This document shows positions 1 to 48,130 of a DNA stretch of 48,130 bases, piece by piece. The notes beneath the pieces were generated by a model that worked only from the letters and a program-made list of their open reading frames with translations, was not told the origin of the DNA and did no database searches. The position numbers and the translations under genes were made by a program. How positions within the stretch are numbered: position 1 is the first letter of the stretch; every line of letters begins with the position of its first letter. The stretch is from Syntrophomonadaceae bacterium (GTDB taxonomy: Bacteria; Bacillota; Dethiobacteria; DTU022): NCBI GenBank assembly GCA_007119965.1, contig SKOR01000077.1, forward strand, positions 1-48,130, in the 5' to 3' direction.

Positions 1-606
1 AAAGTAGTTGTTCCCATATCTGTTTTAAACAAGCAGGGCAGGCTGAGGGAAGAGGAAATGGCCGAAATGAAAAAACACCCGGCTTACGGTCTCGACCTGG
101 TCAAAGCGCGGAATATTTTTAACGGCCCGTCACTCTCTATTATCTATAAGCATCATGAACGGATCAATGGCAGCGGTTACCCGCAGGGCCTGCATGCTGA
201 TCAGATAGAGATTAACCCTAAAATATGTGCCGTTGCCGATGTCTACGATGCACTGGTGTCGGACCGCCCTTACCGTCCGGGCTTTATGCCTCATGTGGCA
301 ATGGAGATAATGGAAGGGGAATCTGAAGGTTATGATCTTGAGGTTATGCAGAAGTTCTATCACAATATTTCTGCATACCCTATTGGTACTTTTGTTGGCT
401 TAAACAACGGATTTATCGGTGTTGTAGTACAGAATACACATGGTAATACAACCCGGCCCAGGATAAGGGTAATCTGCCGTAAAGATGATTTTGAGTCGTT
501 GGAGCACTTTGAGGTCGATCTGATCGACACCCTGAATATAGTTGTTGATCGGGTCTACGAAGATCATGAAATGCCGGGATATATATACTACCGGAATCCG
601 TCCTGA
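1..606 (+). CDS. HD-GYP domain protein, C-terminal part (c-di-GMP phosphodiesterase)
   Basis: This is the 3' end of a gene whose start lies left of the window; the frame is open from base 1. The visible 201 residues hold the second half of an HD-GYP domain. MKKHP..G lies near the start, the signature HHERINGSGYPQGL is encoded from about base 151, and ADVYDALVSDRPYR follows. Proteins of this family hydrolyse c-di-GMP to pGpG or GMP. The first metal-binding HD motif and any sensor domain are outside the window, so catalytic competence cannot be judged. After the domain come about 70 residues that I do not recognise. The gene is followed closely by a ComFB-type gene and lies about 8 kb upstream of a c-di-GMP riboswitch, which fits a role in setting c-di-GMP for motility control. 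Confidence 0.9.
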   Translation, partial: KVVVPISVLNKQGRLREEEMAEMKKHPAYGLDLVKARNIFNGPSLSIIYKHHERINGSGYPQGLHADQIEINPKICAVADVYDALVSDRPYRPGFMPHVAMEIMEGESEGYDLEVMQKFYHNISAYPIGTFVGLNNGFIGVVVQNTHGNTTRPRIRVICRKDDFESLEHFEVDLIDTLNIVVDRVYEDHEMPGYIYYRNPS

Positions 607-630
607 CCGGATAGAAAGGGATGTGCTGCC

Positions 631-891
631 TTGGAGTTGAGAAACCTGATGGAAGTGCTGGTATCACAGGCCATTGACGATATCAAGAAATACTATGAAT
701 TTTGTGCCTGCCCGCAGTGCCGCCTGGACATTTCTGCGATATCTTTAAACCAAATGCCACCTCGTTACGTTGTGTCAAATAAAGGCGACTCTTACGGCAG
801 GGCGGAATTACTGGCAATGCAAAAAGATCTCGATGTCCTGAGCATTGTTCTTGATTCCGTGAAAGCGGTGCAAAAACAGCCGCGTCATTGA
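631..891 (+). CDS. ComFB-domain protein, possible cyclic-dinucleotide receptor
   Basis: An 86-residue protein starting at TTG 631, 24 bases after the HD-GYP stop, with AAAGGG about 10 bases upstream. It shows the late-competence ComFB pattern: ELRNLMEVLV near the N-terminus, then CACPQCRLDI with a CxxC pair, then LNQMPPRYVVS. ComFB in Bacillus is encoded in a competence operon and is dispensable for DNA uptake. Cyanobacterial ComFB homologues have been reported as cyclic-dinucleotide receptors. The HD-GYP neighbour makes a c-di-GMP link attractive here, but that is inference from context. The length is near the family norm. Confidence 0.8.
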   Translation: MELRNLMEVLVSQAIDDIKKYYEFCACPQCRLDISAISLNQMPPRYVVSNKGDSYGRAELLAMQKDLDVLSIVLDSVKAVQKQPRH

Positions 892-1036
892 AGGCCCGGT
901 ACCGGTCTGTTTAACTTCCTGCTAAAGAACTGCAGCTGAAGTTGTAAAGGAAGCAAGCCGGCTTGAAAGTGATCACAGATCTGCCTTTCGCCCGGCAGGC
1001 ATAAATATCTTTTAATTGAGATGGAGGGCTGCTCCA

Positions 1037-2848
1037 ATGGATCAGAAGACAGCATTTGATGGCTCTAAAACAGAGAAGAAGGTCCTGCTTGCCCTGGAAA
1101 AAGGCGCTGTAATAATTTACGGTGATCCTGAAGAAAGACAAAAAGGAGCGATTATCAGGCCCGGAAAAGGGATAGATATATTTCTCAATGGAACCCGGGT
1201 TGCCGATCATGCTGAAGTTTTTCCGGGAGATCAGGTGGAAATAAAACCACGCGAAGAGGTTCAGGCCGACAAGCTTGAGGTTAAAATATCCGATGACCGA
1301 TTAAAGGCGGAAGCCCAATACTCCGTGGGATTCAAGGAATCTTATACCGTTTCCGACTATCCCCCCACTGATGATTTAGTCGTCGAAGGAATCGCCGGTA
1401 AAGAAAAAACCGGCAACCTCACCTCGGAAGAACTGATGAAAAACATCAGGGCGGAGGGGGTGGCCCATGGGTTAGATCCGTTCGCCATAAGCGGGTTGCT
1501 GACAGAAGAGGGCGCGTGGCAAACTGTGGCTGTGGGCGATCCTGTCCGGCAGGGTAAAGACGGTTGGGTGGAACCTCTCTTTGAAGCAGGATTTAAATCG
1601 GTTACCTATGGCCAAGAAGAGAGCCAGGTAGATTTTAGAAAAAGGTTTGAGATAGTTCAGGCCAGCGAAGGCGGGACCATTGCCCTCATTCACCCCCCTG
1701 TCCCGGGTACACCGGGTAAAGCGGTAACGGGTGAAGAAATTCAACCAGACCCTGTTAAGAAGGTAGAAATAAACTGTGATAGAGGGACAGCATTAAGCAG
1801 CGACCAAACCCAGGTTCTCGCCACCCGTAAAGGGGTGCCTACATATAAAAAGGGGCGGATGCATTCGTTCAGGGTTGAAGATATCTACACCCATAATGGC
1901 GATGTCGATATAAAAAGCGGTAATATAGATTTCCGCGGGCACTTTAAAGTCCAGGGAGCAGTAACTGAAGGGATGAAGGTTTCCGCTGACGGCAATATAG
2001 AAATTGGTGAGAATGCATCCGGGGCTGCAATACTGGCCGGAGGAAACATATTATTTAAAGGCAACTGTATAAAATGCACTGTGCAGGCCGGCTGGGTCAA
2101 TATGGTGTTAAAAAACATTTACGCCACACTGGATCGCATGGAAGGCAGTGTCGGAAGCGCCCTTCTGGCTTCTGAGGAAGTGGCTAAAGCCCTTGAAGCA
2201 AAGGGAAAACATAGTGAGCAGATGGAATCGGCAGTTATCAGGGCTCTTTTACAAAGTAAATATTCCGAGCTGCCTGAATACGCGGCCAGCTTAATGAAAA
2301 GCCTGAAGGATGTGGGACGCTCGCTGCCTGAAAAACTGGTTTTGACCATAAACGATATCGCCCCTTACTTTGTAGATTTTCAATACAGCCAGACCCTGGG
2401 CCGGCCGGCTTTAAAAGAAATAAAAAACAAGCTTGCCGGGCTGCAGGTAGGCCGGCAAGTTAAAGTGGAGCCGGCGGATATAACGGCACCGTACCTTCAA
2501 AACAGCATTCTGCACTGTACAGGCAATATCATTGTTTCCGGACCCGGATCTTACAACTCCAGGCTAAAATGCGAAGGTGACGTTAACATTTCCCGCCTTT
2601 TCAGGGGCGGCAGCATCGAAGCCGGGCGCGATGTTTATATTGGCGAAGCAGGCGCTCCGCGAATTACTGCCGATCAGGGACTGATTCAGGTTCCCTATAA
2701 AGGAAGAGTTCATATCGGAACCGCTTATGAAAATATTCGCATCAGGTTTGGCAGTACTGATTATCGCTTTGAGAAAAACCTCAAAAATGTCAGGGTAGTT
2801 CTTGATCAGCAGGATTTTGAGGTCAAAATTCTGCACTGGGAAAAATAA
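1037..2848 (+). CDS. fapA: FapA family protein (DUF342), flagellar locus
   Basis: A 603-residue protein of the DUF342/FapA family. The frame opens at TTG 1016, but ATG 1037 (MDQKTAFDG) has a GGAGG nine bases upstream and is the better start. The N-terminal third matches the FapA N-terminal region, with G.DPFAISG and the segment GGTIALIHPPVPGTPGKAVTGE. The middle and C-terminal parts are rich in glycine-spaced hydrophobic turns (for example SGNIDFRGHF and DGNIEIGENASGA), typical of a right-handed beta-helix. A charged, probably coiled-coil stretch interrupts the helix around residues 355-440. FapA proteins are widespread in Gram-positive flagellar clusters and are tied to polar localisation and assembly in some species. 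The biochemical role is not settled. Confidence 0.85.
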   Translation: MDQKTAFDGSKTEKKVLLALEKGAVIIYGDPEERQKGAIIRPGKGIDIFLNGTRVADHAEVFPGDQVEIKPREEVQADKLEVKISDDRLKAEAQYSVGFKESYTVSDYPPTDDLVVEGIAGKEKTGNLTSEELMKNIRAEGVAHGLDPFAISGLLTEEGAWQTVAVGDPVRQGKDGWVEPLFEAGFKSVTYGQEESQVDFRKRFEIVQASEGGTIALIHPPVPGTPGKAVTGEEIQPDPVKKVEINCDRGTALSSDQTQVLATRKGVPTYKKGRMHSFRVEDIYTHNGDVDIKSGNIDFRGHFKVQGAVTEGMKVSADGNIEIGENASGAAILAGGNILFKGNCIKCTVQAGWVNMVLKNIYATLDRMEGSVGSALLASEEVAKALEAKGKHSEQMESAVIRALLQSKYSELPEYAASLMKSLKDVGRSLPEKLVLTINDIAPYFVDFQYSQTLGRPALKEIKNKLAGLQVGRQVKVEPADITAPYLQNSILHCTGNIIVSGPGSYNSRLKCEGDVNISRLFRGGSIEAGRDVYIGEAGAPRITADQGLIQVPYKGRVHIGTAYENIRIRFGSTDYRFEKNLKNVRVVLDQQDFEVKILHWEK

Positions 2849-2969
2849 ACCCCCAAATAATTTTTCTAACCCCTTAACTATTCCTCCCCATTGACGATTA
2901 TTATCAATGAAGGGCTAATTTGTTGGCCCTGATTGAAATCAAAGTACCCATGGAAAGAAGGGATCATAG

Positions 2970-3266
2970 GTGAGAATCAGTTCAAATTACCTCCAACTGA
3001 TTAACCGCATTCTGACCGAAGAACCCGGTAAACCGGCCGGTGGTTCCAAAAAGGCTTCTGCCGGAGGCGAAGATCGTAAAGAGCTCTCAAGGTTAATTAC
3101 AGGCCTTCAGCAGGAGATGGATCGGATTGAAGGGGAAGGCGCCACTGAAAGGTCAGCCCGCCTGGAGAGCCTCGCTGAGCAAATCGAGCAGGGCAGGTAT
3201 GATGTCGACAGTAAAAAACTGGCCGAAGCGATGCTGAAGTTTATCAACAATAGCCAGCCCCTATAG
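2970..3266 (+). CDS. flgM: Anti-sigma-28 factor FlgM
   Basis: A 98-residue protein starting at GTG 2970, about 120 bases after fapA. The C-terminal half carries the FlgM sigma-binding pattern: RSARLESLAEQIEQGRYDVD followed by SKKLAEAMLKF. The N-terminal half is polar and likely disordered, as in other FlgM proteins. It should hold sigma-28 (the fliA product encoded at 30.6 kb) inactive until the hook-basal body is complete, when FlgM is exported. The placement flgM-flgN-flgK-flgL is the standard Gram-positive order. No convincing sigma-28 promoter was found in front of it. Confidence 0.93.
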   Translation: MRISSNYLQLINRILTEEPGKPAGGSKKASAGGEDRKELSRLITGLQQEMDRIEGEGATERSARLESLAEQIEQGRYDVDSKKLAEAMLKFINNSQPL

Positions 3267-3280
3267 AAAGGAAGGCCGAC

Positions 3281-3763
3281 ATGACGGTGCCTTCTTACCA
3301 AAAGAGGCTGCTGCTGCTCCGGGAAATACTGGCAGAGGGAATCAACCTTTTCAGGATGCTGCATGATTCGGAAGAGCAGCTGCGCGAACAACTTATCACG
3401 GGAGACCACAGGGCGCTCATCGAAGCAGAAAAGAAACGCGTTTTAATCAGGGAGCAAATTGCAGCCCTGGAAGAACGGAGGAAAGCCCTGGTTCCTGAGG
3501 GCACCGGTTTGCGAAGTTTTATTAAAACAATGGTTGGAAAAAACAGTCAGGCCGAACTTCTTTCAAAGCTGGCTTTGATATTAGGGGAACTTCGGGAAAT
3601 AAAGGTTATCCACGAAGTCAACCGCAATCTTCTCGAAGAGAGGTTGCGGTTTTCACAAGAACTCCGGGAAAAATTACAGGCAGCCAGGTTGACTTACGAT
3701 GAACGGGGGCAGCTCAACAAGCTGGAAGATGGGCCGTTGCCCAACCTCGACCGCAACTGCTGA
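3281..3763 (+). CDS. flgN: FlgN, export chaperone for FlgK and FlgL
   Basis: A 160-residue, strongly charged and almost wholly helical protein, 14 bases after flgM, with a GAAAGGAAGG ribosome site. The sequence is of FlgN type: a long N-terminal helix (LREILAEGINLFRMLHDSEE), a middle region EQIAALEERRKALVPEG, and a second long helix ending in REKLQAARLTYDERGQLN. FlgN keeps the hook-associated proteins FlgK and FlgL soluble and delivers them to the export gate. The two client genes follow immediately. Sequence conservation in this family is weak, so the call rests partly on position. Confidence 0.85.
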   Translation: MTVPSYQKRLLLLREILAEGINLFRMLHDSEEQLREQLITGDHRALIEAEKKRVLIREQIAALEERRKALVPEGTGLRSFIKTMVGKNSQAELLSKLALILGELREIKVIHEVNRNLLEERLRFSQELREKLQAARLTYDERGQLNKLEDGPLPNLDRNC

Positions 3764-3792
3764 CAGATACTTGATACAAAGGAGAATCTACT

Positions 3793-5190
3793 ATGTCCAT
3801 ATTCGGTTCGTTTGAGATTGGGCGCAAGGCTTTAAGGGCCCAGCATAAGGGGATGGAAGTAAGCGGTCAGAATGTTGCTAACGCCAATACCCCCGGCTAC
3901 AGCCGCCAGAGAGCCGATATGGAAGCGGTTGTTTCACCAATGGTTTCTAACCCATCCATGGCTCCCGGGCAGGGCGTAATAATAACCGATGTTGTCCGGG
4001 TGCGCAGTGATTTCTATCACTCTCAACTGGTTAATACTAGTTCAAACAAAGAATACTGGGATACCCGCTACGAAACATACCTTGGTGCAGAAGCAATTTT
4101 TATGGAACCCGAAGATTTTGGCATCAGCAAATACTTAGGCGATTTCTTTGATACCTGGCAGGAGTTAAGCGCTTCCCCTGAAGAATCTGCTGTGCGGGCG
4201 GGGCTTCGTGAAACTGCAATCAGTTTGACCCGGACGGTGGGTGATGTATACCAGCGCCTGGACGACCAGCGCCTCGATCTTGTAAACGAAGTCAAAATGC
4301 ATGTTAACGAAGCAAACAGGATTGCCGAGACCATAGCGGAACTCAATGACAAAATCCGTTATGTATCCACCATGCAGCAAAAATCAAATGAACTTTTGGA
4401 TCAACTCGATATGGCTGTCGAAGATTTGGCCAGGCTGATTGATATTCGCGTTCACGATAAAAGTAACGGTACCGTCGAAATATTTTCAGGCGGCAGGCTC
4501 CTCGTTCAGGAAGAACGCACATTTCCACTATCGGTTGAAGCGGGCGGAAGTGATGGCCTGCAGGTGTTGAGCAGCCGTGGCCTGCCGGTTCAGCTTAGCG
4601 GGGGCAGGGTGCCCGGTCTGCTTGATGCTGTCAACAAGGACCTGCCGGGCCTTCAGAATGACATTAACAGGATTGTGACTGCCCTGGTCGAGGATGTCAA
4701 CGAGATTCACAGGAAGGGCTTTGCACTTGACAGCGATACAACGGGCCTCGATTTTTTTACACCGCTTGAAGCCGGCGGGCAGGCAGCTGCCCTGTCATTC
4801 CAGGTTTCGGAATCAGTTTTGGCAAATACTGCTAACATTGCGGCCAGTGGTGAAAAATTTGCTCCCGGGGACGGGGACAAATCTCTGGAGATTGCCCGCC
4901 TGCGTGACGTGCGCAGCGCTGATCGTCTCGATGGTTCATCTATCGCTGAATACTACCGGGCAATGATTACATCTATGGGTGTTGAAGCCCAGGATAGCGA
5001 ACGAATGGCGGGGGCTTTTGAAAAGACGCTTAATCAGCTAAAAGAAATGCATGAATCGGTAGCGGGAGTTAACATCGACGAAGAAATGCTCAATATGGTG
5101 CAGTACCAGCAATCCTGGCAGGCCGCTGCCCGTTACTTAAGTTATGTTGATCAAATGCTGACCGTGCTCTTCACAGAACTCGGCCGCTAA
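3793..5190 (+). CDS. flgK: Hook-filament junction protein FlgK (HAP1)
   Basis: A 465-residue protein with GGAGA upstream of ATG 3793. The N-terminus is the rod/hook family helix with the family signature: GQNVANANTPGYSRQR at about residues 27-42. The C-terminus has the paired helix NIDEEMLNMVQYQQSWQAAA, which together with the N-terminal helix forms the D0 core. The middle region (about 190-380) is the variable domain, including GFALDSDTTGLDFF. FlgK forms the first of the two junction zones between hook and filament. Length is within the range of Gram-positive FlgK. Confidence 0.96.
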   Translation: MSIFGSFEIGRKALRAQHKGMEVSGQNVANANTPGYSRQRADMEAVVSPMVSNPSMAPGQGVIITDVVRVRSDFYHSQLVNTSSNKEYWDTRYETYLGAEAIFMEPEDFGISKYLGDFFDTWQELSASPEESAVRAGLRETAISLTRTVGDVYQRLDDQRLDLVNEVKMHVNEANRIAETIAELNDKIRYVSTMQQKSNELLDQLDMAVEDLARLIDIRVHDKSNGTVEIFSGGRLLVQEERTFPLSVEAGGSDGLQVLSSRGLPVQLSGGRVPGLLDAVNKDLPGLQNDINRIVTALVEDVNEIHRKGFALDSDTTGLDFFTPLEAGGQAAALSFQVSESVLANTANIAASGEKFAPGDGDKSLEIARLRDVRSADRLDGSSIAEYYRAMITSMGVEAQDSERMAGAFEKTLNQLKEMHESVAGVNIDEEMLNMVQYQQSWQAAARYLSYVDQMLTVLFTELGR

Positions 5191-5204
5191 GAGGAGGTTA
5201 GGTT

Positions 5205-7859
5205 ATGCGTATTACTCATCGCATGATCGCCAATACAGTTAACTATAACCTGCAGAACAGCCTGCGGAGCCTCGAAAAATACAGTAATCAGCTGTCCACC
5301 GGCAAGGCCTTTCAGCGGCCGTCAGAAAACCCGGTCGGGGTTGGCCGCGTAATGGGTTATTCGGCTTCGATCAACCGCAATGAGCAGTTCCGGCTGAATA
5401 TGAATCAGTCCCAGGGTTGGCTGGAGAACAGCGAATATGCCCTACAAAACAGCCTTGATGTCATGCAGCGGATTCGCGAACTAGCTATCTACGGGGCCAA
5501 CGAAAGCCTGACTGCCGAAGATCGGCGCGCCATTGCCCCTGAAGTACTCGAATTTATCGATCACCTGATCGGCATTGCCAATACAGAATCAAACGGCCTC
5601 TATATCTTTGGAGGGCACCAAACCCTCAAAGCGCCGTTTGTTCGTGAAAATGTTTACGGTATAAAAGCCCACTACCTTGAAACCAGCCATAGCGGCCACG
5701 CTGTGTTTGACGCAGGGGAAATCGAGGCGGGCACGGCAGGCAGGGAGATTATTTTAAACATTACAGTCGATGGAGAGAAGTATACTGTCAAAACCGTTTC
5801 GGGCGGCGCTGACAGGGCTGCAACATTTGACAATCTAAAAAATGCCATTGAAAGCCACTCCAGGCTGGCCAGGCATATCGCGGTTACCGGTGATGAAAGT
5901 GCCATGTTTCTTTCGAGGACAGCCCCCGGGGATTTCACCATTCATGCGGCAACTGAAGAAGCTGTAGCGGTGCTTGGGAACCTGGCCGAAGATGCGCCCC
6001 TGGCGGAAATACTTGCTGCGGACCAGAATATCAACCTGTCGGGGGGGATCAGCCCAAACAGCTTTTTGGCGGGGGATTATAAAATTATGACTGAAGACAC
6101 CGGCGGTGCTTATGCAGTGAATGCGGGTACGCAGTTCATTGAATATTCGCAATCCGGTGATCCCCTGGTGAACAGCATCAATGCAGTATCAGCAGGCCGG
6201 AACCAATCGGTGTCATTCGTGGCAGCAGAGATTGACGGCACCGATGTAACTTTTTCCTATGAATATAAAGAGATGGATCCGGGCAGCGGTGCTGTTACAA
6301 TGAACAGGGGCTCGGTTACCATTGATAAGTCGGCAGCAGTCCCGCAGACAATAACGGTTGGCAGCGTCGAATACGAAATAAACCTGAACAATCTTGAATT
6401 TGCCACAGGCGACAGGATGGTTATCAACACAAATGCAGAGATTGCAGAGCCGGGCGAAGCCGATCTCGTCCATCTCTATAAAGACGAAGAAGCAAACCTC
6501 ATATTTACTTTTGCTTTCGAACAGGATGCACTGATCGATGGAGTTCACAATTTCGTATTTTACTCCCTGGACCGGCAAAGCGGGGCGCTCCTCAACTCAT
6601 CTGTAGACCTCGAGTGGGGCGGCTCATTTGGTACCAATACTGACTACGACTTCCCTGCAGCAGGATTTACGGTTGGCGTCCTTGGCGAGAACGGCAGTTT
6701 TGCTGAGCGAACCGAAAAAGTTTCAGCCGGCGGATTGCAAAACGGGGCCTATCAGCTGAGTCATACAGGCCTGACCTCAGACCGGGATTATGAGGGTTCT
6801 GCGCAGGTAGTTCAGCAGTACCTGCAGGGCGAGGCCGCTTCAATTCTGAGCGGGTCAGCAGGCCCGGGCCTTGTTTCCATGGATATTGCCGATGCAGACA
6901 AGAATGCCTCAATTCTTTTGGAAGTGAGAGAGGTAAATCCCGAAAACGGCACAGTTAAATTTAGCTACAGATCGCATCAATATGATCGCGATGGTAGTTA
7001 CCAAAAAACGGAAGGCAATATCACCCTTGATTTTGGCGGCGATGAAATTCAAACTAAGGCTGTCGGCGGCCTTAATATTAATTTCCGGGGACTTGATAAT
7101 TTATCTCCTTCCGATGCTGAAGGTTTGAAAGCAGGCGACCGGGGTATTGTAAATATAACACCCTCCGTGTCCGCAGGTGAATCATATGAGCAGTTTAACA
7201 TAACCGGTGAACATCGCGGCAGTGATTCGGAAGCGCGCTATATTTTCACAGAAGGGGCCCTGGCGGGAACGGATACTGAACTGCGCTACTTCAGCCTTAA
7301 TACATTCAAGCGCTCACCCGATCACGGCCGAATTTATGACGGTGCGTTTAAGGTAAACGATGATACGCTGGAGCTGCTTCGTCTGCCTCAAAACCAGGTA
7401 TTCCATTATGACAGCAGCGGCTTTCCCGTTTACTACGGCGATAATAAAGATCGGATCCAGGAAATAAGTCCGCACCAGGAAGTAATCATGAATATGAATG
7501 GTGAAGAAGCTTTTGGCCCAAACCAGGAAATATTTGAAGCTGTTTACAATGTATACTGGGCCCTGATGGAAAATGATCGCGAAACTTTAGGTGACGGAGC
7601 CCTTGAAAAAATGGATACGGCTGTAGATCAAATCCTGGAAAATTTATCCCAGGTCGGCGCCCGATCGAACCGTGTAGAAGCGATGCAGAGCACCCTGTTC
7701 AGTGAAAACCTTTATCTGCGGGAAGTCCGCTCGAATATTGAAGATATAGATCTGGCGCATGTCATTACCGAGTTTACAATGCAGGAGAATGCCTATCGTG
7801 CTGCTCTTTCGACGGCATCAATGATGATGCAGCCCAGCCTGGTCGATTACCTGCGCTAG
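5205..7859 (+). CDS. flgL: Hook-associated protein FlgL (HAP3), greatly enlarged
   Basis: An 884-residue protein starting at ATG 5205 with GAGGAGG just upstream. The first 145 residues are typical FlgL/flagellin D0-D1 (MRITHRMIANTVNYNLQNS, QLSTGKAFQRPSENP, GLYIFGGHQT). The last 100 are the matching C-terminal helix (GARSNRVEAMQ, ITEFTMQENAYRAALSTASM). FlgL is usually about 300 residues. Here about 600 residues of beta-rich, acidic sequence are inserted between the two coiled-coil ends. The insert appears to hold two diverged copies of one unit, starting near residues 278 and 505; compare VTFSYEY and VKFSYRS, GSVTID and GNITLD. The insert should project from the junction as an outer domain. 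Confidence 0.93.
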   Translation: MRITHRMIANTVNYNLQNSLRSLEKYSNQLSTGKAFQRPSENPVGVGRVMGYSASINRNEQFRLNMNQSQGWLENSEYALQNSLDVMQRIRELAIYGANESLTAEDRRAIAPEVLEFIDHLIGIANTESNGLYIFGGHQTLKAPFVRENVYGIKAHYLETSHSGHAVFDAGEIEAGTAGREIILNITVDGEKYTVKTVSGGADRAATFDNLKNAIESHSRLARHIAVTGDESAMFLSRTAPGDFTIHAATEEAVAVLGNLAEDAPLAEILAADQNINLSGGISPNSFLAGDYKIMTEDTGGAYAVNAGTQFIEYSQSGDPLVNSINAVSAGRNQSVSFVAAEIDGTDVTFSYEYKEMDPGSGAVTMNRGSVTIDKSAAVPQTITVGSVEYEINLNNLEFATGDRMVINTNAEIAEPGEADLVHLYKDEEANLIFTFAFEQDALIDGVHNFVFYSLDRQSGALLNSSVDLEWGGSFGTNTDYDFPAAGFTVGVLGENGSFAERTEKVSAGGLQNGAYQLSHTGLTSDRDYEGSAQVVQQYLQGEAASILSGSAGPGLVSMDIADADKNASILLEVREVNPENGTVKFSYRSHQYDRDGSYQKTEGNITLDFGGDEIQTKAVGGLNINFRGLDNLSPSDAEGLKAGDRGIVNITPSVSAGESYEQFNITGEHRGSDSEARYIFTEGALAGTDTELRYFSLNTFKRSPDHGRIYDGAFKVNDDTLELLRLPQNQVFHYDSSGFPVYYGDNKDRIQEISPHQEVIMNMNGEEAFGPNQEIFEAVYNVYWALMENDRETLGDGALEKMDTAVDQILENLSQVGARSNRVEAMQSTLFSENLYLREVRSNIEDIDLAHVITEFTMQENAYRAALSTASMMMQPSLVDYLR

Positions 7860-7887
7860 TCATGAACTTGAAAGAGGAGGTTAAGCT

Positions 7888-8319
7888 ATGTCAGCTGAAC
7901 AAACCGCCGTGGAAAGCAGCCAGCGGAAACTAGTGGAATTTGTATTTCCCCGTGGGATTCCGGGTTTGGAGCTTTATCGCCGTTATTTAATTGAACCGGT
8001 CCCCGATAACCGGCTCTTTGCCATGTTGATCGCTTCCGAAGATCCGTCGATCGGGATGATCCTGGTTGATCCCCTTCCCTTTTTCCCCCGCTACCAGGTT
8101 ACCCTTCAACGCAATGATCGCAGTGATTTGATGTTGAAGAAAGAACAGGATCTGGTGATTTTCACTACGGTTACCCTGGAAGGGCAAAAGTTATATACTA
8201 ACCTGGCTGCACCAATCCTTATTAATGTAGCACAGAGGCGCGGTAAACAGATGATAGTTCCACACCGTTGTGATGATATGCATGTTCCTCTTGATACAGC
8301 GGCAGGCCCGGAAAACTAG
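7888..8319 (+). CDS. fliW: FliW, flagellar assembly factor and CsrA antagonist
   Basis: A 143-residue protein preceded by AGAGGAGG. The FliW pattern is visible: VEFVFPRGIPGLELYRRYLI near the start, then LFAMLIASEDPSIGMILVDP, and a C-terminal TNLAAPILINVAQRRGKQ. In Bacillus, FliW binds flagellin and CsrA so that flagellin translation is tied to export. The family usually sits directly upstream of csrA, but no csrA-like reading frame follows here. The protein carries an extra tail after the core (about residues 128-143). Confidence 0.92.
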   Translation: MSAEQTAVESSQRKLVEFVFPRGIPGLELYRRYLIEPVPDNRLFAMLIASEDPSIGMILVDPLPFFPRYQVTLQRNDRSDLMLKKEQDLVIFTTVTLEGQKLYTNLAAPILINVAQRRGKQMIVPHRCDDMHVPLDTAAGPEN

Positions 8320-8327
8320 CCGGAAGC

Positions 8328-8750
8328 GTGGTGGCAAAGATTAAACCAGGATATAACGCACTCCCTGATAAAGATCCCGGCAAAAAAAGTTTTTCCTGTT
8401 CGATAGAAAACCTCATTTTTCTGGAAGACGTCCTGGAAGAAGAGCGTGAGGCAATTGAAAAGTCTGATCAAGAATTTCTGCAACAAATTGGGGATCAGAT
8501 CGATCGCCTGCTCGAAGAACTCGCTGTTATAATGCCCCACGGGGACGATCTCCCCCGGGAGCAGGCAGAACTGCTGCTCCGGGCAATAGGAAAAGTCAAA
8601 AGCAAAAGAGAGTCTAATTGCCGGCTGATCGAAGCCACAGTTCAGGATACAGGAAGGGCTATAGGGCAGGCCTCGGCAGGAAGGCAGGTTTTAAAGGCAT
8701 ACCGAGGATCAGGTTCCAGGAAAGAGCTGTTTTTGAAAAAGAAATGCTGA
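8328..8750 (+). CDS. Hypothetical helical protein, possibly FlgN/FliT-like
   Basis: A 140-residue charged protein starting at the paired GTG codons at 8328, eight bases after the fliW stop. No family was recognised with certainty. Most of it is predicted helix with heptad-like spacing: IENLIFLEDVLEEEREAIEK, then FLQQIGDQIDRLLEELAVI, then EQAELLLRAIGKVKSKRESN. The C-terminal AYRGSG..KELFLKKK resembles the short tail seen on some Gram-positive FlgN-like chaperones. It occupies the position that csrA normally has after fliW. A secretion chaperone role is a guess from size, composition and place. It ends the upstream gene block, before the promoter and riboswitch of flgB. Confidence 0.55.
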   Translation: MVAKIKPGYNALPDKDPGKKSFSCSIENLIFLEDVLEEEREAIEKSDQEFLQQIGDQIDRLLEELAVIMPHGDDLPREQAELLLRAIGKVKSKRESNCRLIEATVQDTGRAIGQASAGRQVLKAYRGSGSRKELFLKKKC

Positions 8751-8911
8751 TAAACGACTGAACTTGCTCATGCCGCTTCGTTCTACATCTACCATGAACT
8801 AAATATTTAATTACAGGCAGCAGGAACTGTGAATTGCCAGTCGAAATATTATTCACCATACCTGAATTGTTACATAAATATTATTATTAATAATTTTACA
8901 TAGCAATTGTC
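8751..8911. other. AT-rich intergenic region upstream of the flgB promoter
   Basis: A gene-free stretch between the helical-protein gene and the flgB promoter. The last 60 bases are very AT-rich and include a 12-base perfect palindrome ATTATTAATAAT at 8883-8894, just upstream of the -35 box. This could be an UP element or an operator; nothing in the sequence decides between them. I see no terminator for the upstream genes and no reading frame of note. Confidence 0.5.
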
Positions 8912-8941
8912 TTGACCGAAACGTTACTGCTCTGCTATAAT
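8912..8941 (+). promoter_or_regulatory. Sigma-A type promoter of the flgB transcript
   Basis: TTGACC at 8912-8917 and a perfect TATAAT at 8936-8941 are separated by 18 bases. The predicted transcript start, about 8948, lies immediately before the first paired base of the c-di-GMP aptamer. That spacing supports both calls. An AT-rich palindromic stretch lies directly upstream. Confidence 0.8.
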
Positions 8942-8950
8942 AAAAATGTA

Positions 8951-9036
8951 AGTGACTGTTAAAGGCAAACCCGTAGAAATGCGGGGGCGCAAAGCCATGG
9001 GTCCGCCTACAGCGGATTGCCAGGTTGCCGGTCTCT
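8951..9036 (+). ncRNA. Class I c-di-GMP riboswitch aptamer (GEMM-I)
   Basis: The leader shows the GEMM-I core in order: GGCAAACC at 8964-8971, a stem 8971-8975/8980-8984 closed by a GAAA tetraloop, CGCAAAGCC at 8988-8996, a second stem TCCGC/GCGGA at 9002-9006/9012-9016, and GCCAGGTTGCC at 9019-9029. The closing stem P1 is formed by 8954-8958 with 9029-9033. The GAAA loop is the expected GNRA loop that docks into the second helix. The aptamer binds c-di-GMP. The segment GGTTGCC (9023-9029) can instead pair with GGCAGCC (9070-9076) in the downstream terminator, which predicts an OFF switch in the presence of ligand. Confidence 0.92.
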
Positions 9037-9066
9037 AAATCATGGGAAAAGTCTATATAATAACCA

Positions 9067-9098
9067 TGAGGCAGCCAAATTGGCTGCCTCATTTTTTT
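9067..9098 (+). terminator. Riboswitch-controlled intrinsic terminator
   Basis: A near-perfect hairpin, GAGGCAGCC (9068-9076) with GGCTGCCTC (9082-9090), lengthened by flanking A-T pairs, is followed by seven T residues at 9092-9098. It sits about 30 bases after the aptamer and upstream of the flgB ribosome site. Its 5' arm is complementary to the aptamer's 3' core, so it is the expression platform of the c-di-GMP riboswitch. Confidence 0.92.
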
Positions 9099-9124
9099 GC
9101 CTGAAAATTGGGGAGGGTGCAGAA

Positions 9125-9529
9125 TTGTCTCTGTTTCGCGATGATACAATGTCCCTATTATTAAAAGGATTGGATGCAGCTTCCCTTCGCCAGCAGGTAA
9201 CCGCAAATAACCTGGCTAATATGAATACACCCGGTTTCCAGCGCAGCGATGTCTCTTTTGAAGATCAACTGCTGAAAGCCAAAGGCCAGACAAACGCTCC
9301 GCTTAGCAGGACCCATCAAAAGCATTTTCCCCTTACACCGAATCCTGACATCGCTCCCCTCATTAAAACCGATCGGACTACGGTCAGGAGAATTGATGGC
9401 AGCAATGCAGATATTGAAAGAGACATGCTGAATATGGTCAGCAACCAGCTGCGTTATAATTCTTATGTCCAGCAGTTGAACACACGTTTTAACAACTGGC
9501 GTTTTGTAATTAATGAAGGGAGGCGTTAA
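9125..9529 (+). CDS. flgB: Flagellar proximal rod protein FlgB
   Basis: A 134-residue rod protein. The open frame runs further upstream through the riboswitch, but the family N-terminus (LFRDDTMSLLLKGLDAASLR) and a GGGAGGG seven bases upstream place the start at TTG 9125; ATG 9149 is the alternative. The rod family signature TANNLANMNTPGFQRSDVSF follows. The C-terminal NADIERDMLNMVSNQLRYN is typical of FlgB. It forms the proximal rod with FlgC and FliE. As first gene after the c-di-GMP riboswitch, it and everything transcribed with it should fall when c-di-GMP is high. Confidence 0.95.
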   Translation: MSLFRDDTMSLLLKGLDAASLRQQVTANNLANMNTPGFQRSDVSFEDQLLKAKGQTNAPLSRTHQKHFPLTPNPDIAPLIKTDRTTVRRIDGSNADIERDMLNMVSNQLRYNSYVQQLNTRFNNWRFVINEGRR

Positions 9530-9531
9530 AG

Positions 9532-9993
9532 GTGAGTATGTTTTCTGCTTTTCGAATCTCTGGTTCAGCACTGACGGCTGAAAAGACCCGCCTGGATACA
9601 ATTGCCGGCAACATCGCTAATATGAACACAACAAGGACTGCTGCAGGAGGCCCATATCAACGCAGGACCGTCGCTTTTGCCGAGGATCTGGCCCAAAACT
9701 GGAGCAAGAGGGTTATTGACAGGCCTTTTTACGCCAGTATAGAAGTCGGCCGTAATTATCCGGGCCAGGGGGTCCGCGTTGACCGTATCTTTGCCGATGA
9801 TCGCCCGCCGATGATGGTTTATGACCCGGAGCATCCTGACGCCCAGGAAGACGGCTATGTTATGTACCCGAATGTCGAGCTGGCCAAAGAAATGACCGAT
9901 ATGATTACGGCCCAGCGTTCCTACGAAGCCAGTACAACTGCAGTGCAGACGGCAAAAAGCCTCTATATGAAAGCTCTGGAAATCGGACGCTAG
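9532..9993 (+). CDS. flgC: Flagellar proximal rod protein FlgC
   Basis: A 153-residue protein starting at GTG 9532 (or ATG 9538), two bases after the flgB stop, with GAAGGGAGG upstream. The N-terminal motif LDTIAGNIANMNTTRTA and the C-terminal NVELAKEMTDMITAQRSYEA are diagnostic of FlgC. The middle segment RVDRIFADDRPPMMVYDPEH is also standard for the family. It assembles with FlgB into the proximal rod in the cell wall. Length is normal. Confidence 0.96.
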   Translation: MSMFSAFRISGSALTAEKTRLDTIAGNIANMNTTRTAAGGPYQRRTVAFAEDLAQNWSKRVIDRPFYASIEVGRNYPGQGVRVDRIFADDRPPMMVYDPEHPDAQEDGYVMYPNVELAKEMTDMITAQRSYEASTTAVQTAKSLYMKALEIGR

Positions 9994-10006
9994 GAGGAAA
10001 TCATTT

Positions 10007-10324
10007 TTGAATGAAATCATCGGAAATAAAGTTAATCCATTTATCGACCGCAGTATTATAGATCGGAATATCACTTTTCGTGAGCATGGTTCCGACAAGG
10101 CAGACCAGAATTTTGCCGAAATGCTGAACGGTATATTGAGCAATGTCAACCAGCTTCAGATTGACGCTGACCAAGCAGTCGGCCAAATGCTGACCGGAGA
10201 CATAGAGAATATCCACCAGGTACTAATCAAGGCGGAAGAGGCCCAGTTAAGCCTTCAGCTAACCTCGCAGGTTGTCAATAAAGTGCTGCAGGCCTACCAG
10301 GAGATATCAAGGATGCAAATATAA
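10007..10324 (+). CDS. fliE: FliE, MS-ring/rod junction protein
   Basis: A 105-residue protein starting at TTG 10007, with GGAGGAAA six bases upstream. The C-terminal two thirds match FliE: FAEMLNGILSNVNQLQIDAD, then DIENIHQVLIKAEEAQLSLQ, and VVNKVLQAYQEISRMQI at the end. FliE joins the rod to the MS ring and is exported early. It closes the flgB-flgC-fliE unit. An inverted-repeat element separates it from fliF. Confidence 0.95.
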   Translation: MNEIIGNKVNPFIDRSIIDRNITFREHGSDKADQNFAEMLNGILSNVNQLQIDADQAVGQMLTGDIENIHQVLIKAEEAQLSLQLTSQVVNKVLQAYQEISRMQI

Positions 10325-10359
10325 AACAGTAAAAAAAGAAAAGACAAAATCAGGAACAG

Positions 10360-10496
10360 GAATTCAGGAGCAAGAAGTCAGGATAAAGACACAAATACTT
10401 GAATTACAGGAACCAGGGAACGATGACTAAATATGCAGGGTTCGCAGCGTTCTAAAACACACTCAACTTAGATTCTGACTTCTTACTCCTGAATTC
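10360..10496. repeat. Long inverted-repeat element between fliE and fliF
   Basis: Two 25-base arms, 10360-10384 and 10472-10496, are reverse complements with two mismatches. Each arm begins or ends with GAATTCAGGAG or its complement, and they enclose 87 bases. The right arm is followed by TTTTTT (10496-10501). The left flank also carries repeated CAGGAA words. The structure fits a miniature inverted-repeat element or a repetitive extragenic palindrome, with no coding sequence inside. As RNA, the arms would form a long stem ending in a U tract, so it could also attenuate transcription into fliF. The rest of the fliE-fliF gap shows nothing else. Confidence 0.75.
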
Positions 10497-10515
10497 TTTT
10501 TTATGGGGTGTTATC

Positions 10516-12075
10516 GTGGCCGACGAAACAACTGATCAAACAACCGCAGCTGGAGCACAGGGCAGTGTCGGGCGTATTTGGAGCAGCCTGAATCCCGCGG
10601 CCAGGATGGCAATAATTGGTGTTGCCGCTGTTGCTGTACTCTTTATTGCCGTATTGTCAATTATTTCAGCCACCCCCGCCCAAATGGAGGTCCTTTACAA
10701 CCGGCTTGATCCGGGTCAGGCCCGTGAGGTTGCCGCTGCCCTGGATGAGATGGGCGTTGCTTATGAACTGGAAAATGACGGCACCACCATCGCTGTCCCG
10801 CGGGAACAGCGGGACCGCCTGCGGATCACTCTGTCGCCCGACCTGTATGCCCAGGGTATCGGGTTTTCTCTTTTTGAAAACGGGGGTCTGGTGGCCAGTG
10901 ACTTTGAGCGCAGGGTGCAGTGGCAGATTGCCCTCGAAGAAGAACTGCGCCGCACCATTACCAGTCTCGATGCTGTAGAACAGGCCAGGATCCACCTTGT
11001 GATAACCGAGGAAGGGGTTTTTGTAAGGGAAAGAATTGATCCTTCTGCCTCGGTTTTATTGAGGCTGAGCCCCCTTGCATCATTGAGTGATTCCCAGGTC
11101 AGGGGTATATTAAGCCTGGTGGCAGGTAGTGTGGAAGGGTTAAAGCCGGAGAACGTTTCGATCATAGATGCGAACGGAAATGTCCTGTATGATGCCTTTG
11201 CAGCCCTGGGTGAGTTGTCTGCTTCTAACGTTGTTGAAGAACAACTCCAGCTGAAAAGATTATTTGAAACAGAGCTGGAACAAAGGTTGCGCTCTATCCT
11301 GGAGCAGGTCTACGGGCCCGGCAAAGCAGTGGCCATGGTTTCTGCCGATATGGATTTTGATACCAGGGAGCAGACTAATATTACATACGACGGGAATCCC
11401 ACCCCCCGTTCAACTCACGTGATCAGGGAAGAGTCAGAGAATGTCGGTACACCAAACCAGGAGGTTGGCGAACCGAATATCCCCGGCCAGGCTGCCGTTC
11501 TGGGGGGAGGCGGAGATTCAAGTTACCTGCGTGATGAAGAAATTGTCAACTATGAAGTAAGTGAAACAAGGGAATACATAAATACCGCTCCCGGAAAGGT
11601 AGTTCGCCTGTCTACCGCTGTGATGATTGACAATGACGGAAATGATCCTTTTTTAGCAGAACAGGTTGAAGTGCTGATTAACTCTGCCGTAGGCATTGAT
11701 GAAGCCAGGGGCGATACCGTCAGTGTTCAACTCCTGCCCTTTGATGCCACCTGGCTTGAAGAAGCAGAACCGCTGGTGCCTCCTGAAGCTCTGCCCGTCC
11801 CGATGCTTTGGATTATCATAGGCGCGTCGGCGCTTCTGCTTATTTTGCTGGCGGCATTTTTCATTATACGGTCCAGGGCGCGCCGCCGCATGGAAGAAGA
11901 GCGTGAACTGGATGCTCTTTCCCTGGAGGAAGAGTTAAAAGCGAGGTCACTGAAAGATGCAGATCGGGCTGAACCCGGTGAAGCTGAAAGCAAAGCTCAG
12001 ACCATTCGCAAATTGGCCAATGAAGAACCTGAGAGTGTTGCCAGTTTGCTTAAAACCTGGCTTACGGAGGAGTAA
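10516..12075 (+). CDS. fliF: Flagellar MS-ring protein FliF
   Basis: A 519-residue membrane protein starting at GTG 10516. The first membrane segment is at about residues 34-53 and the second at about 429-451. The YscJ/FliF ring-building domain lies between them, with VLYNRLDPGQAREVAAALDE, RVQWQIALEEELRRTI and ARIHLVITEEGVFV. The cytoplasmic tail ends in NEEPESVASLLKTWL, the short segment that binds the N-terminus of FliG. FliF forms the MS ring in the cytoplasmic membrane, the base on which rod, switch and export gate are built. FliG is encoded seven bases downstream. Confidence 0.97.
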   Translation: MADETTDQTTAAGAQGSVGRIWSSLNPAARMAIIGVAAVAVLFIAVLSIISATPAQMEVLYNRLDPGQAREVAAALDEMGVAYELENDGTTIAVPREQRDRLRITLSPDLYAQGIGFSLFENGGLVASDFERRVQWQIALEEELRRTITSLDAVEQARIHLVITEEGVFVRERIDPSASVLLRLSPLASLSDSQVRGILSLVAGSVEGLKPENVSIIDANGNVLYDAFAALGELSASNVVEEQLQLKRLFETELEQRLRSILEQVYGPGKAVAMVSADMDFDTREQTNITYDGNPTPRSTHVIREESENVGTPNQEVGEPNIPGQAAVLGGGGDSSYLRDEEIVNYEVSETREYINTAPGKVVRLSTAVMIDNDGNDPFLAEQVEVLINSAVGIDEARGDTVSVQLLPFDATWLEEAEPLVPPEALPVPMLWIIIGASALLLILLAAFFIIRSRARRRMEEERELDALSLEEELKARSLKDADRAEPGEAESKAQTIRKLANEEPESVASLLKTWLTEE

Positions 12076-12081
12076 TCAATC

Positions 12082-13092
12082 ATGATCGCAACCAAAAACA
12101 TTTCAGGCTTGAGAAAAGTAGCGGTCTTCCTTCTGGCCCTGGGGCCCAATGTGTCAGCCAGCATTCTGAAGCACTTTAGCGAGGCTGAGATTGAAAAAAT
12201 TAGTTTAGAAATAGCCAACACCACGAGGGTGGAGAGGGATCAGCTGGATGAAATCTTAGATGAGTTTTGTGCCATTAATGAGGCCCAGAAATATATGGTT
12301 GATGGAGGGTATGATTATGCGCAGGCCATCCTTGAACAAACCCTGGGCCCGCAAAAAGCCTCCGAATTAATGAAGCGCCTGAGGGAATCCAGTAAAATCA
12401 AACCTTTTACTTTTGTGCGTAATGCCGATGCCAAGCAGCTGGTTAACATGATCGGGCAGGAGCATCCTCAGACCATAGCATTTATCCTTTCTTATCTTGA
12501 TTCCGACCAGGCCGCGATGGTGCTCTCAGAACTGCCCCAGGAAATCCAGAGTGATATCGCCAGGCGTATAGCGGTGATGGAGAGGACTTCTCCACAGATT
12601 ATCAAGGGTGTGGAGAGTGTGATGAAGGAACGCCTTTCTACAATATTCCAGCAGGACTTCACTGCAGCCGGCGGAATCGGCGCTATTGTCGATATTCTCA
12701 ACAATGTTGACCGGGGCACCGAAAAGCTGATATTGGAGGAATTGGAAAAAGAGGATGCTGAACTCGTTGAAGAGATCAGGCAGCAGATGTTTATCTTTGA
12801 CGATATAGTCAACCTCGATGACGCTTCGATTCAAAGAGTGGTCCGCGATCTCGACAATAACGATATAGCGATGGCCCTGAAGGGTTCGGGTGACGAAGTC
12901 AGGACCCGGATATTTAAAAATATTTCCAAGCGTGCCGGTGAAATACTGCAGGAGAATATGGAGTTTATGGGCCCGCTCAGGCTGCGTGAGGTTGAAGAAG
13001 CCCAGCAGAGGATTGTGGCTGTGATCAGGCGTCTTGATGAAAGCGGAGAAATCATAATATCACGGGGTGGCGACGATGCCATTATCGCATAA
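12082..13092 (+). CDS. fliG: Flagellar motor switch protein FliG
   Basis: A 336-residue protein preceded by ACGGAGGAG. The middle domain carries the EHPQTIAFILSYLDSDQAA signature. The C-terminal torque domain contains FDDIVNLDDASIQRVVRDLD and the helix with charged residues facing the stator (LKGSGDEVRTRIFKNISKRA), ending in EVEEAQQRIVAVIRRLDESG. FliG couples MotA to rotor rotation and binds FliM and FliF. The 3' end overlaps the start of fliH by 17 bases, so the two are probably translationally coupled. Confidence 0.97.
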   Translation: MIATKNISGLRKVAVFLLALGPNVSASILKHFSEAEIEKISLEIANTTRVERDQLDEILDEFCAINEAQKYMVDGGYDYAQAILEQTLGPQKASELMKRLRESSKIKPFTFVRNADAKQLVNMIGQEHPQTIAFILSYLDSDQAAMVLSELPQEIQSDIARRIAVMERTSPQIIKGVESVMKERLSTIFQQDFTAAGGIGAIVDILNNVDRGTEKLILEELEKEDAELVEEIRQQMFIFDDIVNLDDASIQRVVRDLDNNDIAMALKGSGDEVRTRIFKNISKRAGEILQENMEFMGPLRLREVEEAQQRIVAVIRRLDESGEIIISRGGDDAIIA

Positions 13093-13972
13093 AGTAGTTT
13101 ATAAACAACCTCTGATTTGCGGCGATTGTAATTATGATGCCGAAAATATTTATGCCTCCGGGCAACCGGCAGGCGCTGATCATGACGGCCAGAGTCAAAA
13201 CAGGGCCACGGCTGCAGATCAAGACAACGGATCAGTCGCTTTCTGGTCCGATCCCGGCTCCGATCCCTGTTCGCCGGGCAGCCCGGATAACGGGGCTGCT
13301 GAATACGGGACAGAAAACAGCGGTCAGAATTGCCAATCCGAAAAAGCCGGAAGCAACGGTAAGAGCGATTCAGACGTTGATACGGTCAAAAAAGTCGAGC
13401 GGCTTCTAGAAGAAAAATTTGAACAATGCCTGCGTGAAAGTTATGAACAGGGCCTGGCCAGGGCAGACGATGAATGCCGTTCAATGCGGGAAAAAGCGGA
13501 AGCTAAACTCAGGGAGACGGAATTGACCCTGCTTGAAGCAAAACATCATTCCAAAGAAATTATCGCTTCTTCTGAGAGAAAAATCGTTGAACTTGCCATG
13601 GCCGTTGCTGAGAGGCTGATCTATAACCAGCTCGATGCAGCACCTGAAACGGTGACTTCCATAGTCCGTGAAACGATGAACATGCTTAATGGTGGTGAAC
13701 ATGTCGATTTATATGTGAACCCTGCAGATTTAGCCCTTTGCCTTGACTACAGCGATGCCCTGAAGGAAGAGTTTAAAGAGATTACAAGGCTTGAGGTCCT
13801 GCCTGATCCCGAAATGCCACGGGGAAGCTGCCGTATCGAATCGGAAAGCGGTGTAGCGGAATACCTGATCGATGAAGAGAAAGAGCAGCTTAAGGCAATG
13901 CTTTTAAAAATTGCCCGCAGCGAAGAAGAACAGCAAGTTAAGGAGGACGACTTCGCTTATGACCGGCACTAA
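13076..13972 (+). CDS. fliH: FliH, regulator of the export ATPase
   Basis: A 298-residue protein. ATG 13076 (MPLSHKVVYK) is preferred over GTG 13067; both lie inside the end of fliG. Residues 20-100 are low in hydrophobic residues and rich in Gly, Ser, Asp and Gln, probably disordered. The remainder has a long helix with repeated Glu/Arg spacing and then the FliH/HrpE domain (KIVELAMAVAERLIYNQL, MLNGGEHVDLYVNPADL, MPRGSCRIESESGVAEY). FliH dimers hold the ATPase FliI at the export gate and inhibit it. The stop overlaps fliI by 14 bases. Confidence 0.9.
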   Translation: MPLSHKVVYKQPLICGDCNYDAENIYASGQPAGADHDGQSQNRATAADQDNGSVAFWSDPGSDPCSPGSPDNGAAEYGTENSGQNCQSEKAGSNGKSDSDVDTVKKVERLLEEKFEQCLRESYEQGLARADDECRSMREKAEAKLRETELTLLEAKHHSKEIIASSERKIVELAMAVAERLIYNQLDAAPETVTSIVRETMNMLNGGEHVDLYVNPADLALCLDYSDALKEEFKEITRLEVLPDPEMPRGSCRIESESGVAEYLIDEEKEQLKAMLLKIARSEEEQQVKEDDFAYDRH

Positions 13973-15284
13973 AACCTCCAACGGAAAATACCTTTCAACA
14001 CTCACGGCCCTTCCGGGCGGCCGGGTGATGGGTAAAGTGCGCCAGGTTATCGGTCTGGTTATCGAAGTCAGTGGTATAAGGCCCTTTATTGGCGAAATCT
14101 GTTATATACGTTCCACTAACGGTTCTGCATTTATTGCAGAGGTCGTCGGCTTCAGGGAAAAATGCTGCCTGCTGATGCCCTTAGGTGATCTGCAGGGAAT
14201 AGCTCCCGGCTGCGTAGTCGAGCCGACGGGAAAAAGCTTCTCCCTGCGGGTTGATGAACTGTTGAAAGGCAAGGTGCTCGATGGACTGGGTAACCTTTTG
14301 GATTCAGGCCTGCCGCCCTTAGGCCCCGATGACGGTGAAGAATACCCCGTTAACAACGATCCGCCTAACCCGATGGAAAGGCGCCCGATAGACTCAATCC
14401 TTTCTACAGGCGTTAAAGTCATCGACGGCCTGATGACTTGCGGTGAAGGGCAGAGGGTCGGAATATTTTCCGGCAGCGGGGTTGGTAAAAGCACCATGCT
14501 GGGGATGATTGCCCGGCACAGTGCTTCTGATGTCAATGTGATAGCCCTGATCGGTGAAAGGGGGCGTGAAGTCGGCGATTTTATCCGCAATGATCTGGGA
14601 GAAGAAGGCCTTAAGCGCTCCGTAGTGGTTGTTTCCACTTCAGACCGTCCGGCTCTGGAAAGGGTAATGGGGGCCATGGTTGCCGTTACGATCGCTGAAT
14701 ATTTCCGTGATTGCGGAGCAAAAGTTATATTTATGATGGATTCGGTAACCCGCCTCTGCATGGCCCAGAGAGAGATTGGGCTGGCCGTTGGGGAACCTCC
14801 ATCGACCAAGGGTTATACCCCCTCGGTATTTGCCCTGATTGCCCGCTATCTTGAGCGTTCAGGCACATCAAAGCGGGGCAGCATCACCGGGTTCTATAAT
14901 GTTCTGGTAGACGGCGACGATTTTACCGAACCGATAACCGATGCAGTACGCAGTGTTCTTGACGGCCATATTGTCCTGTCCAGAAAACTTGCCTCGCAGA
15001 ACCATTTTCCGGCAGCCGATGTGTTGAATAGTAACAGCCGACTGATGCTTAACCTGATCAGTCCCGGGCACAGGGATCTGGCAGCCGAAGCGCGGAAACT
15101 TCTCTCTACATATGAGTCGATGGAAGATCTGATTAATATCGGTGCATATGCAGCCGGGTCACAACCTGATATTGATCGGGCGATCCAAAAACGGCCCGAA
15201 TTATTGAAATTTTTAAGGCAGCAGCCTGAAGAAAACTTTGCCCTGGGTGAAACCCTGGCCCAGATGGAAAAAGTAACCTATTGA
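13959..15284 (+). CDS. fliI: Flagellum-specific export ATPase FliI
   Basis: A 441-residue ATPase. AAGGAGG at 13940-13946 fixes the start at ATG 13959, although the frame is open further upstream. The P-loop SGSGVGKST lies near residue 173, the Walker B stretch VIFMMDSVTR near residue 258, and the F1-beta-like signature PSTKGYTPSVF and GSITGFYNVLVDGDD follow. FliI energises export of rod, hook and filament subunits together with FliH and FliJ, whose genes flank it. Length and motif order are normal for the family. Confidence 0.97.
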   Translation: MTGTKTSNGKYLSTLTALPGGRVMGKVRQVIGLVIEVSGIRPFIGEICYIRSTNGSAFIAEVVGFREKCCLLMPLGDLQGIAPGCVVEPTGKSFSLRVDELLKGKVLDGLGNLLDSGLPPLGPDDGEEYPVNNDPPNPMERRPIDSILSTGVKVIDGLMTCGEGQRVGIFSGSGVGKSTMLGMIARHSASDVNVIALIGERGREVGDFIRNDLGEEGLKRSVVVVSTSDRPALERVMGAMVAVTIAEYFRDCGAKVIFMMDSVTRLCMAQREIGLAVGEPPSTKGYTPSVFALIARYLERSGTSKRGSITGFYNVLVDGDDFTEPITDAVRSVLDGHIVLSRKLASQNHFPAADVLNSNSRLMLNLISPGHRDLAAEARKLLSTYESMEDLINIGAYAAGSQPDIDRAIQKRPELLKFLRQQPEENFALGETLAQMEKVTY

Positions 15285-15312
15285 ATTAATAAGGCCGGGA
15301 GGAACCAGGATT

Positions 15313-15762
15313 ATGAGCTCTTTCAGTTTCAGAATGCAGCGCCTGTTAGGTTTCCGAAATATCCAGGAGCAAGAAGCAAAGCGGGAGCTTAGCCTGCGCC
15401 ATATAGCCCTGGAACAGGAAACAGCCAGGTTGAGCGGCCTGAAAATGGAAGAAGAATTGGTAATAACCAGGTGGAGGGAGCAGATACAGGAAACCATCAA
15501 GCTGCCCGGGCTCCAGGCGGTTCAGGAATACAGCAACCTTCTTGAAAACCGGGTTATACAGCAGGCCAGGCAGTACCATAAAACCAGGGGCAGGGTTGAA
15601 GAACAGCGGGATTTAGCCCGTCAGTGCTGGCAGAAAAAACGCATGCTGGAAATATTAAAGAGCAAAGCCAGCCTTGAACATCAGCGTCAGGAACAGATAA
15701 TGGAGAGAAACCTTATCGATGAAATAGTCCTGAATACTTATAACAGGAAAGGAGGTGAATGA
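15313..15762 (+). CDS. fliJ: FliJ, export apparatus coiled-coil protein
   Basis: A 149-residue protein made almost entirely of two long charged helices, the FliJ antiparallel coiled coil. The N-terminus FSFRMQRLLGFRNIQEQEAK fits the Gram-positive FliJ pattern (F..R...LL..R...E), and the C-terminal half (HQRQEQIMERNLIDEIVLN) ends in the conserved E..DEI..N. FliJ links the ATPase ring to FlhA and recycles chaperones. It lies directly after fliI, with GGGAGGAACC upstream, and its stop is two bases from the proposed fliK start. Confidence 0.88.
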   Translation: MSSFSFRMQRLLGFRNIQEQEAKRELSLRHIALEQETARLSGLKMEEELVITRWREQIQETIKLPGLQAVQEYSNLLENRVIQQARQYHKTRGRVEEQRDLARQCWQKKRMLEILKSKASLEHQRQEQIMERNLIDEIVLNTYNRKGGE

Positions 15763-15763
15763 A

Positions 15764-17236
15764 TTGAAAGTAGACCAGTTTATGCCGGAACAGCCTGAAT
15801 GCCTGATCTGCAGAGCAGGCTCTGCGGAGAAAGAAGAGGGCGGCGGTATGTTTGCCGCGGCATTAGACAAAGCCCTGGCCGGTAAAGCGGGCGAATCCGA
15901 AACAGAAACCGAAGCATTGGGCGGGGATCCTGAAAGGGCCGAAAAAAAAGAAAATGAAAAACAACACCCGGAATATTCTACAGGTGTTAAGCCGCACCAT
16001 GAACACGGGGGTCATGAAAAGTACCCGGGGGCGGTCAGTATCAACTTCCGGCAGGCGGATTCTGAAGCCCTGCTTAAAGGCAAACCGGCTGAAGAAGGAC
16101 AAGACGGCAGGGAGAAAGTTGAAAAAACCCCTGCATCTCCCGCTAAAAGCGAGAGGGTTCCGGTCGCGTTTGCAGGAAAAGCTGCTTCCGGAGTTGACCC
16201 CGTTCCCGAAGGCCTGGTAAGAGAAGCAGACAGGACCGGTACGGAATCTAAAATGAAGAATCATAAAGAGCAATCGGACATGAAAAACGAGATTCCGGGG
16301 AGTATTCCGGAAAAGGCAGCCGAACTGCCGGGGGCAGTGTCCTTACAAAAAGAACAGGCGGCAGGCAAAGAGCCTTTTGAAAAGGATGTGAAAAAACCCG
16401 CCAGCGGAGAAAGGGCTGAAAAAGCAGCTAAACCAATAGCCGAACCGCTAAAAGCCGAAACTTTATCCGGCAGGGACGGGAAAAAGGCCCCTGCTGAAAA
16501 GACTGCCGACCAGTCTGCCGGCAGGCAGCCGGAACGTATTTCGGAAAGGCAAAGAAGCGATATTCCGGAATTCAGCAAAACAGTTGAGCAGCAAAAAACG
16601 GCAGCAAAAAAAGCAGAAATACCGGTGGTTCCAAGTGGCTTGGCTGACAGGGAAACTGCCGTAAACGCGGTCAGGGCGGAAGGTGCGAGGCCGCAACCTG
16701 TTACATCTGCACCGGAACAAAGCCCGGCATTTGATCAGCTGCCCGTGAAGGGAGATCAGGGCCTGCATAGTATCAGGGTTCCTAACAGCCGGCTGCCTAA
16801 TCTGAAAGAGAACGTGATGCAGCAGCTTGAGGGCCGCATGGTTTACCTGCGTGAAACAGGCGGAAATCCCGCAGAGATGCGTTTAACTCTGCACCCCCCG
16901 GAACTCGGCGAAATTACAGTCCGCGTGTTTTCCAGGCAGGGCAAGCTTTCTGCATCAATAGTTACAGAAACAGCCCTGGTCAGAGAAATTCTGGAAAGCA
17001 GCATCACTGAGCTGCGTCAAAGGATGAACCTTGTCAGCATTGACTTTGAGCAGCTTGACCTGGCGACGGCGGATAAAGAATCTGGCGGTTCTGATCGGCC
17101 GGGCGACAGGCATTACCCGGGGAACCCGGAGCATGCCGATTCTGAAGGAAAGGCAATTGTGGATCAGGAAAGCGGAATGCTCCCCGATCATGGGGCGCCC
17201 GATTCCTTAAACCGGAGCATTGATTTCTGGGCTTAA
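15764..17236 (+). CDS. fliK: Hook-length control protein FliK
   Basis: A 490-residue protein. The frame opens at GTG 15755, but that codon lies inside the GGAGGTG ribosome site, so TTG 15764 is preferred. Residues 30-320 are an extended region rich in Glu, Lys, Ala and Pro with low complexity, consistent with the molecular-ruler part. The C-terminal domain (about 355-435) shows the FliK pattern: GNPAEMRLTLHPPELGEITV, GKLSASIVTETALVREIL and ELRQRM. FliK measures the hook and triggers the specificity switch in FlhB. It is followed by flgD, the hook cap gene. Confidence 0.92.
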   Translation: MKVDQFMPEQPECLICRAGSAEKEEGGGMFAAALDKALAGKAGESETETEALGGDPERAEKKENEKQHPEYSTGVKPHHEHGGHEKYPGAVSINFRQADSEALLKGKPAEEGQDGREKVEKTPASPAKSERVPVAFAGKAASGVDPVPEGLVREADRTGTESKMKNHKEQSDMKNEIPGSIPEKAAELPGAVSLQKEQAAGKEPFEKDVKKPASGERAEKAAKPIAEPLKAETLSGRDGKKAPAEKTADQSAGRQPERISERQRSDIPEFSKTVEQQKTAAKKAEIPVVPSGLADRETAVNAVRAEGARPQPVTSAPEQSPAFDQLPVKGDQGLHSIRVPNSRLPNLKENVMQQLEGRMVYLRETGGNPAEMRLTLHPPELGEITVRVFSRQGKLSASIVTETALVREILESSITELRQRMNLVSIDFEQLDLATADKESGGSDRPGDRHYPGNPEHADSEGKAIVDQESGMLPDHGAPDSLNRSIDFWA

Positions 17237-17251
17237 AGGAGGCCAATTGAT

Positions 17252-17686
17252 ATGACCGACATAACAGCAGCTTCAGGAATTCCATCAGCACAGAGTTACG
17301 CTGCCGGTGCTGCTGCCGGGCAGGCGCCAAATCAACAATTCAATACCGACCTCTTCCTGCAGCTTTTGGTGACCCAGCTGCGCTACCAGGATCCGATGTC
17401 CGGCAGTCAGGACACAGGAGAAATGATTACTCAGCTAAGCATGTTTACCCTGTTGGAGCAGGTCGTGCAGATGCAGGCGACAGTTGAAAAACAGGCTTTA
17501 GCCCAGGACAGGCAGCAGGCCCTGAGCCTGCTGAACAAAGAAGTTGATGTGTTCGGTTTTGACGGGGAGACGGTCAGCGGAACTGTCACTGCGATAGAGT
17601 TTACAGGGACAGGCCCGCAGCTTACTATAAACGGCCGCGAATATCCGCTCAGCTCGCTTTTAAGAGTGGAAGGAGGCAGCGCCTAA
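17252..17686 (+). CDS. flgD: Hook cap / scaffolding protein FlgD
   Basis: A 144-residue protein with AAAGGAGG upstream. The FlgD N-terminal signature is clear: FLQLLVTQLRYQDPMSGSQD, followed by EMITQLSMFTLLEQV. The C-terminal half (EVDVFGFDGETVSGTVTAIE, LTINGREYPLSSLLRV) is the short Tudor-like segment. The additional FlgD immunoglobulin-like domain found in enterics is absent, as is usual in Gram-positive bacteria. FlgD caps the growing hook and lets FlgE subunits fold. Confidence 0.95.
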   Translation: MTDITAASGIPSAQSYAAGAAAGQAPNQQFNTDLFLQLLVTQLRYQDPMSGSQDTGEMITQLSMFTLLEQVVQMQATVEKQALAQDRQQALSLLNKEVDVFGFDGETVSGTVTAIEFTGTGPQLTINGREYPLSSLLRVEGGSA

Positions 17687-17687
17687 G

Positions 17688-18086
17688 ATGGTCAATAAAA
17701 CAGGTCCGCATTTTAAACCGGTTACTCCTGCTGGTAAACCTGGATCAGGCCAGGTTGTCCGCAAATCCCACCAAAAGGTCGAAGCCGGCATCTCTTTTCA
17801 CCAGGTGCTTGATAAACTGCAGGAAAAGCAGAAAGTAGTCTTCTCTGCACACGCCCGTGAGCGGATCCAGAGCCGCAAAATCGAGTTGGGCGAAGAAGAC
17901 CTGCACAAGATTGAGGACGCAATTGATCAAGTAAAAGCAAAAGGATCACGTTCTTCCCTGCTTATGTTTGGTGAAGTGGCCCTCCTGGCCAGCGTCACAA
18001 ACCGCACTATAATCACAGCGGTAGACAGGGCGGAAGAAGGGGAACAAATCTTTACCGGTATTGACAGCGCGGTTATTTTAAGATAA
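17688..18086 (+). CDS. Flagellar operon protein, TIGR02530 type
   Basis: A 132-residue protein starting one base after the flgD stop. The core reads FSAHARERIQSRKIELGEED, then DQVKAKGSRSSLLMFGEVAL and ASVTNRTIITAVDRAEEGEQ, ending in FTGIDSAVIL. This matches the small conserved family (TIGR02530) found between flgD and flgE in Gram-positive flagellar operons. Its function is not established. The first 45 residues are polar and likely flexible. The fixed place beside the hook cap suggests a hook-assembly role, by inference only. Confidence 0.88.
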   Translation: MVNKTGPHFKPVTPAGKPGSGQVVRKSHQKVEAGISFHQVLDKLQEKQKVVFSAHARERIQSRKIELGEEDLHKIEDAIDQVKAKGSRSSLLMFGEVALLASVTNRTIITAVDRAEEGEQIFTGIDSAVILR

Positions 18087-18184
18087 AGGTCGGACCTCCT
18101 TTGAGGAAACCTTGACCTGCCGAATGATCGAAGCAGGGCGCCGCGCAGCTAAAGACTAAAATCAGCTAAAAGGAGGCTGCATCA

Positions 18185-19687
18185 GTGATAAGATCAATGA
18201 GTACTGCTGTCACAGGCCTGCGGGGCCATCAGCAAAAACTTGATGTAATCGGTAACAACATTGCCAATGTGAACACCGTTGGTTTCAAAATGTCCCAGGC
18301 CCGCTTCGAAGACCTGCTCAGCCAGACCGTCCAGGGCGCTACCGGCCCACAGGACCGTGGCGGGATCAACCCCTCCCAGGTCGGCATGGGTATGCGCATT
18401 TCTTCTATTACCGATATCCATTCCCAGGGGGCAATTACCAGCACCGATCGTGAAACCGACCTGGCTATTGAGGGCGCGGGCTACTTTGTAGTTGGTGACG
18501 GCACGGGTAATGAGTATTATACCAGGGCCGGTTCTTTCGGCCTTGATGCCAATGGTACCCTGGTTAACGATAACGGGATGTTTCTCCTGGGAGTTCGCGG
18601 CGGTGCCGACTTAGAGCAGATCAATATTCCCCTGGGCGATGAAATGGTGGCCCAGGCTACCGGGTATATGCGTTTTGCCGGCAATCTCGATTCACGGTTA
18701 AGTCCTGCTTACAGCGTCTCTCTCAGCGGTGCAGACGATGGAACATACCAAATTACCTTTAATATTGACGGTGCAGCTGTAACCACCGCTGCCCTTGATT
18801 ATAACGCTACAGCCCTCGATGTCAGGGACGCCCTCGAAGCGACCGCTGCCATTGAAGATGTCTCCGTTACAGGTTTGGGTACCGATAACAATCCTTTCAT
18901 CATCTCGATCAACGAGACTTTTCCTGCCGGCAGCCCGATTACACTGGGAGATATTACAGGAGATGCCGATTTCAACGGTACTATCAGCTCCCATCCTGCA
19001 GGCCACAGTTACGAGTACTATGCTTTCGACTCTCTCGGCAACCGCTTTACCGTCGATTATGCATTCACCAACAGCGGGGTAAACCGTTGGGACTATACGG
19101 TCAATGTTTTTGATGAGAACGAAAACCTGATTCCCCTGAGTGGCGGGGGTTCAGGTTCACTGTTTTTTAATGCCAGGGGCAACCTTGACACGGAACAAAC
19201 TGATATCGAGCCGCTGGAATTTAACCCGGCCGGCGCCGAACCGATCGTAGCGGGCCTGGACTTTGACAGCGTCAGCCAGCTTGCCGGCTCGAACAGCCTG
19301 GTAGTCCGTGAGCAGAATGGCCACGGGGCCGGTGAACTCTCCGGCTTCTATATAAACCGCACCGGCATGGTTGTCGGCACCTTTACTAACGGCATGGTTG
19401 AGAACCTGGGCCAAATACAGACAGCTACCTTTTCCAATCCCGAGGGCCTGGCTAAACAGGGTGGCAATCTATTTTCAGCGACCCTCAACTCGGGCGATCC
19501 GATTACGGGCAATCCCGGTGCAGGCGGACGCGGGCTTGTTCAGTCTTCGGCCCTCGAAATGTCCAATACCGACCTTGCTTACGAATTTACGGAGCTGATT
19601 ACCACCAGCCGCGCTTTTCAGGCCAACACCAGGGTGGTTACCACTTCCGATGAAGTTCTGGTTGAAGTGGTCAACATGAAGCGGTAA
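18185..19687 (+). CDS. flgE: Flagellar hook protein FlgE
   Basis: A 500-residue protein starting at GTG 18185 (ATG 18197 also possible), with AAAGGAGG upstream. The N-terminus has DVIGNNIANVNTVGFKMSQA and later ETDLAIEGAGYFVVGDGTG, and the C-terminus ELITTSRAFQANTRVVTTSD, all diagnostic of FlgE. About residues 178-265 form a module unlike the usual FlgE D2: TYQITFNIDGAAVTTAALDY, NATALDVRDALEA and VSVTGLG. It resembles a repeat unit known from large secreted bacterial surface proteins. The hook polymer transmits torque to the filament. The flbD gene that often follows is missing. Confidence 0.95.
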   Translation: MIRSMSTAVTGLRGHQQKLDVIGNNIANVNTVGFKMSQARFEDLLSQTVQGATGPQDRGGINPSQVGMGMRISSITDIHSQGAITSTDRETDLAIEGAGYFVVGDGTGNEYYTRAGSFGLDANGTLVNDNGMFLLGVRGGADLEQINIPLGDEMVAQATGYMRFAGNLDSRLSPAYSVSLSGADDGTYQITFNIDGAAVTTAALDYNATALDVRDALEATAAIEDVSVTGLGTDNNPFIISINETFPAGSPITLGDITGDADFNGTISSHPAGHSYEYYAFDSLGNRFTVDYAFTNSGVNRWDYTVNVFDENENLIPLSGGGSGSLFFNARGNLDTEQTDIEPLEFNPAGAEPIVAGLDFDSVSQLAGSNSLVVREQNGHGAGELSGFYINRTGMVVGTFTNGMVENLGQIQTATFSNPEGLAKQGGNLFSATLNSGDPITGNPGAGGRGLVQSSALEMSNTDLAYEFTELITTSRAFQANTRVVTTSDEVLVEVVNMKR

Positions 19688-19698
19688 ATAAAAAGTGT

Positions 19699-19731
19699 CC
19701 GGCCGGAAGGAAGTTAAAGCCTTCCGGCCGG
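19699..19731 (+). terminator. GC-rich hairpin between flgE and motA, partial terminator or mRNA processing hairpin
   Basis: A perfect 12-base inverted repeat, CCGGCCGGAAGG at 19699-19710 and CCTTCCGGCCGG at 19720-19731, encloses a 9-base loop. It is very stable but lacks a T tract, so it may be a leaky terminator or an RNA-stability element setting the ratio of hook to stator gene transcripts. Confidence 0.55.
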
Positions 19732-19757
19732 CAGTCTAAAAAGCGGAGCGACCTGTC

Positions 19758-20585
19758 ATGAAAAAGTTTGATCTGTTATCAATAATTGGTATTGTCCTCG
19801 GGGGCACCCTTGTTGTCCTGAGCATTATTTTTGAGGGCGATCTCAGGGCTTTCTGGAATCCAGCCGGCCTGATGATCACCGTCGGCGGTTCTACGGGGGC
19901 ATTACTGGTCAGTTTCCGGCTTGATGAAATAAAAACCGTCCTGCAGGTTACTAAAAAGGCTTTTGTGCGCAAAGATGAATCAATTCTTGATCTGCATGCC
20001 CGCTTTGTTGACCTGGCCCAGAAAGCCCGTCGCGAGGGGCTCCTGGTGTTGGAAGATGAGCTGGAAGAAATTGATGATGAATTTCTGCGCAACGGGCTGC
20101 AGATGGTTATCGACGGTTTCGAGCCCGATAATATCCGCAACATCCTCAATGCCGAGCTTTCTTCACTGGAAGGAAGGCATGAACTGGGACAGGGCCTTTT
20201 CCGGACCTGGGGGGGCTTAACCCCCGCGTTCGGGATGATCGGAACCCTGATCGGACTGGTCTTAATGCTGGCAGATCTTGACGATCCCAGTGCTATCGGG
20301 CCGGGAATGGCCGTTGCGCTGCTTACGACGCTTTACGGTTCGCTGATTGCCAACCTGATTTTGCTGCCCCTGGCGAACAAGCTGACTATCTACAGTAACG
20401 ATGAAATCAGGTTGAAAGAAATTATTGTCGAAGCACTGCTCGCCCTGCAGAGCGGAATAAACCCGCGCTTACTGCAGGAGCAGATCAAATCGTACTTCTC
20501 ACCCCTTGAAAAGAAAAAACTGGAAGATGCAAATAAGCGCCCTGAAGATGACGATGATGTAGAGGACGTGTTGGTCAATGTCTAG
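19758..20585 (+). CDS. motA: Motor stator protein MotA
   Basis: A 275-residue membrane protein. Four membrane segments can be read: about residues 7-26, 33-52, 155-175 and 188-210. The conserved segments FRTWGGLTPAFGMIGTLIGL and MAVALLTTLYGSLIANLILL contain the prolines and polar residues of the ion channel. A cytoplasmic loop (about 60-150) with ESILDLHARFVDLAQKARRE and DGFEPDNIRNILNAE engages FliG. The tail is unusually acidic (EDDDDVEDV). It overlaps motB by eight bases. The coupling ion, proton or sodium, cannot be settled from this sequence. Confidence 0.95.
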   Translation: MKKFDLLSIIGIVLGGTLVVLSIIFEGDLRAFWNPAGLMITVGGSTGALLVSFRLDEIKTVLQVTKKAFVRKDESILDLHARFVDLAQKARREGLLVLEDELEEIDDEFLRNGLQMVIDGFEPDNIRNILNAELSSLEGRHELGQGLFRTWGGLTPAFGMIGTLIGLVLMLADLDDPSAIGPGMAVALLTTLYGSLIANLILLPLANKLTIYSNDEIRLKEIIVEALLALQSGINPRLLQEQIKSYFSPLEKKKLEDANKRPEDDDDVEDVLVNV

Positions 20586-21336
20586 ACGCCGCAGGAAAAA
20601 ACAGGAGCAACCGGGCAGCCCTCTCTGGATGACCACATACTCAGATATGGTTACCCTGCTGCTGACTTTCTTTATCCTGCTCTACACCATGTCTGTTATC
20701 GATATAGAGCGGTTTCAGACAGTAATTATCTCCATCCAGACTTCTTTCCTGGGCCATACGGGAATAATGGATCAGACCCCGGAAACAAGAGATTCGCCTG
20801 AAGAGTCTATGGAATTTGAAGAGGGTTTTATTTCTGAAGCGGATCTGCTGGAACGGGCCCGGGAAGCTGAGGAAATAATAGCCGAAGTGCGGTTATTCCT
20901 GACTGAACTCGGTATCGAAGCGGAAGCCGAGGTAAGCCTTGATGAACGGGGTATTGTTTTGGAATTGCCTGACTACCTTTTTTTCGAGCGGGCCAGGGCT
21001 GACCTGAAGCCGGAGGCCAGGGATATTCTAGATAAATTTTCAGAGCTTTTCCTGCGCCTCGATCGCAGTATTATTGTTGAGGGGCATACCTGTAACCTGC
21101 CAATTAACGTGCCTGAATTCCCCAGCAACTGGGAACTTGCGGTCATCAGGGCAGTGCGGGTAACCCGCTACCTGGTTGAGGAAAAAGGCCTGGATCCCCG
21201 CTACCTGAAGGCTACAGGGTACGGTGAGTTCAACCCGTTAGAGCCCAATGTCAGCCCCGAAGCGAGAGCCAGGAACCGCCGGGTAACCATGGTTATCTCT
21301 TTGCAGCGGCCTGAACTGCTGCGTGAAGCATATTAA
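20578..21336 (+). CDS. motB: Motor stator protein MotB (OmpA-like peptidoglycan binding)
   Basis: A 252-residue protein with a positive N-terminus (SRRRRKKQ), one membrane segment, and the ion-binding aspartate at D23 in TYSDMVTLLLTFF. The C-terminal OmpA-like domain (about 125-245) has ADLKPEARDILDKFSELF, FPSNWELAVIRAVRV and ARARNRRVTMVIS. In the usual GHTDN motif of the peptidoglycan-binding site the aspartate is replaced by cysteine here (GHTCN, C172). The expected arginine in the following helix is kept. MotB anchors the MotA/MotB stator to the wall. It is translationally coupled to motA. Confidence 0.95.
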   Translation: MSRRRRKKQEQPGSPLWMTTYSDMVTLLLTFFILLYTMSVIDIERFQTVIISIQTSFLGHTGIMDQTPETRDSPEESMEFEEGFISEADLLERAREAEEIIAEVRLFLTELGIEAEAEVSLDERGIVLELPDYLFFERARADLKPEARDILDKFSELFLRLDRSIIVEGHTCNLPINVPEFPSNWELAVIRAVRVTRYLVEEKGLDPRYLKATGYGEFNPLEPNVSPEARARNRRVTMVISLQRPELLREAY

Positions 21337-21354
21337 AGACAGGAGTTGATTCAG

Positions 21355-21858
21355 TTGACGCCAAAAACTCGTGACGAGGAAAGCGAAACTGTCGAAAAGA
21401 CAGAAAAAAAGAAAAAAAAGCGCAAGCCGCTTCTGTTTGTACTAATCCCGGTTCTGCTCCTGGTTATAGGCGGACTTGCCTTTGTTTTCCTGGGCGACAG
21501 CTTGCCTTTTATTAGCTCCGGATCAGAGGATAGTGCGGATACTGTTGATGGCCCGCCGCGACATTTATATGCAATGAGTGAGTTCCAGGTCAACCTGGCT
21601 GACCCCGGAACCAGGCGGTTTTTGAGGATGAAAATTGATCTGGCTTACGATGAACGGGCCCTGACCAGGGAAATTGAAGAGCGCGAATCTGAGCTGCGTT
21701 CGCATATTATTGCTATACTGCGCAGTAAATTTGTTATAGATCTTGAAGAGCCCGGGGGCATGAAAGAACTGGAGCGCGACCTCCTGGATCAGCTGAACAG
21801 CGTGCTTGATAAAGGTCAAATCGAAGCTATTTATTATAAAGAGTTTATATTTCAGTAG
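21355..21858 (+). CDS. fliL: FliL, stator-associated basal body protein
   Basis: A 167-residue protein; AGGAG at 21341-21345 favours the start at TTG 21355 over TTG 21346. A lysine-rich N-terminus (KTEKKKKKRK) precedes one membrane segment, PLLFVLIPVLLLVIGG. The external domain shows the FliL pattern: MSEFQVNLADPGTRRFLRMK, IDLAYDE, and near the end LERDLLDQLNSVLDKGQIEA. FliL rings surround the stator and help it bear load. Location after motAB is common. Confidence 0.92.
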   Translation: MTPKTRDEESETVEKTEKKKKKRKPLLFVLIPVLLLVIGGLAFVFLGDSLPFISSGSEDSADTVDGPPRHLYAMSEFQVNLADPGTRRFLRMKIDLAYDERALTREIEERESELRSHIIAILRSKFVIDLEEPGGMKELERDLLDQLNSVLDKGQIEAIYYKEFIFQ

Positions 21859-21877
21859 CTCGTGAGGAGATTAAACC

Positions 21878-22270
21878 ATGGCGAATGATCCCTGGAATGA
21901 AAGACAGCCTGATTTTAGTCAGGCAGGCGGCCCTGAAATAAAAAAGGTCGTTTTTAAACCATTAAAAGAATCGACGCCGGTTTCATCAATGCGCGGCATA
22001 GCGCCGGAATTTCACGGTGTCGATTTGAATATCGGCGCTGAACTGGGAAAAGTGACCATAAAGGTTCGCGATATGATCAACCTCGAAGAGGGTTCAGTGC
22101 TTAAACTGAACCGGGTGGCTGATGAAAAAGTCCTGATCCTGGTTAACGAATCACCGTTTGCTCATGGTGAGGTCGTAGTTATAAATGATCGCTTCGGGGT
22201 CAGGGTTACTTCCCTGGTCAGTGAAGACGATAACGAAGAAAATGACTCCGTGAAAGGAAAAGACAGCTGA
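21878..22270 (+). CDS. fliN: FliN-type SpoA-domain switch protein, first of three
   Basis: A 130-residue protein with one SpoA (FliN/FliM C-terminal) domain at about residues 48-112: GVDLNIGAELGKVTIKVRDM, then LEEGSVLKL, ESPFAHGEVVVINDRFGVRV. The first 45 residues are polar and lack a FliM-like CheY-binding motif. FliN forms the lower part of the switch C ring and docks FliH. Two other SpoA proteins are encoded at 34.5 and 34.9-36.7 kb. This copy sits with the export-gate genes rather than beside fliM, so its role could be in docking the export ATPase; that is inference. Confidence 0.85.
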   Translation: MANDPWNERQPDFSQAGGPEIKKVVFKPLKESTPVSSMRGIAPEFHGVDLNIGAELGKVTIKVRDMINLEEGSVLKLNRVADEKVLILVNESPFAHGEVVVINDRFGVRVTSLVSEDDNEENDSVKGKDS

Positions 22271-22272
22271 TT

Positions 22273-22653
22273 ATGAGTGACTACGTATTGATTCTCCAGT
22301 CAATGGCTTTTATGTTGATCATTGTGCTTTTAGCTTACCTGGCGCTGCGCTACGGCTTAAAGTCTGTATACAAGGGGTTCAACGGGGGGTATATGAAGAT
22401 CCTGGAAAGAACGCCCCTCGATCCCAAAAGTGGAAGTTCACTGCTCCTGGTTCAGGTTGGCAAAGAAATATACCTTGTCGGCGCTACCCAGGGAGGGGTT
22501 AACCTGTTGAAAACATTTAACTGGCAGGATTTACAATATGCCGATTCTGAAAGCGTTGAAAAACAAGCTAACTTTAAGGATTCATTTGCCAGGGTTCTGA
22601 ATGGCTTCAGGAAGGGAAATCAAAAAGATGAAGACAACGGGGGCAGCAGATGA
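22273..22653 (+). CDS. fliO: FliO, flagellar export gate assembly protein
   Basis: A 126-residue protein two bases after fliN. One membrane segment at about residues 10-30 (SMAFMLIIVLLAYLALRYGL) is followed by a small soluble domain, MKILERTPLDPKSGSSLLLV, then VGKEIYLVGATQGGVNLLK, typical of FliO/FliZ. FliO helps the FliP ring form. It overlaps the start of fliP by four bases (ATGA), matching the usual fliO-fliP-fliQ-fliR order. Confidence 0.88.
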   Translation: MSDYVLILQSMAFMLIIVLLAYLALRYGLKSVYKGFNGGYMKILERTPLDPKSGSSLLLVQVGKEIYLVGATQGGVNLLKTFNWQDLQYADSESVEKQANFKDSFARVLNGFRKGNQKDEDNGGSR

Positions 22654-23429
22654 CAGGAAGTCTTAAGAGGGTCATTATCCTTACCCTTCTGTTAGCGCTT
22701 ATCCTAACTTTCTTTTTTCCGGCCGAAAGTTTTGCTCAGCCGCCGATTCAGATCCCGGAGGTAAACCTGCAGATAGGCGGAGAGGGCGACGAAGATCCGG
22801 AAAGCCTGGTCGGCTTTTTGCAGCTGCTGCTGGTTCTCGCGTTGCTGACCCTGGCCCCTGCTTTCGTGATGCTGACGACCTCTTTTACCAGGATTGTCAT
22901 TGTTCTGTCTTTTACCCGTAATGCCATGGCTACCCAGCAGATTCCGCCGAACCAGGTGCTGGTCGGCCTGGCCCTGTTCCTTACATTTTTTGTGATGCAG
23001 CCTACCCTGGCTGTAATTAATGAAACCGCAGTACAGCCCTATATCGAAGGTGAGATTGATCAGGAAACCGCCCTTGAGCTGGGGGCCGAACCGCTTAGGA
23101 ATTTCATGTACTACCATACGAGGGAAAAAGACCTGGCCCTGTTTGTTGATATTTCGGGAATGGAACAGCCGGAAACCCAGGATGACATACCTTTACATGT
23201 TTTGGTTCCGTCATTTATTATCAGCGAATTGAAAACAGCTTTTCAGATGGGCTTTATGCTTTATGTGCCGTTTTTGATCATTGATATGGTTGTCGCCAGC
23301 ACACTTATGTCGATGGGGATGTTCATGCTGCCGCCCGTAATTGTGTCGATGCCTTTCAAGCTGCTGCTTTTTATACTGGTCGATGGATGGCACCTCGTGG
23401 TCAGTTCGCTGCTGCTGAGCTTTAACTAA
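22650..23429 (+). CDS. fliP: Flagellar export gate protein FliP
   Basis: A 259-residue membrane protein. A cleavable signal peptide is visible at residues 1-30, ending AESFA before QPP. The FliP signatures LTTSFTRIVIVLSFTRNAMA and FIISELKTAFQMGFMLYVPF are present, with GMFMLPPVIVSMPFKLLLF near the end. Five FliP subunits form the core of the export pore together with FliQ and FliR. The start overlaps the fliO stop. Confidence 0.97.
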   Translation: MTGSLKRVIILTLLLALILTFFFPAESFAQPPIQIPEVNLQIGGEGDEDPESLVGFLQLLLVLALLTLAPAFVMLTTSFTRIVIVLSFTRNAMATQQIPPNQVLVGLALFLTFFVMQPTLAVINETAVQPYIEGEIDQETALELGAEPLRNFMYYHTREKDLALFVDISGMEQPETQDDIPLHVLVPSFIISELKTAFQMGFMLYVPFLIIDMVVASTLMSMGMFMLPPVIVSMPFKLLLFILVDGWHLVVSSLLLSFN

Positions 23430-23443
23430 AGGAGAGCTGCTTT

Positions 23444-23710
23444 GTGACACCTGACGGATTGCTGAATATAGTACAGCAGGCAATTGTGATAATCCTGATT
23501 ATGGTAGCCCCGATCCTGGCCTCGGGTTTGGCTGTAGGCCTTACTGTAAGTATCCTGCAAGCTACGACCCAGATCCAGGAGCCGACCCTGGCTTTTGTAC
23601 CTAAAATTATAGCTGTCCTGCTTGCCGTAATGGTCTTCGGCGGCTGGGTTTTCAGCAATGTTGTCCAGTTTACCCTGCAGCTCTGGGGTGAGGGGTTAAC
23701 GATGCTTTGA
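23444..23710 (+). CDS. fliQ: Flagellar export gate protein FliQ
   Basis: An 88-residue protein with two membrane helices, starting at GTG 23444 behind AAAGGAGAG. The first helix is AIVIILIMVAPILASGLAVG and is followed by the family motif VSILQATTQIQEPTLAFVPK; the second helix is IIAVLLAVMVFGGWVF. Length and motif are those of FliQ. Four copies wrap around the FliP/FliR pore. Confidence 0.96.
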   Translation: MTPDGLLNIVQQAIVIILIMVAPILASGLAVGLTVSILQATTQIQEPTLAFVPKIIAVLLAVMVFGGWVFSNVVQFTLQLWGEGLTML

Positions 23711-23846
23711 CCCTGCCCGGAGATAATAAACGGCCGGTGCCGTATCAATACTGGAGCCCGAAAGATTACTATAATCTGCAGCCATGATCAAGGGCTTCAG
23801 TGTTGATGCGGCAGTACCGGGAAAGGTGGCGATTGGAGGCAAAAAA

Positions 23847-24626
23847 GTGGAAGGAATTTTCCCCCTGGATTTAAATAACTGGCTGGCCTACCTTTTTATC
23901 TGGGCCCGCCTGATGGGCATAGTGTTTTTGTTTCCATATTTCAGTTACCAGGGGATCCCGTTTACTTTACGCCTTTACCTTTCACTGGTAATCGCCCTTT
24001 TAATTTTCCTGTCTCTGGAAACCAGGCCCGAATTAGATTTGCGCATGCCGCTCGAGATGGTGCTATTGCTGGGCAAAGAAGTTTTAACCGGTTTGGCGCT
24101 AGGCTACCTGGTTACCCTGATGTTTTCCGTATTTCTGAATGCGGGACAGATGGTGGATTTAAAAGCCGGGCTAATGCTTTCGGGGGTTTTCGAACCACAG
24201 TTTGGCAGCCAGGTTACCTTTATGGGCCAATTTTATTACCTGATAGCCCTGGTTTTTTTCCTGACCCTGAACGGGCACCACTATTTTTTGAAGGCTCTGG
24301 CAGACAGTTATGAGATTATTCCGCTGGACTCTGCGTTTATGGGGTTGGGCACGGTAGAGGGCATGGTCAGGATTTTTGCCGAGATGTTTGCCCTTGCCTT
24401 CCAGATGGTAGCGCCGATTGTGATTATTCTGATGATTATGGATATAGCCCTTGGTCTGATAGCCAAGACGGTCCCCCAGATTCACGTCTTCATCCTGGGG
24501 TTGCCTTTGAAAATTGCTTTATCAATGCTGCTTTTTGCAATTTTGCTGCCTGCTTTTGGTGTAGTCTGGGAAGGTTACCTGGAGCAGTTCATAAAAAACA
24601 TATACCGGGTAATGCAGGGGTGGTGA
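23847..24626 (+). CDS. fliR: Flagellar export gate protein FliR
   Basis: A 259-residue membrane protein with about six helices. The frame opens at ATG 23784, but GTG 23847 has TTGGAGGC seven bases upstream and gives the usual FliR N-terminus (MEGIFPLDLNNWLAYLFIWA) and length. Conserved stretches include RLMGIVFLFPYFSYQGIPFT, GQMVDLKAGLMLSGVFEPQF, and VPQIHVFILGLPLKIALSML near the end. FliR completes the FliP5-FliQ4-FliR1 pore. The 136 bases between fliQ and this start hold no gene; a TATAAT-like word near 23771 has no matching -35 box. Confidence 0.95.
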   Translation: MEGIFPLDLNNWLAYLFIWARLMGIVFLFPYFSYQGIPFTLRLYLSLVIALLIFLSLETRPELDLRMPLEMVLLLGKEVLTGLALGYLVTLMFSVFLNAGQMVDLKAGLMLSGVFEPQFGSQVTFMGQFYYLIALVFFLTLNGHHYFLKALADSYEIIPLDSAFMGLGTVEGMVRIFAEMFALAFQMVAPIVIILMIMDIALGLIAKTVPQIHVFILGLPLKIALSMLLFAILLPAFGVVWEGYLEQFIKNIYRVMQGW

Positions 24627-24630
24627 AAGC

Positions 24631-25707
24631 ATGTTCCTTTTCTTTTACGAGGGAGGAGACAAAACAGAAGAGCCAACGCCGCACAGGCTCAGGGAAGCCC
24701 GCCGCAAGGGGCAGGTTTTCAAGAGCATGGAGCTTAATTCAGCACTCAATATTATTGGTGTAATGGCACTTTTAATGGCTTTCAGCTCTATTGCCTTCAG
24801 GGGTTTTGAAGATGTGCTTTACAATTTTATAGGGGACATGCTGATCCTGCCGCTTACATTTGCCAACACCCAGGCAGTTTTCCAGAAAGCGATCATGCAC
24901 TACCTTGCAATAATGGCGCCGATTTTTGCCGTAGCCCTTGTAGTTGGTGTTGCTTCGAACCTGGTTCAGGTCGGCTTCCTGACCTCGACCGAACAGATGG
25001 CTCCCCAGCTGAAAAGGATAAACCCACTTGAAGGGTTAAAAAAGATTGTTTCCAAAAAAGCCCTGTTCGAAATGGTCAAGGCGATCCTGAAAATAGTGAT
25101 TATCAGTACAGTTACTTATCTGTTTGTGGTCAGCAGAATAGAAAACCTCCTGCTGTTGGTTAACCAGCCTGTAGCTGTGAGCCTGAATTATTTTTGGCAT
25201 ACGATTACAGCGCTGGGTCTGGTTGTCGGGCTGGTATTCCTCTTGCTGGCTTTTATGGATTACCTCTTTCAACGTTATGAGCACAAAACGAGCCTGAAAA
25301 TGAGCCGTAAAGAGATTAAAGATGAACACAAGCATATGGAAGGCGATCCACTGGTTAAGTCAAAACTGAGGGAGAAACAACGGCAACTGGCCAGGGAGAG
25401 GATGATCCAGGATGTGCCTTCAGCCGATGTTGTCATTACCAACCCGACAGAACTGGCAGTGGCCCTGGTTTACAAGGCAGGGCAGGACGGCGCTCCTAAA
25501 ATAACAGCAATGGGCGCTGCAATTATGGCCCGCAGAATAAGGGAAGTTGCCAGGAAAAATGATATTGCTATTATTGAAAATCCTCCTGTAGCACAAATGC
25601 TCTGGAAATACGGTAATATCGGCGAGGAAATTCCGGTTGAACTATACCAGGCAGTGGCTGAAATTATGGCTGCGGTATACAGGATACGTGAAAAGAGCTT
25701 TGGATAA
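24631..25707 (+). CDS. flhB: FlhB, export gate and substrate-specificity switch
   Basis: A 358-residue protein starting four bases after fliR. The N-terminus GGDKTEEPTPHRLREARRKG is the FlhB hallmark and is followed by four membrane segments. The cytoplasmic domain contains the autocleavage site NPTE with N271, where the commoner motif is NPTH. Downstream are IIENPPVAQMLWKYGNIGEE and IPVELYQAVAEIMAAVYRI. Cleavage after the asparagine switches export from rod/hook to filament substrates, on a signal from FliK. A shorter FlhB-like protein is encoded at 43.2 kb. Confidence 0.97.
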   Translation: MFLFFYEGGDKTEEPTPHRLREARRKGQVFKSMELNSALNIIGVMALLMAFSSIAFRGFEDVLYNFIGDMLILPLTFANTQAVFQKAIMHYLAIMAPIFAVALVVGVASNLVQVGFLTSTEQMAPQLKRINPLEGLKKIVSKKALFEMVKAILKIVIISTVTYLFVVSRIENLLLLVNQPVAVSLNYFWHTITALGLVVGLVFLLLAFMDYLFQRYEHKTSLKMSRKEIKDEHKHMEGDPLVKSKLREKQRQLARERMIQDVPSADVVITNPTELAVALVYKAGQDGAPKITAMGAAIMARRIREVARKNDIAIIENPPVAQMLWKYGNIGEEIPVELYQAVAEIMAAVYRIREKSFG

Positions 25708-25725
25708 TCAGAAGGTGGTTGCATA

Positions 25726-27825
25726 ATGGCGTTAACCAACCAAAACAGGTATAGCATGAAAGACTTTGGTAAGCTGTTCCGGGCTAATACCGATATTATG
25801 GCCGCGGTAGCATTTATCGCTATGGTAATTATTATCATTATACCGATTACCACCTGGATGCTTGATATATTACTGACACTTAACATCGCTTTTGGCTTAA
25901 TTGTACTGCTGGTCACTCTTTTTGCCAGCGATACCAGGGAGTTAAATATTTTTCCATCAATTCTGCTTACGGCTACACTTTTCCGGCTGGCCCTGAATAT
26001 CTCATCAACGCGCCTGATCCTTTCAGCGGCCGATGCAGGATCTGTTATCCAGGCTTTCGGCCAGTTTGTAGTGGCCGGTAATTACGTTGTCGGGATGGTT
26101 GTCTTTGTAATTATAACCGTGGTTCAATTTGTGGTAATTACAAACGGCGCCGGACGTGTTGCTGAAGTCGCAGCCCGCTTTACTCTTGATGCACTGCCCG
26201 GCAAGCAGATGAGTATCGATGCAGATTTTAACGCCGGATTGATTGATGAGGAGACTGCCCGGACAAAGCGAAAAGAAATGCAAAAAGAGGCCGATTTTTA
26301 CGGTTCCATGGATGGTGCCAGCAAGTTCGTCCGCGGCGATGCCATCGCTGGAATAGTTATAGTTTTGATTAATATTGTGGGTGGCCTGGGGATTGGTATG
26401 GTGCAGCTGGGAATGCCGCTGGAAGAAGCCGCTTCGGTTTTTACTATCCTTACTGTCGGGGACGGCCTGGTTGCCCAGGTTCCCGCCCTGCTGATATCGG
26501 TGTCAGCAGGTATGCTCGTTACCCGTTCAACTGCCGAAGCTTCCTTTGGCGAAGAAATGACTGCCCAGTTGATCGCTTTTCCCAAGGTAATCATGCTGGC
26601 TGCAGTTTTACTGTTCTTCCTGGGTGCAGTACCGGGGATGCCGCCGCTGCCTTTCTTCTTACTGGCCGGGGCCGGGGGGGCGCTCTCATATTTCCTGTTC
26701 AGAGAAAGAAGACAGGTAGCTGAAGAAGCGATAGTTGAAGCCGGTAAAGAAACAGAAGCCATGCCTCCCGAACCCGATGACTTTCGTTCGTTGCTCAAGG
26801 TTGAACTGATGGAAGTAGAGATTGGCTACAACCTGGTGGAACTGACAGATGAAGCGCGCGGCGGCAATTTGCTTGACAGGATTACGGCAGCCCGTAAAAA
26901 AGCGGTTAATGAGCTGGGTATTATCATACAACCGATCAGGGTTCGCGATAACCTGCAGCTGGGGCCTTTTGATTACCGGTTCAAGTTAAAAGGCAACGAA
27001 GTGGCCAGCGGCCAGGTCCGTCCGGGACTGCACCTGGCCTTAAACCCCGAGGGGGAGCTGCCGCCGGAACTCGACGGGATAGAAACCCGCGAACCGACAT
27101 TTAATCTCCCTGCAGTCTGGATTTCCGATGAAGCAAAAAATAAAGCCGAAGCCCTTGGCTGCACTGTTGTTGATGCTTCCACCGTGCTGATTACTCACCT
27201 GACTGAAGTAATTAAAGGCAATGCTTCTGAACTGCTGGTGCGCCAGGCTGTAAAAGACATGGTTGAATCGCTTAAAGACTCAAACCCTGCGGTTGTTGAA
27301 GAACTAAGCCCCGAAGTTCTATCACTCGGGGAGATTCAAAAGGTTATGCAAAATCTGCTCAGGGAGAAAGTGCCCCTGCATGATATAGCAACAATGATGG
27401 AAGAGCTCTCCGACCAGGGCAGGATAACCAAAGACCTTGATTCCCTGACCGAGGCGGTGAGGCAGTCTCTCCGGCGGACGATAACAGCTCAGCATGTCAA
27501 CCATGAAGGAAAACTTGAAGTAGTTACCATAGACCCGAAACTGGAAAAAATGATTTCCGTATCGATCCAGTCAACCCGCCAGGGTAGCTTCCCCATTATG
27601 GAGCCGGGGATCACCCAGAACCTGATCGACGGTATCGGCCGGGTTGTCGATAGTTTGGCCCAAAAAGGGATGTCCCCGGTCTTGTTGACATCGCCGCCGA
27701 TCCGTCTGCCCCTGAAACGACTTTTGGATCGGTATCATCTTCCTGTTGCCGTTCTTTCGATTAATGAAATTCTGCCGGAAGTCAGGGTAGAAGCTGTGGG
27801 AGTGATTAAGGAAAATGAAAATTAG
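25726..27825 (+). CDS. flhA: FlhA, flagellar export gate protein
   Basis: A 699-residue protein with about eight membrane segments in the first 330 residues and a large cytoplasmic domain after them. The FHIPEP family signature FRLALNISSTRLIL is at about residues 86-99, with PGKQMSIDADFNAGLIDEET in the following loop. The cytoplasmic part includes GYNLVELTDEARGGNLLDRI and the late segment MSPVLLTSPPIRLPLKRLLD. FlhA forms the nonameric ring that receives chaperone-substrate complexes. The final codons overlap flhF by eleven bases. Confidence 0.97.
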   Translation: MALTNQNRYSMKDFGKLFRANTDIMAAVAFIAMVIIIIIPITTWMLDILLTLNIAFGLIVLLVTLFASDTRELNIFPSILLTATLFRLALNISSTRLILSAADAGSVIQAFGQFVVAGNYVVGMVVFVIITVVQFVVITNGAGRVAEVAARFTLDALPGKQMSIDADFNAGLIDEETARTKRKEMQKEADFYGSMDGASKFVRGDAIAGIVIVLINIVGGLGIGMVQLGMPLEEAASVFTILTVGDGLVAQVPALLISVSAGMLVTRSTAEASFGEEMTAQLIAFPKVIMLAAVLLFFLGAVPGMPPLPFFLLAGAGGALSYFLFRERRQVAEEAIVEAGKETEAMPPEPDDFRSLLKVELMEVEIGYNLVELTDEARGGNLLDRITAARKKAVNELGIIIQPIRVRDNLQLGPFDYRFKLKGNEVASGQVRPGLHLALNPEGELPPELDGIETREPTFNLPAVWISDEAKNKAEALGCTVVDASTVLITHLTEVIKGNASELLVRQAVKDMVESLKDSNPAVVEELSPEVLSLGEIQKVMQNLLREKVPLHDIATMMEELSDQGRITKDLDSLTEAVRQSLRRTITAQHVNHEGKLEVVTIDPKLEKMISVSIQSTRQGSFPIMEPGITQNLIDGIGRVVDSLAQKGMSPVLLTSPPIRLPLKRLLDRYHLPVAVLSINEILPEVRVEAVGVIKENEN

Positions 27826-28927
27826 AAAATATTTCGCTTCAGACATGAAGGAAGGCCTGGTCAGGATAAAAAAAGATCTTGGTTCCGAGGCAGTTATATT
27901 ACACAGCCGGCGCGTCAGGCGCAGAGGGCTGAGCGGTTATTTTACTCCCAGGCAAATGGAGATTATTGCAGCGGTAGACCAAAAAAAACATGAGCCCCAG
28001 CTCAACAGTGTAATGCTGAAAAAAGCGGTCGAGAAGGAGGGGCAGATTTCTTCAATGGCCGGCGAACTTGAGACTTTAAAAAATACGGTATCCGAACTTT
28101 CAACTGCTGCCTCCAGCGGCAGCGCCGGACATCAGGCCTCAGGGCTGATGTCTAAAAAGAAGAGCTCTAATTACTGGCGATCTTACCTGGAACACCATGA
28201 TCTGGATCCAAACCTGCTGGAAGAGATATTCGTGGAGGCTGAAGTTGAGGCTGCTGTCCCCGGCCGGATGAGCCATTCGCGCATGGCTGAGATATTGCAG
28301 GAGAAAGCAGGCAGCAGGGTTAGCAGCACTGCAGGTTTTAACTCCCGGTCGCAGATCTTTATCGGCCCGACCGGGGTAGGTAAAACTACTACCCTGGCCA
28401 AGCTGGCGGCCCGTTCTTCTTTTAATTTCAACGAAAAAGTCGGGTTGATCACGATCGATCACTACCGGATCGGGGCAGTTGAACAACTGCGAACTTATGC
28501 TGAAATTATGGATCTGCCCCTTGAAGTGGTGATTAACCCGCAGGATCTGTTTAAGGTGATGATGCGCCTTGAAGGCTGTGAACGTATTTTTATTGACACG
28601 GCAGGACGTTCTACAGGCTGTGAAGATCAACTCGGCGAGCTGCTCCCCTATATTGACCTGCTTCTTCCGGCTGACATACACCTGGTAATCAGCGCTACCA
28701 CCCGCAGGCAGGATATCGGCTATATAACGGAACGTTTCAGACGTTTAAAATACAACCGCCTGATTATAACCAAGCTTGATGAGACGAATGCTTACGGCGC
28801 AGCTTTAAACGGCGCTTATTATACAAAGCTGCCCCTGGCCTATTTAACAGATGGCCAGCGGGTCCCGGAAGACTTAAAGCCGGCCTCAGAAGTTGATCTG
28901 GCCGGCTTGCTCTGGAGGTCGGGGTAA
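27815..28927 (+). CDS. flhF: FlhF, SRP-type GTPase placing the flagellum
   Basis: A 370-residue protein. The basic N-terminal domain (MKIRKYFASDMKEGLVRIKK) is followed by a variable linker and then the SRP-like G domain. G1 is GPTGVGKTTTLAKLA near residue 184, then ITIDHYRIGAVEQLRTYAEI, IDTAGRSTG and ITKLDETNAYGAAL. FlhF recruits early basal-body parts to the assembly site and is activated by FlhG. It starts within flhA and shares one base with flhG. Confidence 0.96.
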   Translation: MKIRKYFASDMKEGLVRIKKDLGSEAVILHSRRVRRRGLSGYFTPRQMEIIAAVDQKKHEPQLNSVMLKKAVEKEGQISSMAGELETLKNTVSELSTAASSGSAGHQASGLMSKKKSSNYWRSYLEHHDLDPNLLEEIFVEAEVEAAVPGRMSHSRMAEILQEKAGSRVSSTAGFNSRSQIFIGPTGVGKTTTLAKLAARSSFNFNEKVGLITIDHYRIGAVEQLRTYAEIMDLPLEVVINPQDLFKVMMRLEGCERIFIDTAGRSTGCEDQLGELLPYIDLLLPADIHLVISATTRRQDIGYITERFRRLKYNRLIITKLDETNAYGAALNGAYYTKLPLAYLTDGQRVPEDLKPASEVDLAGLLWRSG

Positions 28928-29820
28928 TGATGGGCGATCAAGCAGAAAAACTGAGAACCGAAGCCCTTCATAAAGGGCTGAAACCGCCTTCATGCCGCCG
29001 CCCGGCGGCAGCCGGATGCAGGGTGATTGCCGTGGCCAGCGGTAAAGGCGGCGTGGGAAAAACCAGCCTGGTCCTGAACCTGGGTTTATCCCTGATTCAT
29101 ATGGGTTACCGCGTTGTGGTTATAGATGCAGACCTCGGGATGGCCAATATAGATGTGATGCTCAATACCATGCCTGCCTACAGCCTGGCTGATGTCGTAA
29201 GCGGTGAAAAAACCCTCTGCGATATCATGATCCGCGGCCCGCTGGATTTAAAAATTGTCCCCGGCAGTTCGGGTTTGTTTGATCTGGCTAATATCGATCA
29301 TGCCAAAAGGCAGCTTCTGCTTGATCAGCTGAACGGCCTTGAAGCAGAAGGTGATTTTATTTTGGTTGACACCGCCGCAGGTATTTCGCGAAATGTAATC
29401 AGCTTTATCGGTGCAGCCGATGACTTTATACTGGTTACCACTCCAGAGCCTACTGCCCTGACTGATGCCTACGGAATGCTTAAAGTGCTCAGCGGGAGGG
29501 GCCTGAAGAAAAAAAGCCACGTGGTTGTCAATTCGACGCAGACTTTCCACCAGGGTCAAAGAACATACAGCGGTTTAGAAAGAGTTGTCAGGCAATACCT
29601 TCCCGCCATGGAAGTAAACTATCTTGGCGAGGTGCGTTATGATCAGGCGGTCAGCCGGGCTGTCCATAATTTTATTCCCTTTGTCCTCAGCAAGCCCCGC
29701 AGCGCCGCATCTGTTGCCGTTAAAAGAATCGCCTGCCGTTTGGCGGCGAGCGGGGAACCTGAAAAGCAAGATGAAGGCGGCATTACCGGTTTTATCAGCC
29801 GGCTCAGAAAACTGTCATGA
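28927..29820 (+). CDS. flhG: FlhG (YlxH/FleN), MinD-like ATPase
   Basis: A 297-residue ParA/MinD-family ATPase. The first residues contain DQAEKLR, the short N-terminal motif with which FlhG activates the FlhF GTPase. The deviant Walker A motif VASGKGGVGKTSLVLNLG lies at about residues 36-53, with VVVIDADLGMANIDVML next and VDTAAGIS further on. The C-terminus is amphipathic (GFISRLRKLS), consistent with membrane binding. FlhG limits flagellar number with FlhF and contacts the C ring. The stop codon overlaps the ATG 29817 of the next frame. Confidence 0.94.
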   Translation: MMGDQAEKLRTEALHKGLKPPSCRRPAAAGCRVIAVASGKGGVGKTSLVLNLGLSLIHMGYRVVVIDADLGMANIDVMLNTMPAYSLADVVSGEKTLCDIMIRGPLDLKIVPGSSGLFDLANIDHAKRQLLLDQLNGLEAEGDFILVDTAAGISRNVISFIGAADDFILVTTPEPTALTDAYGMLKVLSGRGLKKKSHVVVNSTQTFHQGQRTYSGLERVVRQYLPAMEVNYLGEVRYDQAVSRAVHNFIPFVLSKPRSAASVAVKRIACRLAASGEPEKQDEGGITGFISRLRKLS

Positions 29821-29849
29821 GATTTACATGGAGGAGGATTGCCCGGGAA

Positions 29850-30593
29850 ATGATTAACCAGCTTAAGGAAGGCGCCAGGCTGCAAATACTGCTTGAGTCA
29901 GAGCAGGAATACTACATGACAAATATTAAGAGTGTTACGAAGGACGTTTTTACTATTTATGAACCGACATCCGGCGGCAAAAGCCTCGACATGCCGCAAT
30001 ACAGCACCTGGCAGTTTTGTCTTTTGGGAGAAAATGCCGTCTATTTTTACACATCGAGGATAGTAGGATTCAGTAAAGACGGGGCTGAAACAAGCTATAC
30101 GATAAAAATACCAGATTCAATACACCGTCAACAGCGCAGGGGGCATGTCAGGGTTCCCTGTCACCATGATCTAAGTTACTGGTTGTGGGACGATACCGTG
30201 ATGCCGGGGCTGACTGCGCCCCAGCTGGCAGCACATTCTTCCGATTTATGGGAAGATCCGGAGTGGCTTCAGGATTACCTTTTTAAACTTGAATCCGAAG
30301 TGCCCGGCAAAAATGCTTTTACTCTCGATATCTCGGGGGGCGGCTTGAGAATGGTAACCCTGGAACCGCTGGCCAGGCATGATCGCCTCATTTTAAAAAT
30401 AACCCTTGACGATCAGCGGAAGCGAGAGAGTTTATTACTGGAAGCCAGGGTGGTCAGGGTTGTGCCGCTTAACATTGGCGGCTGGAAAAGATACAGGGTA
30501 GGGATAAGCTTTGTTGATTTAGATCAAAAAATCCAGGAGCGCATTATCAGTTACCTGTTTAAAATTATGCGCAAAAAACATAAGGGAGGTTAA
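29850..30593 (+). CDS. PilZ-domain flagellar brake protein, YcgR-like
   Basis: A protein of 247 residues if ATG 29850 is used (GGAGGAGG at 29830-29837). ATG 29817, overlapping the flhG stop, would add eleven residues and cannot be excluded. The N-terminal domain is YcgR-like (LKEGARLQILLES). The C-terminal PilZ domain has the c-di-GMP binding motifs RRGHVR and DISGGGLRM. About 45 residues separate the first arginine motif strand from the second motif (including WLWDDTVMPGLTAPQ), longer than usual. PilZ proteins of this type bind c-di-GMP and slow the motor or stator. Position next to flhG and fliA matches Bacillus and Clostridium relatives. Confidence 0.88.
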   Translation: MINQLKEGARLQILLESEQEYYMTNIKSVTKDVFTIYEPTSGGKSLDMPQYSTWQFCLLGENAVYFYTSRIVGFSKDGAETSYTIKIPDSIHRQQRRGHVRVPCHHDLSYWLWDDTVMPGLTAPQLAAHSSDLWEDPEWLQDYLFKLESEVPGKNAFTLDISGGGLRMVTLEPLARHDRLILKITLDDQRKRESLLLEARVVRVVPLNIGGWKRYRVGISFVDLDQKIQERIISYLFKIMRKKHKGG

Positions 30594-30597
30594 CGGG

Positions 30598-31353
30598 GTG
30601 ACCATGCTAGAGCGAAATGCCAAGAAAGTCTACCAGGAGCAGCATGAAGGTTCCAGCCGTGAGGAAACGATTACCAGGTACCTGCCTCTGATTAAAAAGA
30701 TTGCCGGTAAGCTTAGCATAGCGCTGCCCCCTTCTTTAGATGAAGAAGACCTGGTGGGAAGCGGTATTATCGGGCTACTCGAAGCTCTTGACCGCTTTGA
30801 TGCGTCACGCGGGGTACAGTTTTCAACATATGCAACCTGGCGGATAAAGGGAGCGATGATCGATGAAATCAGGCGTACCAGCCCCGCCCCGCGCTCGTTT
30901 TTCAGCCAGTACCGCCAGGTCCATCAAACTGAAGAAAGTCTGCGCCAATCATTAAACCGCGAGCCGTCACGCGAGGAAATTGCCTCTTCGCTCGGTTGGT
31001 CTGTTAACATGGTTGAACAGGTCTGGGCCAATTACAATCTTATGTCGGTTGTATCCCTGGAAAAGATGATTCTTGCCGGCGACGGGGAAGAAAGCCTCCG
31101 CCTTGAAGGGGTTATTCCATCGCCCGACAAGACTCCTGAAGAAAAGCTGACTGATAAAGAACAGGTAGAACAGCTCGCGGCAGCGCTTGAACAGCTGCCC
31201 GAGCGGGAAAAGCTGATGCTATCACTTTTCTATTATGAAGAGCTGACAAAAAAAGAAATTGCCGGTTTGCTAAAAGTTTCCGCAGCGAGGATATCGCAGC
31301 TGCATGCGAGGGCGATAGAGCGTCTGCGCCAGAGTCTGGCCGATGATCAATAA
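30598..31353 (+). CDS. fliA: Sigma-28 factor for flagellar and chemotaxis genes (FliA/SigD)
   Basis: A 251-residue sigma factor starting at GTG 30598 with AGGGAGG upstream. Region 2 is clear: EEDLVGSGIIGLLEALDRFD and FSTYATWRIKGAMIDEIRRT. Region 3 includes REEIASSLGWSVNMVE. Region 4 has LPEREKLMLSLFYYEELTKK followed by the recognition helix AARISQLHARAIERL. It directs late gene transcription and is held by FlgM, encoded at 3.0 kb. The place after flhG and the PilZ gene corresponds to sigD in the Bacillus fla/che operon. Confidence 0.96.
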   Translation: MTMLERNAKKVYQEQHEGSSREETITRYLPLIKKIAGKLSIALPPSLDEEDLVGSGIIGLLEALDRFDASRGVQFSTYATWRIKGAMIDEIRRTSPAPRSFFSQYRQVHQTEESLRQSLNREPSREEIASSLGWSVNMVEQVWANYNLMSVVSLEKMILAGDGEESLRLEGVIPSPDKTPEEKLTDKEQVEQLAAALEQLPEREKLMLSLFYYEELTKKEIAGLLKVSAARISQLHARAIERLRQSLADDQ

Positions 31354-31377
31354 GAAAATCGAAAAAGGGGTTGCGGG

Positions 31378-31851
31378 ATGGGATATTTAATTGTCGGTAT
31401 TTTACTTGGAGTTGCCGTAAGCTGGTTTTGGCAGAGCCAGTTCAGTGGAGCTCCCGCATTTAAACAGCTGATGCATAAAGAGCTGACCGTTAACGGTCAG
31501 CTTGGCAGTGTAGCTGTTCTAAAGAAAAGACTTGAAATAATGGAAAATAAGCTGCTGGACATGGAAGAACCCTCGGCAGTGATCGAAAAAGCGGCCGCGG
31601 TGGAAGAAAAAGCCGCAGCGAAATTACCCGGGGAGATAGTTGCCCTGCCCGGTAGCGGCAGGAGGTCGGCAGCCAGGCTGCAGGGGGCAGATCGTAATAA
31701 AAACAGGGGGCAGGTTCTCTCTATGTGGAAAGACGGCAAAGCGATTGATGATATAGTAACCCGGACCCTGCTTGGTAAAGGCGAAATAGAGCTGATCATA
31801 GCACTCGGCGAAAATAACCTTAAAAGAGATTCAGAAACCGGTAGAGTTTAA
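31378..31851 (+). CDS. SwrB-like membrane-anchored protein after sigma-28
   Basis: A 157-residue protein directly after fliA. A single N-terminal membrane segment (MGYLIVGILLGVAVSWFW) is followed by a coiled coil and an Ala/Glu-rich linker. The C-terminal part, VLSMWKDGKAIDDIVTRTLL with GKGEIELIIAL, is a helix-turn-helix-like segment of the kind found in SwrB/YlxL. In Bacillus subtilis, swrB follows sigD and promotes activation of the basal-body export apparatus. Sequence identity is low outside the tail, so the call rests on architecture and place together. Confidence 0.65.
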   Translation: MGYLIVGILLGVAVSWFWQSQFSGAPAFKQLMHKELTVNGQLGSVAVLKKRLEIMENKLLDMEEPSAVIEKAAAVEEKAAAKLPGEIVALPGSGRRSAARLQGADRNKNRGQVLSMWKDGKAIDDIVTRTLLGKGEIELIIALGENNLKRDSETGRV

Positions 31852-31876
31852 TATTCCTGTAAGGAGGTGTCGACAA

Positions 31877-32656
31877 ATGCGTGGATTGTACCTATCTGAA
31901 GGAGCGATGCTGGTTCAACAGGCGCAGCTGCAGGTAATCAGCAATAACCTTTCCAACCTGCGCTCAACCGGCTTTAAAAGAGATCACGGCGTGGAAACCA
32001 GTTTTGCAGAATGGATGCTTCACGAGCTGCGGCCTGAACCCGGGCCGGAGAAGGGGGGGAGCCTCCGCCCGATTGGTTCAATTGCCCATAATGTGGCGAC
32101 CCGGGAAACGGTAACTGCATTTACCCAGGGACCGCTGGAAGTAACCGATCGCCAACTGGATTTCGCCCTCGCCGGCAGCGGATTTTTCCAGGTTGAAGGC
32201 GGGGAAGGCATCCTGTATACCAGGAATGGCCGGTTTGAGCTTAACGGGGAGGGAGTCCTGGTTACAGCAGCGGAAGGTTTTGAAGTGATCGGAGAAGGGG
32301 GATCCATTCAGCTGGCTACTGACGATGTTACAGTCATGGCGGATGGCTCAATATTTTATAATGACGGGATGACTTATGGCGAAGCTTCACCAGGACGGCT
32401 GGCTATAGCCGTATTTGAAGCCGATGCCCAGATAGAAAAATACGGGAATAATTATTTCGTAACCGATGCGGCTGAAGGCGGGGAAGATGAATTTGAAGTG
32501 TTGTCGGGTTTTTTAGAAGGTTCAAATGTGAGCCTGATTCGTGAAATGACTTCCCTGATGGCGGTGCGCCGTAGCTATGAAGCCGCCCAGAAAATCATGA
32601 TCACTTATGATCAGATCTTGAATAAGGCTGCTAACGAACTGGGCTCTTCAGCCTGA
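31877..32656 (+). CDS. flgF: Flagellar basal-body rod protein FlgF type
   Basis: A 259-residue rod protein behind AAGGAGGTG. It has the rod family N-terminus (LQVISNNLSNLRSTGFKRDH), the central LDFALAGSGFFQVEGGEGIL and TRNGRFELNGEGVLVTAAEG, and the C-terminal LIREMTSLMAVRRSYEAAQK. The first of two adjacent distal-rod genes; in Bacillus the pair is called flhO/flhP. I call this one FlgF from its order and its less canonical N-terminal signature, but the F and G names could be debated. Confidence 0.88.
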   Translation: MRGLYLSEGAMLVQQAQLQVISNNLSNLRSTGFKRDHGVETSFAEWMLHELRPEPGPEKGGSLRPIGSIAHNVATRETVTAFTQGPLEVTDRQLDFALAGSGFFQVEGGEGILYTRNGRFELNGEGVLVTAAEGFEVIGEGGSIQLATDDVTVMADGSIFYNDGMTYGEASPGRLAIAVFEADAQIEKYGNNYFVTDAAEGGEDEFEVLSGFLEGSNVSLIREMTSLMAVRRSYEAAQKIMITYDQILNKAANELGSSA

Positions 32657-32691
32657 TCAAAAGATGCCGATAATAAGAGAGGTGACTACTT

Positions 32692-33474
32692 ATGAGCCGT
32701 TCATTTTTTAACGCGTTTTCCGGCGTAGCAGCATACCAGCGTTCCTTGCAGCAGGTTGCTGACAACCTGGCCAATGTTAATACCAACGCTTACAAACGGT
32801 CGGAGGTTTCTTTTACCGAACTGCTTTATTCTGAGTTAGGGGAAAAACGTTATTCTGTCGATCCACTGCAGGGCGAACTGCCCCCGTTTGCGGGCAAGGG
32901 AACACACATGTACCCGGTAACCCGGGTTTACAACCAGGGCTCGCTGCAGTTGACTGATCGATCCCTGGATTTGGCGGTCGAAGGCAAAGGCTTCTTTAGA
33001 ATAAACAGGCCTGACGGGACTGAAGCTTATACTCGCAGGGGCAGTTTTTTTGCAGATAAAGACGGAACTATAGTAACCGATCGGGGAGAAGAACTCGATC
33101 TCAATTTTGATTTAGCCGGGATAATGACAAATACAGTAATTATCACCCCCGAAGGGCAGGTAAGCGGTGAAAATGAAGCCGGGGAAAGGATCCTGTTGGG
33201 AGAAATCTCGCTTTATAACTTTGTCAACCAGGGCGGTCTTTTAAAAGACAGCAGCGGGTTATTCACGGCAACTGAGGCGTCCGGTGAGCCCGAAGAAGGC
33301 AATCCGGGGACAAACGGCTTCGGTGCTTTACGCCAGTATTTTCTGGAAGCGTCTAATGTTGACATTGCGATGGAAATGATTCATTTAATGGCCAGCCAGC
33401 GCGCCCTTCAGGCCAATGTGCGAAGCCTTGTTACCGCCGATGAACTCAAAGCCCTGACCCTGTTGGTCAGGTAG
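32692..33474 (+). CDS. flgG: Flagellar distal rod protein FlgG type
   Basis: A 260-residue rod protein with AGAGAGGTG upstream. The signature VADNLANVNTNAYKRSEVSF is at about residues 17-36, RSLDLAVEGKGFFRI in the middle, and ASNVDIAMEMIHLMASQRAL close to the end. FlgG polymerises into the distal rod joined to the hook. An insertion around residues 145-200 (NTVIITPEGQVSGENEAGER) is ordinary for the family. Confidence 0.9.
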   Translation: MSRSFFNAFSGVAAYQRSLQQVADNLANVNTNAYKRSEVSFTELLYSELGEKRYSVDPLQGELPPFAGKGTHMYPVTRVYNQGSLQLTDRSLDLAVEGKGFFRINRPDGTEAYTRRGSFFADKDGTIVTDRGEELDLNFDLAGIMTNTVIITPEGQVSGENEAGERILLGEISLYNFVNQGGLLKDSSGLFTATEASGEPEEGNPGTNGFGALRQYFLEASNVDIAMEMIHLMASQRALQANVRSLVTADELKALTLLVR

Positions 33475-33522
33475 CAGCCCGGAAAGCCCTGATCGCTTTA
33501 AAAACCTGCAGGAGGTGAACAG

Positions 33523-34524
33523 ATGGGAAAAGATGCCTTAACTCAATCAGAAATCGATTCGCTGATCAACGCCATATCCAGTGGTGACCTGGAAGAAGAG
33601 ACTCCTGAAACTGGCGATGATTACCAGGCTTACGATTTCAGAAGGCCGACCAAGTTTTCCAAGGAGCAGATCAGGACCCTGCAGATCATCCATGAAAACT
33701 ATGCCCGGATTATGGGTAATTACCTGACTTCTTTTCTGCGGGTGCCTGTAAAACTGCAGGTTGTATCCGTTGCCCAGGTTTCCTATGAAGAGTTTGTGTT
33801 TTCACTGCCTGTGCCTACATTGATGACAATATTTAACATGTCTCAGAAGATGGGTGTCGCCATGCTGGAAACAAACCCGGCATTTGTCTTTACGATCATT
33901 GATCTGCTGTTTGGCGGTGAAGGCAAACAGCCTGGTAAAATAAGGGAATTGACCGAAATTGAACTTTCAGTTATGAGGCAGATAAATGAAAAATTTATGG
34001 ATAACCTCAGTTATGCCTGGAAAGGCATTGTCCAGCTTGAACCAAAGATCGAAAGTATGGATACCAATCCCCAGTTTAACCAGGTTATTGCCTCCAGTGA
34101 AACGGTTGCCCTGGTTACTTTCTCTGCCAATGTCCAGAATGTACAGGGCTTTGTCAACCTATGTTTCCCCTTTGTCGGCCTCGAGCATGTCCTCTCCAGT
34201 CTTACCGCCCAGCACTGGTTCAACCAGTTTCAACAGTCTGCTTCCAAAAATAAACCCGGTGATGTGGAAAAGTGCCTCAAGGATCCTGAAGCAGAGGTTC
34301 AGGCAGTTCTCGGCAAAGCGCGGATTACCCTGGATGACTTTCTGCAGCTACAGGAGGGCGACGTGCTGCCCCTGCGCAGGAGGCGCGGTGAACCCCTGGA
34401 GCTGTTAGTGGAAGGCAGGCCTATATTTAAGGTGCAGCCCGGTTTAAGAGGCAAGCAGCTGGCGGTTAAAGTTACAGGTTGGGTTTCCGAAGAAAGTAAA
34501 AAAGCGGGTGAACTTAATGGATAA
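33523..34524 (+). CDS. fliM: Flagellar motor switch protein FliM
   Basis: A 333-residue protein with GCAGGAGGTG upstream. The N-terminal CheY-P binding peptide is present (ALTQSEIDSLINAI), then the conserved YDFRRPTKFSKEQIRTLQII, and the middle CheC-like domain with MAMLE-type residues (KMGVAMLETNPAFVFTIIDL, LFGGEGK). The C-terminal SpoA domain includes ARITLDDFLQLQEGDVLPL. FliM receives CheY-P and sets rotation direction. It overlaps the second fliN by eight bases. Confidence 0.97.
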   Translation: MGKDALTQSEIDSLINAISSGDLEEETPETGDDYQAYDFRRPTKFSKEQIRTLQIIHENYARIMGNYLTSFLRVPVKLQVVSVAQVSYEEFVFSLPVPTLMTIFNMSQKMGVAMLETNPAFVFTIIDLLFGGEGKQPGKIRELTEIELSVMRQINEKFMDNLSYAWKGIVQLEPKIESMDTNPQFNQVIASSETVALVTFSANVQNVQGFVNLCFPFVGLEHVLSSLTAQHWFNQFQQSASKNKPGDVEKCLKDPEAEVQAVLGKARITLDDFLQLQEGDVLPLRRRRGEPLELLVEGRPIFKVQPGLRGKQLAVKVTGWVSEESKKAGELNG

Positions 34525-34861
34525 CCAGAGCTTGCTGTCTGAAGAGGAAATGAATGCCCTGCTCAGTGTCGATTCCAGCCGTGAAGATGAGCTTAAGATG
34601 GATCTGAAGTTGAAGCTGGTATTAGACTTTCCCCTGGAAGTATCGGTCCGGTTGGGCGAAGCCCGGATGACTATCGGCCAGCTTTTGAACCTGACCGTGG
34701 GAACAGTGGTTGAGCTTGACAGCATGATCGATGAGCCGGTTGACCTGGTTGTAAATGGAAAATCGTTTGCCAGGGGAGAGGTAATCACTGTTGGAGAAAC
34801 TTTTGGGGTTCGCCTGAAAAGCATCAGCAAGCCTGAAGAAAGATTGGAAAACCTGCGCTGA
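34517..34861 (+). CDS. fliN: FliN-type SpoA-domain switch protein with CheY-binding-like N-terminus, second of three
   Basis: A protein of 114 residues starting at ATG 34517 (GTG 34508 possible). The SpoA domain covers about residues 35-105: LDFPLEVSVRLGEARMTIGQ, GTVVELDSMIDEPVDLVVNG, SFARGEVITVGETFGVRLKS. The N-terminus, QSLLSEEEMNALLS, closely follows the EIDALL-type CheY-P binding peptide of FliM and FliY, which is not usual for a plain FliN. It is translationally coupled to fliM and followed by the two-CheC FliY. Together they suggest the functions of a normal FliY are split over two proteins. Confidence 0.88.
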   Translation: MDNQSLLSEEEMNALLSVDSSREDELKMDLKLKLVLDFPLEVSVRLGEARMTIGQLLNLTVGTVVELDSMIDEPVDLVVNGKSFARGEVITVGETFGVRLKSISKPEERLENLR

Positions 34862-34898
34862 ACTGCTTTACCGGTATAACTCTTTAGCAAGGCAGTTC
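34860..34898 (+). other. Intercistronic hairpin between fliN and fliY
   Basis: GAACTGCTTT at 34860-34869, overlapping the fliN stop codon, pairs with AAGGCAGTTC at 34889-34898, with one G-U pair and a 19-base loop. There is no T tract, so it is not an intrinsic terminator. It could modulate mRNA stability or translation; weak evidence only. Confidence 0.35.
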
Positions 34899-34914
34899 GA
34901 AGGGAAGGATTTAA

Positions 34915-36666
34915 ATGAGCGACTTAAGCGCCCTGGAAAAAGATACAATATCTGAAGTTGGCAATATATCGCTGGGGGCATCGGCAACCGCCCTGTCGAC
35001 GATCCTTGATAGGGTTGTAGAGATTACTACCCCCAGCCTGGAAGTCCTTGACTTAAATAATGTCCGCCAGGAGTACCCGGTACCCTGCCTGGCCGTTAAA
35101 GTTGAATACAAATCAGGCCTGCAGGGTAGTATTATGCTGCTGATCAAGGAAGCCGATGCCTTGATTATCGCCGCCCTGATGATGAGTGAGCCTTATGAAA
35201 ATAAAAGTGGCCCCTTAAACGAGATAGAGTTGAGCGCGGTTCAGGAAGCGATGAACCAGATGATCGGTTCAATGGCCACATCGATGTCAGAGTTGTTTCA
35301 GCGCCCTATTGAGATTACCCCACCTCAAATTGAGCAATTTGATCTGGCCGGGGAAATCAGACCCCTGGAGGAAATAGTCTCTGAAGATATGGTAGTGCGG
35401 GTTGAATTTGCGATGCAGGTCGAAGATATTATCAACAGCGTGATGATCCAGGTTATCCCGATCGGGTTCGCCCGGAGTATGGCAGCTGAACTCTTAAGCG
35501 GGGAGCCCGGTACAGGACCTGACTCAGAAGAAAAGACTGTCGAAGGGGGGACAATTCCCGGCGAGGGCAGTAAACCGGACGAGTTGGTGACCCCGGCCCG
35601 TGCTGCTGAAGCGGTATCTTTCCCTGAAGCAGGATCGGATCATCCCGCCGGGTTGAGCGATTTGGAAAGAGATACCATATCCGAGGTCGGCAATATATCG
35701 CTGGGGGCATCTGCTACCGCCCTGTCAACAATATTAGACAGGATGGTTGATATTACCACTCCCGAGTTAAGCATTGTTACAGTCAGTGAAATACAGGAAA
35801 AATACCCTATTCCCTGCGTCCTGGTTGAAGTTGACTATATCACCGGCCTGGAGGGCAGGAATATGCTGCTGATCAAACAGGAAGATGCCGTGATTATAGC
35901 CGCCATAATGATGGGTGAGCCCCATGAAGGAAAAGAAGGCCCGCTAAACGAGATTGAGTTGAGCGCGGTCCAGGAAGCGATGAACCAGATGATGGGTTCG
36001 ATGGCCACATCGATGTCGGAGCTGTTCCAGAGGCCGATCGAAATATCCCCGCCGCGGATGGATTTAATTGATCTCGCTGAAAACGTGCCCCTGCTTAAAG
36101 GGCTGCAGCTGGATCAGGAAGTTGTCCATGTTGAATTTACCATTAAAGTCGAAGATGTTATAGACAGTGTAATGATCCAGATTGTCCCGGTTGAATTTGC
36201 CCGTAAAATGGCCGGAGATCTTTTGCAGGGCTATACACAACCTGATCCTTTTCCCTTGCCTGAGCCTGGGCAGGACAAAACAGAAAAAGAACCCGGGTTT
36301 GAAGCCGGGGAAACGGAGACAGCTAAAGTTGATGGCTTTCAAGCCGCCGGGTATTTTCAGCCGGAAAACTCTTCTCCAGCCTTCAGCCTGCCGGAATCGG
36401 TCGATTTGCAAAAGCTGGAAATGGTTAAAGACATACCGATGGATATAATCGTCGTTCTCGGTTCGGCCAGGTTGCCCCTGGGAGAATTGTTTTCATTGAA
36501 TACAGGCGGAATAGTTGATCTTGACTGCAATGACAACGACCCTGTTGAAATATTGGCCAATAATAAGCTTCTGGCCAGGGGGGAAGTGGTGATGATCAAT
36601 GATCAGCTGGGAGTGCGCATCACCGAAATACAGTTTGAGGAAGTGATTGAGAGTTACGGTATATAA
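34915..36666 (+). CDS. fliY: FliY-like CheY-P phosphatase with two CheC modules and a SpoA domain
   Basis: A 583-residue protein. Module one (about 1-195) and module two (about 245-440) are near copies of a CheC-type phosphatase. Each begins with DTISEVGNISLGASATALS, and each has a second site in the helix NEIELSAVQEAMNQM. Both sites fit the (D/S)xxxExxN pattern, giving four possible active sites. An acidic linker joins the modules. A second linker leads to a C-terminal SpoA domain at about 500-583 (MDIIVVLGSARLPLGELFSL, LLARGEVVMINDQLGVRITE). Usual FliY has one CheC module and an N-terminal CheY-binding peptide, which is absent here. Likely role: removal of phosphate from CheY at the C ring. 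Confidence 0.9.
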   Translation: MSDLSALEKDTISEVGNISLGASATALSTILDRVVEITTPSLEVLDLNNVRQEYPVPCLAVKVEYKSGLQGSIMLLIKEADALIIAALMMSEPYENKSGPLNEIELSAVQEAMNQMIGSMATSMSELFQRPIEITPPQIEQFDLAGEIRPLEEIVSEDMVVRVEFAMQVEDIINSVMIQVIPIGFARSMAAELLSGEPGTGPDSEEKTVEGGTIPGEGSKPDELVTPARAAEAVSFPEAGSDHPAGLSDLERDTISEVGNISLGASATALSTILDRMVDITTPELSIVTVSEIQEKYPIPCVLVEVDYITGLEGRNMLLIKQEDAVIIAAIMMGEPHEGKEGPLNEIELSAVQEAMNQMMGSMATSMSELFQRPIEISPPRMDLIDLAENVPLLKGLQLDQEVVHVEFTIKVEDVIDSVMIQIVPVEFARKMAGDLLQGYTQPDPFPLPEPGQDKTEKEPGFEAGETETAKVDGFQAAGYFQPENSSPAFSLPESVDLQKLEMVKDIPMDIIVVLGSARLPLGELFSLNTGGIVDLDCNDNDPVEILANNKLLARGEVVMINDQLGVRITEIQFEEVIESYGI

Positions 36667-36701
36667 ACACTTTTTGTTTGTATACAGGGGAGGTTAATAA
36701 G

Positions 36702-38810
36702 TTGGACGTTATGCAATATGCTGAACTGTTTCAGGCAGAGGCCGGGGAATATATGCAGGTCTTGAACCAGTGCCTCTTAAGCCTGGAAAAAAATCCGCGG
36801 GACAGGGAAGAACTGCAGGAATCATTCCGAGTTGTCCACAGCTTAAAAGGGATGGCCGGAACTATGGGCTATCAGCATGTTACCAATATAGCCCACGGCC
36901 TTGAAAACTTTATGGAAGATTTTAAAACAGGGGAACGGGAGCCCTGTCCCGAAATTCTTGATCTTCTTTTTGAAGCTGTTGACCTCCTGCAGCTGTCGCT
37001 GGAAAATCCCGAAGAGTCGAAGCCGGAGGAAAAGAAAAAATGGGATCAGCTCCAGGCTAAAATGGAAAATTACCGGGAGCACCGGGACGGTAATTCGGCT
37101 GTTGAAGACTGCGGGCAGTGTGCCGGGGACGGCACCATTAACCCGGGAGCAATGGAACTGGAATTGCTGCGCCAGGCAGAAGAAAAAGGACAGTTTCCCT
37201 GCCGTATCCTGGTTAGATTAAGGCAGGATACGGTGATGAAATCAGTGCGTGTTTATATGGTATTTAAAGTAATCGAAGATTACGGTGAAGTAGTATTAAG
37301 TTCGCCGGCGCAGCAGGAACTGGAAGAAGAAAAATTCGAGAGCTCTTTTCAGGTTATTGCTGTTCTTGAAGGTGATGGCGGAGCTGAATTTGATGAAAAA
37401 CTTCGTCAAATCAGTGATGTTGAGGAAGTTTCAATCTTACCCTGGTCGGCAGACGACGGACCTGCAGCAGCCGCTGAAGAAACCGGCGTTAAGGCTGAAC
37501 CGGGAACTGAAGAAGCAGCTGACCCCTCCCGGGTAGAAAAGGAGCCGGAAACGACTGCTGAACCGTCCTCAGGAATTTCTGAACCTGCCTCCCCGTCCGC
37601 AGAACAGGGGCAGGTCGCAAAAGCTCTCGACAAAATGGTCAGGGTAGAAACCCAGAAACTTGATGATTTAGTCAACCTGGTCGGAGAAATGGTCGTGGCC
37701 AGAACCAGGATCGCTGAAATCGGGCATGGTTTTAATGAAGACCTCGATAGCACGATCGATCAGTTGAAACGCTCAATCACAAACCTTCAGGATACGGCTA
37801 TGGGCCTGCGCATGGTCCCGATCAAGCAGGTTTTTGAACGCTTTCCGCGCATGGTCCGTGACTTATGCCGCGGGAAGGGCAAAAAAGTCCGGCTTTACAT
37901 CAGCGGGGAAGAAACCGAGCTTGACCGCTCTATTATCAATCGCTTGTCGGATCCGCTGGTGCATCTGCTGCGCAATTCTTTTGACCACGGGATTGAAACG
38001 CCCGAAGAGCGAAAAAAGAAAGGCAAAAACCACGAAGGTTCAATATACCTGCAGGCCCGTCATGAAGGCAACCAGGTCGTCATTACCGTGGAAGACGACG
38101 GCGCCGGGATCGATCCTGACCGGATTGGTGAAATAGCGGTGCAGAAAGGGGTGATCAGCAGGGCAGAACTTGGTCAGCTCAGCAAAGAAGATATGGTCAG
38201 CCTGATTTTCTTTAATGGATTCAGCACTTCGTCAGAAGTGACCGATGTCTCAGGACGGGGCGTTGGCATGGATGCGGTCAGGAACAGCATTGAAGCCCTG
38301 CACGGCACAGTTGAAGTTTTTAGTGAAATAAACGTGATGACCCGATTCGTTTTACGTCTTCCGCTGACGCTGGCCATTATTAAGACCCTGCTGGTCAAAT
38401 CGGCCGGTCAGCTTTATGCGATTCCTGTAGAAGTGATCAGGGAAAATGTTTACCTCGACCGCGAGGAGATCAAATCTATTCGTAATAGCCCCGTGGTTAA
38501 CCTGAGAGGGGAAGTGATTGCCCTTTACACCCTGAGCAGCCTGCTCGGTTTTGGCCACAGCGAGCTGCCTGAAGGAGAATGTTCTTTAGTGATTGTAGAA
38601 GCAGCTAACCGGAAAGCAGGTTTTATCGTCGACGATTTTGTCGGCCAGCAGGAGATTATGATCAAATCGCTGGGCAGTTATCTCAAGGGATTAAAAGGGA
38701 TTGCCGGGGCCACAATACTTGGTGATGGCAGCGTTACCCTGATTGTTGATGCAGCCGGTCTTTTAAATGAAGGGAGGGATCAGATTGAGCAAAACAGTAT
38801 TAGTGGTTGA
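36702..38810 (+). CDS. cheA: Chemotaxis histidine kinase CheA
   Basis: A 702-residue kinase. GGGGAGG at 36687-36693 places the start at TTG 36702 rather than TTG 36678. The P1 domain has the phosphorylated histidine at H46 in FRVVHSLKGMAGTMGY. A P2-like domain (about 155-250) and an acidic, Pro/Ala-rich linker follow. The dimerisation helices begin with QKLDDLVNLVGEMVVARTRI. The ATP site shows NSFDHGIETPEER, VEDDGAGIDPD and SGRGVGMDAVR, and the CheW-like P5 domain ends the protein. CheA phosphorylates CheY and CheB. The end overlaps cheY by 26 bases. No chemoreceptor gene is in the window. Confidence 0.97.
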   Translation: MDVMQYAELFQAEAGEYMQVLNQCLLSLEKNPRDREELQESFRVVHSLKGMAGTMGYQHVTNIAHGLENFMEDFKTGEREPCPEILDLLFEAVDLLQLSLENPEESKPEEKKKWDQLQAKMENYREHRDGNSAVEDCGQCAGDGTINPGAMELELLRQAEEKGQFPCRILVRLRQDTVMKSVRVYMVFKVIEDYGEVVLSSPAQQELEEEKFESSFQVIAVLEGDGGAEFDEKLRQISDVEEVSILPWSADDGPAAAAEETGVKAEPGTEEAADPSRVEKEPETTAEPSSGISEPASPSAEQGQVAKALDKMVRVETQKLDDLVNLVGEMVVARTRIAEIGHGFNEDLDSTIDQLKRSITNLQDTAMGLRMVPIKQVFERFPRMVRDLCRGKGKKVRLYISGEETELDRSIINRLSDPLVHLLRNSFDHGIETPEERKKKGKNHEGSIYLQARHEGNQVVITVEDDGAGIDPDRIGEIAVQKGVISRAELGQLSKEDMVSLIFFNGFSTSSEVTDVSGRGVGMDAVRNSIEALHGTVEVFSEINVMTRFVLRLPLTLAIIKTLLVKSAGQLYAIPVEVIRENVYLDREEIKSIRNSPVVNLRGEVIALYTLSSLLGFGHSELPEGECSLVIVEAANRKAGFIVDDFVGQQEIMIKSLGSYLKGLKGIAGATILGDGSVTLIVDAAGLLNEGRDQIEQNSISG

Positions 38811-39147
38811 TGACACTGCATTTATGAGGATGACTTTAAAAAATCAGCTTGAAAAAAACGGGTATGAAGTAGTCGGTGAAGGTGAGGACGGCCTCAGGGG
38901 AGTTGAACTCTATAAGCAGCTTAAACCTTCACTGGTAACAATGGATATAACCATGCCCAATATGGATGGAATTACGGCAACGAAAGAAATACTCGGGTTT
39001 GATCCAAACGCCACAGTGATAGTAGTCAGCGCCATGGGGCAGAAGAGCCTTGTAATCGATGCCTTGAACGCGGGAGCCAAGGATTTTGTAGTTAAGCCAT
39101 TCCAGCCGGATCGTATAGCCGAGGCGCTGGCTAAGATCGGCGGTTAG
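38785..39147 (+). CDS. cheY: Chemotaxis response regulator CheY
   Basis: A 120-residue single receiver domain. The start at TTG 38785 has GGGAGGG seven bases upstream and lies inside the end of cheA. Acidic residues D9 and D10 (VVDDTAFMR), phospho-acceptor D54 (TMDITMPNMDG), S82 and K104 (FVVKPF) are all in place. CheY-P binds FliM, and here probably the N-terminal peptide of the second FliN. The likely phosphatase is the two-CheC FliY immediately upstream of cheA. Confidence 0.96.
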   Translation: MSKTVLVVDDTAFMRMTLKNQLEKNGYEVVGEGEDGLRGVELYKQLKPSLVTMDITMPNMDGITATKEILGFDPNATVIVVSAMGQKSLVIDALNAGAKDFVVKPFQPDRIAEALAKIGG

Positions 39148-39216
39148 TAAAATATTCCGGACAGGGAACCAATAACTGCCGGGGTTAGCTCTGCTTAAGG
39201 CTGCAGGAGGTTGTCG

Positions 39217-39705
39217 ATGGAAACAGTTCATGTAAAAATTGCTGATCTGGCTGTAAAAAAAGATGACGGGGTATTGGTTACTTTTGGCCTCGGTTCGTGC
39301 GTGGGGATAGCCATTTATGACCAAAAAAGCAGTGTGGGTGGTTTGGCCCATATTCTCTTAAATGACAGCACCAAGTTTGTCAGGCCGAATGTCACCAGCG
39401 CCAACCCTGCAAAATTTGCAGATACCGCTATCCCCCACCTGGTGGAGAAAATGGAGGCCATGGGGGCCCGCAAGCAAAACATGATTGCCAGGCTGGCAGG
39501 CGGAGCAAGCCTCTTTAACTTTAAAACACCCTCAGGCAGTGTTGGCGATAAAAACATTGAAACAGTTCGTTTTACACTGAAAAAAGAAGGCATCAGGATC
39601 GCCTCCGAGGAGGTTGGGGGCAGCTGCGGCCGGACCATGCGTCTGTTTGTCAATAGTGGTGAAGTGACTATAACAACAGCAGGCAAAGGAGCAATGAAAA
39701 AGTGA
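39217..39705 (+). CDS. cheD: Chemoreceptor glutamine deamidase CheD
   Basis: A 162-residue protein starting at ATG 39217 behind AGGAGG. The catalytic residues known from the Thermotoga family member are visible: T22 and C28 in VTFGLGSCVGIAIYD and H45 in GGLAHILL. CheD deamidates receptor glutamines and usually partners CheC; no separate cheC gene occurs here, so the CheC modules of FliY may be its partner. The stop overlaps cheB (GTGA). Confidence 0.95.
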   Translation: METVHVKIADLAVKKDDGVLVTFGLGSCVGIAIYDQKSSVGGLAHILLNDSTKFVRPNVTSANPAKFADTAIPHLVEKMEAMGARKQNMIARLAGGASLFNFKTPSGSVGDKNIETVRFTLKKEGIRIASEEVGGSCGRTMRLFVNSGEVTITTAGKGAMKK

Positions 39706-40757
39706 GAAAGGTTCGCGTTTTAATTGTTGAAGATTCAGCATTAATGCGCCGGGTAATTGGAGACATAATCCGCGGCCACCCTGAACTTGAACTGCTGGCA
39801 ACAGCAAGGGACGGGCTTGACGCTCTGGAGAAGATTAAGGCAAACAAGCCTGATGTTGTCACCATGGATCTGGATATGCCCCGCATGGGCGGGCTTGAAA
39901 CGCTGCGCCGCGTTATGGCTGAAATGCCTTTGCCGGTGATCATGATTAGCAGCCATACCAAATCCGGCAGTGAAAGCACCCTGCAGGCGCTGGACGCCGG
40001 GGCTGTGGACTTTATTTCCAAGCCGTTTTCCAGTACTTCCACTGAGTCGATGGAAGAACTGGAAAATATATTGCCGCAGAAAATTATTGCTGCCTCCTCG
40101 GCATGTGTAGGGCTGATTGCTGACAAAAAAATTATTCCGGTTAAAGCAGCCGGTTCCGGGGGACCAGCCCGGCGTCCGTATAGCACACCGCGGGTCATAG
40201 TGGCCATTGGCGCATCGACCGGCGGCCCCAGGGCCCTGGAAGCTGTTTTTAGCGCTTTGCCGGCTGACCTGCCGGCTGCAGTTCTCCTTTCTCAACATAT
40301 GCCGCCCGGGTTTACGCTCTCCTTTTCCCAGCGGCTTAATATGATTTCCACCCTGCAGGTTAAGGAAGCAGAAAAAGGAGACCACCTTCTGGCAGGGCAT
40401 GCCCTTGTTGCGCCGGGTGGCTTTCACATGATCGTAAGCAGGGGTGGAATTGTCCTTGATTCCGGCCCGAAAATAAACTATGTCCGGCCTTCAATTGATG
40501 TTATGCTCGAATCACTAATATCATGCGAGCAAAAAGTGTTAGTGGTGATTATGACCGGAATGGGTAAAGACGGGGCAGCAGGCGCTGCAGTGCTGAAAAG
40601 CATAAAAAAGGATACCATCCTCCTGGCCCAGGACCCGTCGACGGCCCTGATCTCCAGCATGCCTGAAGGTTTAATAAAAAGCGGTTTATGTGATCATCAG
40701 GCCCCGCTTTCTAACCTGGCCTGTGAAATTAGCCGTTACGCCCGAATTTTAGCCTGA
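39702..40757 (+). CDS. cheB: Chemoreceptor methylesterase CheB
   Basis: A 351-residue protein starting at GTG 39702, overlapping cheD by four bases. The receiver domain has IVEDSALMRRVI and the acceptor D56 in TMDLDMPRMGG. The methylesterase domain contains the serine motif IGASTGGPRALEAVF, the histidine in LSQHMPPGF and the aspartate in MTGMGKDGA. CheB removes methyl groups from receptors under CheA control. CheR follows, completing the adaptation pair. Confidence 0.97.
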   Translation: MRKVRVLIVEDSALMRRVIGDIIRGHPELELLATARDGLDALEKIKANKPDVVTMDLDMPRMGGLETLRRVMAEMPLPVIMISSHTKSGSESTLQALDAGAVDFISKPFSSTSTESMEELENILPQKIIAASSACVGLIADKKIIPVKAAGSGGPARRPYSTPRVIVAIGASTGGPRALEAVFSALPADLPAAVLLSQHMPPGFTLSFSQRLNMISTLQVKEAEKGDHLLAGHALVAPGGFHMIVSRGGIVLDSGPKINYVRPSIDVMLESLISCEQKVLVVIMTGMGKDGAAGAAVLKSIKKDTILLAQDPSTALISSMPEGLIKSGLCDHQAPLSNLACEISRYARILA

Positions 40758-40802
40758 TTTTCATGAAAGATATTATATGGATAAAGAAAGGGGCCTCAGC
40801 TT

Positions 40803-41591
40803 TTGAAAGATACCTGGGATTTCAAGCGTTTTAAAAAAGAATTTAATCAATATACCGGCCTTGACCTGGAGTGCTATAAGGATAAACAGATGGAAAGAAG
40901 GATTGGGCAGCTAATCGATCGCGAAGGCTATGACGACCTTTCTTCATTTTTTAAAGCCTTAAAGACCAGCGACGACAACCTGCATAAATTTTATAGCTAC
41001 CTGACGATAAATACATCGGTCTTTTACAGGGATACCAAGATTTACGATTACCTGCAGAAGGAAGTCCTGCCTGATATTCTGAATAAATTTGACCGCCTCA
41101 GCATATGGAGCGTTGGTTGTTCTCATGGAGAAGAGCCTTACACCATAGCACTGATCCTTGACGATCTTAAATCACTGGGCAGGGCAAAAATATATGCCAG
41201 CGATATTGATGATAGGGCCCTTGAAATGGCCCGTGAAGGCCGGTATGCTCCCAACCTGCTTGAAAAAGTCCCGCCACAGATCCTCAAATCAGGCTTTACT
41301 GAGAAAAACGGGCACTATTATCTAAATCAAAGATATAAACAGGCGGTATCTTTTCAAAAACAAAATTTCCTAAGCCCGATTTATAAAAACATGTCCAAGA
41401 TGCACCTGGCTCTCTGCAGGAATGTTTTTATCTATTTTAAAGTAGAAATCCAGGAATGGATAATTGAACAGGTATCAGAGCTGATCCCCAAAGGTGGTTA
41501 TTTCATTATTGGTTGTGCTGAATTTATCAATAAGCCGGAAAGATTTAAATTGGAAAGGCAGATACCATCGGTTTATCAGAAAACAGGTTAA
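40803..41591 (+). CDS. cheR: Chemoreceptor methyltransferase CheR
   Basis: A 262-residue protein starting at TTG 40803 with GAAAGGGG upstream. The N-terminal helical domain ends at about residue 75 with YSYLTINTSVFYRDTKIYDY. The S-adenosylmethionine site includes SVGCSHGEEPYTIALIL and YASDIDDRALEMAREGRY, and the later CRNVFIYFKVEIQE is standard. It methylates receptor glutamates. Length is normal for CheR. Confidence 0.96.
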   Translation: MKDTWDFKRFKKEFNQYTGLDLECYKDKQMERRIGQLIDREGYDDLSSFFKALKTSDDNLHKFYSYLTINTSVFYRDTKIYDYLQKEVLPDILNKFDRLSIWSVGCSHGEEPYTIALILDDLKSLGRAKIYASDIDDRALEMAREGRYAPNLLEKVPPQILKSGFTEKNGHYYLNQRYKQAVSFQKQNFLSPIYKNMSKMHLALCRNVFIYFKVEIQEWIIEQVSELIPKGGYFIIGCAEFINKPERFKLERQIPSVYQKTG

Positions 41592-41665
41592 TCATAACCC
41601 GGCTGTTAATGCTTTGCTGGCCGGGCAGGATTCGGTTTTCCAATACCGTTTTCATGGAGGGCTAA

Positions 41666-42490
41666 ATGTTTGGAAAACGCAGGCTGACCATCTTAACCTA
41701 CTTTCTTGCTGTTTTCATATTTCTGCTGACCCTTTCCGGTGATGGGGCAGCATTGCTGCAGGGTTTGGACAGGATGCGTTCCGGTAATAAAGCTTCAGCA
41801 GAGTTGGATATAGCTTCTGCGCGGACTGAAAAACTGCTGATGGAAGGGACCCCATGGGAAACAACTCTTTACATTATAGGTTCTCCCGTGGAAGGACCGA
41901 CGGTGATGGTCATCGGTGGCATTCACGGCGATGAACCGGCCGGTTACCTGGCGGCAGAAAGTATCGTATCCTGGGCTGTGGATCGCGGCACCCTGCTTGT
42001 TTTACCCAGGGCCAATATGCCGGCTGTTGCCGAACAGAAAAGAAGCGTTTCGGGCAGTGCAGACTTAAACCGGTCATTTCCCGGTTCTGATCGTAGTGAT
42101 GATCAAACAGCCAGGCTTGCTGCCGCTATTTTTGGCGTGATGCAGGAATATGAACCTGACTGGGTTGTTGACCTGCATGAAGCTGACCATTGTGAATATA
42201 AATCGCCGGGGGCTTTAGGTCAGACTTTTATATATCCTTATGAATCATCCGGGCTGGATATCGTCAAGGAGCTGCTTATAGCGGTAAACCGTACCATCTA
42301 CCTGGAGGAATACAACTTTATGCTTTTAAGGGGGGCGGCTCACGGCACCGCTATTGAAACAGCGCAGTTAAGCGGGTCGGAAGCGATAATTATTGAAACC
42401 TGCAAGCAGATGGATCTATCCGAAAGGGTGAAGTACCAACGACAGGTTGTATCTTCCCTGCTTTACCTGCTCGGGGTTGCCGTATTTTAA
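41666..42490 (+). CDS. M14-type zinc metallohydrolase (carboxypeptidase or deacylase), membrane-anchored
   Basis: A 274-residue protein with GGAGGG upstream. A basic N-terminus and one hydrophobic stretch (ILTYFLAVFIFLLTL) form a signal anchor or signal peptide. Zinc ligands fit the M14/AstE-ASPA fold: H87 and E90 in GGIHGDEPAG and H171 in VVDLHEADH. The substrate motif DLNRSFPG and a probable catalytic E244 in IIIETCKQM are also present. Relatives trim peptidoglycan peptides or remove acyl groups. An enzyme of this kind is not a normal flagellar gene. Located outside the membrane, it could modify the cell wall or a surface glycan, but the substrate is unknown. Confidence 0.75.
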   Translation: MFGKRRLTILTYFLAVFIFLLTLSGDGAALLQGLDRMRSGNKASAELDIASARTEKLLMEGTPWETTLYIIGSPVEGPTVMVIGGIHGDEPAGYLAAESIVSWAVDRGTLLVLPRANMPAVAEQKRSVSGSADLNRSFPGSDRSDDQTARLAAAIFGVMQEYEPDWVVDLHEADHCEYKSPGALGQTFIYPYESSGLDIVKELLIAVNRTIYLEEYNFMLLRGAAHGTAIETAQLSGSEAIIIETCKQMDLSERVKYQRQVVSSLLYLLGVAVF

Positions 42491-42509
42491 TCAGGAAGAG
42501 GTGGGCTGT

Positions 42510-43214
42510 TTGAACAGCAGGATCATGGATGTTCTTTTCCGCGACCCGGTTATTAATCGTCTTGCCGCGGGCAGAACCGCTACCGGAAAAGGAAACCTAC
42601 CCCTCAACCTGGTGGCTAAAGTAACGGCGCTGAAGGGCGAAGCTGCCACCCTGCGCTGGCAGGGCGGAGTATTTACTGCCGTGCTAAATGCCCGGGCTCT
42701 ACCCGGTGAAACCCTGCTCCTGGAATACAACGGGATCAGGAAGGGGCATTCCCACTACCGGATAACGGCCCGCTTAAACACAGCAGCCGACAGTGTTAAA
42801 ACCACTGTCCGTGAATCTGCCGAGCCCCAGTTGTTCGGCTTGATGCCCGGGACGGGAGGCGAGCAAGGTGCTGTCCCGGCGTTGGTCCGCTTTTTGCCCC
42901 CGGAAAAACAGGACAGCAAAACAGCTGAAGAAGTAGATCCCCTGCTGGAACTTTTTGTTGATACGGAAAACTTTGGGCTGGTTTTAATACGCTTCTATTA
43001 TCATAATGATGATCGTCTGGAGTGCCGTTTTATTGTTGAATCTTATCAGGCGGGCCGGGCTTTGCAGCTTGAAGCAGACAGCCTGACAGCCGAAAGCGGG
43101 GCCGGCAGGGAAGAAGAAAAACCTGCATCGCTGCGCTGGTCGGTCGGCAACCTAAGGCAGGTTGCTGTGGAAGTATTGCACCAGGGCGGTTTAAGCCTGA
43201 ACGCCCGGGCTTAA
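42510..43214 (+). CDS. FliK-like hypothetical protein paired with an FlhB-like gene
   Basis: A 234-residue protein. The frame is open from TTG 42447 but TTG 42510 has GAGGTGG five bases upstream and avoids overlap with the M14-like gene. The N-terminal part (LVAKVTALKGEAATLRWQGG, ALPGETLLLEY) and the C-terminal part (LLELFVDTENFGLVLIRFYY, LECRFIVESYQAGRALQL) have the spacing of FliK-type hook-length control domains, though identity is too weak to be sure. The gene pair with the FlhB-like protein downstream matches ylqG-ylqH of Bacillus. The specific function is unknown. Confidence 0.55.
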   Translation: MNSRIMDVLFRDPVINRLAAGRTATGKGNLPLNLVAKVTALKGEAATLRWQGGVFTAVLNARALPGETLLLEYNGIRKGHSHYRITARLNTAADSVKTTVRESAEPQLFGLMPGTGGEQGAVPALVRFLPPEKQDSKTAEEVDPLLELFVDTENFGLVLIRFYYHNDDRLECRFIVESYQAGRALQLEADSLTAESGAGREEEKPASLRWSVGNLRQVAVEVLHQGGLSLNARA

Positions 43215-43228
43215 AGGAGCTGAAAATT

Positions 43229-43522
43229 TTGTTTGAGGAGCACAATAAAAAAAGAAGCGGGGTCCGCAGGGCGGTTGCCCTGCGCTATCAACCCGCCAAA
43301 AAAAAAGCTCCCACCGTGTCGGCTGCCGGCCGCGGCTGGTTGGCGGAGCGGATCATTACCCTGGCTAAAGACAACAAGATACCGATAGTGGAAGATACAG
43401 CCCTGGCAGAATTCCTGGGCAGCCTTTCTCCCGGGGATGAAGTTCCGCAGGAACTCTATGAGGCTGTAGCGGCTGTTTATGCTTTTGTCATGGAAGCAGA
43501 TCGCCGCAAAGGGAGCGGTTAA
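43229..43522 (+). CDS. FlhB C-terminal domain homologue (YlqH/FlhX type)
   Basis: A 97-residue protein starting at TTG 43229 with AAAGGAG upstream. It aligns with the cytoplasmic end of FlhB: AVALRYQPAKKKAPTVSAAG, then ERIITLAKDNKIPIVEDTAL and LGSLSPGDEVPQELYEAVAA. The autocleavage NPT(H/E) site and all membrane segments are missing, so it corresponds to a stand-alone FlhB-CC-like piece. Such proteins can partly replace the cleaved C-terminal piece of FlhB in some bacteria. It lies 14 bases after the FliK-like gene, and the two probably act together. Confidence 0.88.
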   Translation: MFEEHNKKRSGVRRAVALRYQPAKKKAPTVSAAGRGWLAERIITLAKDNKIPIVEDTALAEFLGSLSPGDEVPQELYEAVAAVYAFVMEADRRKGSG

Positions 43523-43613
43523 AATTGTATGAGGGCGTCTCTACGGGCCGGCCTTGCCGGCTAATGTGCAGACAACCAAACCGTAAGTAAAATGATAAAA
43601 GGGGAAAGGGGTT

Positions 43614-44120
43614 GTGGATGATTCAGTCAGCAGCGGTGAAACACAGTTGATACTGCTTACCCTGGATAAAGAAGAGTTCGCCTGCAATATTAAGGTCGTC
43701 CGGGAAGTTCTGAAGATGGTTAAGGTAACTCCACTTCCACGTTTACCCGATTTTGTCGAAGGGGTGATAAACCTGCGCGGCGAGGTTATTCCTGTCATTG
43801 ACCTGCGCAGTAGGTTTGGCCTGCAGGAAGTTGAACGGACTGCTGATCGCCGGATCATAAATTTTGAAGTTGATGGCAGAATGGTCGGTTTAACAGTTGA
43901 TTCGGTTAGCAAGGTAATCCGCCTTCCTGATAAAAACATTCAGGATTCGCCGGAAAAGATGGCAGGAGCGCATACAGACCTGATTTCTGGGGTGGGAAAA
44001 GTCAATGGCCGGTTATTGATTATCCTCGATCTGAAACGGATTTTATCGGCTGAAGAACAGGCAGCCTTTGATTGTGCTGCCAAAACTGTCAGGCAGGATG
44101 TTCAAAACGCAGAAAATTGA
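43614..44120 (+). CDS. cheW: Chemotaxis adaptor CheW
   Basis: A 168-residue protein starting at GTG 43614 with AAAGGGG upstream. The CheW signature is clear: LPDFVEGVINLRGEVIPVID, then LRSRFGL, GLTVDSVSKVIRLPDKNI and GVGKVNGRLLIILDLKRIL. It couples receptors to CheA. The C-terminal tail (about 145-168) is longer than usual and polar. The gap before it holds only a six-base GC hairpin (GCCGGC repeat near 43550). Confidence 0.96.
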   Translation: MDDSVSSGETQLILLTLDKEEFACNIKVVREVLKMVKVTPLPRLPDFVEGVINLRGEVIPVIDLRSRFGLQEVERTADRRIINFEVDGRMVGLTVDSVSKVIRLPDKNIQDSPEKMAGAHTDLISGVGKVNGRLLIILDLKRILSAEEQAAFDCAAKTVRQDVQNAEN

Positions 44121-44212
44121 CTGAGAAATAAATATTCTTATAGACGAGAGGGATATCCTGAACTATAGCGAATTTTTTACCATGCAGCCAATTATGTCTG
44201 AGGGGGCTAAGG

Positions 44213-45424
44213 ATGAACATATATGTAGCCAGGCAGCCGATTTTTGACAGGCGCCAAAAAGTAATTGCTTACGAACTATTATACCGCACCAGCGAGGAGA
44301 ATATAAACCTTGAAACAAATGCGAGCCTGGCCACATCTGAGGTCATATCAAGCAGCTTTCTAAATATCGGGCTGGATAAAATTACAAGGCGGAAACGGGC
44401 TTATATAAATTTCACGAAGCAGCTGCTGGAAGACGGGACTGCTTACCTGCTGCCCCATGATTTAATTGCCATAGAGATTACCGAAAACATTAACCCCGAT
44501 CAAAATACTATTGAAGCCTGCAAAAAACTTCACAAAGACCGTTACAGCCTGGTCCTAGATGACTTTAACATGGACTCCAGGTGCCTGCCCTTGCTTGAGG
44601 TGGTCGATATTGTCAAGGTTGATTACCAGGGTACGGATGAAGCGCAGCGTTCAGGTATTGTTGATTTCTTTAAGGGCAGAAAGCAGAAGCTGGTTGCTGA
44701 AAAAGTCGAAACGGTGCATGAATATGGCGATGCCATGGCCAGCGGTTATGATTACTTCCAGGGGTTCTTTTTCTGTGAACCCACTATCGTGATCGGCAAA
44801 GAAATTCCCAGCACGAAAATGCAGAATTTAAGATTGCTTCAGGAGATCTATAAATCTGAGATGGATTTTGATTGCATTGAAGTTTTAATAAAACAAGACC
44901 CTTCCCTTTCTTACAAACTGATGCGTTTTATAAATTCTGTCGCCTTTCCGTTACGCTTTCCAATTCGTTCCATACGTCAGGCCATCGCTTTGCTGGGGCA
45001 GAAAGAAATGATCAAGTGGGTTTCGCTGGTTGCCCTGCGCAATGTAGGCTACGATAAACCTGATGAATTGATCGTAACCGCCGTTTCGCGGGCAAAGTTT
45101 TGTGAATTGATGGCAAAAGTAACAAACCTTGAGGATCGCAGCGCCGACCTTTTCCTGGCTGGTTTATTTTCATTGCTTGACACCTTTCTGGACCAGCCGA
45201 TGGAAGCAATCCTGGCTGAGCTGCCCCTGGCTGAAGAAATTAAAGCGGCCCTGCTTGGAGAGCCGGGTGAATTTAAAGATATCTTAGATATGGTTCTGCT
45301 GTACGAACAGGGTTCCTGGGACAAAGCTTTTGATATTGCAGCCAGGCGCTATCACCTTGATGAAGTTGAAATCATGTCTTACTACCTCGAATCTCTGGAA
45401 CTGGCTGACCTGGCCTGGAAGTAA
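44213..45424 (+). CDS. EAL-HDOD signalling protein (YuxH type)
   Basis: A 403-residue protein with GAGGGGG upstream of ATG 44213. The EAL-like part (about 1-200) reads VARQPIFDRRQKVIAYELLY, INFTKQLL, AIEITENI, VLDDF, VKVDYQGT and VAEKVET. The HDOD part (about 200-400) includes FDCIEVLIKQDPSLSYKLMR, FPIRSIRQAIALLGQKEMIK and ADLFLAGLFSLLDTFLD. Members of this architecture often have lost c-di-GMP hydrolysis and act as scaffolds or regulators; the active-site residues here look partly kept, so activity is open. It closes the motility block and adds to the c-di-GMP theme. Confidence 0.9.
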   Translation: MNIYVARQPIFDRRQKVIAYELLYRTSEENINLETNASLATSEVISSSFLNIGLDKITRRKRAYINFTKQLLEDGTAYLLPHDLIAIEITENINPDQNTIEACKKLHKDRYSLVLDDFNMDSRCLPLLEVVDIVKVDYQGTDEAQRSGIVDFFKGRKQKLVAEKVETVHEYGDAMASGYDYFQGFFFCEPTIVIGKEIPSTKMQNLRLLQEIYKSEMDFDCIEVLIKQDPSLSYKLMRFINSVAFPLRFPIRSIRQAIALLGQKEMIKWVSLVALRNVGYDKPDELIVTAVSRAKFCELMAKVTNLEDRSADLFLAGLFSLLDTFLDQPMEAILAELPLAEEIKAALLGEPGEFKDILDMVLLYEQGSWDKAFDIAARRYHLDEVEIMSYYLESLELADLAWK

Positions 45425-45512
45425 TCATTAAGGCGGGTCTGGCCGGTTTTTAGACCTCTATAGATTGAATTTGACAGACCCCAGGGCTCATGATAGCATT
45501 TTTGTGTGTGTG

Positions 45513-45535
45513 AAATCCTTTTGATAAAAGGATTT
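45513..45535 (+). terminator. Short hairpin at the end of the motility block
   Basis: AAATCCTTTT at 45513-45522 and AAAAGGATTT at 45526-45535 are perfect inverted repeats with a three-base loop, followed by only one further T. It may end transcripts from upstream weakly. It overlaps the -35 box of the following promoter, so it could also be an operator. Confidence 0.4.
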
Positions 45536-45550
45536 TGCCTGTCTTATAAT
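45521..45550 (+). promoter_or_regulatory. Sigma-A type promoter of the proX-regulator pair
   Basis: TTGATA at 45521-45526 and TATAAT at 45545-45550 are 18 bases apart, giving a predicted start near 45557 and a short leader with GAAGGGAG at 45563-45570. A second, weaker candidate lies upstream (TTGACA 45471-45476, TAGCAT 45494-45499, 17-base gap). This separates the last two genes from the flagellar block. Confidence 0.6.
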
Positions 45551-45579
45551 TAATATTACCCTGAAGGGAGTAATGTGCA

Positions 45580-46068
45580 TTGATTTCTGAAAATGAACAA
45601 AAATTGTATGACACCCTTGAAGAACTTGATATATCCTATACCCGGTATGAGCACCCGCCAGTTTATACGGTTGAAGAGGCGAAAGAATACTGGCAGGTGA
45701 TTGAAGGCGCTCATTCGAAGAACCTTTTCCTGCGAAACAACAAGGGCAACCGTCATTACCTTGTTGTCCTGGAACAGTCAAAAAAAGCTGACATCAAGGA
45801 TCTTTCAGCTAAACTGGTTGCCGGCAAACTCAGTTTTGCCTCCGAGCGGCGTCTTAATGAACACCTCGGTCTTGAAACCGGTGCCGTTTCCCCGTTTGGC
45901 CTGATCAACGATCAAAAGAAAACGGTAACCGTGGCCCTGGACAGGGACCTGCAAAAAAAAGAAGTTGTTAATTTTCATCCCAACGTCAACACGGCAACAA
46001 TCAGCCTGTCGTTTGCCGATTTTGAAAAATTCCTCAGACATTGCGGTAACGAGGTTATCTATATTTAA
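45580..46068 (+). CDS. ProX/YbaK-family aminoacyl-tRNA deacylase
   Basis: A 162-residue protein starting at TTG 45580 behind GAAGGGAG. The family pattern is present: YTRYEHPPVYTVEEAKEY near residue 20, SKNLFLRNNKGNRHYLVVL near 47, then LSFASERRLNEHLGLETGAV, SPFGLIND, and a late VNFHPNVNTATISLSFADFE. Stand-alone ProX-type proteins hydrolyse mischarged Ala-tRNA(Pro) in trans; this subgroup is also called PrdX near proline reductase genes in clostridia. No proline reductase gene is visible here. It is followed 16 bases later by a sigma-54 activator, so the two are likely co-expressed. Confidence 0.88.
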   Translation: MISENEQKLYDTLEELDISYTRYEHPPVYTVEEAKEYWQVIEGAHSKNLFLRNNKGNRHYLVVLEQSKKADIKDLSAKLVAGKLSFASERRLNEHLGLETGAVSPFGLINDQKKTVTVALDRDLQKKEVVNFHPNVNTATISLSFADFEKFLRHCGNEVIYI

Positions 46069-46084
46069 CAGGAGGGACAGCCGG

Positions 46085-47878
46085 TTGAAAGAGTTGAAAA
46101 GTATTCAGGGTTTTCTGCAGCAGGTTACAGCCGCTTTTGCCGGTGTCGTTGACATTGAAATTGGCGTAATTAACAAGGAGTTGGAAGTCATTGCCGGTAG
46201 TGGTTACTTCGAAAAAGAAGTCGGCGCCACTTACGACGAAGGCTGCATGACCCATAAAATAATGTCATCGGCTGATGAAGAATCCATCTTTGTTGAAAAC
46301 ACCTCCCATGCCGTCTGCTGTACTGAATGCGATTACTCCGGACAGTGCAATGTTTTAGCTTTTCTGATGCAGCCGATAACTTTTAACGAACAGAAGATCG
46401 GAACTATCTCCCTGCTGGCCTTAAACGAGCAGCACAGGCGAAAACTGATCAATCATTACGATAAAATGCAGGATTTCCTGAACAAACTCTGCAATATCAT
46501 TGTAATGTCCCTTAACGAGAAAAAAATGGAAAACAAAGTGGCCAGCCTGATGAACCAGTTTAAAGATGTGATTAATTCGACTTACGAGGGCATTATTGCC
46601 ATCAATACCCATGGCAAGATAACCAATATTAACCTGGCTGCTGAAAAAATATTGGGTTTGAAGCATCACAGCCAGCAGGGCCGGCATATCAATCTGCTAT
46701 TCCCTGACTTCAGAGTCGCTGATGCAATCAGCATGCAGAATGATGCAGGCAGTGAAAGATACTATGGAAAGGAAATCAGGTATGTCGATTCTGAGAAAGA
46801 AGAGCTGCGCCTCTTTTGTAATATAACCCTGATGCATGAAGACGAACAGGTATCAGGGGTTGTCCTTTCTTTCAGGAAAAAAGAAGAAGTGGAAGAAATG
46901 GCCACCAGGATCATGAAAGAAAATAAAAAACGTACCTTTTCAGGGATTATCGGAACGAGCAGTGAAATAACAGAGATCAAGAATAAAATGAAAATGATCT
47001 CTTCTACCGATTCTACAGTTCTGATTCGCGGTGAAACTGGGACGGGAAAAAGTGTATTTGCCCGGGCTATCCATGAAGAGAGCCCCAGGCGGAAAAAATC
47101 ATTTGTAGCAATCAGCTGTGCGGCGATTCCAGCCTCCCTGCTTGAGTCGGAACTCTTCGGTTATGAAGAAGGCGCTTTCACGGGGGCGCGCAAGGGCGGT
47201 AAGCCCGGAAAGTTTGAAATCGCCCACGGGGGAACGATATTTCTGGATGAAATAGGCGACATGCCGCTTGATTTTCAGGTGAAACTGCTTAATGTAATCG
47301 AAAACAAAAATATTGCCCGGATCGGCGGAGTATCTTTCCGTGAAGTCGATGTGCGCATTATTACTGCCACCAACCGCGATCTTGAATCCCTGATCAGGGA
47401 AGGAAGGTTCCGTGAGGATCTTTACTATCGGATTAACGTTATTCCATTTACTCTTCCCCGGCTGAGGCACAGAAAAGATGACATCCTGCTTTTAATGCAT
47501 CACTTTCTTGATTACTACGCGGTCCGATTAAATAAAAAAATTAACGGATTTAAAGAAGAGGCCAGGGAACTGTTACTGGCTTACCCGTGGCCCGGAAATG
47601 TCAGGGAACTTGAGAACGCAATTGAATATGCGGTTAATGTTGAAGCAAATTACAAGGTATCGAAAGAAAGTCTGCCTGAAAAAGTCATCAGGCACTCTGC
47701 TGCCGGTGATACAGCCGGGCTTGATGCTTTGTCCACCCTGGAAGAAAAAGCAATTACTGCCGCTCTGCAAAAATACGGCCTGACCACCTGCGGCAAAGAA
47801 AAGGCGGCCTCAGCGCTGGGTATCAGCAGGGCCACGCTTTATCGCAAGCTTAAATCTATAAAACTCGATGTTTCCTGA
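46085..47878 (+). CDS. Sigma-54-dependent transcriptional activator with PAS and Cys-rich sensor domain
   Basis: A 597-residue protein. The frame is open from upstream inside proX, but GGAGGG at 46071-46076 sets the start at TTG 46085. The N-terminal domain (1-150) has a cysteine cluster, HAVCCTECDYSGQCN, near residues 76-90, suggesting redox or metal sensing. A PAS domain follows (VINSTYEGIIAINTHGKITN). The AAA+ domain has Walker A GETGTGKSVFARAIHEE, the sigma-54 contact GAFTGA in YEEGAFTGARKGG, and IFLDEIGDMPL. A Fis-type helix-turn-helix ends the protein (EKAASALGISRATLYRKLKS). Targets are unknown; they may lie to the right of the window. Confidence 0.93.
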   Translation: MKELKSIQGFLQQVTAAFAGVVDIEIGVINKELEVIAGSGYFEKEVGATYDEGCMTHKIMSSADEESIFVENTSHAVCCTECDYSGQCNVLAFLMQPITFNEQKIGTISLLALNEQHRRKLINHYDKMQDFLNKLCNIIVMSLNEKKMENKVASLMNQFKDVINSTYEGIIAINTHGKITNINLAAEKILGLKHHSQQGRHINLLFPDFRVADAISMQNDAGSERYYGKEIRYVDSEKEELRLFCNITLMHEDEQVSGVVLSFRKKEEVEEMATRIMKENKKRTFSGIIGTSSEITEIKNKMKMISSTDSTVLIRGETGTGKSVFARAIHEESPRRKKSFVAISCAAIPASLLESELFGYEEGAFTGARKGGKPGKFEIAHGGTIFLDEIGDMPLDFQVKLLNVIENKNIARIGGVSFREVDVRIITATNRDLESLIREGRFREDLYYRINVIPFTLPRLRHRKDDILLLMHHFLDYYAVRLNKKINGFKEEARELLLAYPWPGNVRELENAIEYAVNVEANYKVSKESLPEKVIRHSAAGDTAGLDALSTLEEKAITAALQKYGLTTCGKEKAASALGISRATLYRKLKSIKLDVS

Positions 47879-48130
47879 ACTGAGAAATGATTCTTAATTT
47901 GATGAACGCTGTTAAATCCCGGATTAGCCAAATATTTAAGTTGAAATAATAACCCCGGTATCATTATGGTTAAATGTATTTACTTCAGCCATCTATGGGC
48001 TTGCGAACGTTCAGGCTGGGGTGGTTCAGTTAGCGCCTTCATTTGCGGGTTCTGTCGCAGGTAGCGGCAGCGGTTCAACTTCAGCCCTCCGCTTTAGGCT
48101 GCCCGGGACATTCGCCCTCCGTGGCTCAGG
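47879..48130. other. Intergenic region and GC-rich tail with no assigned gene
   Basis: The first 110 bases are AT-rich with no clear terminator or promoter. From about 48000 to the window edge the sequence is distinctly GC-rich and unlike its neighbours. On the minus strand one frame is open from 48130 down to a stop at 48026-48028, giving 34 residues with PGSLKRRAEVEPLPLPATEP. This could be the C-terminal end of a gene entering from the right, possibly from a mobile or repeated element. The plus strand is also open there, so coding is not established. Confidence 0.35.

Follow-up and report, generated by a model that had tools for sequence, protein, structure and literature searches.

The leader in front of flgB in this genome raises the question of whether c-di-GMP could turn off a whole flagellar operon at this point, and by which bases. 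It lies in a stretch of 48,130 nucleotides (the window; positions are counted from its first letter) from a Syntrophomonadaceae bacterium. We read the leader as a c-di-GMP-I riboswitch whose OFF platform controls transcription, and give this reading a probability of roughly 0.87.

On the 5' side of the leader lie, all on the plus strand, flgM, flgK, a gene for a flagellin-domain protein at the flgL position, fliW and an ORF at 8328-8750. On its 3' side, again all on the plus strand, come flgB, a second basal-body rod gene at the flgC position, fliE and a long flagellar and chemotaxis cluster, which includes fliM, fliN, cheA, a gene for a PilZ/YcgR-type protein and one for a sigma-70 family factor at the usual fliA/sigD position. 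The flgL-position protein (5205-7859) has 884 residues, with a long insertion between its flagellin N- and C-terminal domains. The ORF between fliW and the leader encodes 140 residues with zero Pfam matches, and an EAL-HDOD protein is encoded at 44213-45424, close to the end of the motility cluster.

A sequence-only reading had described a sigma-A promoter, a GEMM-I aptamer and a terminator in the leader, and all three were found (see the table). The promoter, with 18 bases between TTGACC and TATAAT, matches the consensus at 11 of 12 positions and has its predicted transcription start at ~8948, ~177 bp 5' of flgB; TTGACC-N18-TATAAT also precedes the aptamer in the leaders L045, L047, L066 and L067. 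In a covariance-model search the aptamer matched the full RF01051 model (c-di-GMP-I, GEMM-I) at 69.0 bits (8954-9032; gathering cut-off 35). Over 86 relatives, two-sided changes were detected in 16 of its 22 pairs, a level reached by 0 of 500 shuffles; the outer P1 pairs are frequently unpaired in relatives. The terminator has 12 pairs and a loop of 3 (-21.0 kcal/mol), followed by a T-run. The source draft genome (2.34 Mb) holds seven c-di-GMP-I aptamers altogether, two of which lie on the minus strand of its own contig C32 (L002, 568-655 and 1060-1150), ~400 bases apart and 5' of an ORF.

Table. Features of the flgB leader, in window coordinates
Feature	Position	Strand	Basis or remark
Promoter, housekeeping sigma-70/sigma-A type	8912-8941	+	TTGACC-N18-TATAAT, TG before -10
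c-di-GMP-I aptamer	8954-9033	+	Covariance models; helices covary over 86 relatives
Aptamer P1	8954-8958/9029-9033	+	Aptamer fold
G at position of Vc2 aptamer G20, ligand contact	8964	+	Alignment
Aptamer GAAA tetraloop hairpin	8970-8985 (loop 8976-8979)	+	Aptamer fold
A at position of Vc2 A47	8991	+	Canonical; RF03167 consensus is G
Aptamer second stem	8993-9003/9015-9026	+	Aptamer fold
Aptamer 3' core, GGTTGCC	9023-9029	+	First predicted antiterminator strand, mutually exclusive with aptamer
C at position of Vc2 C92, pairs with c-di-GMP	9028	+	Inside antiterminator strand
Second antiterminator helix, 5' strand, TCATGG	9040-9045	+	Folding
Second antiterminator helix, 3' strand, CCATGA	9064-9069	+	Folding; overlaps terminator foot
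Intrinsic terminator	stem 9066-9092, U-run 9092-9098	+	Hairpin search, folding
Shared strand, GGCAGCC	9070-9076	+	Antiterminator 3' strand and terminator 5' arm
Ribosome-binding site, GGGGAGGG	9110-9117	+	Sequence; 3' of terminator
flgB, TTG start	9125-9529	+	First gene of long flagellar/chemotaxis operon

Whether c-di-GMP is the ligand needs discussion, since the best Rfam match at the site by cmscan is the variant model RF03167 (c-di-GMP-I-GGC; 67.1 bits, E 8.4e-14, 8955-9033; gathering cut-off 59), a classification that had not been foreseen, and in a whole-genome scan the E-value of this model is better than that of RF01051. As a member of the variant class, the aptamer would sense another ligand. 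The bit score, however, is higher with RF01051 (69.0 versus 67.1). We take the window bases 8964, 8991 and 9028 to be positions 20, 47 and 92 in Vc2 numbering, and the label GGC to stand for the bases at these positions, with G replacing A at 47. A G at position 47 is visible in the printed RF03167 alignment, whereas the window, although over the gathering score of that model, has A8991; filing under c-di-GMP-I-GGC was rejected on this ground. With G8964, A8991 and C9028, the window carries the canonical G20/A47/C92, and all 86 aptamers aligned from relatives in the same bacterial class have A at position 47 and C at position 92. Matches to RF03167 above its cut-off occur in 84 of the 98 genomes of the class and often coincide with those of the canonical model, so the variant model does not tell GGC from canonical aptamers. 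Despite the best Rfam match, the expected ligand is c-di-GMP because A8991 is canonical, and we consider a different one very improbable. On these alignments the name of the GGC model should give no reason to expect another ligand: a best match to an Rfam variant model does not imply a variant ligand pocket. Membership in RF01051, with its full-model score and canonical contact bases, is unaffected by any of these differences. An A at position 20 of c-di-GMP-I aptamers, a replacement associated with the sensing of cyclic AMP-GMP, occurs in L048 (genome G007, 1322-1400, a flgB leader), in L006 (41-129, the source genome's own contig C3) and in L027 (1501-1588), while the aptamer at L002:568-655 on contig C32 has T at this position. 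The three ligand-contact bases of the c-di-GMP-I aptamer are named in PMC11218506.

The predicted switch is centred on the 3' core of the aptamer. GGTTGCC can pair with GGCAGCC over seven base pairs, one of them G-U, exactly where the sequence-only reading had placed them, and the minimum-energy fold of the ligand-free nascent RNA uses these pairs. Since the core spans the base of the second stem (9023-9026), the ligand pocket (9027-9028) and the first base of the P1 3' strand (9029), its pairing with the arm would destroy the aptamer. The core/arm helix is extended by a second helix of six pairs that had escaped the earlier description (9040-9045/9064-9069); the antiterminator is thus predicted as two stacked helices, with a 10-base bulge separating their 5' strands. 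The core/arm duplex has an energy of -14.7 kcal/mol (p 0.0115 versus shuffled arms), and of 356 further terminator-like hairpins in the retrieved loci, only 6 match the window core no less well than the arm of the window.

Folds were computed for ligand-free transcripts of increasing length, starting at 8948. Up to 9073 the RNA folds on the aptamer side, from 9076 to 9083 the minimum is the antiterminator, and from 9086 on the terminator side is favoured. For the RNA ending at 9079, the free fold, in which C9028 pairs with 9071, has -45.6 kcal/mol versus -39.4 kcal/mol for the aptamer-locked one (~6 apart), and for the RNA ending at 9099, with the 3' arm complete, the terminator fold has -57.1 versus -52.3 kcal/mol for the forced antiterminator. 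The switch must be kinetic, because at full length even the ligand-free RNA is most stable in the terminator state. When linker and arm were shuffled, the energy gain of the window was modest (P 0.043).

These folds suggest the following course of events. RNA polymerase would start near 8948 and transcribe the aptamer. Bound c-di-GMP would lock the core within the aptamer (P1, second stem and ligand pocket), so that the arm could fold into the terminator and transcription would end 5' of the ribosome-binding site of flgB. In the ligand-free RNA, the core would pair with the arm once the latter emerges, aided by the second helix, and the polymerase would go on to transcribe flgB and the downstream genes, including that for the flagellar-type sigma factor. 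We infer the binding of c-di-GMP, the direction and size of its effect and the kinetic choice.

A constitutive terminator that ends transcription of flgM-flgK-flgL-fliW, with an accidental pairing to the aptamer, would also agree with the shared direction of the upstream genes and with the presence of the terminator in the full-length energy minimum. Against it, a strong promoter lies between those genes and the aptamer, the pairing is retained in relatives whose arm sequences differ, and the A of the arm is retained where it is mismatched in the terminator; we judge such an arrangement to be highly unlikely. The comparison rests on a family search of 43 genomes, 11 of them with flgB, which yielded ten flgB loci with upstream sequence. 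The aptamer is present in all ten of these leaders. Together with one paralogue (L003) they make up the 11 leaders in which pairing was analysed, and in 11 of 11 the best core/arm pairing covers 6-7 of 7 bases, in the 5' arm or the loop of the terminator. In ligand-free partial transcripts 6-7 core bases are paired into the arm in eight of the ten flgB leaders and in the paralogue on contig C90; the partial folds of L045 and L048 lack the 7-base core pairing, L045 using GTCTCT/AGAGAC instead.

The paired strands themselves vary: GGTTGCC/GGCAGCC in the window becomes GGCTGCC/GGCAGCC in L066 and L049, GGCTGCC/GGCAGCT in L053 and GTTGCC/GGCAAC in L051. At the variable third pair, five of the 11 leaders have C-G, three have U-G and three have U-A, and none has C-A; this count is statistically weak on its own. 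Stronger evidence comes from L046, L066 and L067, whose terminators are asymmetric: the central A of the 5' arm has an A or a G opposite it in the stem and is unpaired there, yet matches the core U. L066 and L067 are among several relatives with a linker helix of their own.

Compared with shuffled arms, the duplex gave p values of 0.0005 in L066, 0.001 in L067, 0.0015 in L053 and 0.26 in L048, and eight of the 11 leaders attain a match score seen in only 6-8 of 356 control hairpins. With linker and arm shuffled, five leaders (L046, L048, L049, L051 and the paralogue L003) showed no significant energy gain. These chance figures were not multiplied, because the leaders are related and are not independent samples. 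The paralogue itself is a predicted OFF-type c-di-GMP-I switch (L003, 1501-1640, on the genome's own contig C90) with the same GGCAGCC arm, located 5' of the gene for a large secreted-looking protein with repeats and directly 3' of two tRNA genes.

In the predicted folds and in the conserved leaders, a separate terminator has its 5' arm sequestered by an antiterminator formed in part from bases of the aptamer. This arrangement, the covariance match with canonical contact bases, the order of folds and the core/arm conservation in ten flgB leaders support the OFF logic that the sequence-only reading had proposed. The least probable alternative is an ON switch, or translational instead of transcriptional control: one C. 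difficile c-di-GMP-I switch is of the ON type (PMC3649979) and translational control has been described (PMC11218506), but here the 5' arm of the terminator shares no base with the aptamer and has the aptamer core as its competitor, and the U-run ends ~11 bases before a ribosome-binding site that is in neither helix (the folds ended 5' of the site).

The OFF riboswitch has a well-studied counterpart, the one invoked by the sequence-only reading and borne out by the literature. A c-di-GMP-I riboswitch located 5' of flgB in C. difficile terminates transcription prematurely, flgB expression falls upon overexpression of a c-di-GMP synthetase, and the OFF function has been demonstrated in vitro and in fusions (PMC3649979; PMC11477304). 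The window resembles this switch, Cdi1_3 (Cd1) of Clostridioides difficile, in its aptamer class, in flgB as the gene behind it, in its separate terminator and in its predicted OFF logic; both operons include a flagellar sigma factor (PMC3649979; PMC11477304). The promoter reported for C. difficile is 496 bp before flgB, whereas the predicted start in the window makes for a compact layout. By this analogy the leader would be a switch of the same kind in a distant lineage; the mechanism is not new, but the member is, and it is well resolved. The logic known from C. difficile would thus be common to a distant Firmicutes lineage, and although the type is well known, its switching helix is here readable from the sequence and kept in related species. 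What is added is a base-resolved, comparatively supported prediction of how, in uncultivated Syntrophomonadaceae-like bacteria, c-di-GMP could control an entire flagellar operon.

Across the wider class, the aptamer is 5' of flgB in 28 of 47 loci, two of which (L050 and L052) come without upstream sequence. In a second family (L101, L113, L116, L119 and L111) the terminator starts with ACTCTAGG(C) and its arm pairs with the GGCCTA strand of the aptamer; in several of these leaders, TAGGC within the ACTCTAGG arm pairs with the GCCTA strand. Judged by these complementarities, the pairing would constitute an OFF latch of a different design. It is conceivable, though we think it rather doubtful, that the switching helix of the flgB riboswitch has been remade repeatedly within the class (as core/arm latch, as ACTCTAGG arms, or with tandem aptamers or a U-run), and that polarity or ligand may differ among relatives at this one operon; the flgB leader of G007 (L048) even has the A at position 20. 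A U-run directly after the aptamer, without a separate terminator, was seen in the flgB leaders L065, L099, L118 and L120 and also in L001 on the source genome's own contig C50; a local hairpin search points to a possible extended P1 or a short hairpin in these leaders. Tandem c-di-GMP-I aptamers precede flgB in L065 and L104 (genomes G054 and G085).
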